Of a stretch of DNA of 64,000 bases, positions 1 through 64,000 are shown piece after piece. Below the pieces are notes generated by a model. The model was not told where the DNA came from, ran no database searches, and saw only the letters and a program-made list of their open reading frames with translations. The stretch's first letter is position 1. Every line of letters begins with the position of its first letter. The translations under genes were made by a program, and so were the position numbers. Source of the DNA: Novosphingobium sp. 28-62-57 (GTDB lineage: Bacteria; Pseudomonadota; Alphaproteobacteria; Sphingomonadales; Sphingomonadaceae). The stretch covers positions 186,001-250,000 of the forward strand of contig NCGO01000001.1 of NCBI GenBank assembly GCA_002256985.1. Direction: 5' to 3'.

Positions 1-534
1 GGCAAAATCAGCGCTGGCCTCAACCCGCCGCATCCCCTTGCCGCCGCCACCGGCCACGGCCTTGATCAGCACTGGGTAGCCGATCGCATCAGCCTCGGCC
101 TGCAACCGCTCCGGCGACTGATCCTCGCCCAGATAGCCCGGCGTCACCGGCACGCCGGCCGCAATCATCCGCGCCTTGGCCGCATCCTTCAGCCCCATTG
201 CGGTGATAGAGGCGGGCTTCGGCCCAACCCACACCAGCCCGGCATCGATCACGGCCTGCGCAAATTCGGCGTTCTCCGAAAGGAAACCATACCCTGGATG
301 AATTGCCTCCGCGCCCGTAGCCTTGGCCGCTCCAATGATCCTGTCCCCGCAAAGATAACTCTCCCGCGCAGGCGAAGGCCCGATATGCACCGCCTCATCG
401 GCAGAGCGTACGTGCAGCGAATTGCGGTCAGCATCGGAATAAACCGCCACCGTGCGGATGCCCATGTTCCGCGCCGTGCGGATAACGCGGCAAGCGATTT
501 CGCCACGATTGGCGATTAGGAGGGATTGGATCAT
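1..534 (-). CDS. mccA: Biotin carboxylase subunit of methylcrotonyl-CoA (acyl-CoA) carboxylase, N-terminal part
   Basis: This is the first 178 codons of the biotin-carboxylating alpha subunit of an acyl-CoA carboxylase. The gene runs off the left edge, so the rest of the ATP-grasp core and any biotin-carrier domain are not seen. The ATG at 534 opens MIQSLLIANRGEIACRVIR, the classic biotin carboxylase N-terminus. HPGYGFLSENAEFA (residues 79-92) and the glycine-rich ATP-binding loop AVAGGGGKGMR (159-169) follow. The start codon overlaps the stop of the membrane gene upstream (ATGA), which indicates translational coupling. Its operon partners are the carboxyltransferase and isovaleryl-CoA dehydrogenase, so methylcrotonyl-CoA carboxylation in leucine breakdown is the likely reaction. 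Propionyl- or geranyl-CoA carboxylase cannot be excluded from this fragment. Confidence 0.9.
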   Translation of the reverse strand, partial: MIQSLLIANRGEIACRVIRTARNMGIRTVAVYSDADRNSLHVRSADEAVHIGPSPARESYLCGDRIIGAAKATGAEAIHPGYGFLSENAEFAQAVIDAGLVWVGPKPASITAMGLKDAAKARMIAAGVPVTPGYLGEDQSPERLQAEADAIGYPVLIKAVAGGGGKGMRRVEASADFA

Positions 535-914
535 GATCGGCGCAGCCTCTGCGCACCATCAATTATGCGCCAGCCCAAGAAAATCCATATGAGTGCAGGT
601 AGAAATACTTGCCAACCAGAGGCTTCAGATATTGCTAAGCCAAGTGCTAAACAACCAATCACGCCAAGCATGTAGAATCCTAGGAGAAACGCAGGAACCA
701 GGGCGAATTTTTTACGCTTATAAGCCGACGTAAAAAGTAAAGTTGCAGCACCTAGGATAGTGAGCACGCCCCCGTTGGTTGTCTTCATGTTTTCCACAAC
801 TAGAAGATACAGTCCGTAACCAAGACCGATAATTGCAGGTAGGACAACAACCCCAAGTCTCTCGGCTGACCGGATCGCATCATCAGTATGCTCGTTCAAA
901 TTTGGTCGTTCCAT
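531..914 (-). CDS. Small four-helix membrane protein of unknown function
   Basis: A 127-residue protein I do not recognise. It has a short charged N-terminus and four hydrophobic segments (about residues 19-40, 48-66, 70-96, 101-118), with Lys/Arg-rich stretches such as AYKRKKF and QRLRRS suggesting cytoplasmic loops and tail. The ATG at 914 was chosen because it lies 8 bases past the mccB stop and follows a GAGGGA ribosome binding site; its stop overlaps the mccA start. It therefore sits inside a leucine-catabolic operon, where such a gene is not usual. Its composition differs from its neighbours: 83 of 180 bases are G or C across 601-780. This points to a recently inserted gene. No function can be assigned. 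Confidence 0.7.
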   Translation of the reverse strand: MERPNLNEHTDDAIRSAERLGVVVLPAIIGLGYGLYLLVVENMKTTNGGVLTILGAATLLFTSAYKRKKFALVPAFLLGFYMLGVIGCLALGLAISEASGWQVFLPALIWIFLGWRIIDGAQRLRRS

Positions 915-922
915 TGCATCCC

Positions 923-2557
923 TCACATCCGAAACACCCCAAACCGGGGCGCCTCCGCAATCGGTGCCTGCAAACACACCTCCAACGCCAGCCCCAGCAC
1001 ATCGCGAGTCTGCACCGGATCAATCACCCCATCGTCCCACAGCCGCGCCGTGGCGTAATAGGGATTGCCCTCATCCTCATACTTCTGCCGCACCGGAGCC
1101 TTGAACGCCTCGGCCTCTTCCGGCGTCCACTTCGCGGCATCGCGATGCACCGTGGCCAGCACCGAAGCGGCCTGCTCCCCACCCATCACGCTGATCCGCG
1201 CATTGGGCCAGGTGAACAGGAAGCGCGGCTGATAGGCGCGCCCGCACATGCCGTAATTTCCCGCGCCAAAGCTGCCGCCGATCAGCACGGTCAGCTTCGG
1301 CACTTGCGCCGTCGCCACTGCCGTCACCAGCTTTGCGCCATGTTTGGCAATGCCTTCGGCCTCATACTTCCCACCTACCATGAAGCCTGACACGTTCTGC
1401 AGGAACAGCAAAGGAATCCGGCGCTGGCAGGCCAGTTCGATGAAGTGCGCTCCCTTCTGCGCGCTTTCGGAAAAGATCACGCCGTTGTTGGCCAGGATCG
1501 CCACCGGCTTGCCCCAGATATGCGCAAATCCGCAGACCAGCGTGGAGCCGTACAGCGCCTTGAACTCGTGAAACTCCGAGCCATCAACAATCCGCGCAAT
1601 CACCTCATGCACATCATATGGCGCACGCACGTCCTCCGGCACGATCGAATACAGATCCTCCGCCGGATAGAGCGGCGGCCTTACACCACCTCCGTTCGTG
1701 TCGAGCGAAGTCGAGACACGCTTCTCGACGTCGCTCGAAGCGAACGGTGAAGAGAGATGCGAAACGATATCCCGCACAATCGTCAGCGCATGTTCGTCAT
1801 TGTCGGCCAGATGATCGACCACGCCGATCTTGCGTGCGTGAAGATCGCCGCCCCCCAGCGCCTCGGCAGAAATCTCCTCACCCGTCGCCGCCTTCACCAA
1901 CGGGGGACCTGCCAGAAAAATCGTGCCCTGTTCGCGCACTATCACCGATTCATCAGACATCGCCGGAACATAGGCCCCGCCCGCCGTGCAAGACCCCATC
2001 ACACTGGCAATCTGCGGGATGCCCTGCGCGCTCATGTTCGCCTGATTGTAGAAGAACCGGCCAAAGTGATCGCGGTCCGGGAAAACTTCGGCCTGATTGG
2101 GCAGATTGGCCCCGCCGCTGTCGACCAGATAGATGCACGGCAACCGATTTTCCTGAGCGATTTCCTGCGCGCGCAAGTGCTTCTTCACCGTCATCGGGAA
2201 GTATGTGCCGCCCTTGACCGTCGCATCATTGGCAAAGATCATGCACTGGCGGCCCGAAACGCGCCCAATCCCGGCAATGATCCCTGCGCCCGGCACTTCA
2301 TCGCCATACATGCCATTGGCAGCCAGTTGCCCGATCTCCAGAAACGGCGACCCCGGATCAAGCAGCCGCTCCACCCGGTCACGCGGCAGCAGTTTCCCGC
2401 GCGAAACATGCCGCTCCCGGCTGCGCTCGTCTCCGCCCAGCGCCGCCTTGGACACGCGCGCGCGCAGCTCCTGCGCCAGCGCCCGATTATGCGCCGCCCG
2501 CGCCTGCGCCTGTTCCGAAGACAAATCGACAGCGCTCGCAAGAACCGGCCCGCTCAT
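923..2557 (-). CDS. mccB: Methylcrotonyl-CoA (acyl-CoA) carboxylase, carboxyltransferase subunit
   Basis: The 544-residue beta subunit moves CO2 from carboxybiotin to the acyl-CoA, here probably 3-methylcrotonyl-CoA in leucine and isovalerate catabolism. It shows the family's hallmarks: [20 protein letters not shown] near the N-terminus, [50 protein letters not shown], and in the C-terminal half [11 protein letters not shown] and [16 protein letters not shown]. The start at 2557 ([12 protein letters not shown]) was chosen because GGGGAGGA lies just upstream; that ribosome binding site is the end of a palindromic repeat. Residues about 270-289 are encoded by an R1 palindrome inserted in frame in the linker before [20 protein letters not shown]. 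Family members normally have an ordinary short linker there. It is the second gene of the ivd-mccB-orf-mccA operon. Confidence 0.93.
1692..1748. repeat. Palindromic repeat family R1, copy in frame inside mccB
   Basis: An imperfect palindrome whose left arm begins CCGTTCGTGTCGAGCG and whose right arm returns as a near reverse complement ending at about 1748. The left arm matches copies at 24542-24605 and 46462-46525, which lie between genes. Here the element is read on the minus strand as about 20 residues ([17 protein letters not shown]) in the linker between the two halves of the carboxyltransferase, without breaking the frame. The arms carry two mismatches, whereas the intergenic copies are perfect or nearly so. 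Confidence 0.85.
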
Positions 2558-2558
2558 G

Positions 2559-2684
2559 AATTCCTCCCCGGCATGGGGAGGGGGACCATGCGAAGCATGG
2601 TGGAGGGGCACAGGCCGGAGCGCACAACCGATGGTGCCCCTCCACCACCTGCGGTGGTCCCCCTTCCCCGGTGGGGGAGGAATT
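2559..2684. repeat. Palindromic repeat family R2, intergenic copy between ivd and mccB
   Basis: A 126-base element bounded by perfect inverted ends, AATTCCTCCCC and its reverse complement, with an inner stem GGTGGAGGGGCAC / GTGCCCCTCCACC. It fills almost the whole ivd-mccB gap. On the minus strand its end supplies GGGGAGGA as the ribosome binding site of mccB, two bases before the start. A second copy lies in frame inside cysS (60159-60277). Confidence 0.9.
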
Positions 2685-2696
2685 GCATAGCCTTCA

Positions 2697-3860
2697 TCAC
2701 CGCGCCCCTATCAATTCACGCCCGATCAGCATCCGCCGGATTTCGTTCGTTCCCGCGCCGATATCCAGCAGCTTCGCATCGCGCAGATAGCGCTCCACCG
2801 GCCAGTCCTTGGTATAGCCCGCACCGCCAAGGGCCTGCACCGCCTCGCCCGACACACGAAAAGCATTCTCGCTCGCCAGCAAGATCGCGCCCGCCGCATC
2901 AAACCGCGTCGTCTGCCCCGCGTCACACGCCTTGGCCACGGCATAGACATAGGCCCGCGCCGATTGCATCCCCACATACATGTCCGCAATCTTGGCCTGC
3001 ATCAGCTGGAACGTGCCAATCGGCTGCCCAAACTGCTTGCGCTCCCGCACATAGGGAATCACGGTATCAAGGCACGCTTGCATGATGCCGATCTGCATCC
3101 CGGCCAGCACCACGCGCTCGTAATCCAGCCCGCTCATCAGCACGCCCACGCCGCCGTGCAGCGGCCCCATCACGTTCTCTTCCGGCACAAAGCAGTCGTC
3201 GAACACCAGTTCGCAGGTGGGTGATCCGCGCAATCCCATCTTGTCGATCTTCTGCCCGATGGAAAAGCCCGCCATGTCCTTCTCGATCAGGAACGCGGTG
3301 ATGCCCCGGCTGCCCGCTTCCGGCGAAGTCTTGGCGTAAACCACCAGCGTATCGGCATAAGTGCCATTGGTGATCCAGAACTTGGTGCCGTTCAGCCGGA
3401 ACCCTCCTGCCACCGGCTCTGCCCGCAGCTTCATTGAAACCACGTCCGATCCCGCACCCGCTTCCGACATCGCCAGCGAACCCACATGTTCGCCCGAAAT
3501 CAGCTTGGGCAGATACTTGGCCTTCTGCTCCTCATTGCCCCAGCGGCGGATCTGATTGATGCACAGATTCGAATGCGCGCCATAGCTGAGGCCGACTGAC
3601 CCGGACGCGCGGCTCACTTCTTCCACGGCAATCACGTGGTCCAGATAGCCAAGGCCCAACCCGCCAAGCTCTTCTTCGACCGTGATTCCGTGCAGGCCAA
3701 GCGCGCCCATCGGCTCCCACAACTCACGCGGGAAACGGTCATTGCGGTCGATCTCGGCAGAGAGCGGGGCGATCTGTTCATCGGCAAAGCGGCCCGCCGC
3801 CTCGCGGATCATCATCGCGCTCTCGGTCAGGCCGAAGTCGAAATCGGGCGTCGCACGCAT
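2697..3860 (-). CDS. ivd: Isovaleryl-CoA dehydrogenase
   Basis: A 387-residue acyl-CoA dehydrogenase, the usual length for the family. It oxidises isovaleryl-CoA to 3-methylcrotonyl-CoA with FAD and passes electrons to electron-transferring flavoprotein. The start at 3860 ([11 protein letters not shown]) is the usual family start. Visible motifs are [77 protein letters not shown] with the catalytic glutamate, [22 protein letters not shown], and [22 protein letters not shown] followed by [17 protein letters not shown]. The catalytic Glu in the LDYERVVL segment, rather than near the C-terminus, is typical of isovaleryl- over short-chain acyl-CoA dehydrogenases. It heads the leucine operon and is divergent from the LysR gene across 97 bases. 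Confidence 0.94.
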
Positions 3861-3944
3861 GCGGGGTATCCTCTCGCAGTTTCTCAAAGCCTAAGCTATC
3901 ATCACCAAACCATCGCTCAAAATTGATTTATAGCCGGGCTTACG

Positions 3945-3959
3945 ATAGGTTTTACCTAT
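3945..3959. promoter_or_regulatory. Perfect inverted repeat matching the OxyR operator consensus
   Basis: ATAGGTTTTACCTAT is a perfect 6-3-6 inverted repeat that overlaps the start codon of the LysR gene. It fits the published OxyR pattern ATAG-n-T-nnn-A-n-CTAT at every defined position. Its place in the ivd/lysR divergent region suggests a binding site for the adjacent regulator; binding itself is inferred. Confidence 0.55.
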
Positions 3960-4818
3960 GATGAAACGCGCGCATCTCCGCCAGTTCCTTGCCCTTGTTG
4001 AAACCGGCAACTTCACCCGCGCGGCTGAACGTCTGGCGATTTCGCAGCCAACGCTATCCGCAGCCATTGCCGAGCTTGAACGCCTTGCCGGCACCCGCCT
4101 CTTCGCGCGCGAGCGGCGGCAAGTGCGTCTGACCGAAGCAGGCGCGCGCCTCGTCACCCACGCCCGCGCGATAGAGCGCGAATTCCGCGCCGCCGAAGCC
4201 GCTTTTGCCGATGCCCCCGCGCCGCTCAGCCCGCTGCGGCTCGGCGTCCTGCCCTCCATCGCCACGGCCATGCTCTCGGCCACGGTCCGGCGCTTCACAG
4301 GCCCGCAACCGCTGGTACTTTCAGAAGGCACCGATGCGGAACTGCGCCGCAAGCTGGGGGAAGGGCAGATTGACGCGGCGCTCACACTGCTGCGCCCGGA
4401 AGATGCCGAACGCCCGTCGCTTGCGCTGCTCGATGAAGGCTACCGCCTGTTCATGCCCGAAGGCCACGCGCTTGCCGGTGCGGCAATGCTGGAAGCGCGC
4501 GATGTCGCCGCCGAAACCATGATCGCGCGCCGCAGTTGCGAAATCTTGAGCGAAACCAGTCGCTGGTTCACGCAGCGCGGCGTGCGCCCGCCGTTCTTCC
4601 TGCGCTCAACGAACGATGATCGCTGCATTGAAATGGTCCGCGCCGGGATGGGCGTCACCACGGCACCGCAATCGCTGTTGCGTGAAGGCGTGGTCGCGGT
4701 GCCGCTGGCGCAATACGATTTCCGCCGCACGCTGGGCCTCGTCGCCGCGCGCGAAAGACCGGATCTGGTGGAAGCGGGCAGTGCTTTGGCCGATGCCTGC
4801 CGCGCGGGATTCAGCTGA
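3958..4818 (+). CDS. LysR-family transcriptional regulator, OxyR-like
   Basis: A 286-residue LysR regulator. Residues about 4-62 form the winged helix-turn-helix (LRQFLALVETGNFTRAAERL, ISQPTLSAAIAELERLAG, LFARERRQVRLTEAG). An effector-binding domain follows from about residue 90. A cysteine in ARRSCEILSETSRWF falls near the position of the peroxidatic cysteine of OxyR, but the second OxyR cysteine is not at its usual spacing. The next Cys is in NDDRCIEMV. Start codons ATGATG at 3958/3961 are both possible. It is divergent from the ivd operon and could regulate it or itself through the palindrome over its start. Whether it senses peroxide or a metabolite cannot be decided from sequence. Confidence 0.88.
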   Translation: MMKRAHLRQFLALVETGNFTRAAERLAISQPTLSAAIAELERLAGTRLFARERRQVRLTEAGARLVTHARAIEREFRAAEAAFADAPAPLSPLRLGVLPSIATAMLSATVRRFTGPQPLVLSEGTDAELRRKLGEGQIDAALTLLRPEDAERPSLALLDEGYRLFMPEGHALAGAAMLEARDVAAETMIARRSCEILSETSRWFTQRGVRPPFFLRSTNDDRCIEMVRAGMGVTTAPQSLLREGVVAVPLAQYDFRRTLGLVAARERPDLVEAGSALADACRAGFS

Positions 4819-4821
4819 AAA

Positions 4822-5469
4822 TCACTTCACCGCGTAAAGCAACCGGCCTTCACCCAAGCGCGCAAGAACGCCATCGATGTCCTTGTCGGAAAAGGCAAAG
4901 CATCCCTGGCTGCGCCCGATGCGGCCCTGATTTTGCGCCATCTCATCACTGACATAGCTGGCAGCGTGGATCACGATGCCCCGCTCCATCGCCGCGCTGT
5001 TTGCGTCCTCAAGCCCGATCAGGCGGCGTGACCGGCCATGTTTGCCGCTATAGGCAACGCCGGTCAGGAACGCGCCTTTGCTGGAGGCATAGGAGCCGTA
5101 CTGGTTGGAAAACCGCTGCACCCAGCCGCTGTTCGCCGGGTCCGATCCGCTGCCGTGCGAAACAAGATGGGACGCCACCAGCTTGCCCGCTTCCATATCG
5201 ATCAGATGGAACCGCGCCTCGCGCGAAGCCTTTGAAAAATCGACCAGTCCCACAAGATCGCGATGCCGGATAAGGCCACCATGCGCATCGAGTGCCGCTG
5301 CCGCCCGCTGCACCAGCAAGGGCCGCGTGGGGCGCGAAAAGGGTGAAATATCAGGTTCTTTAGGGGGCGTTACAGCCATAGCAGCCGGGCTGCCGAGCGG
5401 GCCACTCACAAGGGCCGTGCCCGTTGCTGCAATCATGGCGCTCAAAAACTTGCGCCGGTCTGGAACCAT
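4822..5469 (-). CDS. Secreted murein L,D-transpeptidase catalytic-domain protein (YkuD_2)
   Basis: A 215-residue exported protein. The N-terminus MVPDRRKFLSAMIAATGTAL has a twin-arginine-like signal with a cleavable AMA region near residue 32. The rest resembles the YkuD_2 branch of the L,D-transpeptidase fold, with the catalytic His in IVIHAASYV and the nucleophilic Cys in GRIGRSQGCFAFSDKD. Proteins of this branch are thought to act on peptidoglycan in the periplasm, but few have been tested. It is convergent with the LysR gene (3-base gap) and is the last gene before the glycogen cluster, with no evident functional link to it. Confidence 0.8.
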   Translation of the reverse strand: MVPDRRKFLSAMIAATGTALVSGPLGSPAAMAVTPPKEPDISPFSRPTRPLLVQRAAAALDAHGGLIRHRDLVGLVDFSKASREARFHLIDMEAGKLVASHLVSHGSGSDPANSGWVQRFSNQYGSYASSKGAFLTGVAYSGKHGRSRRLIGLEDANSAAMERGIVIHAASYVSDEMAQNQGRIGRSQGCFAFSDKDIDGVLARLGEGRLLYAVK

Positions 5470-5630
5470 TTTGCGAACCCTCGGTTGCTACCTCCAACAA
5501 ACTGTAAGCGTTGCAACGCATCTGCAAGGGCCACCGGCCACCCTTGCGATGAGACGTGCCTGACGCGCTGTCTGACGTTCTCTTGGCATCGATCGGCAGG
5601 CGTTTGGAAATATCCAACCTGCTGCGAGAG

Positions 5631-10497
<4,867 letters not shown>

Positions 10498-10532
10498 GCG
10501 ACCCTGTTTTCTCGTAACAGGCCCACCCCCGA

Positions 10533-10554
10533 CCCCTCCCGCAAGCGGGAGGGG
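10533..10554. repeat. GC-rich hairpin in the glgC-glgA gap
   Basis: CCCCTCCCGC and its perfect reverse complement GCGGGAGGGG are separated by two bases (AA) and lie between glgC and glgA. It could slow RNA decay, attenuate transcription, or be a remnant of a palindromic repeat. No T-run follows on the minus strand, so a simple intrinsic terminator is unlikely. Confidence 0.7.
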
Positions 10555-10585
10555 GGAATCTGGCCGATGAACCGCAAGTTCTCGC

Positions 10586-11845
10586 TCATCCCAGCTGATC
10601 GATCATGCGTTTGGTGATCAGGCATACGCCGTTTTCCGAGCGGCGGAAGCGGCGGGCGTCGAGTTCGGGGTCTTCGCCGACGACGAGGCCTTCGGGGATG
10701 CGGACGCCGGAATCGATGATCACCCGGTTGAGCCGCGCGTTGCGGCCGATGTTGCAATAGGGCAGGATCACCGCCTCTTCACAACTGGAGAAGGAGCCCA
10801 TTTTCACGCCAGTGAACAGCAGGCTGCGCTTGGCAATGGCGCCAGAGACGATGCAGTCTTGCGAAATCAGCGAGGAAGTGGCCATGCCGCGACGGCCGTC
10901 TTGGTCATGCACGAACTTGGCCGGTGCAGCGATGATCTGGTCGGTCCAGATCGGCCATTCACGGTCATACATATCGAGTTTGGGCACGACATCGGTGAGA
11001 TCGAGATTGGCATCAAAATAGGCATCCAGCGTGCCCACATCGCGCCAATATTCCTCGATTTCCTCAGCCGCGCGGATGCACGACGCGGTGAAGCGGTGGG
11101 CGACGGCCTTGCCGTTCTTGACGATTTTGGGAATGATATCATTGCCAAAATCGCGCGATGAATTGGGATCGTTGGCATCTTCCTGCAGGATGCCAAACAG
11201 GAACTTGGTGTCGAACACGTAGATGCCCATCGAGGCGAGCGCCATCTCCTCATTACCGGGGATGCCGGGGGGATTGGCGGGCTTTTCGATGAAATCGGTG
11301 ATCGTGTCAGCCTTGTCGACCGCCATTACGCCAAAGCCGGTGGCTTCCATGCGGGGGACAACGAGGCAACCGATGGTCACGTCTGCGCCGCTGGCCACGT
11401 GCTGGCGCAGCATCAGCTCGTAATCCATCTTGTAGATATGATCGCCAGCCAGAATGACCATGTATTTGGGCGCATAGGAAGCGATGATGTCGAGGTTTTG
11501 GTACACGGCATCGGCGGTGCCTTCGTACCACTGATTTTCCGACACGCGCTGTGAGGCGGGGAGAATGTCGAAGCTTTCGTTGCGCTCTGGGCGCATGAAG
11601 TTCCACGCGCGCTGCATGTGGCGGATCAGCGAGTGCGCCTTGTACTGTGTGGCAACGCCAATGCGGCGGATGCCCGAATTGATCGCGTTCGACAGCGCGA
11701 AATCGATGATCCGCGACTTGCCCGCGAAATAGACCGCCGGTTTGGCGCGGTTGTCGGTCAGTTCTTTCAACCGGCTGCCGCGTCCGCCTGCAAGGACATA
11801 GGCCATGGCTTCGCGCGCCAGTGGCTGTGAGTAAGTCTCGCGCAT
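10586..11845 (-). CDS. glgC: Glucose-1-phosphate adenylyltransferase (ADP-glucose pyrophosphorylase)
   Basis: A 419-residue enzyme making ADP-glucose from ATP and glucose-1-phosphate, the committed step of glycogen synthesis. The nucleotide-binding loop [20 protein letters not shown] lies at residues about 17-36. [51 protein letters not shown] and the sugar-phosphate region [10 protein letters not shown] follow, with a C-terminal left-handed beta-helix ([20 protein letters not shown]). The start at 11845 (MRETYSQPL) has GGAGGGA upstream. A 17-base gap separates it from glgB. Family members are allosterically controlled by glycolytic intermediates; the effector here is not evident. Confidence 0.95.
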
Positions 11846-11862
11846 CCCGTATCCCTCCGTTT

Positions 11863-14028
11863 TTATCCTTCGAATTCCAGTATCAGCGTGGCCAGCGGCG
11901 GCAGGACCACGAAGGCCACGCCGTGCTCTGCATGCACCTCGCCCAGATTGCCGATGCCACTGCCGCCATAATCCTGTGCGTCGCTGTTCAGCACTTCGCG
12001 CCATGCGCCATCGTGGGGCAGGGGCAGGCGGTAATGATCGTGAACGGCGGGCGTCATGTTGCAGATCACCGCCACCGGTTTTGCGCCCGGGGCCTTGCGC
12101 AGCCATGCGAAGACCGAGGCTTGGGCATCATCAACGACCAGCCATTCAAAGCCTTCGCCCTCGCAATCGCGGGCGTGGAGCGCGGGGCGGGTGGTGTAGA
12201 CGCGGTTGAGATCGCGGACCCAGCGGCGGACGCCTTCGTGCGCGGGGGCATCGAGCAGGTCCCAATCGAGCTCACGCGCTTCGCTCCATTCGCGGCGCTG
12301 GGCGAATTCCTGCCCCATGAACAGCAGCTTCTTGCCAGGGTAGCCCCACATCATGCCGTAGTAGGCGCGCAAATTGGCGAATTTCTGCCAATCGTCGCCG
12401 CTCATCTTGGTGAGCAGGCTGCCCTTGCCGTGGACGACCTCATCATGGCTGAGCGGCAGGACGAAGTTTTCGCTGAAGGCGTAAGTCAGGCCGAAGGTGA
12501 TCTCGTTGTGGTGGAACTGGCGGTGGATCGGGTCACGCGCCATGTACTGCAGCGTATCGTGCATGAAGCCCATGTTCCATTTGAAGCCGAAGCCCAGATG
12601 TTCGCGCGGGGCTTCGTCAAAGGCGGGCTTGCTGACGCCGGGCCATGAGGTGGATTCCTCGGCGATGGTGAGGAACCCGGCGTGAGTCTGGTAGACCGCG
12701 CGGTTCATGGCCTTGAGGAATTCGACCGCTTCCCAGTTTTCGCGTCCGCCCTCTTCGTTGGGGATCCATTCGCCCGCTTTGCGCGAGTAATCGCGGTAGA
12801 GCATCGAGGCGACGGCATCGACGCGCAGGCCATCGACGTGGTAGCGTTCGGCCCAGAACAGCGCATTGTTGACCAGGAAGCTGACCACTTCGCGACGGCC
12901 GAAGTTGTAGATCAGCGTGTTCCAATCGGGGTGGAACCCGAGGCGCGGATCGGCATGTTCATAGAGCGCAGTGCCATCGAAATTGACGAGGCCGTGTTCA
13001 TCAGTGGGGAAGTGGGCCGGAACCCAGTCGATCAGCACCGAAACGCCTGCGCGGTGCGCGCCATCGATGAAGCGGGCGAAGCCTTCGGGCGGGCCGAAGC
13101 GGGCGCTGGGGGCGTAGAGGCCGGTGGTCTGATAGCCCCATGACGGGTCATAGGGGTGTTCGGAGACCGGCAGAAATTCGATATGGGTGAAGCCCATTTC
13201 GGTGACGTAGGGGATCAGCCGGTCGGCCAGTTCGTCCCACGTGTAGAAGCCTTCGTCATGCGGCTTTTGCCAAGATCCGGGGTGGACTTCGTAAATCGAC
13301 ATGGGCTGGCGGCGGGCATCGACGCTGGCCCAGTGGGCGCGGTGGCCTGCATCGCCCCAGTCCATCTTGACCGGGTGGGCAGTGATGGACGCGGTGCTGG
13401 GGCGGAACTCGGCGGCTTGCGCGTAAGGATCGGCCTTGAGCGGCAGGACCGTGCCATCGGCGCTGACGACGCGGTACTTGTAGGTGCGGTGTTCGCCGAT
13501 GTCGGGGATGAACACTTCCCAAACGCCGATATCGGCGCGGCGGCGCATCGGGTGGCGGCGGTGGTCCCAATCGTTGAAATCGCCGACGACGCTGACGAGG
13601 CTGGCATTCGGAGCCCAGACCGCGAAGTGGACGCCCGATGCACCCTCATGCTCGATCAGGTGCGCGCCCATCTTGTCAAACAGACGCAAATGCGTGCCCT
13701 CGGCGATCAGGAAATCGTCGAGAGGACCGAGGACCGGACCGAACGAGTAGGCGTCAGTCACCAGCCATTCGTGGGTGCCTGCTGTGCAGGCGTAGCGCAC
13801 GGGCTGGCGCGGGCCTTTGACTTTGCCTTCAAATAGGCCGCGCCCGTCGACGCGGGTCAATTTCCCCAGTTTCTTGCCGGAGAGCGACCAAGCCACCGCT
13901 TCCTCGGCACCCGGCAGAACGGCGCGGGCGAAGGCACCGTCCGGCCCTTCGTGGATGCCAAGGACCGAGAATGGATCGGCGTGCGTCCCGTTCAGCAGGG
14001 CTTCGATGGCGCTCGCCGGTGGTTTCAT
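11863..14028 (-). CDS. glgB: 1,4-alpha-glucan branching enzyme
   Basis: A 721-residue GH13 enzyme that introduces alpha-1,6 branches into glycogen. Two N-terminal beta-sandwich domains (the second a CBM48 around [20 protein letters not shown]) precede the catalytic barrel: [33 protein letters not shown] with the nucleophile Asp, [15 protein letters not shown] with the acid Glu, and [19 protein letters not shown]. The start at 14028 ([20 protein letters not shown]) matches long-form family members. It lies 8 bases after the glgP stop. Confidence 0.95.
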
Positions 14029-14036
14029 TGCGGCTT

Positions 14037-16448
14037 TCAGACCCCCCAGATATCGCGGGCATATTCGCCGATCGTGCGATCGGACGAGAACCAGCCTACG
14101 TTGGCAATGTTGCGGATTGCCGTTGCACGCCAACTGGCCTGATTTTCCCAGCGACGGTCGATATTGCGCTGGGCGGCGTGGTAGCTGTCAAAGTCGGCGG
14201 CGACCATGAACCAGTCATGGTCATAGATGCCGCCCATCAGGCCCTTGTAACGGTCCGGATCGTCGGGCGAGAACACGCCAGTGGCGATGGCTTGCAGTGC
14301 CTGCTGCAATTCGCGCGAACCCTCGATGATCTCACGCGGGTTGTAGCCATTGGCGCGCTTGTCTTCGACTTCATCGGCGGTGAGGCCGAAGATTTCGATG
14401 TTGGCATCGCCGACATGTTCCTTGATCTCGACATTCGCGCCATCGAGCGTGCCGATGGTCAGCGCGCCATTGAGCGCAAACTTCATGTTGCCGGTGCCCG
14501 AAGCTTCCATGCCTGCGGTCGAAATCTGTTCGGACAGGTCAGCTGCCGGGATGATCCTTTCGGCGAAGCTGACGTTGTAGTTGGGCACGAACACGACCTT
14601 GAGCAGTCCGCCGACCGAAGGGTCGGAATTGACGCGGCGCGCGATATCGTTCGACAGTTTGATGATCAGCTTGGCGTTGTGATAGCTTGACGCTGCTTTG
14701 CCACCGAAGATCTTGACGCGCGACACCCAGTCCCGTTCGGGATGGCTGCGGATCTGGTCATAGAGCGCGACCGTTTCGATCAGGTTGAGCAGCTGGCGCT
14801 TGTATTCGTGGATGCGCTTGATCTGCACGTCGAACAGAGCATCAGGATCGAGCCGGATGCCCATCAGGTCCTTGATATGTTTGGACAGGGCGATCTTGTT
14901 CGAGCGCTTTACTTCGGCAATGCGCTCACCCAGCTGCGAATCTTCGGCCAGAGCATTGAGGTCTGACAGCCGGTTGGTGTCATCAAGGAAGGCATCGCCG
15001 ATGGCGTCTTTCAGCACCGAGGTGAGGCCCGGATTGCACTGCTGCAGCCAGCGGCGCGGGGTGACGCCGTTGGTCTTGTTGTTGATGCGGGTGGGATAAA
15101 GCTTGTGCAGATCGGAGAAGACCGTGGTCTTCATCAGATCGGTGTGGAGTGCGGCCACGCCATTGATGCTGTGCGCGCCGGTGAACGCCAGGTTGGCCAT
15201 GCGCACGCGGCGTTCACCGCCTTCGTCGATCAGGCTGATCGCAGAGATCGCGGCATCGTCCATCCCGGCCTTGCGGGCTTCACGCAGCACGCGGCTGTTG
15301 ATCGCATAGACGATCTGCATATGGCGCGGCAGCAGCCGTTCGAACAGCGGAAGCGGCCAGGATTCGAGCGCTTCGGGCAGGAGCGTGTGGTTGGTATAGG
15401 CAACGGTGGCCTTGGTCAGTTCCCACGCTTCATTGAATTCAAGGCCATGCGCATCGACAAACAGGCGCATCAATTCGGCCACGGCCACTGCAGGGTGGGT
15501 GTCGTTAAGCTGGATCGCGGCTTTATCGGGCAGCGTGCGGATATCGCCATGGTGCTGCATGTGGCGGCGCACGATGTCCTGAATTGAGGCCGAGGTGAAG
15601 AAATACTCCTGCCGCAACCGCAATTCCTGCCCGGCGGGGGTGGAGTCTGCCGGATAGAGCACGCGCACGAGGCTGTCGGCGCGGACCTGTTCGGCCATTG
15701 CGCCCATGTGATCGCCCGCGTTGAAGGCATCAAGCTTGAGCGGATCGAACGAATGGGCGGTCCACAGCCGCAGCGTGTTCACCCGCTTGCCGCGCCAGCC
15801 AACGACCGGCGTGTCCACCGCGCTGGCCTCAACCTTTTCGGCGGGGCGCCATTCCACACCTTCACCGGTTTCGACGACTTCACCGCCAAAGCCAATGATA
15901 TAGGCGCTCTCGCGGCGATCAAACTCCCAGGGGTTGCCGTGGGAGAGCCAGGTTTCGGGCAGTTCGACCTGCCAGCCATCATCGATCCGCTGGCGGAACA
16001 TGCCGTTCACATAGCGGATTCCATAGCCATAAGCGGGGATGCCGAGGCTGGCGAGGCTTTCCATGAAGCAGGCGGCGAGGCGGCCGAGGCCGCCATTGCC
16101 AAGCGCGGCATCAGGCTCGATGTTTTCAAGCGCGGCCAGATCAAAGCCATGTTCGCGCAGCGCCTTTTCCATGTCGCGCGTGAGGCCCATGTTGGAAAGG
16201 GCATCACGCAACAGGCGGCCGATCAGGAATTCGAGGCTGAGATAATAGACCCGCTTTGCGCCCTGATCATACGCTTCGCGCGTGGATTCCATCCAGCGGT
16301 CGATGATCGCATCGCGCAGGGTCAGGACCGTTGCGGTGTACCAGTCATGCGGCTTGGCGGACCGTTCGTCCTTGCCGACGCGCTTGCGCAGCACGTCGAT
16401 GATCTGGGCGTCAAGTTCCGCCGCTTTGGAATTGGTATCGAGGGTCAT
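14037..16448 (-). CDS. glgP: Glycogen/starch/alpha-glucan phosphorylase
   Basis: An 803-residue GT35 enzyme that releases glucose-1-phosphate from glycogen ends. The start at 16448 (MTLDTNSKAAELDAQ) was chosen for length and because VYYLSLEFLIGRLLRDALSN then falls where expected. EPDAALGNGGLGRLAACFM and QLNDTHPAVAVAELMRL are clear. The pyridoxal-phosphate lysine is in EASGTGNMKFALNGAL, followed by GTLDGANVEIKEHVG. It is the first gene of the minus-strand cluster glgP-glgB-glgC-glgA-pgm-glgX, so degradation and synthesis are encoded together. The promoter should lie in the 367-base region upstream. Confidence 0.95.
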   Translation of the reverse strand: MTLDTNSKAAELDAQIIDVLRKRVGKDERSAKPHDWYTATVLTLRDAIIDRWMESTREAYDQGAKRVYYLSLEFLIGRLLRDALSNMGLTRDMEKALREHGFDLAALENIEPDAALGNGGLGRLAACFMESLASLGIPAYGYGIRYVNGMFRQRIDDGWQVELPETWLSHGNPWEFDRRESAYIIGFGGEVVETGEGVEWRPAEKVEASAVDTPVVGWRGKRVNTLRLWTAHSFDPLKLDAFNAGDHMGAMAEQVRADSLVRVLYPADSTPAGQELRLRQEYFFTSASIQDIVRRHMQHHGDIRTLPDKAAIQLNDTHPAVAVAELMRLFVDAHGLEFNEAWELTKATVAYTNHTLLPEALESWPLPLFERLLPRHMQIVYAINSRVLREARKAGMDDAAISAISLIDEGGERRVRMANLAFTGAHSINGVAALHTDLMKTTVFSDLHKLYPTRINNKTNGVTPRRWLQQCNPGLTSVLKDAIGDAFLDDTNRLSDLNALAEDSQLGERIAEVKRSNKIALSKHIKDLMGIRLDPDALFDVQIKRIHEYKRQLLNLIETVALYDQIRSHPERDWVSRVKIFGGKAASSYHNAKLIIKLSNDIARRVNSDPSVGGLLKVVFVPNYNVSFAERIIPAADLSEQISTAGMEASGTGNMKFALNGALTIGTLDGANVEIKEHVGDANIEIFGLTADEVEDKRANGYNPREIIEGSRELQQALQAIATGVFSPDDPDRYKGLMGGIYDHDWFMVAADFDSYHAAQRNIDRRWENQASWRATAIRNIANVGWFSSDRTIGEYARDIWGV

Positions 16449-16815
16449 GGTACACGTTCCAACCTGCTTGCTCTGGCATTGCGGCAGACCATGTCTGCAC
16501 GATGCCAGCGCGCGTTGCACCGGCCCTTCAGTTCCACAGGCTCTTTTCCTTTCGGGGCAGCTGCATGGGCAACCGTCCGCAAGCTCTGTGGGAATCCATC
16601 AATCTCTCCGCAAACGGGTATGACAGCCTGCACCCGCTGGGCAAGCGCCAATCTTGCGCCAGACGCCCAATGTTCAGGCGGTATTTTGCCCTGCACGGTC
16701 AAACCGTGGCGGCAACCGCTGATTGTGGCCTGTGATGCCATGCTTTGCCCAATGTTCCTCTCCCCACCGTTCTACGCACATGGCGACCACGATGGGCAAA
16801 GAATACGTCTGCGCG
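16449..16815. other. Intergenic region upstream of glgP
   Basis: This stretch lies between the cytochrome b561 stop and the glgP start, both on the minus strand. I see no convincing gene. An open frame on the plus strand across it is antisense to glgP and has no family features. The glycogen operon promoter presumably lies here, but I cannot point to clear -35/-10 boxes. Confidence 0.5.
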
Positions 16816-17358
16816 TCAAAGCATGCGACGCAACACATTGTCCTTTATGATGAAATGGTGGTGCAGGGCGGCGGCCACATGCAATACGACCAGCCCTGCC
16901 ATCAGGTATCCAAGGATTTCGTGTCCTTCATGCGCCACCTCGGCCAGCGCCGATCCCTTGGCGACCGCGAGTTTGGGCCAATCGAACAGGCCCCAGATGC
17001 TGATCGGATACTTGCTGTTGGCAGAAGACATGATCCAGCCCGTGACCGGCAAGATCAGCATCAACGCATAGAGCACCACGTGCGTAAGCTTTGCCACCAT
17101 CTGCTGCTTGCGGCCCATGGTGGAGGGCCAAGCGGGCATCGTCCAAGTCATGCGCCAGCCGATACGGGCGAGTGACAGCACAAGGACCACCATCCCGGTG
17201 CCCTTGTGCAGCGGAAAGGGGTTCCAGAAATCTTCAAGCGCATCGCCAGCGATCCCGGTGACAAGGTTGAAGATCACCATGACCGCAATTCCCGCATGCA
17301 GTGCGCGGGCTACGGCGTTGTAGCGCACCAGATCATGATTGCCTGCCATGGTGGCCAT
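16816..17358 (-). CDS. Cytochrome b561-type diheme membrane protein
   Basis: A 180-residue inner-membrane b-type cytochrome of the bacterial (YodB/CybB) family, which passes electrons between quinone and periplasmic or small-molecule partners. Four hydrophobic segments carry the expected histidines: ALHAGIAVMVIFNLVTG, PLHKGTGMVVLVLSLARIGW, THVVLYALMLILPVTGWIM and HEILGYLMAGLVVLHVAAAL. A further HHH follows the last segment. The start ATG at 17358 is preceded by GGGAGAA; a second ATG at 17349 is possible. It is a single gene with no evident functional tie to the glycogen cluster downstream. Confidence 0.87.
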   Translation of the reverse strand: MATMAGNHDLVRYNAVARALHAGIAVMVIFNLVTGIAGDALEDFWNPFPLHKGTGMVVLVLSLARIGWRMTWTMPAWPSTMGRKQQMVAKLTHVVLYALMLILPVTGWIMSSANSKYPISIWGLFDWPKLAVAKGSALAEVAHEGHEILGYLMAGLVVLHVAAALHHHFIIKDNVLRRML

Positions 17359-17709
17359 ACCAGCATTCTCCCGTCTGAGATACAAAGGGTTTGAGGCACA
17401 AATAGTCGGTCGCGCGCAGAACATCTCGCGCTTTGCGGCGTCTTATGGGCTTTTGCCCGTTGCAGGCAACCGACCGAGCGCCAAGGCCTGAGTTTTTCTG
17501 CAAACATTTTTGCCGCGGAATTGTCCGAGAAACCTAAGGGAAATCAAAAACAAGACAAGTGTCAAGAAATGGCATGCGGTAAATGACGTATGGGCGATCT
17601 TGCACTGCGAAAAATATGGTGCGCGCGAGAACCAGCGGTCGCAGCGGGCAAAGAGGGTTCTCTAAGCCAACCCAGCCGGAATACCGGCCCAACTAAAACG
17701 TGAGGGAAC
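17359..17709. other. Divergent intergenic region, cytochrome b561 / small protein
   Basis: 351 bases with no gene I can support. The middle (about 17490-17620) is AT-richer than its surroundings and should hold the divergent promoters. A GAGGGA ribosome binding site at 17702-17707 serves the small gene at 17710. I do not see a confident promoter or operator. Confidence 0.5.
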
Positions 17710-17913
17710 ATGACTACTCAGCGTCTCACCCAAGTCGAGCCTGCCGTGGTCCACAAGATGGCTTCGGTCCTGCAAAGCCAGAAGCCGGAAGTGATTCAGA
17801 ACCATTTTGGCATCGGTCTGAACACCTGGGTCAAGCTGCGTGAAGGCAAGGCGATCCGGCATTCGGTGGCCGTTCGCCTGTTGCAGCGGCTGCAGCGTGA
17901 CCAGTTGATCTGA
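17710..17913 (+). CDS. Small conserved-looking protein, possible helix-turn-helix
   Basis: A 67-residue protein with a clear GAGGGA ribosome binding site before ATG 17710. Charged helical text (VVHKMASVLQSQKPEVIQNH, then GLNTWVKLREGKAIRHSVA and RLLQRLQRDQLI) could form a compact Cro/XRE-like helix-turn-helix, with LNTWVKLREGK as recognition region and HSVAVRLLQRL as the following helix. I cannot name its family. It has its own likely terminator and lies just upstream of a hybrid histidine kinase, so a small DNA-binding or regulatory role is possible but inferred. Confidence 0.65.
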   Translation: MTTQRLTQVEPAVVHKMASVLQSQKPEVIQNHFGIGLNTWVKLREGKAIRHSVAVRLLQRLQRDQLI

Positions 17914-17941
17914 TCAACGTTTGCGCAATTGCACTTGGCAT

Positions 17942-17970
17942 CCCCCGACGCGAACTGCCGGGGGTTGAGT
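17942..17970 (+). terminator. Probable terminator after the small gene
   Basis: CCCCCG and CGGGGG form a 6-base stem over an 11-base loop, followed by TTGAGTTTG. It lies 28 bases after the small gene and before the sensor kinase. The stem is short and the T-run is interrupted, so confidence is moderate. Confidence 0.5.
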
Positions 17971-18052
17971 TTGCTGTCATTGCAGTGCAAAATACCGAAG
18001 CGTCGCCAACCGGATTTGGCCGATAACACGTGAGCGCTCGGGGTCAGTTGCA

Positions 18053-19828
18053 ATGGTCAGGGTCCGTGAGGACGGAAGCGGACACCGCAATGCACGGTCC
18101 GATGGGGTGGACGCCAATGGACACCCTGCATCGCGGCAACCGGCATCAAGAACCAGCGCTGCATCTTCACGTTGGCCCCTGATCAGACCTTCTGCATTTG
18201 CGCCCCTTGCGGGTATCGCGGCCATAGGCCTGCTGTTCTGGTTCAGCGCAGGCTCCGATCCGGTTTCCGGGCTGCAGTGGTTGTTGATTGTGCTGATGAT
18301 CGTGCTTGCGGGGCTGTGCGGCTTTTCGCTTGCACCCCAAGCGCATGTCCAAGAGCTTGCCCGCCCGGCGGATGATCAGGTATCAGGTTTGGCACCGAGC
18401 GCGGCAGTACCAGAGGAGATCGCGGCTCTGACAACCGCTCTTGACGCGGCTGTTGCGGCCAATTCGGCCAAAAGCCGGTTTCTGGCCAATGTCAGCCATG
18501 AAATCCGCTCCCCGCTCAACGCGATTTATGGTTACGCGCAACTGGTGGAGCGCGGGGCCGATGTCGATCCGCAGCATGCCGCGCGGGTCATCCGCCGTAG
18601 TGCTGAACATCTGACCAATCTGGTTGAGGGTCTGCTGGATCTTGCCTCGGTCGAGCAAGGTGTCATTCGCGTTGACAGTGGTGTGGTGCGGGCGGGGGCA
18701 TTGGTGCAGCAAGTGGCCGAGATGTTTGCACCGCTAGCCGCGCAAAAAGGCCTGGCGTTTCAGTGTATCCTGCCCGAACGCATGCCCGAATTCGTGCGCA
18801 TGGATGAACGCCGGGTCCGGCAGGCCTTGATCAATCTCGTTTCCAATGCGGTGAAATTCACAACGGCTGGCGAGGTATCGCTCCGCTTTATCTGGTCGGG
18901 CCAAATAGCAACCTTCGAGGTGCGCGACACGGGGCCGGGCATTGCGCCGGACCGGCAGGAGGCGATCTTTTCGCCCTATGTGCGATCGGGAGATGGCTCT
19001 GCCGCCGATGAACCGCAGGATGGGGCAGGACTCGGTCTGGCCATTACCAGCGCGATTGCCCGGATGCTGGGGGGCGATCTGCAAGTGGAGAGTGTGCCTG
19101 GCAAAGGCAGCACTTTCCGCCTGAAGATGATGGCGCCGCAGGTTTCGGGCTTTGTGGACCGGTCGGCTGAGCGGTTGCGTCCGATCGGGTATGCCGGGCC
19201 CGTCCGGTCAATTCTGCTGGTTGATGATGACCGCGATCATCTTGTGGTCTTGCGCACGGCGCTGGGCGAAGTGGGTTTTGACGTGGCACTGGCCAGCGAT
19301 GGTCAGACGGCGCTGGCGCTTGCTGGAGATGAAGCGGCCAAGGACCGGTTCGATGCTGCGGTACTGGACGTGAGCATGCCGGGCATGACCGGTTGGGAAG
19401 TGGCCGCACATCTGCGCGCTGTGCATGGCAAGTCGCTGAAAATTTTGATGCTTTCAGCCAACGCGGAAGAGCGTCATGGCCTTTCTGGCCAAGCGGCGGA
19501 TCATGATGCCTTCCTGCTCAAGCCGGTGGAACTGGGGTCGCTGCTGGATGCAATCGGACGGCAGCTTGACCTGACGTGGAACTATCCGCAACCCGCCGCT
19601 GCTGCCGACGAGCCCGCTGATACATCGACGCAAGTTTCCCAAATCGCCCGCGAACATGCCGAACGGCTGAAAACGCTTGTGCGGATCGGCCACGTGCGCG
19701 CATTGGAAGGCGAAATCCGGGCGCTGGAACAGGCAGACCCTGCTGCGGGTCCGCTCGTGGCGAAACTCTATGCCTGTCTTGACCGGTTCGATCTGGCCGC
19801 GATGGGCCAAACGCTTGAGGAGCTTTGA
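18053..19828 (+). CDS. Hybrid sensor histidine kinase with receiver domain
   Basis: A 591-residue membrane kinase. Two hydrophobic segments (about residues 47-65 and 75-93) leave almost no periplasmic loop, so it probably senses within the membrane or cytoplasm. The HisKA motif FLANVSHEIRSPLNAIYGYA carries H149. The ATPase boxes are NLVSNAVKFT (N265), VRDTGPGIAP and GAGLGLAITSAIARM. A receiver domain from about residue 385 has acidic DDD and the phospho-acceptor D439 in AAVLDVSMPGMTG. A roughly 100-residue helical tail follows; it lacks an obvious Hpt histidine motif. Its stop lies 2 bases before the response regulator start, so the two are probably a pair. The ribosome binding site at ATG 18053 is weak. 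Confidence 0.9.
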   Translation: MVRVREDGSGHRNARSDGVDANGHPASRQPASRTSAASSRWPLIRPSAFAPLAGIAAIGLLFWFSAGSDPVSGLQWLLIVLMIVLAGLCGFSLAPQAHVQELARPADDQVSGLAPSAAVPEEIAALTTALDAAVAANSAKSRFLANVSHEIRSPLNAIYGYAQLVERGADVDPQHAARVIRRSAEHLTNLVEGLLDLASVEQGVIRVDSGVVRAGALVQQVAEMFAPLAAQKGLAFQCILPERMPEFVRMDERRVRQALINLVSNAVKFTTAGEVSLRFIWSGQIATFEVRDTGPGIAPDRQEAIFSPYVRSGDGSAADEPQDGAGLGLAITSAIARMLGGDLQVESVPGKGSTFRLKMMAPQVSGFVDRSAERLRPIGYAGPVRSILLVDDDRDHLVVLRTALGEVGFDVALASDGQTALALAGDEAAKDRFDAAVLDVSMPGMTGWEVAAHLRAVHGKSLKILMLSANAEERHGLSGQAADHDAFLLKPVELGSLLDAIGRQLDLTWNYPQPAAAADEPADTSTQVSQIAREHAERLKTLVRIGHVRALEGEIRALEQADPAAGPLVAKLYACLDRFDLAAMGQTLEEL

Positions 19829-19830
19829 GA

Positions 19831-20763
19831 ATGAGTGCGGCCAGAAGTGCGGTGGCCAGCGCACGGCGCGATACGGTGTTGGTCGTCGATGACGAGCCGG
19901 ATTCGCTCCGCTTCCTGACAGACACTCTGGAAGGGGTGGGGATCACCGTGCTGGTGGCCATTTCCGGTGATGCCGCGCTCGACCTGTTGCAGCATATCAC
20001 TCCGGACCTGATCCTGATGGATGCCGTGATGCCGGGGCTCGATGGGTTTGCAACAACATCACAGATCAAGTCGCGCGAGGCTTTGGCCCATGTGCCGGTG
20101 GTGTTCATGACCGGCCTGACCGAGAGCGAGCACGTGATCGAAGGGTTCGAAGTTGGCGGCGTCGATTATTTGCGCAAGCCAGTGAACGTTCACGAACTTT
20201 TGGCGCGGGTACGCGTGCACATCGGCCATGCGCGGGCCATGCAGGCCGGCGCTGCGGGGCTTGATGCGACCGGGCGGCTGATGATGGCGATTGATACGCA
20301 AGGGCAGATGTTGTGGTGCACGCCCTTTGCCGAACAGGCCATCAACCGGGTGAGCCCTGATTGGAGCCGCGAGCAGAAGGTTCTGCCAGACCTGATCCGT
20401 GGGCCGCTGACCCGGCTGCTGGCACGCCATGAACTGGGGGCCACGGCGCGGATTGAGCAAGGGGAATGTGCGCTCGAACTGGTGGTGATCGCCCATTACC
20501 GCGACAGCGAATTGCTGATCCGTCTCAATGAGCTGAACCCCAAGGCCGATGTCAGCCGCCTGCAGCAGAGGCTGGCGCTGACCGATCGTGAGGCTGAAGT
20601 GCTGTTGTGGATCAGCTATGGCAAATCCAACGGCATGATTTCCGAGGTGCTCTCCATCAGCCCGCGCACCGTGCAAAAGCACCTTGAGCGGATTTATGAG
20701 AAGCTTGGGGTCGAAACCCGCGCGGCTGCGGCGGCAGTGGCGATCAAGGTGCTGGGAAACTAA
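19831..20763 (+). CDS. LuxR/NarL-type response regulator
   Basis: A 310-residue regulator with an N-terminal receiver domain (VLVVDDEPDSLRFL; phospho-acceptor D64 in LILMDAVMPGLDG; VFMTGLTES; Lys in YLRKPVNVHELL). A middle segment of about 100 residues is not recognised and resembles a degenerate PAS region (MAIDTQGQMLWCTPFAEQAI). A C-terminal LuxR helix-turn-helix follows (LTDREAEVLLWISYGKSNG, ISEVLSISPRTVQKHLERI). ATG 19831 is preferred over a TTG 6 bases upstream because GAGGAG lies 8 bases before it. It is the likely partner of the hybrid kinase and is followed 3 bases later by a quinone oxidoreductase, so that gene may be co-transcribed. Confidence 0.9.
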   Translation: MSAARSAVASARRDTVLVVDDEPDSLRFLTDTLEGVGITVLVAISGDAALDLLQHITPDLILMDAVMPGLDGFATTSQIKSREALAHVPVVFMTGLTESEHVIEGFEVGGVDYLRKPVNVHELLARVRVHIGHARAMQAGAAGLDATGRLMMAIDTQGQMLWCTPFAEQAINRVSPDWSREQKVLPDLIRGPLTRLLARHELGATARIEQGECALELVVIAHYRDSELLIRLNELNPKADVSRLQQRLALTDREAEVLLWISYGKSNGMISEVLSISPRTVQKHLERIYEKLGVETRAAAAAVAIKVLGN

Positions 20764-20766
20764 CCC

Positions 20767-21765
20767 ATGATGCGCGCCTTGCAGGTGCAGCGGTTGAGCG
20801 ATGACCTTGGCGGGCTGGCGCTGGTTGATCTGCCGATGCCGGTGGCAGGTGCCGGACAAGTGCTGGTGCGGATCGAGGCGGCGGCACTGGGCTTTCCCGA
20901 TCTGCTGATGACGCGCGGCGGGTATCAGGCAAAGCCCGACCTGCCGTTTGTGCCTGGGATGGAAGGCGCTGGGATCGTGCTGTCTGCGCCAGACGGCAGC
21001 AAAGTGTGCGAAGGGGACCGCGTGCTGTTTGGCGGGCTGACCGGCGCGGTGGCACAATTTGGCATTTTTCCAGACGCTTCTGTGCTGCCTCTGCCAGATG
21101 GTCTGAGCATCGCAGAGGGCGCTGCCTTGCGAGCCGCTTATCTGACCGCGTGGGTGGCGCTGGTGCGGCGGGGCAGGGCGCAACCGGGCGAGTGGCTGCT
21201 GGTCCATGGCGCGGCTGGCGGCGTGGGGTTGGCGGCGGTCGATCTGGGCATGGCGCTGGGGCTGAATGTCATCGCGGTCGCCTCAACCCTGGCCAAGCGC
21301 GCGGCGATCGCGCGTCTTTATGCGCCGCATCACGTGATCGATGGCGCAGATGGCTTGCGCGAACAGGTGCTGGCTTTGACAGGCGGGCGTGGGGCCGATC
21401 TGATCTATGATCCGGTGGGCGGTGACACTTTCGATCAATCGGTGCGGTGCATTGCCTTTGATGGCCGCCTGCTGGTGATCGGCTTTGCTGACGGACGGAT
21501 CCCGCAGATTGGCGTGAACATCCCTTTGATCAAAGGTTTCTCGATCGTGGGCGTCCGCGCCGGCGAATATGGCCGCCGCTTTCCTGAGCGTGGGGCCGAG
21601 AACATGGCCAGCATTCTGGACTTGGTTGCCAAGGGTCGGATTCGGCCGCACGTCCACGCCTGTTTCGGGCTGGATGACTGGGCGGATGCTTATCGGGCGA
21701 TGCAACGCCGCGATGTGATCGGCCGCAGTGTGGTGCTGCCGCATGAGCGGCCGTCACCGGCCTAG
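20767..21765 (+). CDS. Zinc-independent NADPH:quinone oxidoreductase-like protein (MDR family)
   Basis: A 332-residue medium-chain dehydrogenase/reductase without the structural zinc cysteines. It has the quinone oxidoreductase layout: N-terminal catalytic fold (GFPDLLMTRGGYQAKPDLPF, VPGMEGAGIV), the Rossmann dinucleotide loop VHGAAGGVGLAAVDLGMALG, DLIYDPVGGDTFDQSVRC and a C-terminal GLDDWADAYRAM. It likely reduces a quinone or an enone with NADPH in the cytoplasm; the substrate is unknown. It sits 3 bases after the response regulator gene and is followed by a terminator hairpin. Confidence 0.87.
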   Translation: MMRALQVQRLSDDLGGLALVDLPMPVAGAGQVLVRIEAAALGFPDLLMTRGGYQAKPDLPFVPGMEGAGIVLSAPDGSKVCEGDRVLFGGLTGAVAQFGIFPDASVLPLPDGLSIAEGAALRAAYLTAWVALVRRGRAQPGEWLLVHGAAGGVGLAAVDLGMALGLNVIAVASTLAKRAAIARLYAPHHVIDGADGLREQVLALTGGRGADLIYDPVGGDTFDQSVRCIAFDGRLLVIGFADGRIPQIGVNIPLIKGFSIVGVRAGEYGRRFPERGAENMASILDLVAKGRIRPHVHACFGLDDWADAYRAMQRRDVIGRSVVLPHERPSPA

Positions 21766-21789
21766 GCGGGTTGTGCGGCATAAAAAAAT

Positions 21790-21817
21790 GGGCCGCTCCG
21801 TTGCCGGGCGGCCCTTT
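21790..21817 (+). terminator. Intrinsic terminator after the quinone oxidoreductase gene
   Basis: GGGCCGC and GCGGCCC form a 7-base perfect stem followed by TTT, 25 bases after the stop codon. An A-run precedes the stem, so it may also act in the opposite direction. Confidence 0.75.
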
Positions 21818-22092
21818 GAAAGTTTGGGAGAGGATGCCTGAAAGGCTTCTTATGGGTGATCCTCGGGTCACGATTTCGCAAGTGCGAAATAGGAAACTGC
21901 GTTTGCAGTTTTTGCAATTCAATCGATGCTTGACACCGGTTTCTTGTGATTTTCCGGAATTTAGCAGCGTTATCAATGTCATTTTTCGGTCATCGGCGCA
22001 GTGCCCGAGCTTCGCAAACCGAGCCATCTTTGTTGCGCCTGCACATCAGGACAGGGGCGCGCCATGCATTTGCCCTGTTGCGCCCTTGGGAC

Positions 22093-22106
22093 ATGATTGC
22101 TATCAT
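22093..22106. promoter_or_regulatory. Candidate operator upstream of vdh
   Basis: ATGAT-TGCT-ATCAT is a 5-4-5 inverted repeat 24 bases before the vdh start and just before its ribosome binding site. Ferulate and vanillin genes are often controlled by MarR- or PadR-type repressors, but none is encoded next to it, so any regulator would be elsewhere. Confidence 0.35.
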
Positions 22107-22130
22107 TCATAACATAATGGGAGAGCAAGC

Positions 22131-23531
22131 ATGAAGTTTGAGCGCATTAATCCCTTGACCGGCGCCGCCGCTTCGGCCGCCGAAGCAATGCAAGCATCTG
22201 ATATTCCGGCAATTACCGCACGTGCCGCAGCCGCCTATCCGGCTTGGGCGGCGTTGGGGCCGAACGCCCGGCGCGCGGTTCTGATGAAAGCGGCGGTCGC
22301 GCTCGAGTCGCGCGCCGATGCCTTTGTCGAAGCAATGATGGGCGAGATCGGCGCGACCAAGGGCTGGGCGCTGTTCAACCTTGGCCTTGCTGCCAGCATG
22401 GTGCGGGAAGCTGCGGCCCTGACCACGCAGATTGCGGGCGAAGTGATCCCCTCGGACAAGCCCGGCTGCGTCGCCATGGCGCTGCGTGAGCCGGTTGGCG
22501 TCATTCTGGGCATTGCCCCATGGAACGCGCCGATCATCCTGGGTGTGCGCGCCATTGCGGTGCCGCTGGCCTGCGGCAACGCCGTGATCCTCAAGGCCAG
22601 CGAACAGTGCCCGCGCACGCATTCGCTGATCATCGAAGCCTTCGCCGAGGCAGGTTTCCCCGAAGGTGTGGTCAATGTGGTGACCAATGCGCCTGCTGAC
22701 GCCGCAGATGTCGTCGGCGCGCTGATTGATGCGCCCGAGGTGAAGCGCATCAACTTTACCGGATCGACTGCAGTCGGACGGATCATTGCCATTCGCGCCG
22801 CGCAGCACCTGAAGCCATGCCTGCTGGAACTGGGCGGCAAGGCACCGCTGATCGTGCTGGACGATGCCGATCTGGATGAAGCGGTTAAGGCAGCAGCCTT
22901 TGGCGCGTTCATGAACCAGGGCCAGATTTGCATGAGCACCGAGCGGATTATCGTGGTTGAAGCGGTGGCCGATGAATTTGCGGCAAAGTTCAAGGCGAAG
23001 GTTGCTAGCATGGCTGTCGGTGATCCGCGCGAAGGCACGACGCCGCTGGGCGCGGTCGTTGACGCCAAGACCGTGGCGCACTGCCAGAGCCTGATCGAAG
23101 ATGCGCTGGCCAAGGGTGCTGAACTGCTGACCGGCGGCGAGACGACGCAGAACGTGCTGATGCCCGCCCACGTCGTCAATGGCGTGACGCAGGACATGAA
23201 ACTGTTCCGCGATGAAAGCTTCGGCCCGGTCGTCGGCGTGATCAAGGCGCGGGACGAGGCCCATGCCATCGAACTGGCGAACGATACCGAATATGGTCTG
23301 TCCGCCGCTGTGTTCACCCGTGACACGGCGCGGGGCCTGCGTGTGGCCCGCCAGATCAAGTCTGGCATCTGCCACGTCAATGGCCCCACCGTCCATGACG
23401 AAGCGCAAATGCCCTTCGGCGGCGTCGGTGCCTCTGGCTATGGCCGCTTTGGCGGGAAGGCCGGGATCGACAGCTTTACCGAACTGCGCTGGATCACGAT
23501 GGAAACCCAGCCCGGCCACTTCCCTATTTGA
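22131..23531 (+). CDS. vdh: Vanillin (aromatic aldehyde) dehydrogenase
   Basis: A 466-residue NAD(P)-dependent aldehyde dehydrogenase. Family residues are clear: IAPWNAPIILGVRAIAVPLA, KASEQCPRTHSLI, RINFTGSTAVGRIIA, LLELGGKAPLIVLDDADLDE with the general-base Glu, and NQGQICMSTERI with the catalytic Cys. The C-terminal FGPVVGV and FGGVGASGYGRFGGKAGI motifs follow. It resembles the vanillin/salicylaldehyde dehydrogenase branch, and the downstream feruloyl-CoA hydratase-lyase makes vanillin the most likely substrate, oxidised to vanillate. A GGGAGAG ribosome binding site precedes ATG 22131. The end of the gene overlaps a short tandem duplication that repeats the stop codon region. Confidence 0.88.
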   Translation: MKFERINPLTGAAASAAEAMQASDIPAITARAAAAYPAWAALGPNARRAVLMKAAVALESRADAFVEAMMGEIGATKGWALFNLGLAASMVREAAALTTQIAGEVIPSDKPGCVAMALREPVGVILGIAPWNAPIILGVRAIAVPLACGNAVILKASEQCPRTHSLIIEAFAEAGFPEGVVNVVTNAPADAADVVGALIDAPEVKRINFTGSTAVGRIIAIRAAQHLKPCLLELGGKAPLIVLDDADLDEAVKAAAFGAFMNQGQICMSTERIIVVEAVADEFAAKFKAKVASMAVGDPREGTTPLGAVVDAKTVAHCQSLIEDALAKGAELLTGGETTQNVLMPAHVVNGVTQDMKLFRDESFGPVVGVIKARDEAHAIELANDTEYGLSAAVFTRDTARGLRVARQIKSGICHVNGPTVHDEAQMPFGGVGASGYGRFGGKAGIDSFTELRWITMETQPGHFPI

Positions 23532-23551
23532 AGCGCCACTTCCCGATTTGA
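23515..23551. repeat. Short tandem duplication over the vdh stop codon
   Basis: GCCACTTCCCTATTTGA at 23515-23531 is repeated as GCCACTTCCCGATTTGA at 23535-23551 with one mismatch, giving a 20-base unit. Both copies include a TGA. It looks like a recent slip duplication of the 3' end of vdh. Confidence 0.8.
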
Positions 23552-23578
23552 TTTGAAGACTTTCTTTAAGGACCAACC

Positions 23579-24433
23579 ATGACTGAACAGCAGAAAATCG
23601 AACGTTCGGAAGAAGATACTGTAGCTTTCACCGTGGAAGACGGCATTGCATGGGTAAAGTTCAACCGCCCGGAAAAGCGCAATTGCATGAGCCCCAAGCT
23701 CAACCGCCGGATGAAGGCCGTGCTGGAAGAGCTGGAATTCCGCGACGACGTGCGCGTGCTGGTGCTGACCGGTGAGGGCGATGCCTGGACTGCAGGCATG
23801 GACCTGAAGGAATATTTCCGCGAAACCGAAGCGCTGGGCCTTGGCGCAGTGCGCAAATCGCAGCGCGAAAGCTATGGCTGGTTCGAACGGCTGCGTTGGT
23901 ATGAAAAGCCGACCGTGGCGATGATCAACGGTTGGTGCTTTGGCGGCGGCTATGGCCCGCTGTTCGGCTGCGATATCGCCATCGCTTCGGAAGACGCGCA
24001 GTTCGGTCTGTCCGAAATCAACTGGGGCATTCTTCCCGGCGGCGGCGCATCGAAGGTGGCGCAGGAACTGATGCCGTTCCGCAAGGCCATGTACCACGCG
24101 ATGATGGGTGAAAACCTGACCGGCAAGCAGGCCGAAGAGCAGGGCCTCGTCACCGAGGCTGTGCCGGCTGACAAGCTGAAGGCCCGCGTTCTGGAAATCT
24201 GCGAAGTGCTCAAGAAGAAGGACAGCCATGCCCTTCGCGCCACCAAGTGGACCGTGCGCCGCATGGTCGACATGACCTATGACAACGGGCTCGAATACCA
24301 GATCCGCGCACAGGAAGCGCTGCACAGCTTTGGTGGCGCAGCAGCCCGCAAGGAAGCGACCCGTCAGTTCCTTGATGAAAAGAGCTTCAAGCCAGGGCTC
24401 GAAACTTTTGACGTGAGCAAGGTCAAGGGCTGA
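23579..24433 (+). CDS. ech: Feruloyl-CoA (hydroxycinnamoyl-CoA) hydratase-lyase
   Basis: A 284-residue crotonase-fold enzyme that hydrates feruloyl-CoA and cleaves it to vanillin and acetyl-CoA. It shares with Pseudomonas HCHL the segments FNRPEKRNCMSPKLNR, AWTAGMDLKEYFRE, KPTVAMINGWCFGGGYGPL, FGLSEINWGILPGG with the catalytic Glu, a Tyr in GLEYQIRAQ, and the end DEKSFKPGLETF. The AAGGA ribosome binding site precedes ATG 23579. It lies 47 bases after vdh and ends in a strong terminator, so vdh-ech is a two-gene unit for side-chain shortening of ferulate-type acids. The matching feruloyl-CoA synthetase is not adjacent; the ligase at 34024 is only a distant candidate. Confidence 0.9.
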   Translation: MTEQQKIERSEEDTVAFTVEDGIAWVKFNRPEKRNCMSPKLNRRMKAVLEELEFRDDVRVLVLTGEGDAWTAGMDLKEYFRETEALGLGAVRKSQRESYGWFERLRWYEKPTVAMINGWCFGGGYGPLFGCDIAIASEDAQFGLSEINWGILPGGGASKVAQELMPFRKAMYHAMMGENLTGKQAEEQGLVTEAVPADKLKARVLEICEVLKKKDSHALRATKWTVRRMVDMTYDNGLEYQIRAQEALHSFGGAAARKEATRQFLDEKSFKPGLETFDVSKVKG

Positions 24434-24459
24434 TCCAGTCCGGCTTAGCTGAAACAGAC

Positions 24460-24490
24460 AGCCCCGGTTGCGCAAGCGGCCGGGGCTTTT
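24460..24490 (+). terminator. Intrinsic terminator after ech
   Basis: AGCCCCGG and CCGGGGCT form a perfect 8-base stem over a 12-base loop, followed by TTTTC, 27 bases after the ech stop. Confidence 0.88.
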
Positions 24491-24507
24491 CTGTGGGCTA
24501 CTGGGTG

Positions 24508-24643
24508 TTAGAGCGTGTTGACGTTAGCCTCGTCCAATTCTCCGTTCGTGTCGAGCGAAGTCGAGACATAACTCTCGGTGTCTCGACTTCGCTCGACACG
24601 AACGGGACTTGATGTGAATTGATGTAAAATCATCACGCTCTAA
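24508..24643. repeat. MITE-like element with 10-base terminal inverted repeats enclosing an R1 palindrome
   Basis: TTAGAGCGTG at 24508-24517 is the perfect reverse complement of CACGCTCTAA at 24634-24643. The match continues weakly inwards (TGA after one mismatch). Between them lies a perfect R1 palindrome: 27-base arms at 24542-24568 and 24579-24605 over a 10-base loop. The 136-base unit has no coding capacity. It sits between the ech terminator and the FAD oxidoreductase gene. Confidence 0.75.
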
Positions 24644-24678
24644 GGTGACAGCGATCAATCTCCTCGGGAAAGCCCACT

Positions 24679-26292
24679 TTGCCCAATCATTACGATGCCC
24701 TGATCATAGGCGGCGGCCACAACGGCCTGACTTGCGCCTTCTACCTCGCCCGTGCAGGCATGCGCGTGCGTGTGCTGGAGCGGCGGCACGTGGTGGGCGG
24801 CGCGGCGGTGACGGAAGAGTTTCACCCCGGCTTTCGCAATTCGACCGCCAGCTACACCGTCAGCCTGCTGCAGCCCAAAGTCATCGCCGACATGGCGCTG
24901 CACGATCACGGCTATTGTGTGGTGGAACGGCAGCTTTCAAACTTCCTGCCCTTTGCCGACAGTTATCTGAAACTGGGCGGCGGGGAAGGGCGCACGCAGG
25001 CCGAGTTTGCGCGCATTTCGCCGCCGGATGCTGAGGCCTATCCGCGCTATGACTCGGCACTCGCGAAGTTGGCCGATGTGCTGCGCGATCTGGCATTGAA
25101 AACGCCGCCGAATGTCGGGGGCGGGATGGGTGCCTTGCAGTCCGTCGCACAACAGGGCTGGCCGCTGGCAAAGCTTGATGCGGCCACACAGCGCGATCTG
25201 CTGGAGATTTTCACCCGTTCGGCGCGCGAGTTTCTTGACGGGTGGTTCGTTGATGACCGGGTGAAGGCGGCCTTTGCGTTTGATGCTGTGGTCGGCAACT
25301 ATGCTGGCGTGTCCACGCCCGGGTCGGCTTATGTGCTGCTGCACCATGTGTTTGGCGAAGTGAACGGCAAGGCCGGCGCGTGGGGCCATGCGATTGGCGG
25401 CATGGGGGCGATCACGCAGGCGATGGCCAAGGCTTGCTTGAAGGCAGGTGTCGAAATCAGTCTTGAGGCTCCTGCGGCCAAAGTGCTTGTCAACAGCGGC
25501 AAAGCAGCAGGCGTGCGGCTGGAAAGCGGCGAGGAACTGTTCGCGCCCATTGTTGCCGCCAACGTTGGCCCGGCGCTGCTCTTTCGGCAGATGGTGGACC
25601 CAAGCGATCTGGATGCCGATTTCCGCCGTCGCATCGCAGGATACAAGACCGGGTCAGGCACGTTCCGCATGAATGTCGCGCTATCAGAATTGCCTGATTT
25701 CAGCGTTTTGCCGGGCAAAGTTCAGGCTGAGCATCATACGGCGGGCATCGTGATCGCGCCGGGTATGGATTACATGGACCGCGCGTTTGACGATGCCAAA
25801 GCGCATGGCTGGTCGCGCCAGCCGATCGTCGAAATGCTGATCCCGTCCACGCTGGATGCTAGCCTTGCGCCCAAGGGGTGCCACGTGGCCAGCCTGTTCT
25901 GCCAGCAGTTTGCACCGACTTTGCCCGATGGCCGATCATGGGATGATTGCCGCGAAGAGGCGGCGGACCTGATCATTGATACCGTCACCGACCATGCGCC
26001 GAACTTCAAGGCCAGCGTGATCGCGCGGCAAATCCATTCGCCGCTCGATCTGGAACGCAAGTTTGGCCTTGTAGGAGGCGACATCTTCCACGGTCGGATG
26101 AGCCTTGACCAGTTATGGTCGGCGCGGCCCGTGCTGGGCCATGCCGATCATCGCGCGCCGATCCGCGGGCTGTACATGTGCGGATCAGGCACGCATCCCG
26201 GCGGCGGGGTTACTGGCGCACCGGGACACAATGCGGCGCGCGAGATCTTGCGCGACCGGTCGGTGCTGTGGAAATTGCTGCACCGGGGGTGA
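24679..26292 (+). CDS. PYROXD2/phytoene-desaturase-like FAD-dependent oxidoreductase
   Basis: A 537-residue flavoprotein of the phytoene dehydrogenase/PYROXD2 family. The FAD fold is at the N-terminus (ALIIGGGHNGLTCAFYLARA, then VRVLERRHVVGGAA). A second FAD contact lies at the C-terminus (IRGLYMCGSGTHPGGGVTGA, PGHNAAREIL). The middle contains a long substrate-binding region with GNYAGVSTPGSAYVLLHHVF. The substrate is unknown; no carotenoid genes are nearby. The only reasonable start is TTG at 24679, with GGGAAA upstream, since no in-frame ATG precedes the FAD loop. It is convergent with ald across a short hairpin. Confidence 0.83.
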   Translation: MPNHYDALIIGGGHNGLTCAFYLARAGMRVRVLERRHVVGGAAVTEEFHPGFRNSTASYTVSLLQPKVIADMALHDHGYCVVERQLSNFLPFADSYLKLGGGEGRTQAEFARISPPDAEAYPRYDSALAKLADVLRDLALKTPPNVGGGMGALQSVAQQGWPLAKLDAATQRDLLEIFTRSAREFLDGWFVDDRVKAAFAFDAVVGNYAGVSTPGSAYVLLHHVFGEVNGKAGAWGHAIGGMGAITQAMAKACLKAGVEISLEAPAAKVLVNSGKAAGVRLESGEELFAPIVAANVGPALLFRQMVDPSDLDADFRRRIAGYKTGSGTFRMNVALSELPDFSVLPGKVQAEHHTAGIVIAPGMDYMDRAFDDAKAHGWSRQPIVEMLIPSTLDASLAPKGCHVASLFCQQFAPTLPDGRSWDDCREEAADLIIDTVTDHAPNFKASVIARQIHSPLDLERKFGLVGGDIFHGRMSLDQLWSARPVLGHADHRAPIRGLYMCGSGTHPGGGVTGAPGHNAAREILRDRSVLWKLLHRG

Positions 26293-26310
26293 GGGCACAC
26301 GGCCCTCACC
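26288..26310. terminator. Hairpin between the convergent FAD oxidoreductase and ald genes
   Basis: GGTGAGGGC and GCCCTCACC form a perfect 9-base stem over a 5-base loop. The stem overlaps the stop codon of the oxidoreductase gene and ends 10 bases before the ald stop. It lacks a T-run but its position suits a bidirectional terminator. Confidence 0.6.
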
Positions 26311-26319
26311 GCACCGGGA

Positions 26320-27435
26320 TCAGGCCAGCACGTCGCTGACGGGCGTGTAGTCGTAACCCAATTCGCGGGCGACGGCTTCGTAGGTCACGTTGCCTTCGTG
26401 CACGTTTAGGCCAGCCGCGAGGTGCGCATCGGCCTTCAGCGCAGCCTTCCAGCCCATGTTGGCGATGCGCAAGGCGTGGGGCAGGGTCACGTTGTTAAGC
26501 GCATAAGTGCTGGTACGGGCAACGGCTCCGGGCATGTTGGCAACGCAGTAATGGACAATGCCATCAACCACATAGGTCGGCTCGGCATGGGTGGTGGCCT
26601 TGCTCGTTTCAAAGCAGCCGCCCTGATCGATGGCGACATCGACCAGCACTGCACCGGGCTTCATCGTCGAAAGCATGTCGCGTGTGACCAGTTTGGGCGC
26701 GGCGGCACCGGGAATCAGCACCGCGCCGATCACAAGGTCAGCCTCGGCCACCAGCGCGGCGAGCGCGGCTTTGCCAGAAAACAGCGTGCGGGCGCGGCCT
26801 TCGAAGTGGTTGTCGAGCCGTTCCAGCACATCGGTATCGCGATCAAGGATGGTTACGTCAGCGCCCAAACCAACGGCCATCTGCGCAGCGTTTACGCCCA
26901 CCACGCCGCCGCCGATGACGACCACTTTGCCTGGCAGCACCCCCGGAACGCCGCCCAGCAGCACACCGCGCCCGCCATTGGCTTTTTCCAGCGCCGTGGC
27001 CCCTGCCTGAATCGCCATGCGTCCGGCCACCTGACTCATTGGTTTGAGCAGGGGCAGGGCATTGCCCGCGCCGGTTACGGTTTCATAGGCGATGGCCGTG
27101 ACGCCCGATTTGACGAGATCGGCGGTCTGTTCCGGGTCGGGCGCGAGGTGGAGGTAGGTATAGAGGATCTGGCCCTTGCGGAGCATCGCCCGCTCGACCG
27201 CTTGCGGTTCCTTGACCTTGACGACCATCTCGCAAGTATCGAACACTGTCCTTGCATCGGGCTGGATCTGCGCGCCTGCAGCCTGATAGTCCGCATCACT
27301 CGCGCCGATGCCGTTGCCTGCACCGGTTTCGACCCAGACTTCGTGCCCATTGGCAACAAGCTCGCGCACGCTCTCTGGCGTGAGGCCGACGCGGTATTCG
27401 TGGTTCTTGATTTCCCTGACAGTGCCAACGCGCAT
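26320..27435 (-). CDS. ald: Alanine dehydrogenase
   Basis: A 371-residue enzyme that interconverts L-alanine with pyruvate, ammonia and NADH. The start at 27435 gives [20 protein letters not shown], the typical N-terminus. KVKEPQAVE carries the substrate-binding lysine and YTYLHLAPD the catalytic His. The NAD loop is [20 protein letters not shown] followed by [29 protein letters not shown] and [19 protein letters not shown] are also family signatures. It could assimilate or release ammonium freed by amine oxidation, since it lies near the amine dehydrogenase cluster, but that link is inference. Confidence 0.95.
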
Positions 27436-27629
27436 GACGAAGTTCCTCTGGCTTAGGCGTGTTGCCTTCAACCAGCAGACTACTGCGAAGTTTCCGGCAG
27501 TTCTTGCCTATTTGGCCAGCGGGACGGAGGCTGAGCGGCCAAATCCTGCATGCGAACGGTAGATTTTTTCAAGCTCGCTGCTGAATGAATGCTTGGCGGG
27601 TGCCTGAAACGGATCAGGCCGAGGCGGGG

Positions 27630-28316
27630 TTACGCCTGTGTGCCAAGGCCTTTGATCTCATCAACCGTGATCGTCTTCACCAGCGTGCAAAAGGAATGGA
27701 TCGCGATGCGTTCCAACTGGGGCATGCGGGGTTCGAACGGCTTTTCGTGGCCGGCAAACACGGTCATTCCTTCCATGGAGGCGGAGATGAATAGCGCCAA
27801 GATTTCGCGATCATCCGTGCCAAGGTCGGGGCGCAGTTCGGCCACGATTTCCAGCAGTGGTGCACGCGCGCGGACATAGAGTTCCTGCACACGTTCCAGC
27901 ACAAACGGATCGTAATTGGACAGGGACCACAGTTCAGGGAAGAAGCGGGTGGTCTTTTTGGACCGGATATCATCAAGGACGAGCGTGCACAGGCGGCGCA
28001 AGCGTTCCTCTGCCGGGACGCCGGGCATGTGCATGATCGCGGCGAATTCCACTTCATAGGCGCGGATCACGGCTTCCATCAGTTCGCGCACCAGATCTTC
28101 GCGGCTGCGATAATGATAGGTCAGGTTGCCGAACTTCATGCCGCAGGCCGCCGCGACTCGGCGCATCGACATGGCCCGATAGCCCTCTTCGATCAGGATC
28201 GAGAGTGCAGTGCGCAGGATCAACTCGCGCGTCTCCTGGCCCTTCAAATAGCCGCCTTCACGTTCCGGCATGATCATGTCGGTCACTGTAATTGGGGCGC
28301 TATCCCTCTGATTCAT
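27630..28316 (-). CDS. TetR-family transcriptional regulator
   Basis: A 228-residue regulator with an N-terminal TetR helix-turn-helix: ILRTALSILIEEGYRAMSMR then RVAAACGMKFGNLTYHYRSR. The ligand-binding C-terminal domain is all helical (FFPELWSLSNYDPFVLERVQ). An alternative start at MIMPEREGGYLKG (28277) is possible, since the first 13 residues are not typical. It is divergent from the amine dehydrogenase operon across 150 bases that hold paired TGCGCA sites, so it is the best candidate for that operon's local regulator. The ligand could be an amine or an acyl-CoA; this is not visible from sequence. Confidence 0.88.
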   Translation of the reverse strand: MNQRDSAPITVTDMIMPEREGGYLKGQETRELILRTALSILIEEGYRAMSMRRVAAACGMKFGNLTYHYRSREDLVRELMEAVIRAYEVEFAAIMHMPGVPAEERLRRLCTLVLDDIRSKKTTRFFPELWSLSNYDPFVLERVQELYVRARAPLLEIVAELRPDLGTDDREILALFISASMEGMTVFAGHEKPFEPRMPQLERIAIHSFCTLVKTITVDEIKGLGTQA

Positions 28317-28348
28317 ATATCCAATCCCGTTACTTCTTGCTTATATTT

Positions 28349-28416
28349 TGCGCACTCTACGCTTAATGCGCAGATGTAATTTAGGTCACTTGACAGGTTT
28401 GTTGCCTGTTTGACAG
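28349..28416. promoter_or_regulatory. Divergent control region of the TetR gene and the amine dehydrogenase operon
   Basis: Two TGCGCA palindromes (28349-28354 and 28367-28372) are spaced 18 bases apart in an AT-rich stretch, a spacing of under two helical turns that suits a dimer pair. Downstream, TTGACAG occurs at 28390 and again at 28410, and ACAGG-(7)-CCTGT forms an inverted repeat between them. Either TTGACA could be a -35 box for the amine dehydrogenase operon; I see no strong -10. Confidence 0.4.
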
Positions 28417-28466
28417 TATTGCATCGTCACCAAGGTCCGAAATCCGGCGTGTCAGGGAGTGCTTGC

Positions 28467-29654
28467 ATGAGGCGGTTTGCGATGGCCATGGCCCTTTTGG
28501 CAGCAGGGGGTTCATCAGGCGGTGCTGCGCTGGCGGCCGATGCGGCTGCGGGCTCGTTTCCCAAGGCCCTTGCCGAAGAGCCCATTCCGGCGGTGGAAAA
28601 GCTGCCAGCGCAATGGCCGGCAAGCTGGATGCTGGTCCATGATTTCCATTTCAGCTCGATCCTCGACGGGCGAGTGATGGTGGTCGATACGGCGTCAACC
28701 GAGCGCCCCATTCGTGGAATGGTGCGCGCGGCGCAGTTTGCGAACATGCTTGTGTCTCCTTCCCGCCGTGAAATTCTGACGTCGGAAACCTTCTATTCGC
28801 GCCTGACGCAAGGGGTGCGAACGGACGTAGTTACTATTTGGGATATGGCTACACTCTTGCCGAAAGGCGAAATTGTGATGCCGGGCGGAAAGCGGCAGCA
28901 GTCCGTCACCTATCCGCAAGTGTTCCAGTTCACCAACGATCAGAAGTGGGCGCTGGTTGCCAATTTCACGCCCGCCCAATCGGTAAGCGTGCTCGATCTC
29001 GACGCGCGCAAGATGATCGCCGAGATCGATCTTCCGGGCTGCGCGCACCTCTATCCCACCGGCAAACGCGGCTTCTCCAGCTTGTGCGCCGACGGCTCGC
29101 TGCTGAGCGTCAATCTGGGGCCTGATGGGAAAGCGGTTGCTTCAAAGACCGTCGAAAACATTCATGACGTCGACAAGCAGCCGATGTTCGGCACGCCTGC
29201 CTGGCAGGGACAGACCGCGTGGTTTGTCAGCTACTACGGCCGGCTTCAGGCCTTCGATTTTTCCGGAGACGTCGGCAAGGCACTGCCCGGAGCCTTTGAT
29301 CTTGGTTCAGCCGAAGGCGCCGCGCCCGAATGGCGCCCGGGTGGCTGGCAGGTGATCGCCACCGACACGGCGGGCAAGCTCTATGTGCTGATGAGCCCGA
29401 ATGGCCGCGAAGGCAGCCACAAGGACGGCGGCACAGAGGTTTGGGTAGCAGACCCGGCGACAAAGACACGCACTGCCCGCATCGCGCTGCGCAGCCTTGC
29501 CACGGCCATCGGGCTGACGAAGGAGGCCAAACCGCAGCTGATCGTGGCCCGCGCCGATGGTGAGATTGACGTTCACGACGCTGCGACCGGCACGTTCGTC
29601 CGTTCGCTGGGCAAGGCAGGCGGTGACAATCCTCTCGTCATCACGGCCCCATAA
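28467..29654 (+). CDS. mauB: TTQ-dependent amine dehydrogenase, heavy (alpha) chain
   Basis: A 395-residue periplasmic heavy chain of a methylamine/aromatic-amine dehydrogenase (MauB/AauB). ATG 28467 was chosen because AGGGAG lies 7 bases upstream and it opens a signal peptide (MRRFAMAMALLAAGGSSGGA, cleaved near ALAA). The mature part has the family's beta-propeller repeats: DFHFSSILDGRVMVVDTAS, FTNDQKWALVANFTPAQSVS, VLDLDARKMIAEIDLPGCAH, GTPAWQGQTAWFVSYYGRLQ, and WRPGGWQVIATDTAGKLYVL followed by HKDGGTEVWVADPATKTR. It pairs with the light chain at 30732 and is followed one base later by mauE. Sequence alone does not decide between methylamine and aromatic-amine specificity, but the aau-like gene order favours an aromatic or larger amine. 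Confidence 0.9.
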   Translation: MRRFAMAMALLAAGGSSGGAALAADAAAGSFPKALAEEPIPAVEKLPAQWPASWMLVHDFHFSSILDGRVMVVDTASTERPIRGMVRAAQFANMLVSPSRREILTSETFYSRLTQGVRTDVVTIWDMATLLPKGEIVMPGGKRQQSVTYPQVFQFTNDQKWALVANFTPAQSVSVLDLDARKMIAEIDLPGCAHLYPTGKRGFSSLCADGSLLSVNLGPDGKAVASKTVENIHDVDKQPMFGTPAWQGQTAWFVSYYGRLQAFDFSGDVGKALPGAFDLGSAEGAAPEWRPGGWQVIATDTAGKLYVLMSPNGREGSHKDGGTEVWVADPATKTRTARIALRSLATAIGLTKEAKPQLIVARADGEIDVHDAATGTFVRSLGKAGGDNPLVITAP

Positions 29655-29655
29655 G

Positions 29656-30141
29656 ATGAGCGCGCTGCCCCTTTTTCTGGCGCTGGTGCTGGCAGGTTCT
29701 GCGGTTCACAAAGCGCTGTCGCGTGATCGCTTGGCGGCTGCAGCGGCGCGTCTCAGCGGGCTTGATCGCCACGGCCAACTTGTGCTGATCGCGGCGGGCT
29801 GTCTGGAACTCGTCGCCGCTGTTGCGCTTGTTGTGCCAGCATTACGGCCCACGGGCGCGGTGATCGCGGCTGCGGTGTGGCTGGCCTATGGCGCGGCACT
29901 GTTGCGGCTGCGTGGGCGGACGCTTGATTGCGGGTGCGATCTGGTGGCGCGGGAAAAACCGGTCGATTTGCCCCTGATTGCACGGCCCGTAGCGCTGGCG
30001 CTGCTCGCTGTGGTCGTTGCTCTTGTCCCGCCGACAGATTTTGCGCTCGACGCCCCGTTTGCGGCGGCAGCGATGCTGGCGCTTTATCTTGCGGCGTCCG
30101 AACTCCTTGCCATTCCCCATCCTCGCTGGAGGAAATCGTGA
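29656..30141 (+). CDS. mauE: MauE-like membrane protein for amine dehydrogenase maturation
   Basis: A 161-residue inner-membrane protein of the MauE family, needed in known systems for accumulation of the light chain and its disulfides. Four hydrophobic segments are visible (ALPLFLALVLAGSAVH, LVLIAAGCLELVAAVALVVP, TGAVIAAAVWLAYGAALLRL, VALALLAVVVALVPP) plus AAAAMLALYLAASELL at the end. A CGC pair lies in RTLDCGCDLVA. It starts one base after the heavy-chain stop and overlaps the mauD start (TGATG), so the three genes are translationally coupled. Confidence 0.87.
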   Translation: MSALPLFLALVLAGSAVHKALSRDRLAAAAARLSGLDRHGQLVLIAAGCLELVAAVALVVPALRPTGAVIAAAVWLAYGAALLRLRGRTLDCGCDLVAREKPVDLPLIARPVALALLAVVVALVPPTDFALDAPFAAAAMLALYLAASELLAIPHPRWRKS

Positions 30142-30728
30142 TGCTGACTTCGCAGATCCTGTTGTGGACCGTCGTGATCGTGCAAGGGCTGCTGATCGCA
30201 GCGCTGGCCCGCCAGGTCGGCATTTTGCACGAACGTATAGCGCCAGCAGGCGCGCTGACCCTGCACCAAAAGGTTGAGGTGGGCGAAGTGGCCAGCCCGA
30301 TGGCCATGACCACGATTGATGGCGCACCTTTGCAGATTGCAGGCAAGCGCGCGGGCCGCAGCCAGTTGCTGTTCTTTGCCTCGCCCGATTGCCCGGTGTG
30401 CAAATCGCTGCTGCCGGTGGTCCGCTCTGCCGCCAGTGCCGAGGCCGATTGGCTTGATGTGGTGCTGGCAGGCGACGGGTCCGAAGGAGAGTATCGCCGC
30501 CTGCGCCAGACGCATGGGCTGGACAGCGTGCCGCTGGTCCTTTCCGAAGCGCTGGGCCGCGCTTTTGGCGTGTCCAAACTGCCCTATGCCGTGCTGCTGG
30601 ACGAGGCGGGCCGCGTGGCCTCGCTCGGCCTGATCAACAGCCGCGAACATCTCGAAAGCCTGTTCGAAGCCAAGGAACGCGGCGTTGCCTCGATCCAGGA
30701 TTTCCTCGCGCGCAGACAAGGAGCCTGA
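30141..30728 (+). CDS. mauD: MauD-like thiol-disulfide oxidoreductase
   Basis: A 195-residue membrane-anchored, thioredoxin-fold protein. One N-terminal helix (SQILLWTVVIVQGLLIAALA) anchors it; the active site is FFASPDCPVCKSLLPVV with C84 and C87. In methylamine dehydrogenase systems MauD helps form the six disulfides of the light chain in the periplasm. The cis-proline is in FGVSKLPYAVLLDEAG. It overlaps mauE at the start and ends 3 bases before the light-chain ATG. Confidence 0.9.
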   Translation: MLTSQILLWTVVIVQGLLIAALARQVGILHERIAPAGALTLHQKVEVGEVASPMAMTTIDGAPLQIAGKRAGRSQLLFFASPDCPVCKSLLPVVRSAASAEADWLDVVLAGDGSEGEYRRLRQTHGLDSVPLVLSEALGRAFGVSKLPYAVLLDEAGRVASLGLINSREHLESLFEAKERGVASIQDFLARRQGA

Positions 30729-30731
30729 TCC

Positions 30732-31280
30732 ATGATCGGTTTTGACAAGTGGACCGAACGCCTGACGCGCCGCGTGGCGCGCGGCACTTCACGGCGCAGC
30801 ACGCTGGCGTGGCTGGGCGCAACCATCACCGGGGCGGCGGTGTTTCCGGTCCTGCCTGTCGCGCGGGCAGCCAGTGGCAGCCCACATGGCGGGGGCGGGG
30901 GCCACGCGCCAGTCTCCTCGGGCAATCCGCAAGACCCCGGCGATCAGGCAAGCTGCGACTACTGGCGCTATTGCGCGATTGATGGGTTTCTGTGCTCATG
31001 CTGCGGCGGTTCGGTCAGCACGTGCCCGCCCGGCACCGAAATGTCGCCGATCACTTGGGTCGGCACGTGCACGAACCCGGCTGACAAGCGCGCCTACGTG
31101 ATCAGCTACAACGATTGCTGCGGTGTATCATCGTGCGGGCAGTGCCTGTGCAATCGCAACGAAGGCGATCGCCCGCAAGTGCGTCCGCAATCGAACAACG
31201 ATTACAACTGGTGCCTGGGGACCGAGAGCAGCATCTACAATTGCTCCACCGCCGTGATCATTGGCGTGGCGTCGGAGTAG
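30732..31280 (+). CDS. mauA: TTQ-dependent amine dehydrogenase, light (beta) chain
   Basis: A 182-residue precursor of the catalytic light chain. An N-terminal twin-arginine signal (TSRRSTLAWLGATITG) directs it to the periplasm. By alignment to Paracoccus methylamine dehydrogenase, W109 (SPITWVGTC) and W160 (DYNWCLG) are the two tryptophans that crosslink into tryptophan tryptophylquinone. D84 (CAIDGFL) and D128 (SYNDCCG) match the catalytic and maturation aspartates, and S172 replaces the usual Thr122. There are 14 cysteines in the mature part, against 12 in the Paracoccus protein; the extra ones are in CSCCGG and SSCGQC. The enzyme oxidises a primary amine to aldehyde and ammonia. Its stop overlaps the cytochrome start by one base. 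Confidence 0.93.
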   Translation: MIGFDKWTERLTRRVARGTSRRSTLAWLGATITGAAVFPVLPVARAASGSPHGGGGGHAPVSSGNPQDPGDQASCDYWRYCAIDGFLCSCCGGSVSTCPPGTEMSPITWVGTCTNPADKRAYVISYNDCCGVSSCGQCLCNRNEGDRPQVRPQSNNDYNWCLGTESSIYNCSTAVIIGVASE

Positions 31281-31753
31281 TGAACCGGACGCTCCCTCTT
31301 GCTGCTGTATTCGCTGCCGTTCTGGCGGCGGGCGCGGCTGCGGGAGCGAGCGAGAGCGTGATGCGCGGCGTGTCCGATCCGCGTCAGGCGCGCGTTGATT
31401 ACATGCTCAAATGCCAGGGCTGCCACCGCCCCGATGGGGGGGGAGACGACCAGTCGAACCCGCCGATGAAACACATTGTGGCGCAATTTCTGGGCGAGCC
31501 GGGCGGGCGCGAATTCCTCGTCCGTGTGCCCGGCGTATCGACCGTCGATCTCGACAATGTGCGGCTCGCCAACCTCGTCAATTGGACACTCTATACGTTT
31601 GATGCAGCGCATATGCCTGCTGATTTCCGGCCCTACACACCGGAAGAAATCGGGCAGTTGCGCCGCCAACCCCTGCGATTGGAACGCGCCGAGATGAGAG
31701 CGCGACTGGTGGCAGGGTTCACGCAGGAAAATGCAGGAACGCACACACCCTGA
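31280..31753 (+). CDS. Periplasmic monoheme cytochrome c
   Basis: A 157-residue exported class I cytochrome c. The start is GTG at 31280, overlapping the light-chain stop (TAGTG), so it is too tightly coupled to be unrelated. A signal peptide (NRTLPLAAVFAAVLAAGAAA) is followed by the heme site KCQGCHRPDGGG (C45, C48, H49) and a likely Met ligand at M112 in AHMPADF. It probably takes electrons from the TTQ enzyme, the role played by amicyanin or small cytochromes in other mau and aau clusters. No amicyanin or azurin gene is present here, which makes this cytochrome the best acceptor candidate. Confidence 0.85.
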   Translation: MNRTLPLAAVFAAVLAAGAAAGASESVMRGVSDPRQARVDYMLKCQGCHRPDGGGDDQSNPPMKHIVAQFLGEPGGREFLVRVPGVSTVDLDNVRLANLVNWTLYTFDAAHMPADFRPYTPEEIGQLRRQPLRLERAEMRARLVAGFTQENAGTHTP

Positions 31754-31766
31754 ATGGGAGGGAAGA

Positions 31767-33974
31767 ATGAGGGAACGTCTCTATCGTGGAATCGCGCTGG
31801 CTGGGGTAGCCGCCGCATCCATCCTCGCCGCAACGCCGGTCCTTGCACAAGAAGCGCAGGCGGAAAGCACTTTTGCTGATGGTGAAATCGTCGTCACCGC
31901 CACCAAGCGCGCTGAAAGCCTGCAGTCCGTGCCGATCTCGGTCACGGCCATCGGCGGCGATACGCTGGCCAAGTCGCGGGTGAACAGTGTCGATAACCTC
32001 GTCACCAAAGTCGCCAACCTGCAATTGACCTCGATCGTGGGTGACAACACCCCGATCTTCAGCCTTCGTGGCGTGTCGATGTCGGACTACAGCCTCAACC
32101 AGTCCAGCCCGGTGGCGACCTATTACGACGAAGTCTATAAGGGCAACTTCGCGTTCCTGGGCGTTGCCATGTACGATCTTGAGCGCGTGGAAGTGCTGCG
32201 CGGCCCACAGGGCACGCTCTATGGCAAGAACACCACCGGCGGCGCGGTCAACATCATCGCTGCTCCTGCCAAGCTGGGCGAGACCAGCGGCTATGCCAAC
32301 GCCGGGTACGGCAATTACAACCGCATCGATCTGAACGGCGCGATCAACGTGCCGCTGGGCGAAAAGGCCGCGCTGCGCATCGCGGGCACTTTTGCCAAGG
32401 CTGATGGCTGGTTCAAGAACGTCCTCCCCGGCAAGCCCGATCTTGCCTCAACCGATGAATATGCCGTCCGCGCGACATTGAACGTCGAAGCAAGCGAGAC
32501 CGTGCGCTTCGTGCTGCGCGCTTCGACCAGCTTCCAGAACCCTTACAACTACGGCATCTATGCTCAGCCCGAAGCGACCAACCGCCCGGGCCTTGGCCAG
32601 CGCGAGATTGCGTCGAACATCGATGAAAAGCGCCGCGCCCGGACCTATTCGGTGGCGCTGACCAGCACGTTCGATGTGTCTGATACGCTAACCGTCACCA
32701 GCATCACCGCATGGGACAAGGGCAACCTGTCATTCTACGAAGATACCGACGGGACAGCGAGCGAGCTGCTCGAAATCCCCTACCGCGATCGCGCAACCCA
32801 GTTCTCGCAGGACCTGCGGCTGACCAGCGATAGCGGCGGCCCGTTCGATTTCATCCTCGGGGCATTCTTCCACCGCGAGAAAGTGTTCAATGAGACCACC
32901 TTTGAAATCGGCAAGGACATCGATTCCGATGGCCAACCCGGCATCACGGCCAACGATTGCGCGGTGGGCCTGCCGCTAGGCTGCCTGTTCCGCAACCAGT
33001 TCGATCAGGTCAAACATAGCTACGCGCTCTATTCCGATCTGAAGTATGACCTCACCGATGCGCTCACCCTGCGCGGTGGCTTGCGTTTCACCCACGATAC
33101 GGGCCGGCAGACAGACTTTTCGTCCGATGCGCTGGGCGTGGATGAGTCACTGGTGGTCAACCTGATCCCGCTTTCAGCGCTGCGCTACAAGCAGGACAAC
33201 CTCTCGGGCAAGATCGGACTGGATTACAAGCTCGCAGGCGGCAACTTGCTCTATGCCAGCGTCAGCCGCGGCTATCGCGCACCCAGCTTCAATGCGCAGG
33301 CCTTCTTCGATCCGTCCGAGCTTTCAATCGCGCGGCCCGAAGAGGTCACCAGCTATGAAGCAGGCGTCAAGACGCAGTTCATGGACCGCAAGATCACGCT
33401 GAATGTCTCGGGCTTTTACTACGATTACAAGAACCAGCAGTTCATCAACGTCGACCCCACCAGCGCCGCGCAGACCCTGCTGAACATCCCCAAATCGCGC
33501 ATCTTCGGCGGTGAGGCCGAACTGACGATCCGCGCCAGTGACCGCTTCACCATCCACTCGGGCCTTGGTCTGCTCTCCACCAAGATCCAGCGCGGCACGG
33601 TGAGCGGCAACAACGTGGCGGGCAACAAACTGTCCAACGCGCCCAGCCTGACCTTCAACACCACTGTTGATCTGACGCTGTTCGACAGTGATATGGGCAA
33701 ACTCTCGATCCACCCGGACATTGCCTACCAGTCCAGCCAGTTCTTCGAAGTGCTGAACGTCCCTCGGCTCGAACAACCGGCCTATGCCATCGTCGGAGGG
33801 CACATCGATTGGGAAAGCGCCGATGGCCGGTTCAACGCCTCGGTCTGGGGCAAGAACCTGACCGACAAGTTCTACTTCACCTCGCGCGTCGATCTGCTGG
33901 CCGGCTTCGGCTTTGATTACAACCACATCGGCAATCCGCGCATGTATGGGGTAAGCGTCGGCGTGAAATTCTGA
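31767..33974 (+). CDS. TonB-dependent outer-membrane receptor
   Basis: A 735-residue outer-membrane receptor. ATG 31767 follows GGGAGGGAAG; a signal peptide (IALAGVAAASILAATPVLAQ) leads to the TonB-box region DGEIVVTATKRAESLQSVPI. The plug contains VEVLRGPQGTLYGKNTTGGA and a beta-barrel follows, ending in an aromatic-terminated strand (GVSVGVKF). It is of the sphingomonad type that takes up small aromatic or other organic nutrients rather than only siderophores; no iron genes are nearby. It starts 13 bases after the cytochrome, so it is part of the amine dehydrogenase transcript and probably imports that enzyme's substrate (inference). Confidence 0.93.
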   Translation: MRERLYRGIALAGVAAASILAATPVLAQEAQAESTFADGEIVVTATKRAESLQSVPISVTAIGGDTLAKSRVNSVDNLVTKVANLQLTSIVGDNTPIFSLRGVSMSDYSLNQSSPVATYYDEVYKGNFAFLGVAMYDLERVEVLRGPQGTLYGKNTTGGAVNIIAAPAKLGETSGYANAGYGNYNRIDLNGAINVPLGEKAALRIAGTFAKADGWFKNVLPGKPDLASTDEYAVRATLNVEASETVRFVLRASTSFQNPYNYGIYAQPEATNRPGLGQREIASNIDEKRRARTYSVALTSTFDVSDTLTVTSITAWDKGNLSFYEDTDGTASELLEIPYRDRATQFSQDLRLTSDSGGPFDFILGAFFHREKVFNETTFEIGKDIDSDGQPGITANDCAVGLPLGCLFRNQFDQVKHSYALYSDLKYDLTDALTLRGGLRFTHDTGRQTDFSSDALGVDESLVVNLIPLSALRYKQDNLSGKIGLDYKLAGGNLLYASVSRGYRAPSFNAQAFFDPSELSIARPEEVTSYEAGVKTQFMDRKITLNVSGFYYDYKNQQFINVDPTSAAQTLLNIPKSRIFGGEAELTIRASDRFTIHSGLGLLSTKIQRGTVSGNNVAGNKLSNAPSLTFNTTVDLTLFDSDMGKLSIHPDIAYQSSQFFEVLNVPRLEQPAYAIVGGHIDWESADGRFNASVWGKNLTDKFYFTSRVDLLAGFGFDYNHIGNPRMYGVSVGVKF

Positions 33975-34023
33975 TAGGCATATGCCAAGGCTCCACAAAG
34001 AGCCGGGAGAGGACGATGACCGA

Positions 34024-35697
34024 ATGCAGGCAGCCCATGACGCTGACAGCGCAGCGATGACGCAGCTTTCCTATGCCATGGGCGCGGTGGATGAACCGCT
34101 GCTGGAAAAGACCATCGGGCAAGCCTTGCGCGATGCCGCAGCGCAATGGAGCGCAGATCTGGCTCTGGCTTCGCGGCATCAGGGCATTCGCTGGACATGG
34201 GCGCAACTGGATGCCGAGGTGGATCGCGTTGCCACAGGCCTGCTCGACAGGGGTGTGGCAAAGGGGGATCGCGTCGGCATCTGGGCACCCAACTGCGCCG
34301 AATGGACGGTGCTGCAATTTGCGACCGCGCGGATCGGCGCGGTGCTTGTCACCATCAACCCGGCCTATCGCACCAGCGAGGTCGAATATGCGCTGAACAA
34401 GGTCGGCTGCACGTTCCTCGTCAGCGCTGCGCGCTTCAAGTCCAGCGATTACGTGGCGATGCTGCGCGAATTGGGGCCAGAAAAGCTGCCCATGCTGCGC
34501 AGCATTGTGGTGCTTGGGGATGAAGCACACGATGGCTTTGAGCCTTGGGACGCCTTGCGTGCACAACCTGATCCCGCGCGGCTTTTGGGGGTGGACGCCA
34601 CGCTCGATCAGAACGATCCGATCAACATCCAGTTCACCAGCGGCACCACCGGCTTTCCCAAAGGCGCCACGCTCACCCATCGCAACATTCTGAACAACGG
34701 GCATTTCACCGCCCGCACGATCAAGGTGACGCACAAGGACCGCATCTGCATACCGGTGCCGCTCTACCATTGCTTCGGCATGGTGCTCGGCAATCTGGCA
34801 TCACTCGCCAGCGGTGCGGCCATGGTCTTTCCAAGCGAGGCGTTCGACCCGAAGCTGACGCTCGATGCGGTGCAGGCCGAAGGCTGCACTGCGCTCTATG
34901 GCGTGCCGACGATGTTCATCGCGATTCTCGCGCAGCCCGATCTTGATGCGTGGGACGTCAGCACATTGCGCACCGGCATCATGGCTGGATCGCCGTGCCC
35001 GGTTTCCACGATGCGGCAGGTGATGGATCGCCTGAACATGCGCGAGGTGACGATCGGTTATGGCATGACCGAAACCAGCCCGCTCACCACCCAAACCGCC
35101 ACCGATGATCCGATTGAGGAACGCGTCGGCACTGTCGGCCGCGTTCATCCCCATGCCGAAGCCAAAGTCGTCGGCCCGGATGGTGAAACGCTGCCCATTG
35201 GCGTTCAAGGCGAATATTGCTCACGCGGCTATGCGGTGATGCTTGGCTACTGGGACGATCCGGCCAAGACTGCCGAAGCCATCGACGCCGACGGCTGGAT
35301 GCATTCGGGTGACTTGGCCACGATGGACGCCAATGGCTATGTCCGCATCACGGGCCGGATCAAGGACATGATCATCCGCGGCGGCGAAAACATCTACCCG
35401 CGCGAGATCGAGGAATTCCTGCTCACCCATCCAGCCGTGCAGGACGCCCAAGTCTTTGGCGTGGCAGATGAAAGATATGGCGAAGAAGTCTGCGCCTGGC
35501 TGATTGCGCGGGCCGGGCAGGCGCTGGCCCCGGAAGATGTGCTGGCCCACTGCAAGGGCCGCATTGCGCACTACAAGGTCCCCCGCCACGTCCGCATCGT
35601 CGAAGCTTTCGCCATGACCGTCACGGGCAAGGCGCAGAAGTTCGAAATGCGCAAGATCATGGAAGCAGAGCTGGCGCGATTGATGTCAAACGCCTGA
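34024..35697 (+). CDS. AMP-forming acyl-CoA ligase (ACSF2-like)
   Basis: A 557-residue adenylate-forming ligase that activates a carboxylic acid to its CoA thioester. Motifs are FTSGTTGFPKGATLTHRNIL (P-loop), VPLYHCFGMVLGNLASLASG, GYGMTETSPLTTQ, GWMHSGDLATMDANGYVRIT, GRIKDMIIRGGENIYPREIE, and the catalytic lysine in TVTGKAQKFEMRK. ATG 34024 is preferred because GGGAGAGGA lies about 10 bases upstream; an ATG at 33982 would add 14 residues. It follows the TonB receptor by 49 bases and may complete the same operon, activating the acid made from the amine-derived aldehyde. It could equally be a medium-chain fatty or feruloyl-type acid ligase; the substrate is not readable here. Confidence 0.87.
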   Translation: MQAAHDADSAAMTQLSYAMGAVDEPLLEKTIGQALRDAAAQWSADLALASRHQGIRWTWAQLDAEVDRVATGLLDRGVAKGDRVGIWAPNCAEWTVLQFATARIGAVLVTINPAYRTSEVEYALNKVGCTFLVSAARFKSSDYVAMLRELGPEKLPMLRSIVVLGDEAHDGFEPWDALRAQPDPARLLGVDATLDQNDPINIQFTSGTTGFPKGATLTHRNILNNGHFTARTIKVTHKDRICIPVPLYHCFGMVLGNLASLASGAAMVFPSEAFDPKLTLDAVQAEGCTALYGVPTMFIAILAQPDLDAWDVSTLRTGIMAGSPCPVSTMRQVMDRLNMREVTIGYGMTETSPLTTQTATDDPIEERVGTVGRVHPHAEAKVVGPDGETLPIGVQGEYCSRGYAVMLGYWDDPAKTAEAIDADGWMHSGDLATMDANGYVRITGRIKDMIIRGGENIYPREIEEFLLTHPAVQDAQVFGVADERYGEEVCAWLIARAGQALAPEDVLAHCKGRIAHYKVPRHVRIVEAFAMTVTGKAQKFEMRKIMEAELARLMSNA

Positions 35698-35747
35698 TCC
35701 GGCTCTGATCAGGTTTGCGAAAGCAAAATAGCGCCGCAAAACGCAAA

Positions 35748-35780
35748 GAGCGCCGGACCCGTCGGGATGGGCCGGCGCTC
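35748..35780. terminator. Bidirectional terminator stem between acyl-CoA ligase and ligM
   Basis: GAGCGCCGG and CCGGCGCTC form a perfect 9-base stem over a 15-base loop between two convergent genes. A-rich bases precede the stem, which read as a T-run on the minus strand. Confidence 0.75.
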
Positions 35781-35818
35781 TCGCTGTCAGGCTTGCGCCC
35801 GTAGCTCTTACTTGCCCA

Positions 35819-37210
35819 TCAGGACTTTCTGGTCCGCCAGCCCTCGGCGTAGTTGTCGCGCGCAGCGGCGACATAGGGCACGGCGGAAACGGTGGCCTTG
35901 ATTTCGGTCTGCACGTGCGGCTCGACGGTGGGCTTGGTGGTGCCGCCGTTCGGTTCGCCCCACAGCAGGCTTACCTCAGTTCCGGGGGTTTCAAAGCCCG
36001 GCTCCATCATGGCGAGCGTCAGGAACTTGCCTTCGTTGGCGGTGTAGCCAATCCATGTGGAAAGGCCGACCATCTTGCCATCGGCCAGAACCTGATCGAA
36101 CGGGTGCATCGAATAGACGGCGCTGGGGTATTCCATGAACTTGGCGCGATCACCGGTGCTCAGAGCCGAAGACTGGACGCGCATCACATCTTCGTTGTCG
36201 AGCGCCAGCGTCACCTTGGTGCGGTGCTTGCCTTCGGCCGCCATTTTTTCGAGCGCGGCGCGGCCGATGAAGTCGTGGTCGAACTTCACGAACGGGCCGT
36301 AACCCAGATCCCACGGCGTAGTGTAGTAGCCCTCAATGGTTTCGGGCACATAGCTGCCGCCGACCGAGCACTTGGCTTCATAGGAATTGGCGGTCAGCCA
36401 TGCGCGGTACGGCGCGAGCGCTTCGCCGGTGTAGATCGCGGGGAAGGGTGAGGGGATCCAGCCCGATTCCAGCGTGTTCGACGAATAGGCGCGGCCACCG
36501 ACCAGCGCCATCTGGAACTCCTTGCCAGCCTCGACCAGCGCGGCGTGGACTGCGCCATAGTCTTCCCACGGACCCATCAGTTCGAAGCCCGGCTGGCCTG
36601 CCATGCCGTGGCGCAGCGCGCGCACTTCCTTGCCGCCGATTGTCATGCGGGTCATGTGGAAGAACTTGAGTTCGGGCGGGGTCTTACCGGTGGCCTTCTC
36701 GATGATCTTCATCGCGTTCGGGCCTTGCACCTGAAAGCGATAGCTGTTGCGCTTGCCATCGGTGCGCATCGCCCAGCGCTCGTCACGCTCTACGGTAACG
36801 TTCCAGTTGCCGCTGGCGGCGTGGTATTCGACCCACTCGATGGTCGGCGCGCGGCCGACGAGGTTGAAGTGGTTTTCGTCCAGATAGAACAGGATCACGT
36901 CACCGATCACGTAGCCATCGGGGGTGACGGGCACAAACTGCTTGGCGCGGTCCGGCTGGAAGTTCTTGAACGAGTTGATGCCAAGGTGCTCAAGCATCTT
37001 GAACGCGTCCGGGCCTTTTACGGCCAGATCGACCATGTGATACGACTGGTTGTAAAGCACCGCGGTGTGGCCCCAAGCCCACTGCTCCGCGCGCCAGTTG
37101 GAGAATTCGGACGGAACGCCCGGATAGACATTCGGCCCGACCTGCTGGTTACGGACAAAGTTTACAAGGTCACCGGCGTTCTGGATGACCTGTTCGAGTG
37201 TTTGGGACAT
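35819..37210 (-). CDS. ligM: LigM-like tetrahydrofolate-dependent aromatic O-demethylase
   Basis: A 463-residue member of the aminomethyltransferase (GcvT) fold. It aligns along its length with Sphingobium LigM (about 471 residues), which demethylates vanillate and 3-O-methylgallate by moving the methyl group to tetrahydrofolate. Shared segments include PEFSNWR-type text (SEFSNWRAEQWAWGHTAVLY), AKQFVPVTPDGYVIGDVI, ALRHGMAGQPGFELMGPWED, YSSNTLESGWIPSPFPAIYT, GYGPFVKFDHDFIGRAALE and LLWGEPNGGTTKPTVEPH. Sphingomonads carry several paralogues of this family, so the exact methoxy-aromatic substrate is not proved. It is transcribed alone, with a candidate operator upstream, and complements the vanillate-producing vdh-ech pair 11 kb away. 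Confidence 0.82.
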   Translation of the reverse strand: MSQTLEQVIQNAGDLVNFVRNQQVGPNVYPGVPSEFSNWRAEQWAWGHTAVLYNQSYHMVDLAVKGPDAFKMLEHLGINSFKNFQPDRAKQFVPVTPDGYVIGDVILFYLDENHFNLVGRAPTIEWVEYHAASGNWNVTVERDERWAMRTDGKRNSYRFQVQGPNAMKIIEKATGKTPPELKFFHMTRMTIGGKEVRALRHGMAGQPGFELMGPWEDYGAVHAALVEAGKEFQMALVGGRAYSSNTLESGWIPSPFPAIYTGEALAPYRAWLTANSYEAKCSVGGSYVPETIEGYYTTPWDLGYGPFVKFDHDFIGRAALEKMAAEGKHRTKVTLALDNEDVMRVQSSALSTGDRAKFMEYPSAVYSMHPFDQVLADGKMVGLSTWIGYTANEGKFLTLAMMEPGFETPGTEVSLLWGEPNGGTTKPTVEPHVQTEIKATVSAVPYVAAARDNYAEGWRTRKS

Positions 37211-37309
37211 GGTTCTTGGCTCTCCCGCTGCGTTTTCACGAATGTGGAGAGGCTATGCACTATTTTCGCATGGCTGAAAAGTTCGGAATGATGAATTTGG
37301 CGAAAAATT

Positions 37310-37324
37310 GTATGTGTTGCATAC
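37310..37324. promoter_or_regulatory. Candidate operator upstream of ligM
   Basis: GTATG-TGTTG-CATAC is a perfect 5-5-5 inverted repeat in an AT-rich stretch 100 bases before the ligM start. Such GTAT...ATAC half-sites are common for GntR-type regulators; no such gene is present in the window. Confidence 0.4.
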
Positions 37325-37359
37325 GGAATGCTTTTGTAGCGTAGACTGAAGAAAAGGGC

Positions 37360-37522
37360 GTTTCGCGCAGAGGCGCAGAGGAAGCAGAGACCGCTGGGGG
37401 GCTTTGGCTCAATGCCGCAGGCATTCTTATGAGCCCAATGGCGAGGGAAAGAGGCAGCATCGCCAGATGCGAGTTCTCTGCATCTCAGCGGTCTCTGCTT
37501 CCTCTGCGCCTCTGCGCGAAAC
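37360..37522. repeat. Long perfect inverted repeat downstream of the ATP synthase operon
   Basis: Two 37-base arms (37360-37396 and 37486-37522) are perfect reverse complements, separated by 89 bases. The left arm begins GTTTCGCGCAGAGGCGCAGA. The loop contains its own small palindrome (ATGCCGCAGGCAT). The unit has the look of a dispersed chromosomal repeat, not a terminator. Confidence 0.85.
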
Positions 37523-37540
37523 ATTCTTCCTGACAAACGA

Positions 37541-37570
37541 AAAGGGCCGACCCTCGCAGGCCAGCCCTTT
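37541..37570 (-). terminator. Intrinsic terminator of the ATP synthase operon
   Basis: On the minus strand AAAGGGC and GCCCTTT close a GC-rich hairpin that runs into TTTTCG, 22 bases after the atpC stop. Confidence 0.75.
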
Positions 37571-37591
37571 CAGTATTACAGGTCAGGCCAA

Positions 37592-37846
37592 TCAGCCTTC
37601 GACGTGTTCTGCCAGAACGGTCAGACCATTCACGCCCACTTCGGCAAAGCCGCCCTGAACCTTGATCTCTTCAGGCGCCGAACCTGCCGATTTGTAGACC
37701 TTGATCGAGCCATCCTTCACCGTCGACATGAATGGCGCGTGGCCTTCCAGCACGCCGAATTCACCGTCGGTGCCGGGAACGACGACCATGTGGACCTCTT
37801 CAGAACGGACGAGGCGGGCCGGGGTGACGAGTTCGAAGTGGAGCAT
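37592..37846 (-). CDS. atpC: ATP synthase epsilon subunit
   Basis: An 84-residue epsilon subunit of F1, part of the central stalk with gamma. The N-terminal beta-sandwich is complete: [40 protein letters not shown] and [20 protein letters not shown]. It ends right after the sandwich, so the C-terminal helical hairpin that inhibits ATP hydrolysis in other bacteria is absent. This short form is common in alphaproteobacteria, where a separate zeta inhibitor can act. It is the last gene of atpHAGDC and is separated from atpD by a palindromic repeat that begins about 10 bases before its start. Confidence 0.95.
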
Positions 37847-37857
37847 CTGGACCTCGC

Positions 37858-37977
37858 TGCTCTCTCCCCTTCAGGGGAGAGATACGAAGGCTTGGCAGCT
37901 TGTCTGCCTAGCCGGAGTTGAGTGGGGGAAGGGCAGCGGAGCCCCTCTCCCAACCCTCTCCCCTGAAGGAGAGAGGG
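37858..37977. repeat. Palindromic element in the atpD-atpC gap
   Basis: A hairpin TCTCCCCT-TC-AGGGGAGA (37863-37880) recurs in inverted, slightly altered form at 37955-37975 (CTCTCCCCTGAAGGAGAGAG), so the element is a long imperfect inverted repeat with a hairpin at each end. It fills most of the 143-base gap. Confidence 0.8.
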
Positions 37978-37989
37978 CTTAGAAGACAA

Positions 37990-39531
<1,542 letters not shown>

Positions 39532-40404
39532 TTAGAGCGCTTCTGCGCCAGCGATGATTTCGATGAGTTCGGTGGTGATCGCGGCCTGGCGGCTGCGGTT
39601 GTACTGGATGGTGAGCTTGTTGATCAGATCGCCTGCGTTGCGCGTGGCGTTGTCCATCGCGGTCATCGAAGCGCCTTGTTCGGAAGCTTCGCGTTCCAGC
39701 AGCGCACCGAAAACCTGCGTCGTAACATAGCGCGGCAGCAGTTCCTCGAGGATTTCTTCCTCGCTCGGCTCATACTCCACCACCGATCCGCCTTCGCTTT
39801 TCACGGCGGGGGCGGGGACCGGGATCAGCTGCGTGGTGACCGGCAGCTGCGTCAGCGCGTTCTTGAACACCGGCGCGATCAGGTGCGCGACATCGAACTT
39901 GCCTGCTTCGAACATGGCGATCAGTTCGTGGGCAATCGCGCTGGCTTCATCGAAGCCGGGCGTGCGCACAAGGCTGGTGTCGTATCCTGCAGCAATACCG
40001 TTCGGATAGTCACGGCGGATCGGCGCGCGGCCCTTCTTACCCACGAGGTAGAAGGTCACGGTCTTGCCAGCCGCTTCAAGCGCGCGGGCCTGAAGCTTGG
40101 CTTCCTTGACGAGGTTCGAGTTCAAACCGCCGCACAGACCCTTGTCGGTGTTGACCACGACGAGGAGGTGGCGCTTGTCTGACCCTGTACCGCGCATCAG
40201 CAGCGGGCCGTTGTCTTGCCCTGCAACCTTGGTGGCAAGGCTGCCCATCACTTCGGCCAGACGGCTGGCATAAGGACGCGCGGCTTCAGCAGCCGCCTGC
40301 GCCTTGCGCAGCTTTGCGGCTGCGACCATCTGCTTGGCCTTGGTGATCTTCTGGGTCGATTTGACCGAGTTGATCCGACCCTTGAGTTCCTTGAGTGAAG
40401 CCAC
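39532..40404 (-). CDS. atpG: ATP synthase gamma subunit
   Basis: A 290-residue central-stalk subunit. The N-terminal coiled-coil helix ([34 protein letters not shown]) and the C-terminal helix ([40 protein letters not shown]) pair to form the rotor shaft. The central Rossmann part includes [20 protein letters not shown]. The length is normal and the start at 40404 is the conserved MASLKELK. It is separated from atpA by a repeat-filled gap of 118 bases. Confidence 0.97.
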
Positions 40405-40424
40405 TCTCGTTTCCTTCCTCTTTC

Positions 40425-40502
40425 GTCATTCCCGCGTAGGCGGGAATCCAGTCCGGGTTTGCGCTTTATCGCTCTGGATCCCCGCCTTCGCGGGGATGAC
40501 GA
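40425..40502. repeat. Palindromic repeat in the atpA-atpG gap
   Basis: A TCGTCATTCCCGCG-type element: the left arm TCGTCATTCCCGCGTAGGCG and the right arm CGCGGGGATGACGA are near reverse complements with an inner TCCAG/CTGGA pair. It lies between two essential genes and occupies most of the gap. Boundaries are accurate to a few bases. Confidence 0.8.
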
Positions 40503-40522
40503 AGTGGATGTTGCCTAAGACC

Positions 40523-42635
<2,113 letters not shown>

Positions 42636-42805
42636 GCGCCGAGGTTCCTTCATCCAAGGATAAGCCGATGCAGACCCATGCCCGGTGACAAACACCGAGT
42701 GGCCTGTAGACGGGGCGCGCCTAGCAACGTCACGGCGTTATGACAAGATGCGAGTTGCCATCTTGTGCATAGGTATGATTGGGAATTTCCGCCCTTGCTG
42801 GCGAA

Positions 42806-44377
42806 TTACCCGGCGCTTTGGCAGTTATATCGCATCCGCTCGTTGGGTTCGGGCGGCAACAGCGCCTTGATCGCCTGCTGGTTCTGGCCGAATTGCCGCG
42901 CTGCTTCCTCGCCCGCGCCACAGGCTGGTGCGTTCAGCTTTGCCCGCTCCGCCCTGGCTGCGGTCATGGTTTGAAGGTCAACGAGGAAGCGCTCCACCGT
43001 GTAGGTCTGCGTTGCCGGATCATACGAATTCACCGACACCGCCTCTTCGCCATTGGGCACGAGGATGCGGCTCCAGCCATCTTGCGCTGCACCATACTGC
43101 GTCTTGCCATTCATGCAGCCGCTCTCGGTCCACTCAATCGGTACGTCAGTAATGTCGGACACGGTCACCCGGCTACGCTGCGGATCGAGCACGCAGATCA
43201 GCTTGCCAGTGCCGGGCTGCGCGGCGGCAAGGGTTGGGCCATCCGCTGCAGCGCTGCTTGCGCCTTGCGCCGGTGTTTCCATCAGTTCGCGCGCACGGCT
43301 CTCTATCGAGGTCAGCGGGGGGCGCAGAAACCACACGATTACCGCCGATGCCAGCAGAGCAACGGCTCCCACCACATGCTTGCGCTGAAACCGTCCGCGC
43401 CGCTTGGAGGCTTGCACCATGCCCCAGCCGCCTGCGCCCAAAGCGCCAACCAGCAACAGCGCGGCCAGAGCCAAGCCATTGTCGCGCTCAGACAGCACCG
43501 CAATCTCGGCCTCGCGCCGCGCAGCGTCCAGCGCGCGTTCGGCGGCTTCTGCGCGCGCCGCGTTTGCGGCTGCCAGCCGCGCGCCTTCACCCGCCGCGCG
43601 TTCCGCTTCGGCTCGGTTCAGATCGGCAATCGACCGGCAGGGCAGCCCGCTGGTGCGCACCTCGACATTGGCCTTGCGCAGGAACGCGGCCAGCTCGCGC
43701 ATCGAAATGGCGAAGAAGAACGACGAATCGGTGCCGTTGTCGCTGATCGTGCCAAACGAATTGACCCCAATGACGCGCCCGCAGGAATCGAGTAGCGGCC
43801 CGCCGGAATTGCCCGAACCCAGCGGCGCGGTGTGCAACAGCGTGTCGAACGAACGCGATGATCGCCCGCCTGACAAATAGCCGCGCGTCTTCACCGCCTC
43901 TTGCGGCCTGACCAGATCTGCCATCGACAGCCCTTGCGCCAGATCGACATTGCCCGGATAGCCCACGGCATAGACCTCTGCCCCATCACCGGGCGCGGCG
44001 GGAAAAAGCGTGATCGGCGTGATCGATCCGCCACCTTCGATTCGCAGCAGCGCCAGATCGTTGCCGGGGGAATAGGCTATCAGCTTGGCCGGATAGCCAT
44101 TGCGCCCTTCGGCTGGCACCACGCCCGCGATCAGCGAATCATCGCCGCGCAATTCATCCACCACATGGGCATTGGTCACGATCAGGTTCGGCGTCACGGC
44201 AAAGCCGGTGCCATGCGTGATCAGCCGCGCCCGATCTCCATCGCTTTCGATGATGACCACGCGCACGACCGAGCGGCTGGCGGCGCTGATATCGGCAGGA
44301 TCGGCCAAGGCGGCGGTGCCTGCCAAAGCGGCCAGCAAAATGGCGAGAAAGGCGGTTATCTGTCTGGCGACGCGCAT
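42806..44377 (-). CDS. Membrane-anchored trypsin-like serine protease
   Basis: A 523-residue exported protease. The start at 44377 opens a signal peptide (RQITAFLAILLAALAGTAAL). The chymotrypsin/Deg-type triad is visible: His in IVTNAHVVDELRG, Asp in SPGNDLALLRIEGG, Ser in APLGSGNSGGPLLDSCGR. An alanine- and arginine-rich helical stretch follows (about residues 245-300, likely coiled coil), then two hydrophobic segments (GLALAALLLVGALGAGGWG and KHVVGAVALLASAVIVWFL). The C-terminal 150 residues are unassigned and contain four cysteines. There is no PDZ domain, so it is not a standard DegP. It is divergent from ada. The substrate is unknown. Confidence 0.8.
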   Translation of the reverse strand: MRVARQITAFLAILLAALAGTAALADPADISAASRSVVRVVIIESDGDRARLITHGTGFAVTPNLIVTNAHVVDELRGDDSLIAGVVPAEGRNGYPAKLIAYSPGNDLALLRIEGGGSITPITLFPAAPGDGAEVYAVGYPGNVDLAQGLSMADLVRPQEAVKTRGYLSGGRSSRSFDTLLHTAPLGSGNSGGPLLDSCGRVIGVNSFGTISDNGTDSSFFFAISMRELAAFLRKANVEVRTSGLPCRSIADLNRAEAERAAGEGARLAAANAARAEAAERALDAARREAEIAVLSERDNGLALAALLLVGALGAGGWGMVQASKRRGRFQRKHVVGAVALLASAVIVWFLRPPLTSIESRARELMETPAQGASSAAADGPTLAAAQPGTGKLICVLDPQRSRVTVSDITDVPIEWTESGCMNGKTQYGAAQDGWSRILVPNGEEAVSVNSYDPATQTYTVERFLVDLQTMTAARAERAKLNAPACGAGEEAARQFGQNQQAIKALLPPEPNERMRYNCQSAG

Positions 44378-44475
44378 GGGGCCGCTTCTTGCGCTATTCT
44401 GCTTTGATCGCAAGGTGCGGGACGCGTGGTCCATCGCAAATCGGCAGGAAGTTTCCACACTGTTGGAGGCCGCCA

Positions 44476-45576
44476 ATGTCCAAAGCAAACCGCACTTGCC
44501 CTTCGCGCACCGCGCCTTATCCCGATCGCGTGACGCAAACGCCAGCAATCCCCGAAGATGAAGCATGGGCCGCCGTGCTAACGCGCGACCGGGCATTCGA
44601 CGGCAGGTTCGTTACTGGCGTGCTCAGCACTGGCATCTATTGCCGCCCATCCTGCGCCGCACGGCATCCTCGGCGCGAGAATGTGCGCTTCTTCGTCGAT
44701 GGCGCAGCCGCGCGTGGTGCGGGCTTGCGGCCCTGCCTGCGCTGTTTGCCCGATGACGTGTCGCGTGATGAACGTGCCGTTCTCGCTGCGATTGAGGTGA
44801 TCAAGGCCGAGGGGCAAAGCCTTGCGCTGGCCGATTTGGCGGCTCAGTGCGGCTATTCTCCTGCGCATTTTCAGCGGGTGTTCGCTCGACACACCGGACT
44901 TTCGCCTGCCGCTTATGCCCGCGCCTTGCAGACTGAGCGGATGGCCCAAACCCTGACCGGAGCTGTGAGCGTGACCGATGCGATCTACGATGCGGGGTTC
45001 TCCGGCCCATCGCGGTTCTATTCCGCCGCGCAGGATCGGCTGGGCATGGCACCATCGGCTTGGGCCCATGGTGGGCGCGGGGTGACGATTCGCTGGGCTA
45101 TCGTGCCGACCACGCTGGGGTCCATGCTGGTCGCAGCAACGGACAAGGGCGTGTGCCGCCTGTCCTTCAACGAGGACGAGGCCGCCTTGCGCGCCCGCTT
45201 TCCCCATGCGGTGTTGGAGCAGGGCGGCGAGGCATTTGCCGCCTTGCTGGCCGATGTGATCGCAGCGGTGGAGGCCCCAGGCAGCCATGCGCATATCCCG
45301 CTCGATGTGAAAGGCACCGCGTTTCAGGAAGCGGTGTGGCAGGCCTTGCGGCGCATCCCGCCGGGCGAGACGCGATCCTACGCGCAAATTGCCGCCGAAG
45401 TAGGCAGGCCCGGCGCGGTGCGGGCGGCAGGCTCTGCCAACGGGGCGAACAACGTGGCGGTGCTGATCCCCTGCCACCGCGTGATCCGGTCGGACGGATC
45501 GCTGGGCGGCTATGCCTATGGGCTTGAGATCAAGCAACGATTGCTCGACAAGGAACGCGCAGGCAGCGGGGAATGA
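44476..45576 (+). CDS. ada: Bifunctional Ada protein (methyl-DNA sensor and O6-alkylguanine methyltransferase)
   Basis: A 366-residue adaptive-response protein. The N-terminal zinc domain has C56, C60, C87 and C90 (GIYCRPSCAARHPRRENVRF, GLRPCLRCLPDD); C56 is the methyl acceptor that turns on transcription. An AraC helix-turn-helix follows (LADLAAQCGYSPAHFQRVFA, VTDAIYDAGFSGPSRFY). The C-terminal methyltransferase active site is VLIPCHRVIRSDGSLGGYAY with C333. ATG 44476 follows GGAGG by 6 bases. Its stop overlaps the next gene's start (ATGA), which couples it to the CPBP membrane protease. Confidence 0.95.
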   Translation: MSKANRTCPSRTAPYPDRVTQTPAIPEDEAWAAVLTRDRAFDGRFVTGVLSTGIYCRPSCAARHPRRENVRFFVDGAAARGAGLRPCLRCLPDDVSRDERAVLAAIEVIKAEGQSLALADLAAQCGYSPAHFQRVFARHTGLSPAAYARALQTERMAQTLTGAVSVTDAIYDAGFSGPSRFYSAAQDRLGMAPSAWAHGGRGVTIRWAIVPTTLGSMLVAATDKGVCRLSFNEDEAALRARFPHAVLEQGGEAFAALLADVIAAVEAPGSHAHIPLDVKGTAFQEAVWQALRRIPPGETRSYAQIAAEVGRPGAVRAAGSANGANNVAVLIPCHRVIRSDGSLGGYAYGLEIKQRLLDKERAGSGE

Positions 45577-46460
45577 CGATGGATGATGTGCAGGCCAGAA
45601 CGCCGGGAGTGCTGCGGCGGATCATCGCTTTTCCACTAACGCTGCTGATCATCGAATTTCTGGCCATCGGCATTGGCGCATCGCTGATTTCCGCAGTGCT
45701 GCTTGACGCCGTGCCAAGGGATGGGCCGGTGCATTTTCTGGGTGCGCTGCTCACTGCGATTCTCACGATCCTGATCTATCTGGGCTGTCGTCGCTGGATC
45801 GAATGGCGCGCAAACGATGAACTGCCCGCCGCTACTTTGCTGCGCGAATTGCCGCTGGGCCTGCTGATCGGCGCTGCGCTGTTCACGCTGGCCACCGGCA
45901 TCGTGGCGGTGCTGGGTGGCCTTCGGGTGGAGAGGGTGAATGGCATCGGCGCGATCTGGGCGATGTTGGCGCTGGCGGTCACTTCGGGGGTGATCGAGGA
46001 AATCCTCTTCCGCGGCATCCTGCTGCGCCACCTTGAAGCGATGCTGGGCACATGGGCGGCGCTGCTGATCACCTCTGTCCTGTTCGGCGCTGCGCACCTT
46101 TCCAATGATGGAGCCAGCCTGTTTGCCGCCTTTGCCATTGCGATGGAGGCCGGGATCCTGCTGGGCGCGGCCTATCTCTGGACCCGGCGGCTGTGGGTGC
46201 CCATCGGCATCCACGCCGCGTGGAATTTCACGCAAGGCTGGGTGTTCAGCGTGCCGGTCTCGGGCAGCAATACCACGGACGGTCTGTTGATTACGGTGCG
46301 CGAAGGGCCGGAATGGTTGACCGGCGGGGCGTTTGGTTTGGAGGCCAGCGTGGTCGCGCTGGTGGTGGCGACGGGCGCGGGGCTGTTCCTGCTGGCGCGT
46401 GTGGTGAAGCACGGTGGGATCAGGCCGCCGATGTGGAAAGCAGGCAAAATCAATCCCTGA
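45573..46460 (+). CDS. CPBP-family intramembrane metalloprotease
   Basis: A 295-residue polytopic membrane protein of the CAAX protease/bacteriocin-processing family. The metal and catalytic motifs are VIEEILFRGILLRHLEAML (EExxxR), LFGAAHLSNDGASL and IGIHAAWNFTQGW. About seven or eight hydrophobic segments are present. It overlaps ada by 4 bases; a second ATG 6 bases in is also possible and has a better placed GGGGA. The reason for its coupling to DNA-repair control is not evident. An R1 palindrome follows its stop immediately and may act as terminator. Confidence 0.87.
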   Translation: MTMDDVQARTPGVLRRIIAFPLTLLIIEFLAIGIGASLISAVLLDAVPRDGPVHFLGALLTAILTILIYLGCRRWIEWRANDELPAATLLRELPLGLLIGAALFTLATGIVAVLGGLRVERVNGIGAIWAMLALAVTSGVIEEILFRGILLRHLEAMLGTWAALLITSVLFGAAHLSNDGASLFAAFAIAMEAGILLGAAYLWTRRLWVPIGIHAAWNFTQGWVFSVPVSGSNTTDGLLITVREGPEWLTGGAFGLEASVVALVVATGAGLFLLARVVKHGGIRPPMWKAGKINP

Positions 46461-46461
46461 T

Positions 46462-46525
46462 CCGTTCGTGTCGAGCGTAGTCGAGACACGGCGCGCGGTG
46501 TCTCGACTACGCTCGATACGAACGG
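46462..46525. repeat. Palindromic repeat family R1, copy between CPBP and photolyase genes
   Basis: 27-base arms (46462-46488 and 46499-46525) beginning CCGTTCGTGTCGAGCG over a 10-base loop, with one mismatch pair. It lies between two convergent genes, starting 2 bases after one stop and ending 6 bases before the other, followed by TTATTTTTT on the plus strand. It therefore also suits a terminator role. Confidence 0.88.
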
Positions 46526-46530
46526 AACCG

Positions 46531-48087
46531 TTATTTTTTCGCCCATCCCGCCTCAGCCGGCTCCAGCGTGGCGAGAAACGCTTCCGCACTGGCCATATAC
46601 TCGGCCCGCTTGTCCTCGCTCATCCGTCGCCACGTGGCATAGGGCTGGGCCAGCCGGTGATAGCCCGCCAGCTTCTGCTCATTCCGCGCCAGAAAGTGCC
46701 AGTACAGCGCGTTAAACGGGCACGCGCCTTCGCCAGTCTTCTTCTTCACATCGAAAGCACATTTGCCGCAGTAATCGCTCATGCGATCAATATAGGCCCC
46801 GCTGGCGGCATAAGGCTTTGATGCCAACCGCCCCTTGTCAGCATGCAGCACCATGCCCGCCACGTTTGGCAATTCCACCCATTCATAGGCATCGGCATAG
46901 ACCGCCAGATACCAGTCGGCGACCTCCTGCGGTTTCAATCCGGCAAGCAGCGCAAAGTTGCCCAGCACCATCAACCGCTGGATATGGTGGGCATAGGCAT
47001 TGTCACGCGTGGTGCGCACGCAATCTGCAAGGCAGAGCATCGGCGTCTCGCCGGTCCAGTAAAAATCGGGCAAGGGGCGCTGCACATCCAGCCCGTTGGC
47101 ATCGGTAAGCCCCGGCATTTCCAGCCAATACATGCCCCGGATGTACTCGCGCCAGCCGATGATTTGGCGGATGAACCCTTCCACCGCCTCCAGCGGCGCA
47201 CGGCCCTCGCGCCATTCCGTTTCGGCGCGGCGGCACAGGTCCAGCGGATCGAGCAAGCCGCAGTTGATGGCGGGGGATAGCACCGCGTGGAACAGGAAAT
47301 CCTCGCCCGCCACCATCGCATCCTGATATTTGCCGAACAGCGGCAGGCGGTCCTTCAAGAAAGCATCGCGCGCCACTTCGGCATCGGCGCGAGTGACTGG
47401 CCAGCCAAAATTCTTCAGCGATCCGAAGTGGTTGCCAAAGCGATTTGATACCAGTTCGAGCACTTCGCGCGTAATCTGATCATGTTCGAACGTCGGGATC
47501 ACCGGCGGTTTCAGCCCCGCTTCCGGCCCGCCGCGATTCTCCGCGTCGAAGTTCCAGCGCCCGCCGACCGGCTTGTCGCCCTCCATCAGCAGTCCGGTCT
47601 TGCGGCGCATTTCGCGGTAGAACCACTCCATGCGCAATTCCTTGCGCCCGGCAGCCCATTCGAAAAAGTCGGGCAGCGGGCAGACAAAGCGTGTGTCCGG
47701 CAAAATCCGCACCCGCACACCAAGCTCTGTGCGCCATTGCTCCATCGCCTGTCGCACGCGCCATTCGCCCGGTTCGGTCACTTGCACTCCGCGCGCACTG
47801 TGCCGCTCCACCGCGCGCGCCACTTCGCCGCTGAAACTGCCGGTGTTTTCGGGATCGTCGAGCTTGATGTAGTCTACCGTCCAGCCCGCCGCGCGCAGCT
47901 CTTCGGCAAAGTGCTTCATGGCCGAAAGGATCAGCGCGATCTTGGACTGGTGATGGCGGACGTAAGTCGTCTCCTCGGCCACCTCCATCATCAGCACCAC
48001 CGTGTCCTCCGGCGTGCGGTCGGCAAGGCTGGAGATGGCGGGCGAAAGCTGATCGCCAAGGATGGGGACGAGGACCGGCTGTGTCAT
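46531..48087 (-). CDS. Iron-sulfur cryptochrome/photolyase-related protein (PhrB-type)
   Basis: A 518-residue member of the bacterial FeS-BCP group, which includes Agrobacterium PhrB, a (6-4) photolyase. The N-terminal domain starts VLVPILGDQLSPAISSL. The FAD-binding C-terminal part has GWREYIRGMYWLEMPG, HHIQRLMVLGNFALLAGLKP and WVELPNVAGMVLHADKGRLA. The four iron-sulfur cysteines are visible: one in CLADCVRTTRD and three in YCGKCAFDVKKKTGEGACPF. It likely uses light to repair (6-4) photoproducts, or acts as a photoreceptor. It lies downstream of priA on the same strand, separated by a long palindrome. Confidence 0.9.
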   Translation of the reverse strand: MTQPVLVPILGDQLSPAISSLADRTPEDTVVLMMEVAEETTYVRHHQSKIALILSAMKHFAEELRAAGWTVDYIKLDDPENTGSFSGEVARAVERHSARGVQVTEPGEWRVRQAMEQWRTELGVRVRILPDTRFVCPLPDFFEWAAGRKELRMEWFYREMRRKTGLLMEGDKPVGGRWNFDAENRGGPEAGLKPPVIPTFEHDQITREVLELVSNRFGNHFGSLKNFGWPVTRADAEVARDAFLKDRLPLFGKYQDAMVAGEDFLFHAVLSPAINCGLLDPLDLCRRAETEWREGRAPLEAVEGFIRQIIGWREYIRGMYWLEMPGLTDANGLDVQRPLPDFYWTGETPMLCLADCVRTTRDNAYAHHIQRLMVLGNFALLAGLKPQEVADWYLAVYADAYEWVELPNVAGMVLHADKGRLASKPYAASGAYIDRMSDYCGKCAFDVKKKTGEGACPFNALYWHFLARNEQKLAGYHRLAQPYATWRRMSEDKRAEYMASAEAFLATLEPAEAGWAKK

Positions 48088-48142
48088 CCTTGCGGAATGG
48101 CTGAGCGGGCGATTGGTTCAACCTGCCCGATAGGGCCGCTCC

Positions 48143-48235
48143 CATTCGTCATTGCGAGTGGAGCGAAGCAATCCAGTGAGGTTTACGCAGGTTCTGGATT
48201 GCTTCGTCGGCTTTGCCTCCTCGCAATGACGAATG
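48143..48235. repeat. Palindromic repeat between priA and the photolyase gene
   Basis: Perfect 16-base ends, CATTCGTCATTGCGAG and its reverse complement (48220-48235), enclose a second inverted pair (AAGCAATCCAG / CTGGATTGCTT). The 93-base unit is of the TCATTGCGAG...GAAGCAATCC type common in proteobacterial intergenic DNA. Confidence 0.85.
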
Positions 48236-48243
48236 CAGGGGCG

Positions 48244-50409
48244 TCACACGAAGCTGTAAGGATCAATATCCACCGCCACGCGCACCCCGGGCGGGAAGCG
48301 CAACGGATCGAGCCACTCACGGATCACGCGCTGGATCTCGCTAGACCGGCGCGCATTGATGAGCAGCCGATAGCGATAGCGCCCGCGCAGCAGCGAAAGC
48401 GGCGCAGGCGCAGGGCCCAGGATCAGGACATCGTCCAGCCGGGGCGCGCTGCCACCGATCCCGCGCGCTGCGTCCCGCGCTTCGGCCTCGTCCTCGCTCG
48501 ATACGATGATTGCCGCCCAGCGCCCAAATGGCGGCGCTCCGGCATCGCGGCGGGCTTCGGCCTCGGCGGCGTAGAAGGCATCGCGATCACCACTGGCCAG
48601 CGCTTCGATCACGGCGGCTTCGGGGTGGCGGGTCTGGATCATCACCTCGCCCGGCTTGGCCCCGCGCCCCGCGCGTCCGGCGACTTGCGCAACTTGCTGA
48701 TAAGTCCGCTCCGCCGCGCGTAGATCGCCGCCCTCCAGCCCCATGTCGGCATCGATCACGCCCACCAGCGTCAGTTCGGGAAAGTGGTAGCCCTTGGTGA
48801 CCAACTGCGTGCCGACGATCACGTCAATCGCCCCGGCACTGGCCATTTCGACGAACTCGGCTGCCTTGGCCGGGCTTGTCAAAGTGTCTGAAGTGACCAG
48901 CGCAACCCGCGCATTTGGCAGGATTTCTGCCACCTCATCCGCAATCCGCTCCACCCCCGGACCGCAGGCGACAAGGCAGTCCGGTTCGTGACATTCAGGA
49001 CAGGCATCGGGTGTGGGCACTTCATGCCCGCAGTGATGGCAGGTCAGCCGTTTGCTCAGGCGATGCTCCACCAGCCACGCCGAACAATTGGGGCACTGGA
49101 ACCGGTATCCGCAGGCGCGGCATAGCGTCAGCGGCGCAAAACCCCGGCGGTTGAGGAACAACAGCGATTGTTCCCCCTTTTCCAACCGGTCCTTCAGCGC
49201 TTCAACGAGCGGAGGCGCGATCCAGTGGTTGCGTTCAGGTTGCTCCACCCGCAAGTCCAACACCTTGATCTCAGGCATCGTCGCGCCGCCGAAGCGGGCG
49301 GGGAGGATTACGCGTTCATAGCGTCCTGCCTCTGCCATCTGCAGACTTTCGAGCGCGGGTGTCGCGCTGGCGAGAATCACAGGTGTGGATTCGAACCGCG
49401 CGCGCATGACTGCCACGTCGCGCGCATTATACCGCACGCCATCATCTTGTTTGAACGAGATTTCATGCGCTTCATCGACCACGATCAGGCCCAGATTCGC
49501 AAACGGCAGGAACAGCGCGCTACGTGCACCTACCAGCACCTGAGCGACACCTAGCGACACCGAGCGCCACGCACGCCGCCGTTCGGAGGCTTTCAAAGAG
49601 CTGTGCCAGGTGACCGGCGGAACGCCAAAGCGCGCTTCGAAGCGTTTGAGGAATGTTTCGGTCAGTGCGATCTCTGGCAGCAGCACGAGGACCTGTTGCC
49701 CCGCTTCGATGGCAGTGGCGATGGCTTCGAAATAGGTCTCGGTCTTGCCCGATCCCGTCACGCCATCGAGCAGGAAGGGCCGGAACGCCCGCGCCTTTAC
49801 GGCATCAACAAATTTCGCTGCAACTTCGGCCTGTTGATCCGAAAGATCGGGCGCGGCAAAGTGCGGATCGGCAGGTGGGTAGGGTCGGTCCGAATCGACC
49901 ACCACCGCCTCCAGCAGTCCGGCATTGACCATCCCCCGCAGCACTCCGTCAGAAACGCCTGCGATTTCAGACAGTTCGCGGATGGTCGCTTGCTGATCCT
50001 GCAACAGGTCGAGCGCAATCGCGCGTTGCGGCGTGATCCTTCCCGGTTCGCGCCCGGTGAGGCGATATTCGGTAATCGTCCCGCCGCCCTGCAACGCCGC
50101 GTTGCTCGACAGTGCCATGCGCGCGACGGCGGCCAGTGGGGCCAGATAGTAGTCTGCGGTCCACTCGATCAGGCGGCGCAATGGCACGGGCAGGGGCGGA
50201 ACCGGCAGGACCTGCAGCAAGGGTCGCAGTTTGTTTTCAGGCACTTCCGTGGCGGGCAGGCGGTCAGCTTCCCACACCACGCCGATGATCTGGCGCGGAC
50301 CCAAAGGTGCAACCACGACGCTGCCCGGCTCCACCGCCATGCCCACCGGCACCCGGTAATCGAGCGGGCCGAGTGCGGCGTTGAAGACAAGGCATCGGAC
50401 GCGGTTCAT
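48244..50409 (-). CDS. priA: Primosomal protein N' (replication restart helicase PriA)
   Basis: A 721-residue DEAH helicase that reloads the replisome at stalled forks. The N-terminal DNA-binding domain includes DYRVPVGMAVEPGSVVVAPL. The helicase core has GVTGSGKTETYFEAIATAIE (Walker A), LIVVDEAHEISFKQDDGVRY, and LASATPALESLQMAEAGRY. The inserted zinc region has the expected cysteines: LCRACGYRFQCPNCS, TCHHCGHE, ACPECHEPDC. The C-terminal half has GTQLVTKGYHFPELTLVGVI. Length and order are normal. The start at 50409 is the family's position. Confidence 0.95.
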   Translation of the reverse strand: MNRVRCLVFNAALGPLDYRVPVGMAVEPGSVVVAPLGPRQIIGVVWEADRLPATEVPENKLRPLLQVLPVPPLPVPLRRLIEWTADYYLAPLAAVARMALSSNAALQGGGTITEYRLTGREPGRITPQRAIALDLLQDQQATIRELSEIAGVSDGVLRGMVNAGLLEAVVVDSDRPYPPADPHFAAPDLSDQQAEVAAKFVDAVKARAFRPFLLDGVTGSGKTETYFEAIATAIEAGQQVLVLLPEIALTETFLKRFEARFGVPPVTWHSSLKASERRRAWRSVSLGVAQVLVGARSALFLPFANLGLIVVDEAHEISFKQDDGVRYNARDVAVMRARFESTPVILASATPALESLQMAEAGRYERVILPARFGGATMPEIKVLDLRVEQPERNHWIAPPLVEALKDRLEKGEQSLLFLNRRGFAPLTLCRACGYRFQCPNCSAWLVEHRLSKRLTCHHCGHEVPTPDACPECHEPDCLVACGPGVERIADEVAEILPNARVALVTSDTLTSPAKAAEFVEMASAGAIDVIVGTQLVTKGYHFPELTLVGVIDADMGLEGGDLRAAERTYQQVAQVAGRAGRGAKPGEVMIQTRHPEAAVIEALASGDRDAFYAAEAEARRDAGAPPFGRWAAIIVSSEDEAEARDAARGIGGSAPRLDDVLILGPAPAPLSLLRGRYRYRLLINARRSSEIQRVIREWLDPLRFPPGVRVAVDIDPYSFV

Positions 50410-50481
50410 ATTGCCTCGTCTATATGGGGCGCGAATGCCGGGGGCAAAGCTTCGGCGGCCAAGGAACTGAGGAGAAAACGC

Positions 50482-51165
50482 ATGGGTCAGGCTTTTAATC
50501 CGATCAATCGCCGCGCGCTGCTGGGCGGCATGACGTCAGTTGGCGTGCTGGCGCTGGCTGGATGCTCAAGCTTTCCGGCGTTTTCGCTGGAGGAGGCGGT
50601 GCGGCGGTTGCTGTTTTTGTCCAGCGACCGCGCGTTTTCTCGTCTGCTCGCGCCCGGTGGGTTCTGGGATGATTCGGTGACGCGCCTGGCGCTGCCCGAA
50701 TCCATCGGCAATCGCGGCGGCGTACTGGCGCGAATCCTGACCGGGCCGCTCTTGAAGGACCGTTTGCAGCGTGCGTTCAATGACATGGCCTTTGATGCGG
50801 CCACCCGCGCCGCGCCGGCGGTGGCCGATGCCGTGCGCACGATTGGTGTGCGCGATGCGCTGGCGCTGATCCGCGGCGGCAATCCAACGGCGGCTACCGA
50901 TTTCCTGCATCAGGAAATGGGCACGAGCCTTGTCGGAATCATGGTGCCCGAATTTGGCGATGCGATTCGCGTCAGCCGTGAGCCGCTGGTCGGGCAAGTG
51001 CTGGCGGCGCTGACCGGAGTGGATGTGGGCGGAATTGCCAATTCGCTGGCGCTTCAGGCCGACACAGCGATTTTCCGCGCCATCGGCCGCGAAGAAGCCG
51101 CGATTCGGGCTGATCCGCGTTCCACCAACGATCCCATGCTGATCGCCGCCTTCGGCCTCAAATAG
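50482..51165 (+). CDS. DUF4197-family lipoprotein
   Basis: A 227-residue predicted lipoprotein. The signal GVLALAGCSSF has a lipobox cysteine near residue 27, and the twin arginine in NRRALLGG may direct Tat export. The mature part follows the DUF4197 pattern (RLALPESIGNRGGVLARILT, LQRAFNDMAFDAATRAAPAV, DALALIRGGNPTAATDFLHQ). Function is unknown for the family. ATG 50482 has GGAG 7 bases upstream. It is divergent from priA across 72 bases. Confidence 0.82.
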   Translation: MGQAFNPINRRALLGGMTSVGVLALAGCSSFPAFSLEEAVRRLLFLSSDRAFSRLLAPGGFWDDSVTRLALPESIGNRGGVLARILTGPLLKDRLQRAFNDMAFDAATRAAPAVADAVRTIGVRDALALIRGGNPTAATDFLHQEMGTSLVGIMVPEFGDAIRVSREPLVGQVLAALTGVDVGGIANSLALQADTAIFRAIGREEAAIRADPRSTNDPMLIAAFGLK

Positions 51166-51298
51166 GCCGCCACGAACAGGCCGCCGAGCATAGCCTGGCA
51201 AAAATAGTCTGGCACATTCGTCGGGATGATGCCTGACATTGCAAAAGGCATTGCCTATAGGCCGAAGCAATTGTTCGCCCATCTGGAAGGCCACACAT

Positions 51299-51952
51299 AT
51301 GAAGTTCTTCGTCGACACCGCCGACACTGCCGATATCGCCGATCTTGCTGCCACCGGCTTGCTCGATGGGGTGACCACCAACCCGACGCTGATTGCCAAG
51401 GCGGGCAAAGACTTCATCGAAGTGACGCGCGAAATCTGCGCGCTGGTCGATGGTCCGGTGTCGGCAGAGGTCGTGGCGCTAGATCACGCAGGGATGATGC
51501 GCGAGGCTGAAATCCTGCGCAAGATTGCCGACAATGTGTGCATCAAGGTGCCGCTGACGATCGACGGGCTGAAGACCTGCAAGGCGCTGACCAGCGAGGG
51601 CACCAAGGTCAACGTCACGCTGTGCTTCTCGGCCAATCAGGCGCTGCTCGCGGCCAAGGCGGGGGCCTCGTTCATCTCGCCTTTCGTGGGCCGCCACGAT
51701 GACAATGGCTTTGATGGCATGGACCTGATCCGCGACATCCGCCTGATCTATGACAACTATGCGTTCGAAACCGAAATCCTCGTCGCCTCGATCCGCCATG
51801 GCATGCATGTGCTGGAAAGCGCAAAGATCGGTGCAGACGTGATCACTGCGCCGCCCGCCGTGATCAAGGGCCTGTTCAAACATGTCCTTACGGACAAGGG
51901 CATCGAAGGCTTCCTTGCGGATTGGGCAAAGACCGGCCAAAGCATCGGTTGA
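51299..51952 (+). CDS. fsa: Transaldolase/fructose-6-phosphate aldolase-like protein
   Basis: A 217-residue short-form transaldolase. [20 protein letters not shown] opens at ATG 51299. The Schiff-base lysine is in [60 protein letters not shown] and [20 protein letters not shown] are family segments. Enzymes of this subfamily act as transaldolase in the pentose phosphate pathway or cleave fructose-6-phosphate; sequence alone does not separate these here. It lies upstream of cobT with a partial repeat between them. Confidence 0.92.
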
Positions 51953-51965
51953 TGTAGTGCTGTTC

Positions 51966-51994
51966 GGCCTGAGGTCCCCGCTTTCGCGGGGACG
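51966..51994. repeat. Half copy of the atpG-atpD palindromic repeat
   Basis: GGCCTGAGGTCCCCGC followed by TTTCGCGGGGACG matches the second half of the 39466-39518 element with one change. It lies between the aldolase stop and the cobT start. Confidence 0.75.
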
Positions 51995-52031
51995 CATGCC
52001 CTATGGCGAAGGAAAGTACTGAAGGCAGGCT

Positions 52032-53846
52032 TTGGCTGACGAAACTCCCCTCGACCGTTTCCGGGCAGTGCTGACCGGCACGGCCCGCGCCATTTCGCTC
52101 GATCCCGAGGTAGAAGTGGCGTGGACGGCTGATGCGCCGGTGCAGTCTGGCCAATCGATGCGCGTGCCGATGCCGGGGCGGCAGTTGCCGGCAGAGCAAG
52201 TGGCCGAAGCGCGCGGCCATGCCGATTCGATGGCGCTGCGCCTGCGCCATCACAACGCCGCGCTGCATGGCCGCCATGCGCCGGGCGAAGTGCTTGCCCG
52301 CGCCTGTTATGATGCGATCGAACAGGTGCGCTATGAAGCGCTGGGGGCCAATGCCTATGCCGGCATGCGCGCCAATCTGAACGCGGCGGTGGGCGTGCGC
52401 ACGGCGTCTGATCCTATTGCCCGCGCGTCCAAGCCCGAAGAGGTGCCGCTGCCCACCGCGCTGGCGCTGTTGCTGCGCGAAAAGCTGACAGGCGCAGAAG
52501 CGCCCGAATCTGCACAGACCGGCATGGCAATGGTGCGCAGCTGGATCGAAAGCCGGGTCGGCAACGATGTCGAAGCGCTGGCGCTCTCGCTCGATGATCA
52601 GCGCGCGTTTCAGCAGATCGCGCTCGATATGTTGCAGCATCTGGACCTGACGCAATCCGCCAGCGAAGATGATGACAACAGTCAGGAAGACGAAGGCGAG
52701 GATCAGGAGGACGAGGGCGAGGAAGAGCCTACCAGCTCCGACGATCAGGAGCAGCAACCGTCTGAAATGGCGGGCGATACCAGCGAGGGTGACGAAGATT
52801 CGGACACCGAGCAGGAGATGGACGAGCAGGAAGACTCTGCCGATTCCGACATGGCTGACGAGGGTGAAGAGGGCATGCTGCCCACACGCCCCAACCGTCC
52901 TTGGACCGATCTGCCCGAAAACTTCGATTACAAGGCCTATACCAGCCAGTTTGACGAAGTGGTTTCCGCCACCGAGCTGTGCGACGAGGAAGAGCTGACG
53001 CGGCTGCGCGCCTATCTCGACACGCAGTTGAAGGGCCTGCAGGGCGTGGTCACGCGGCTGGCCAACCGGTTGCAGCGCCGCCTTATGGCGCAGCAGAACC
53101 GGTCATGGGATTTCGATCAGGAAGAAGGCCTGCTCGATGCAGCACGGCTGGCGCGCGTGGTGATCTCGCCCGGCCATTCGCTGTCCTACAAGATCGAACG
53201 CGACGTTGAGTTCAAGGACACCATCGTCACGCTGCTGATCGACAATTCAGGATCGATGCGCGGACGGCCGATCTCCATCGCGGCCATCAGCGCCGACATT
53301 CTGGCGCGCACGCTGGAGCGCTGCGGCGTAAAGACCGAAGTTCTGGGCTTTACCACCCGCGCATGGAAGGGCGGGCAGAGCCGCGAGGCGTGGCTGGCAG
53401 GCGGCAAACCCGCACAGCCTGGCCGCCTCAACGATCTGCGCCACATCGTCTACAAGAAAGCCGACGAGCCATGGCGCCGCGCGCGCCGCAACCTTGGCCT
53501 GATGATGCGCGAAGGCCTGCTGAAGGAAAATATCGACGGCGAAGCGCTGATGTGGGCGCACAGCCGCCTGCTGGCACGGCCCGAAGACCGCCGCATCCTG
53601 ATGGTCATTTCCGATGGCGCACCGGTGGATGATTCGACGCTGTCGGTGAACAATGCGGGTTATCTTGAGCAGCATTTGCGCAAGGTGATCGAGTGGATCG
53701 AAAAATCATCGCCGATCCAGCTTGTCGCCATCGGCATCGGCCACGATGTGACGCGCTACTATCGCCGCGCGGTGACGATCATGGACGCCGAGCAGCTTGG
53801 CGGCACGATCATCGAGCAACTGGCTGATCTATTTGAGGACGAGTAA
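52032..53846 (+). CDS. cobT: Cobaltochelatase subunit CobT
   Basis: A 604-residue CobT, which with CobN and CobS inserts cobalt into hydrogenobyrinate diamide during aerobic cobalamin synthesis. The start is TTG at 52032 ([17 protein letters not shown]), with GAAGGCAGG upstream; no in-frame ATG fits. N-terminal [20 protein letters not shown] precedes a strongly acidic low-complexity linker (about residues 213-280, rich in Asp, Glu and Ser). The C-terminal von Willebrand A domain has the MIDAS motif [18 protein letters not shown]. CobS usually lies next to CobT, but here it is not in the window. Confidence 0.92.
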
Positions 53847-53902
53847 TTTTCCTCAGCCAATCCGACTTGTCATTGTCATGACAAGTCGGCAGATGATGAC
53901 AC

Positions 53903-54568
53903 ATGGGGTGGACGTTCAGAAGCTATGTCACGGGCGCAATTGCGCTTTGTTTGGCAGGACCATTATCGGTTACGGTCTTCGCACAAGAAGCCATTAGCGG
54001 CGCTGGGCAAGACAGCTCTCCACGATCTGCTGCTTCCACCATATCAATCCCCGCTTTGACCCCAGTCGAAATCGCAATAGATGCGCCACTTGGCAGCAAG
54101 TTGAGCAAGACGGGCGAACTGTTCTCATTTCATCTGGCCAAGCCGATCATACTCGATGGCATCGAGGTAATACCCGCTGGCACGACCGGACAGGGTGAGG
54201 TGATTCATGCAAAGAAGGGGGGCGGTGGCGGCGCTCCGGGCGAACTGGTGCTTGCCGCTCGATATCTCCAGGTCGGTGATCGACAGCTGCGTTTGCGCTC
54301 GCTCAAACTGGAAGCCATCGGCCTCGACAATATGGGGACGGTGGTCGGCCTGAATGCGGTAGCCGCTGGCACGATCCCCCTCGCCGGAATGATCGGCCTC
54401 TTCATCAATGGGGGTGAGAAAAATCTCGCCAAGGGGACGATTTTGCCTGCCAAAACGGCGGAAGCCTTTGCCATTGAAATGCCTGCGCCTGCGGGCAAGG
54501 CTGAACAACCAATCACATTGGAATCGACGGCTGGCAATGGTGCCGCGTCACAGGGAAGGGGTAACTGA
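53903..54568 (+). CDS. Secreted protein of unknown function
   Basis: A 221-residue exported protein with a signal peptide (GAIALCLAGPLSVTVFAQ). The mature part has ITIPALTPVEIAIDAPLGSK-like text (PALTPVEIAIDAPLGSKLSK), a glycine run KKGGGGGAPGEL, and a second hydrophobic stretch AAGTIPLAGMIGLFINGG. The pattern recalls small periplasmic beta-rich proteins, but I cannot name the family. Its stop overlaps the next gene's ATG by one base (TGATG), so the two secreted proteins are made together. Confidence 0.7.
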   Translation: MGWTFRSYVTGAIALCLAGPLSVTVFAQEAISGAGQDSSPRSAASTISIPALTPVEIAIDAPLGSKLSKTGELFSFHLAKPIILDGIEVIPAGTTGQGEVIHAKKGGGGGAPGELVLAARYLQVGDRQLRLRSLKLEAIGLDNMGTVVGLNAVAAGTIPLAGMIGLFINGGEKNLAKGTILPAKTAEAFAIEMPAPAGKAEQPITLESTAGNGAASQGRGN

Positions 54569-55083
54569 TGAAGAAATCAACTGTGCGCATGTTGAGCGCA
54601 GCAATCGCTGTAGCGACAATTCCCGCTGCGGCTTCCAGCGTGATGGCCGCTGACAAGGCTCCGGTCGTCATCCCGCCGCCGCCTGCTGGCAAGGGCCAGA
54701 TCGTGTTCTACCGCACCGGCACGATCATGGGCGCGGCGATGGGTTGTGCTGTGAACGAAAACGGCCAGAAGATCAGTTCACTGGGTGCCGGACGCTATTT
54801 CCTTCTGGTGACCGAGCCGGGCCGCCACGAATATACCGTGAAGAGCGAAGCCAAGGACGTGCTGGCGCTTCAGGTCGAGGCCGACGAAACGCAATATGCC
54901 ATGTGCAAGATCAAGATGGGCATCATGGCCGGACGCCCCGATCTTCGCCCGTCGACCGAGGCTGACTTCGTCAAGTCCAGCACTGACCGCTTGGTCGATG
55001 CCGAGGACATGGGCCCCGGACCGGGCGCTCTTCGGCCCGAAGAGGTTGCTGCCGCCGTTGCCGCGATGAAGGCCAAGGGCTGA
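54568..55083 (+). CDS. Secreted DUF2846-like protein
   Basis: A 171-residue exported protein. The signal peptide ends near SSVMAADK. The mature text GKGQIVFYRTGTIMGAAMGC, FLLVTEPGRHEYTVKSEAKD and LQVEADETQYAMCKIKMGIM follows the DUF2846 pattern of small periplasmic or lipid-linked proteins with a short beta-sandwich. It lacks a lipobox. It overlaps the secreted protein gene upstream and probably works with it. The role is unknown. Confidence 0.78.
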   Translation: MKKSTVRMLSAAIAVATIPAAASSVMAADKAPVVIPPPPAGKGQIVFYRTGTIMGAAMGCAVNENGQKISSLGAGRYFLLVTEPGRHEYTVKSEAKDVLALQVEADETQYAMCKIKMGIMAGRPDLRPSTEADFVKSSTDRLVDAEDMGPGPGALRPEEVAAAVAAMKAKG

Positions 55084-55142
55084 GTTATACGCTTGCGCAT
55101 GGCGGGTTGACGCCGGTTCCTTAACCGGGCAGTTAATCCGCC

Positions 55143-55814
55143 ATGAGCACCATGACCGTTAGCGAAGCCGTCCTTTCCCGCCGTTCGATCCGGGTGTTCA
55201 AGCCCGATCCCGTGCCGCTGGAAGTGCTGCAGCGGGTGATGGACAAGGCGCGGTGGGCGCCTTCGGGGTGCAATTTCCAGCCGTGGGAAGCCACGATTGC
55301 CACCGGTGCGCCGCTGGCGGAACTGCAGGCCAAGATGCTGGTCTCGCCCATGCAGGACCCGATCGAATATTCGTGGTCGCAGCCCGAAGTGATCCCCGAA
55401 TGCAAGGCCCGCCTGCAGGAAGTGGGCAAGGCCATGTATCAGGCCATGGCGATTGAGCGTGGCGATGGCGATGCACGCAGCGATTTTGTGCGCAACAATG
55501 TGACTTCGTTCGGCGCGCCTGCGGTGCTGCTATGCTATTTCGACCGGCGCATGGGTTCGCCGCAGTGGTCGGACGTGGGCATGTGGTTACAGACGATCAT
55601 GCTGCTGCTGCGCGAAGAGGGCCTCGATTCCTGCCCGCAGGAATTCCTCGCGATGCACGCCCGGCTGATCAAGGACTTCATCGGCGTTTCGGATGAAACG
55701 CACATCTTCTTCTGCGGCATGGCCATCGGCTATCGCGTGGAAGAGGCCAGCGTGAACAATTTCCCGCGCGACCGCGAGCCTGTGGAAGGCAACGTCCGCT
55801 TCCTCGGCTTCTGA
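55143..55814 (+). CDS. Nitroreductase-family flavoprotein
   Basis: A 223-residue FMN-dependent nitroreductase. VSEAVLSRRSIRVFKPDPVP is the conserved FMN-phosphate-binding start; KARWAPSGCNFQPWEATIAT, DVGMWLQTIMLLLREEGLDS and FFCGMAIGYRVEEASVNNFP follow. It likely reduces nitroaromatics, quinones or enones with NAD(P)H as a dimer. It is transcribed alone, with 59 bases to the gene upstream. The physiological substrate is not evident. Confidence 0.9.
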   Translation: MSTMTVSEAVLSRRSIRVFKPDPVPLEVLQRVMDKARWAPSGCNFQPWEATIATGAPLAELQAKMLVSPMQDPIEYSWSQPEVIPECKARLQEVGKAMYQAMAIERGDGDARSDFVRNNVTSFGAPAVLLCYFDRRMGSPQWSDVGMWLQTIMLLLREEGLDSCPQEFLAMHARLIKDFIGVSDETHIFFCGMAIGYRVEEASVNNFPRDREPVEGNVRFLGF

Positions 55815-55963
55815 TTGCTCCGCTATCGCTGCGTTGACCATTGGCACTGCGGCAACAATCCGCCTAAGCAGGGGGTGAGGCGCACCAGCGTCCATCGGGG
55901 TCTGCAGCAGGGTTGAGCACAAGCGCGCTTTATCGTGTAGCTCTTGCGGATTGGGGGCGACAA

Positions 55964-58009
55964 ATGCCGTGGCGGAACGAGGGGACCGAGGCCGGGGTCA
56001 GCGACATTCGCCGCACCGCCTTGCGCGGGCTGGGCCAGCTTGGGGTGCAGCGCATTGTCGTGGCGCTGGGGCTTATCGTATTTGCGCTGTTCATCGCCTT
56101 TAGCAGCTGGCGCTTGCCGCTGCTGCGCGATGCCGAAGCCGCGCTCTATGATCTGCGCGCGGCCACTTTCGCCCCGCCAGCCGATACCGACAAACGCGTG
56201 GCGCTGGTGGTCTATACTGCCGACACCAACCGCGCGACCGGGCAGATCTCGCCAGTAGACCGCACCATTCTGGCCAAGGCACTGACGGAGATCGACAAGC
56301 TGGGGGCCAAGGGCATCGGCATCGACGTGCTGTTTGACAGCCCGCAAGACGATGACGAGCTGCTGCGCGCCTCGCTCAAAGCCATGCAGACGCCGGTTTT
56401 TCTCGCTTATGCTGACAATCGCACCAACCCCGAAGCAATCACGTATGAGCAGGAGCAGGACCTGCGGGCGTTCCAGCAGAGCGTGAAAACGCCGAAGGTC
56501 GGCCCGGCCTCGATCCTGCTGGAAACCGATGCCGATGGCGTGGCGCGGCGCTGGCCCCGGCAGTATCCGGGCCTGCCGCCGCTACTTTCGCTGGCGCTGA
56601 CACAGAATGGCGCGCAGGCCGACCCGCGCTTTGCCACATATACCGGCCCGATCCGCTACCGTGTGCCAACGGCGAGCGACCGTCCGGTGTTTGACAAGAT
56701 TCCCATCGATCTGCTGGCCGACCCGGATACCGCGCCCTTCGTGGCCGAGGTGATCAAGGATCGTTACGTGCTGATCGGCGGCGATTTTGCCGACTTTGAC
56801 CAGTTCGACACGCCGTTCAGCCGCACCGGCAATCCGGTGACGGGTGAGACGCAGATGATCGGGGTGGAAGTCCATGCCTCAATGCTCGCACAACTGCTGG
56901 ACAAGGCGTGGAAAGCGCCGCCGTCGGTTTGGGCAAGGGCGCTGGCCGCGCTGCTGGCGGTGGGGCTGGGCGTGGCGACGGCTGCGGCGCAGGCGCGCAC
57001 CTGGGTGCTGGCGCTGGCGGTGCTGGCACAGTTTGCGGCGTTTCTGGTGGTGCCCTTTGTGGTGGAGCGGGCAGGCCATGACACGCTCGATCTGCCCGCC
57101 ACTGGCTGGCTGGTCGGCTGGCTGATCGCGTTCACCGCGGTGAGTTCGGCCTTGCGCGCCATCAACGCGGCGCAGCGCGAATTTGCGCAAGGCGCGCTGG
57201 GCAAATACCTGCCGCGATCAGTTGCCGCAGAAATCATGCGCAATCCTGAGCGGCTTTCGCTCCACGGCGAAAAGCGGCAAATCTTCTGCCTGTTCAGCGA
57301 TCTTGAAGGCTTTACCAAGCTGACCCACGCGGTCGAACCGGAAATGATCGCGCGGCTGCTGAACGATTACCTCGACCGGTTGAGTGCTGTGGTGCTGGAA
57401 TATGGCGGTACGCTCGACAAGTTCGTCGGCGATGCGGTGGTAGCCTTCTGGGGTGCGCCAATTGCCTACCCGGATGATGGAGAGCGTGCCGTCAGGGCGG
57501 CTTGGGCCATGTATCTGGCCGGCGAGGAATTCCGCAAGGCGGTGCCTGAAGGTGTGCCGCCCATTGGCCGCACCCGCGTGGGCGTCCACTTTGGCGAGGC
57601 TGTGGTCGGCAATTTCGGGGGCGAGGGGCGCATTCAATACACCGCGCTGGGCGATGCGATGAACACCGCTGCCCGGCTCGAAGGCGCAAACAAGACGCTC
57701 GATACCAAAGTGTTGGTTAGCCGCGAAGCAGCCGAGCGGTCGGGGCTGGACTGGTTCCGGCCCATGGGCGAAGTCGTATTGCGCGGGCGGGCAACGCCGG
57801 TGCAAGTGTTTGAACCAGTGCCGGACATGCTGCCTGAACAGCGCGCACATTCGGCGGAACTGCTCAGTGCCCATTCAGCGGGTGATGCGCAGCGTGTGCA
57901 GGCCCTCACAGACGCGCTGCGCGATTCGGTGCAGGGGGATGAGGCATTGGCGAATTTGATCGCGCGGCTGCAAACGTCGCATGAAGGAGAGAGTTATGGG
58001 CTGGGTTGA
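55964..58009 (+). CDS. CHASE2-domain adenylate/guanylate cyclase
   Basis: A 681-residue membrane cyclase. ATG 55964 is preferred because GGGGG lies 7 bases before it; an in-frame TTG at 55913 has no good site. One N-terminal transmembrane helix (IVVALGLIVFALFIAF) precedes a periplasmic CHASE2 domain (about residues 60-330: KLGAKGIGIDVLFDS, VLIGGDFADFDQFDTPFSR). Two or three helices follow (about 340-410). The class III catalytic domain begins QIFCLFSDLEGFTKLTHAVE with the first metal Asp; the second is in GTLDKFVGDAVVAFWGAP. GEAVVGNFGGEGRIQYTALG is also conserved. It senses an unknown extracytoplasmic signal and makes cAMP (or cGMP). It overlaps the next gene by 14 bases. Confidence 0.92.
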   Translation: MPWRNEGTEAGVSDIRRTALRGLGQLGVQRIVVALGLIVFALFIAFSSWRLPLLRDAEAALYDLRAATFAPPADTDKRVALVVYTADTNRATGQISPVDRTILAKALTEIDKLGAKGIGIDVLFDSPQDDDELLRASLKAMQTPVFLAYADNRTNPEAITYEQEQDLRAFQQSVKTPKVGPASILLETDADGVARRWPRQYPGLPPLLSLALTQNGAQADPRFATYTGPIRYRVPTASDRPVFDKIPIDLLADPDTAPFVAEVIKDRYVLIGGDFADFDQFDTPFSRTGNPVTGETQMIGVEVHASMLAQLLDKAWKAPPSVWARALAALLAVGLGVATAAAQARTWVLALAVLAQFAAFLVVPFVVERAGHDTLDLPATGWLVGWLIAFTAVSSALRAINAAQREFAQGALGKYLPRSVAAEIMRNPERLSLHGEKRQIFCLFSDLEGFTKLTHAVEPEMIARLLNDYLDRLSAVVLEYGGTLDKFVGDAVVAFWGAPIAYPDDGERAVRAAWAMYLAGEEFRKAVPEGVPPIGRTRVGVHFGEAVVGNFGGEGRIQYTALGDAMNTAARLEGANKTLDTKVLVSREAAERSGLDWFRPMGEVVLRGRATPVQVFEPVPDMLPEQRAHSAELLSAHSAGDAQRVQALTDALRDSVQGDEALANLIARLQTSHEGESYGLG

Positions 58010-58775
58010 TCGCAAGCAACTGCGCGCAGGGGTTGCGGGCATCGTGGCGCTGGCGGGCGTGGCATTTGCTGGTGCAGCACTGGCGCAATCGGTCGTCGTG
58101 CGCTCAACCGGGCCTTCGGCGGCGGCCTATCCGCAGGGCAAGAAACTGCCCGCCAATGCCACGGTCGTGCTCAAGGGTGGCGATCAGGTGACCGTGCTCG
58201 ACAAATCGGGCACGCGGGTGCTGGCCGGGCCGGGGACGTTCACGCTGAACGGCACGGTCAATCGCGATGGCGGCGGCGCGACGGCGCTGGCGGCGATGAT
58301 GGCGCGCGGCGGCGCAGTGCGCACGCGCACCGGGGCCGTGCGCGGCGATGGCGCAGCGCCCGTTGCGGCTGTGCCGAGCAAGCCTTCGAACGTCTGGCAT
58401 ATCGATGTCACCAAGGGTGGCGCCTATTGCGTGGCCGACCCGGCAACGCTGGTGCTGTGGCGGCCCGATACCACGCTGGATGGTATCGGCACCTTGCAAT
58501 CGCCCGATGGCACCACGGCAGACGTAAACTGGCGCGCGGGCAATCCGCTCAAGCTCTGGCCCGCTGCCAGCCTGCCACTGGCCGATGGACAGACGTACAC
58601 GTTCAGCAGCCCGGTGGGCGCGCCGGTGAAGATCCGCACGATGCTGCTCGGCACCGTGCCGACCGACGAGGTTGAGGCTGCCGCTGCCATGGCGGACAAG
58701 GGCTGCACCGCGCAGCTTGATCTGCTGGCCAGCCTTGCCAGTGCAGGGCAAGCCGGGGTTCCTGCCCAGCCATAG
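57996..58775 (+). CDS. Exported FecR-like partner of the CHASE2 cyclase
   Basis: A 259-residue exported protein with a signal peptide (GIVALAGVAFAGAALAQ). The N-terminal mature part (YPQGKKLPANATVVLKGGDQ, VTVLDKSGTRVLAGPGTFTL) has the alternating beta pattern of FecR-like domains often found beside CHASE2 cyclases. The C-terminal part is unassigned and includes two cysteines. ATG 57996 has GGAGAGAG just upstream and lies inside the cyclase 3' end, so the two are translationally coupled. A role in presenting the signal to CHASE2 is plausible but inferred. Confidence 0.78.
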   Translation: MGWVDRKQLRAGVAGIVALAGVAFAGAALAQSVVVRSTGPSAAAYPQGKKLPANATVVLKGGDQVTVLDKSGTRVLAGPGTFTLNGTVNRDGGGATALAAMMARGGAVRTRTGAVRGDGAAPVAAVPSKPSNVWHIDVTKGGAYCVADPATLVLWRPDTTLDGIGTLQSPDGTTADVNWRAGNPLKLWPAASLPLADGQTYTFSSPVGAPVKIRTMLLGTVPTDEVEAAAAMADKGCTAQLDLLASLASAGQAGVPAQP

Positions 58776-58823
58776 GCCGAATGACTTGACCGGGGGGCAG
58801 GGTGCGGGGCAAGGCTCTCGCCC

Positions 58824-60644
58824 ATGTCTGATGTTCCCGCACCCGCCGCACCGCTGAAGCTGTTCAACAGCCTGACCCGCCAGTTGGAAGAGTTCCAGCC
58901 GGTCCATACCGGCGAAGCGCGCGTCTATTCCTGCGGGCCAACGGTCTATAACTACCCGCACATCGGCAACATGCGCGCTTATGTCTTTGCCGACATTCTG
59001 GGCCGCACGCTGTCGTTCAAGGGCTACAAGCTCACCCATGTCATCAACATCACCGATGTGGGCCATCTGACCGACGATGCCGATGCGGGCGAGGACAAGA
59101 TGGAGAAAATGGCCCGCACTGAAGCGAAGTCCATCTGGGACATCGCGCAGCACTATACGCAGGCCTACTGGGAAGACATCAAGGCGCTGAACATCCGCCA
59201 GCCCGCGCGCTGGACAATTGCCACTGAATACGTGCCGCAGATGATCCAGTTTGCTGAACGGATCGCGGACAAGCACTGCTACGAACTCGACAGTGGGCTC
59301 TATTTCGATGTTTCGACTGTTGAGAACTACGGGCGGCTTGGCGGCATAAAATCTGAACTTGCCATAGAGATGAGGCAGCTTGTTAGGCGGTTGGGGGACA
59401 TTTCGCACGATGGAACGGATGCGTTCTCAATTAAGATGCGGATTTACGAAGAGGTGGAGAATTTTGTCGAACTTTTAGTCAGGCTGAAGAATGAATCGGC
59501 AGCAAAAGATAAATATCAAGATTTCATCGATCTTTGGAAATCAACTCCTTCGCCAGACAACAACGAGTTCAACGATAAATTTTCAGAAACATTGGCGGAA
59601 GTTAAAAAATTTTTAGAATCTGCTAAAGCTGAGGCGCGGATCGAAGAGGTTAAGGGAAAGCGTAACGAGGAAGATTTCGCAATCTGGCGCAAGACTCCGC
59701 CGGGCGAGAAGCGCCAGATGGAATGGGATTCGCCGTGGGGGAAGGGCGCTCCGGGCTGGCATCTGGAATGCTCGGTCATGTCGGGCGAAGTGCTCGGCTT
59801 TCCGTTCGATATCCACACCGGCGGCATCGATCACCGCGAAATCCACCACCCTTCCGAGATTGCGCAGAACCAGGCGTTCTGCTGCGCGGGAGGCCTCGAT
59901 CTGCCCGCCAATTCGGGCGCGCGGGTGTGGATGCACAACAACTTCCTCGTCGAACGTTCGGGCAAGATGAGCAAGTCATCAGGCGAGTTCCTGCGGCTGC
60001 AACTGCTGATCGACAAAGGCTACCACCCGCTCGCCTACCGCATGATGTGCCTGCAGGCGCATTATCGGTCTGAGCTGGAGTTTTCGTGGGACGGGCTGGG
60101 CGCGGCGCTGACGCGGTTGAAGCGGATGTTGATGGCCATCGAGCAGTTGAAGGCGCGCATTCCTCCCCCAACGGGGGAGGGGGACCACCCGCAGGGTGGT
60201 GGAGGGGCACCCTCCGTCACGCACGACGGTGCCCCTCCACCATCTGCGATGTTCCCCCTCCCCGTGCCGGGGAGGAAGTTCACGCCATTCCTCGAACGCT
60301 TTGAATCCGCCGTTTCGGACGACCTCAACACGCCTGTTGCACTGACCGTGTTCGAGGAGGTGCTTGCGCTCAAGAAAGTTGATCCGGCGGAAAAGCTGGC
60401 GGCGCTTGCGGCTATGGATGCGGTTCTGGGCCTTGGTTTTCTAACGCTGGAACGTGCAGAGTTGCGGCTCAGGCCGAAGGGGGTTGAGACAGAGACGGCA
60501 GAAATTGAAGCAACTCTCGCAGCCCGCAAAGCTGCCCGCGCCGACAAAGACTTCGCCCGCTCCGACGCTCTGCGCGATGAACTCTCCGCCAAGGGCGTCG
60601 AAGTCATGGACGGCGATCCGCTTGGTTGGGAGTGGAAGCTGTGA
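58824..60644 (+). CDS. cysS: Cysteinyl-tRNA synthetase with two in-frame insertions
   Basis: A 606-residue cysteinyl-tRNA synthetase; the family is normally about 460-500 residues. Essential parts are intact: zinc and substrate Cys in VYSCGPTVYNYPHIGNMRAY (C37; HIGN 46-49), the zinc Cys/His in GWHLECSVMSGEVLG and HTGGIDHREIHHPSEIAQNQ, and GKMSKSSGEF (KMSKS 381-385). The extra length has two causes. Residues about 175-278 are an AT-rich helical insertion between YGRLGG and EDFAIWRKTPPGEK. Residues about 446-485 are an in-frame copy of palindrome R2, in the linker before FLERFESAVSDDLNTP. No stop or frameshift is seen, so the protein is probably functional. No second cysS is in the window. Confidence 0.93.
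   Translation: MSDVPAPAAPLKLFNSLTRQLEEFQPVHTGEARVYSCGPTVYNYPHIGNMRAYVFADILGRTLSFKGYKLTHVINITDVGHLTDDADAGEDKMEKMARTEAKSIWDIAQHYTQAYWEDIKALNIRQPARWTIATEYVPQMIQFAERIADKHCYELDSGLYFDVSTVENYGRLGGIKSELAIEMRQLVRRLGDISHDGTDAFSIKMRIYEEVENFVELLVRLKNESAAKDKYQDFIDLWKSTPSPDNNEFNDKFSETLAEVKKFLESAKAEARIEEVKGKRNEEDFAIWRKTPPGEKRQMEWDSPWGKGAPGWHLECSVMSGEVLGFPFDIHTGGIDHREIHHPSEIAQNQAFCCAGGLDLPANSGARVWMHNNFLVERSGKMSKSSGEFLRLQLLIDKGYHPLAYRMMCLQAHYRSELEFSWDGLGAALTRLKRMLMAIEQLKARIPPPTGEGDHPQGGGGAPSVTHDGAPPPSAMFPLPVPGRKFTPFLERFESAVSDDLNTPVALTVFEEVLALKKVDPAEKLAALAAMDAVLGLGFLTLERAELRLRPKGVETETAEIEATLAARKAARADKDFARSDALRDELSAKGVEVMDGDPLGWEWKL
59345..59665 (+). other. AT-rich in-frame insertion in cysS
   Basis: The base composition changes sharply: 21, 23 and 23 of each 60 bases are G or C at 59461-59520, 59521-59580 and 59581-59640, against GC-rich flanks. 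The encoded text (IYEEVENFVELLVRLKNES, FSETLAEVKKFLESAKAEA) is strongly helical and Lys/Glu-rich. Family members have only about 15-20 residues here. Boundaries are approximate. Confidence 0.8.
60159..60277. repeat. Palindromic repeat family R2, copy in frame inside cysS
   Basis: Outer ends ATTCCTCCCC and GGGGAGGAA with the inner stem TGGTGGAGGGGCAC / GTGCCCCTCCACCA, as in the intergenic copy at 2559-2684. It is translated as a proline- and glycine-rich segment (PPPTGEGDHPQGGGGAPS and on) of about 40 residues. Confidence 0.9.
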
Positions 60645-60669
60645 TGTATTCTCAGAAAGCCGAAGTCCT

Positions 60670-61608
60670 ATGACCGTCCTTGTCATGAACGCAATGGCCG
60701 CGCCCCTGCTCGAAGGCCGCTTGCCCGACGGGATCGAACCGCGCTTTTTCCGTAGTGCCGACGAACTCTTCGCGCTCGCGCCGCAGGCTGAAATCGGCTG
60801 GTTCGACCTGTATCAGCCCGGTGGCATGGACAAGGCGATCCGGCTGGCCACGAAGCTGAAATGGCTCAATTCCGTCTATGCCGGGGTCGATTTCTTTCCG
60901 CTTGATGTGCTGCGCGAACGGGGCGTGATCCTCACCAACGGCACTGGCATCAATGCCATCACCATCGCCGAATATGTGGTGATGGGCATGCTGACCGTGG
61001 CCAAGGGCTATCGCGAGGTTGTGCGCGCGCAAGACCGGCAAGAATGGCTGCTGGATTCGCCGGGCAAAGTGGAACTCGCGGGCAGCCGCGCGCTAATTCT
61101 GGGCTATGGCGCCATCGGGCAGCGGGTGGAGCGGATGCTGCAGGGCTTTGAGGTCGACGTGGTCAAAGTCCGGCGTTCGGGCGGCGAAGGCACGCTCGGG
61201 CCGGATGAGTGGCGCGCGCAGCTGGGCACGTTTGACTGGATCATTTTGGCCGTGCCCGCTACGCCGGAAACCGAAGGCATGATCGGCGCTGCCGAAATCG
61301 CGGCGATGAAACCCGGCTCAACCCTGATCAACGTGGCGCGCGGCAGCGTGGTGGATCAGGATGCGCTGATCGCGGGTTTGAAGGCCGGACGCCCCGGCCA
61401 CGCCTTCCTTGATGTGGTGACGCCCGAACCCTTGCCGCCCGAACATCCGCTGTGGAGCGTGCCCAACGCGCATGTCACCAGCCACCTTTCGGGCCGCGCG
61501 CAGACCCGCATGTTCGAACGCTCGATAAAGCGGTTTCTCGACAACATTTCGCGCTTTCGCAGCGGCGATCCGCTGCTGGCGCAAGTCGATCTGGTGCGCG
61601 GATATTGA
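60670..61608 (+). CDS. D-2-hydroxyacid dehydrogenase
   Basis: A 312-residue NAD(P)-dependent D-2-hydroxyacid dehydrogenase. The catalytic domain starts MTVLVMNAMAAPLLEG. The dinucleotide loop is ALILGYGAIGQRVERMLQGF. Catalytic residues are the Arg in INVARGSVVDQDALIAGLKA, the Glu in DVVTPEPLPPEHPLWSVPNA and the His in HVTSHLSGRAQ. Ser replaces the more usual Pro or Ala beside that His. It likely reduces a 2-keto acid such as glyoxylate or hydroxypyruvate; the exact substrate is unknown. It starts 25 bases after cysS. Confidence 0.9.
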   Translation: MTVLVMNAMAAPLLEGRLPDGIEPRFFRSADELFALAPQAEIGWFDLYQPGGMDKAIRLATKLKWLNSVYAGVDFFPLDVLRERGVILTNGTGINAITIAEYVVMGMLTVAKGYREVVRAQDRQEWLLDSPGKVELAGSRALILGYGAIGQRVERMLQGFEVDVVKVRRSGGEGTLGPDEWRAQLGTFDWIILAVPATPETEGMIGAAEIAAMKPGSTLINVARGSVVDQDALIAGLKAGRPGHAFLDVVTPEPLPPEHPLWSVPNAHVTSHLSGRAQTRMFERSIKRFLDNISRFRSGDPLLAQVDLVRGY

Positions 61609-61793
61609 TCGGTCTGCGGACGGGCAGGGCAGCATATTGCTGAATTGTGTGCGAAAGGGTGTTTAGCCCCTTGAACCCGGCTCGGTTGGTGGCCTAGTCT
61701 CGATTCAACGGGGTCGCATTGCAGCACTTCCGGCGTCGGTCATCGCAACGGGCACAACGTCGGGCGGTCTCCTGCCGGTGGGGACAAGGGGCA

Positions 61794-63215
61794 ATGCAGA
61801 ACATTATAAGGACACTATTACAGCGGCTTGCTGTGCTTCGGGTGATACCGCGCCCGGTTCTGCTGAGCTGTGCCCTGTGTCTGGCCATGGCGAGTGCGGC
61901 GCTTGGCGCGTCGGCGCTGTTTGGACCTGCCTCGCTCAAAGCCGAAGCCGCATCGGCGCCGCTGCCGGGCCATAACGGCGTGGCGTCTTGCGCCGGGTCC
62001 ACCTGCCATGGGCGCAGCGTGGCCGATGGCGCGGTGGTGCGGCAGGATGAACTCCTGCGCTGGCAGGAGGAATCCTCACCCACTGGCGCACACAGCCGTG
62101 CCTGGCGCGTGGTGCAAGAGCCGCGTGGGCAGGCCATCCTGCGCCGCCTTGGGCTTGATGGCGCAGGGGCGCAGCGCGAATGCGCCGGGTGCCATGCCTC
62201 TCCCGGCGCCGCGCGGCTTGCCGATGGGGTGGATTGCGAAGCCTGCCATGGCGCAGCGGGCGGCTGGCTCGCCACCCACTACACCGTTGGCGCAAGCCAC
62301 CGCCGCAATGTGACCCAAGGGATGACCGATCTGGTCAACCCGCAGGTAAAGGCGCAAGTCTGCCTCGATTGCCACTTTTCGGGCGACGCAAAAGGCCAGT
62401 TCATCGCGCACCGCATCATGGCAGCAGGCCACCCGCGCATTTCGTTCGAGCTGGACCTGTTCACCACGCTGCAGGCCCACCACGATGAGGACGCCGACTA
62501 CGTCCAGCGCAAGAGCGGCAAGACCAACGCCATGCGCATGTGGGCGGTGGGGCAGGCCGAGGCGGTCAAGCGCAGCCTTGAGCTGTTCAGCCAGCCGACG
62601 CGCGCTGTGGACGGCATCTTCCCCGAATTCACCTTCTACGATTGCCATTCATGCCACCGCCGCATCTACGATGGCGAGGCAGGCGCGAGTGTTACGGCGG
62701 TGCCCAATCCGGGCCGCCCGCTGGATCTGGGCACGCCGCCTTATAATGATGAAAACATGATCATGCTGTTGGCCGCGGCGAAGGTCGTCGCACCCGACAC
62801 TGCTGCAACATTCGACGCAAGAGCCAAGGCCTTCCACCGCGCTATGCTAGCCGGGCGCCCAGAAACTGTGGCCGCTGCACAATCGCTGCGCCAATCGGCA
62901 GACGCGCTCTCCAGCCGCTTTGCCGGGGCCAGCTTCTCGCGCGAACAGACCTTCGCGATCATGGATTCCATCGCCAGCGACGCCATTGGCGAACGCTTCA
63001 CTGACTATGAAGGCGCGGTGCAATCGGTGATGGCGGTCGATACGCTGCTGGGCGGCATGGTCAATCAGGGCATGGTTTCCGCCTCGGCGGCCAGTGGCCT
63101 GCGCATCCAGATCAATCAGGCCTATGCTGCGGTGCGCGATCCGAACGGGTTCCAGCCGATTGCCTTCCGCCGCGCGCTGGGCGGGGCCGTTCGCTCGATC
63201 AGGAGCCTGCGCTGA
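61794..63215 (+). CDS. Exported pentaheme cytochrome c
   Basis: A 473-residue multiheme protein. ATG 61794 has AAGGGG upstream. A long N-terminal hydrophobic signal or anchor (PVLLSCALCLAMASAALGAS) leads to five heme sites: CAGSTCH (66-72, a CX4CH form), CAGCH (130-134), CEACH (148-152), CLDCH (190-194) and CHSCH (284-288). The pattern recalls the cytochrome c554/NrfB-like group, but I cannot name an exact family. The C-terminal 180 residues have no heme site and are helical. It probably moves electrons in the periplasm. It overlaps the next gene's start by one base, so the two form a pair. Confidence 0.85.
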   Translation: MQNIIRTLLQRLAVLRVIPRPVLLSCALCLAMASAALGASALFGPASLKAEAASAPLPGHNGVASCAGSTCHGRSVADGAVVRQDELLRWQEESSPTGAHSRAWRVVQEPRGQAILRRLGLDGAGAQRECAGCHASPGAARLADGVDCEACHGAAGGWLATHYTVGASHRRNVTQGMTDLVNPQVKAQVCLDCHFSGDAKGQFIAHRIMAAGHPRISFELDLFTTLQAHHDEDADYVQRKSGKTNAMRMWAVGQAEAVKRSLELFSQPTRAVDGIFPEFTFYDCHSCHRRIYDGEAGASVTAVPNPGRPLDLGTPPYNDENMIMLLAAAKVVAPDTAATFDARAKAFHRAMLAGRPETVAAAQSLRQSADALSSRFAGASFSREQTFAIMDSIASDAIGERFTDYEGAVQSVMAVDTLLGGMVNQGMVSASAASGLRIQINQAYAAVRDPNGFQPIAFRRALGGAVRSIRSLR

Positions 63216-64000
63216 TGGCTTTGCGGCTGGGTTTCCGTCAGGCCACCGCTGCCGTCCTTTCGCTGGCGCTGATGCTGGCCGGATGCGGCGGCGGTGAATC
63301 CGGCGCGGGCGATACTTTCACGCCCACGCCCACGCCAACGCCCACCGCCACAGCGCGCTTCTTTGCCGATCCGGCGCAAGAAGCGCTAACGGCAACCGAA
63401 GTGCAGCAAATCATCGCCCAAGCGGTGGGTGAGGCACAGGCCCGCAGCAAGCCCGCCATCATCAGCGTTGTGGACCGCGTGGGCAACGTCCTTGCCGTGT
63501 TCCGCATGAACGGCGCGCCCACACGGATGCTCACCAGCCGCCGCACCGCCACGGGCCGCATCGCCAACCCCGGCATCGATGCGCAAGGGCTCGAAGTCGA
63601 TGCCACGATGGGCGCGATCAGCAAGGCGGTGACCGGCGCGTACCTGTCCTCCAGCGGCAATGCCTTCACCACGCGCACCGCCAGCATGATCGTGCAGGAG
63701 CATTTCCCGCCCGCACCCAACACGCCGGGTCTGGAATCAGGGCCGCTATTCGGCGTGCAATTCAGCCAGTTGCCCTGTTCCGATCTCAACACCCGTTTCA
63801 TCACTGGAAACGCCGGGGCAGGCGCCTTCACCGGCCCCAAGCGCTCGCCGCTGGGCCTCGCAGCAGACCCCGGCGGGCTGCCGCTCTACAAGAACGGCGT
63901 GGTCGTCGGCGGCATCGGGGTGATGGCCGATGGCGACTATGGCTATGATCCCAACGTCACCGACATCGACGAGGACGACGAGGAATACATCGCGCTGGCA
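63215..64000 (+). CDS. GlcG/HbpS-type heme-binding-domain lipoprotein, N-terminal part
   Basis: The first 262 codons of a lipoprotein that leaves the right edge. The signal LSLALMLAGCGGGES has a lipobox cysteine near residue 25, then a low-complexity linker of alternating Thr and Pro. The following domain (TATEVQQIIAQAVGEAQARS, PAIISVVDRVGNVLAVFRMN) is the GlcG/HbpS fold, which in known members binds heme or small ligands. LGLAADPGGLPLYKNGVVVG and GGIGVMADGDYGYDP are also typical. AGGAG lies 9 bases before ATG 63215. Overlap with the pentaheme cytochrome gene suggests a shared role in heme or electron handling. Confidence 0.83.
   Translation, partial: MALRLGFRQATAAVLSLALMLAGCGGGESGAGDTFTPTPTPTPTATARFFADPAQEALTATEVQQIIAQAVGEAQARSKPAIISVVDRVGNVLAVFRMNGAPTRMLTSRRTATGRIANPGIDAQGLEVDATMGAISKAVTGAYLSSSGNAFTTRTASMIVQEHFPPAPNTPGLESGPLFGVQFSQLPCSDLNTRFITGNAGAGAFTGPKRSPLGLAADPGGLPLYKNGVVVGGIGVMADGDYGYDPNVTDIDEDDEEYIALA

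Follow-up and report, generated by a model that had tools for sequence, protein, structure and literature searches.

Short palindromic repeats occur widely among bacteria, and to our knowledge it is unclear what moves them outside the RAYT systems. The cysS gene of Novosphingobium sp. 28-62-57 carries such a repeat, here called R2, within its open reading frame. The repeat is dispersed in the genome, has empty sites in relatives and is found in frame in two tRNA synthetases, CysS and IleS. Our main interpretation, to which we assign a probability of roughly 0.6, is that R2 is a non-autonomous, MITE-like palindrome, a copy of a DUF559 nuclease element that lacks the nuclease gene and is tolerated in loops of CysS and IleS. 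The DNA analysed, referred to as the window, is a stretch of 64,000 nucleotides; the genome to which it belongs is labelled G000, and the other G and L codes denote genus genomes and loci. Between the genus genomes and the named loci, most of which are Novosphingobium, 25 pairs of CysS sequences are identical in the part compared, in agreement with a position of G000 within this genus or beside it.

A palindrome in the reading frame of cysS

The cysS gene (58824..60644, plus strand) is a single frame of 606 codons, identified as CysRS by its Pfam match, and it runs unbroken across R2, which bears out the first-pass annotation of a palindrome in frame inside a tRNA synthetase. R2 is an inverted pair of a two-hairpin unit of about 50 nt, located at 60159..60278 (plus strand) and corresponding to residues 446-485; the palindrome was first placed at 60159..60277, of which the start holds and the codon-complete end is 60278. 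The left half-unit (60159..60209, plus strand) contains the ATTCCTCCCC hairpin, followed by a GGACCA..TGGTGG hairpin and the terminal GGTGGAGGGGCA, and is separated by a central spacer (60210-60229) from the inverted right half-unit (60230..60278, minus strand). Each half-unit, about 50 nt long, combines two hairpins, CCTCCCC..GGGGAGG and GGACC..GGTGG, with the end sequence GGAGGGG. A long hairpin is predicted for positions 60155-60282, with a DNA minimum free energy of -50.1 kcal/mol, a value (z -8.3) that was matched by 0 of 200 shuffled sequences. No Rfam family matched the R2 site at gathering thresholds, the only Rfam match in the window being an mmgR/suhB-type sRNA (RF00519) at 21775-21853 on the minus strand.

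In the AlphaFold model of CysS, residues 445-483 (approximately) are predicted to form a coil between helices 422-444 and 484-498. The confidence over residues 451-480 is low (pLDDT 48-61; mean of the model 69.9), but this is not specific to R2, because stretches of the catalytic core are equally low. The protein has a second insert at 59345-59640, which is AT-rich (41% GC versus 58-62% around it) and encodes about 90 residues that are predicted to be helical in the same model. A segment of more than 60 residues was found at this position in 12 of the 156 CysS loci in which the two flanking motifs are present, a count that includes duplicates of one genome, and the sequences of these segments are varied.

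The CysS linker was compared across 99 genus genomes, of which 95 were matched and 86 loci were used; together with 80 named loci this gave 166 loci, 163 of which could be parsed into 138 distinct linkers. As many as 100 of these were classed as empty, meaning a linker of less than 45 residues that fits no element, so that the empty site proposed for relatives is indeed present. R2 was identified in four linkers (three full, one half) and R2 remnants in three, and the other palindromes comprised 12 P3 (one partial), one P4, one P5 and one doubtful case, the remnant, P4, P5 and doubtful classes being assigned by eye. The remainder consisted of ten linkers of a “GGWT” type and six long linkers without family. 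The estimate of about 40 added residues is correct for R2 itself, which spans 40 codons, but the net gain over the empty segment of 62-65 residues is 28-31, since some of the linker that is usually present is missing from the R2 form.

P3 is the commonest insert in CysS; it begins with CGTCATGCTGAACTTGTTTCAG.., encodes the peptide RHAELVSAS..WTLKQVQGD and starts at almost the same codon as R2. P4 (in L179) and P5 (in L223) differ from both R2 and P3, although the layout of P4 resembles R2 overall and P5 has its CGTC end in common with P3. The CysS linker is hence occupied in frame by at least four palindrome families (R2, P3, P4 and P5) in Novosphingobium and its relatives. An unguided score recovered inverted repeats in 16 of the 138 linkers, one of which (L169) was classed as empty, versus 1 of 570 control windows elsewhere in the frames. 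On a tree of 133 CysS sequences, from which short ones such as L036 were left out, R2 including its remnants requires 6 changes and P3 requires 11, numbers that combine gains and losses and are not counts of insertions. The ten CysS proteins with GGWT in a longer linker (L152, L181, L183 and others) are near one another on this tree, and their linker may be an eroded element.

The R2 copies in the CysS genes of G000, G018 and G065 have their boundaries and loop-edge bases in common, for which reason they are likely to be related by common descent, as far as the sequences tell. Several insertions into CysS had been our first idea, but given the shared boundaries a single insertion followed by losses is likelier. 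Over the 41-codon R2 segment, G000 and G018 differ by nine nonsynonymous and no synonymous changes (pS 0.00, pN 0.10), whereas the remainder of the C-terminal half of CysS has pS 0.33 and pN 0.046. The two pairs that include G065 follow the same pattern, with pS/pN of 0.16/0.15 versus 0.54/0.11 and of 0.15/0.17 versus 0.49/0.10. Judging from these substitutions, R2 in CysS evolves as DNA, with no apparent constraint at the protein level. The segment also diverges more slowly than the surrounding synonymous sites, which could be caused by gene conversion among R2 copies, by transfer or by later arrival.

We also considered the possibility of a conserved linker of the protein that is palindromic by appearance only, as the presence of the segment with identical boundaries in the CysS of several genus members might suggest. 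However, this is contradicted by the R2 copies in unrelated places described below, by the empty sites, by the lack of a synonymous excess in the segment and by the different families of palindromes that occupy this loop elsewhere, and we regard such an origin as very improbable.

Over 14 R2 pairs from G000 and other genomes, 70 of the 84 frames are open; the corresponding share is 45% after base shuffling of R2 and 55% in random 120-mers drawn from the collected loci. P3 is readable only in the first frame of each strand (13 of 114 frames in 19 pairs; shuffled 27.5%). Since most of its frames are without stops, the landing of R2 in genes should be unusually harmless.

Copies of R2 and other palindromes outside cysS

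The second in-frame copy of R2 in G000 is located in the IleS linker PQWFVPMD..TLR, with its halves in the opposite order to those in cysS. IleS was matched in 98 of the 99 genus genomes and 90 loci were read, the families being assigned by pattern and by eye. The linkers contained R2 in four cases (one an R2/P4 chimera), P4 in two, P7 in five (one half), P1 in four, P8 in two and a nameless, weaker inverted repeat in three, and those of 38-41 residues appear empty. At least five palindrome families (R2, P4, P7, P1 and P8) therefore occupy this linker in frame, and the unguided score detected inverted repeats in 19 of 90 linkers versus 1 of 360 control windows elsewhere in the frames. Palindromes of several families do repeatedly occupy the two synthetase loops in frame. 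Partial regular-expression matches to P5 in IleS were judged to be due to chance. In the IleS of G091 (L359), the linker region has 152 residues and no palindrome was found in it.

P3 is also in frame in TruB of G083 and in CobN of G069. In G000, 30 places were read of 70 matches to P3, and a spanning frame of at least 100 amino acids was present in seven; inspection by eye of six of these seven frames revealed no clear internal insertion of P3 in a conserved protein. In G094 (975 amino acids), G003 and G071, the long frames across P3 looked antisense by eye and were left out of the counts. Another palindrome family, P1 (GTGTCGAGCGAAGTCGAGACAC), is represented in the window at 1691-1758, 24541-24608 and 46461-46528, and it is P1 that is also in frame in the IleS of other genus members.

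Further copies of R2 are present in G000, and with the empty sites in CysS this means that neither of the two refutations foreseen by the first-pass annotation applies. A BLAST search yielded 59 pieces at E <= 10, many of them both strands of one palindrome, and the 12-base core of R2 has 21 exact matches. With one mismatch allowed there are 66 matches versus 40 for the reversed pattern, so that inexact core matches alone mean little. The 28 BLAST loci reduce to 13 distinct places with the R2 core and one further place (L006) without it, arranged as lone halves or as inverted pairs, the cores of which are separated by about 20 to 440 nt. When the frames at the 13 places were translated, recognisable protein surrounded R2 only at cysS and ileS, and a Pfam scan of eight R2-spanning frames in G000 gave no match. 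Beyond this genome, the exact paired core was identified in 10 of the 99 genus genomes (reversed pattern 0), with 18 pairs in G075, and R2-like DNA was detected on 11 plasmid records, every one from Sphingomonas or Sphingobium. The description of R2 as a protein-coding mobile palindrome is accordingly only partly borne out: R2 is dispersed, with empty sites, and in frame in an essential gene, but “protein-coding” is too strong, because there is no sign of protein-level constraint and only 2 of the 13 places in G000 are inside a recognisable protein.

The copy of R2 at 2560..2684, between coding regions called ivd and mccB by the first-pass annotation, is 75-77% identical to the one in cysS over two compared blocks and folds with a z of -7.4, and it was rightly recognised as the same palindrome. 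It is missing or replaced in relatives. The comparison covered 22 of 30 loci including that of G000, in other words 21 of 29 relatives, and 8 of these 21 are without 136-140 nt at this site (G074, G072, G046, G032, G024, G063, G003 and G084), with a flank identity of 89% in G074. Among the others, G083 has an R2/P4-like palindrome, G070 has a P4-like pair, G044 is alignable throughout, nine relatives have other or longer content and G057 is comparable on one flank only. No target duplication was identified at ivd-mccB, the flanks of empty and filled sites being too diverged for one to be recognised. The left end of this R2 copy, before the mccB start codon, is the Shine-Dalgarno-like GGGAGGAATTC (GGGGAGGAATTC-ATG; 2556-2569, minus strand), and likewise the end GGGGAGGAATAAG-ATG of an R2 copy in a pnt operon (L487) precedes the next gene.

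DUF559 genes between palindromic arms

At one place in G000 (L013/L469), a DUF559 gene lies between R2 halves that are inverted relative to each other and separated by about 440 nt. As in MITEs, the ends of R2 are here shared with a gene-bearing element of the same genome, with DUF559 as the candidate mobilising enzyme. Genes of this family are present in 50 of 59 genus genomes. Of the 30 best matches listed, which are not a random draw, two were truncated at contig ends and 28 loci were usable. In 24 of these 28 the flanks of the gene gave an inverted-repeat score of at least 20, whereas none of 108 control windows displaced by 0.9-1 kb reached this value (maximum 14). Reducing 53 loci, three of them on plasmids, to one locus for each shared surrounding gave 20 clusters, some of them chained; arms were present in 16 of these 20 if the first locus by name was taken and in 17 if the best was taken, and hence absent in three or four. 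In a survey of 80 genomes across the order, 29 DUF559 loci were retrieved, of which three lacked the motif and three were cut by contig ends; 15 of the 23 usable loci scored at least 18, versus 0 of 92 shifted windows, and in terms of clusters the arms were found in 8 of 10. The association of such palindromes, R2 included, with DUF559 nucleases is strong.

At most DUF559 genes the flanks are inverted arms that belong to a single family, and the arm family tracks the nuclease lineage. On the nuclease tree, the arm family changes 13 times as compared to a mean of 30.8 after shuffling, and after deduplication 8 times as compared to 12.5, with 0 of 200 shuffles as low in both cases. R2-armed DUF559 genes are also found on plasmids, one of Sphingobium sp. 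RAC03 and one of Sphingomonas parapaucimobilis; the latter gene is within the pnt operon, in surroundings common to five genus loci. A P4-armed gene is carried by a plasmid of Novosphingobium sp. THN1. Fifteen loci (L436-L439, L441-L446, L451, L470-L472 and L474) are chained by shared surroundings and differ in their arm families, as if one chromosomal place had been reused. The P7 type flanks many DUF559 genes, and a lone P7-like half-unit is located at 10520-10560 in the window. A PADLOC search with the DUF559 protein gave a weak match only (E 0.002).

Some observations speak against the derivation of R2 from DUF559 elements. No transposition of R2 was seen. The harder control, in which flanks were swapped between loci, placed only 21 of 49 loci in the top 5%, because arm families recur among loci. 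The R2 arm group alone, after deduplication, did not cluster on the nuclease tree beyond chance (3 changes; 100 of 500 shuffles as low), and of the seven genus loci with R2 arms, five represent a single orthologous site. No R2 arms were seen by eye among the 15 armed loci of the order-wide survey, the arms of which are of P7, P9 and similar types. Finally, the commonest insert in CysS, P3, is a CGTC-type REP for which no link to DUF559 was seen here.

Another explanation is that DUF559 is the passenger, having landed in the loops of palindromes that another process spreads, for example replication slippage, template switching or a transposase of unknown identity. A DUF559 gene is enclosed at only 1 of the 13 R2 places in G000, and P3, P1 and P8 are dispersed with no link to DUF559 seen here, both of which speak for this explanation. 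On the other hand, the arm family follows the nuclease lineage, and an arm tends to resemble its partner at the locus more than it resembles the arms of other loci, as indicated by the same 21 of 49 loci in the top 5%. We consider a passenger role for DUF559 unlikely, but it is the most serious of the rival explanations.

We favor the hypothesis that R2 derives from the nuclease element. Its unit of about 50 nt, with two small hairpins and often in inverted pairs, also makes up the two inverted arms around a DUF559 gene, and the simplest reading is then that a lone R2 is a DUF559-armed element minus its nuclease gene. The nuclease, or the repair of the breaks that it makes, may drive the spread of R2; we infer that it is the DUF559 nuclease that moves the palindrome. 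Some copies may have landed in CysS and IleS loops that accommodate additional residues without harm, and may have been kept there since most of their frames are without stops. We also infer that the insert is translated, in which case the peptide would be a passenger that is not selected as protein.

A broader and more tentative hypothesis, which we hold to be somewhat less probable than not, is that R2, P4, P7 and P9 serve as arms in minimal mobile elements of a new class, each consisting of a Vsr-like DUF559 gene between two inverted, self-folding palindromes. Each nuclease lineage might recognise its own hairpin and spread it, with or without the gene, via break repair, and the CysS and IleS linkers might serve as recurrent landing pads in which elements are swapped over time.

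Relation to known systems and implications

The Rickettsia palindromic elements (RPE) are dispersed palindromes that are in frame inside conserved genes. R2 resembles them in being in frame in conserved genes (CysS and IleS) with empty sites in relatives; unlike them, as far as a comparison by description goes, R2 is GC-rich, open in most frames, found in sphingomonads and of a family that flanks DUF559. In the REPIN/RAYT systems, a small nuclease family is linked to inverted palindromes and lone copies outnumber those that bear the gene. The R2-type palindromes are likewise associated with a small nuclease family and their lone copies exceed the gene-bearing ones, but the partner of R2 is a DUF559 protein (PD-(D/E)XK, Vsr-like) between the arms and not a Y1 transposase.

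An ordinary REP or REPIN moved by a RAYT (Y1) transposase would also account for R2 half-units that are present both alone and as inverted pairs. G000 has one weak match to Y1_Tnp (32 bits, cut-off 23), and at 2 of 9 Y1_Tnp loci the flanks do contain some form of inverted repeat, with scores of 18.5 and 22.5. However, R2 is without a GTAG or CGTC end tag, the R2, P4, P7 and P9 motifs were found at 0 of the 9 Y1_Tnp loci (eight and the one in G000) in the DNA examined there, and Y1_Tnp was not matched in 42 of 59 genomes. Mobilisation by RAYT is in our opinion improbable.

The first-pass annotation knew of nothing similar in sphingomonads, but palindromes inside open reading frames of sphingomonad synthetases had already been published. 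Di Nocera (2013; PMC3733652) describes CGTC- and GTAG-tagged REPs as small palindromes that form inverted dimers, some of them inside open reading frames, including those of tRNA synthetases in E. litoralis and S. alaskensis and of TruB. The occurrence of different REPs at about one site of one gene is mentioned there once, for recB in two Xanthomonas, and the words “cysteinyl” and “CysS” are absent from its main text (PMC3733652). R2 forms inverted dimers like these REPs, but R2, P4, P7 and P9 carry neither tag, the ends of R2 being ATTCCTCCCC and GGGGAGGAAT. P3, which starts with CGTC and is also present in TruB (G083), fits the CGTC-tagged class.

A member of the same domain family as the palindrome-armed DUF559 proteins, VsrA of Caulobacter, is reported to be responsible for an SOS response in cells without a methyltransferase, and neither “palindrom” nor “transpos” occurs in the main text of that article (PMC12907096). 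In the titles and abstract openings surveyed on DUF559, Vsr-like elements, intragenic palindromes and repeats in Caulobacter and sphingomonads, a set drawn mainly from outside the subscription journals, we found no description of DUF559 between palindromes. Within the literature searched, the link between DUF559 and palindromes is apparently new, and it is the in-frame REPs in sphingomonad synthetases that were already known.

A nuclease family situated between matching arms is a concrete and testable candidate for the mover of palindromes. The CysS and IleS loops represent natural experiments that reveal where essential enzymes can accept insertions of different DNA time and again, and they also illustrate how mobile DNA can yield new protein segments. 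If true, the link to DUF559 would give a role to a family that is listed by Pfam as being of unknown function.
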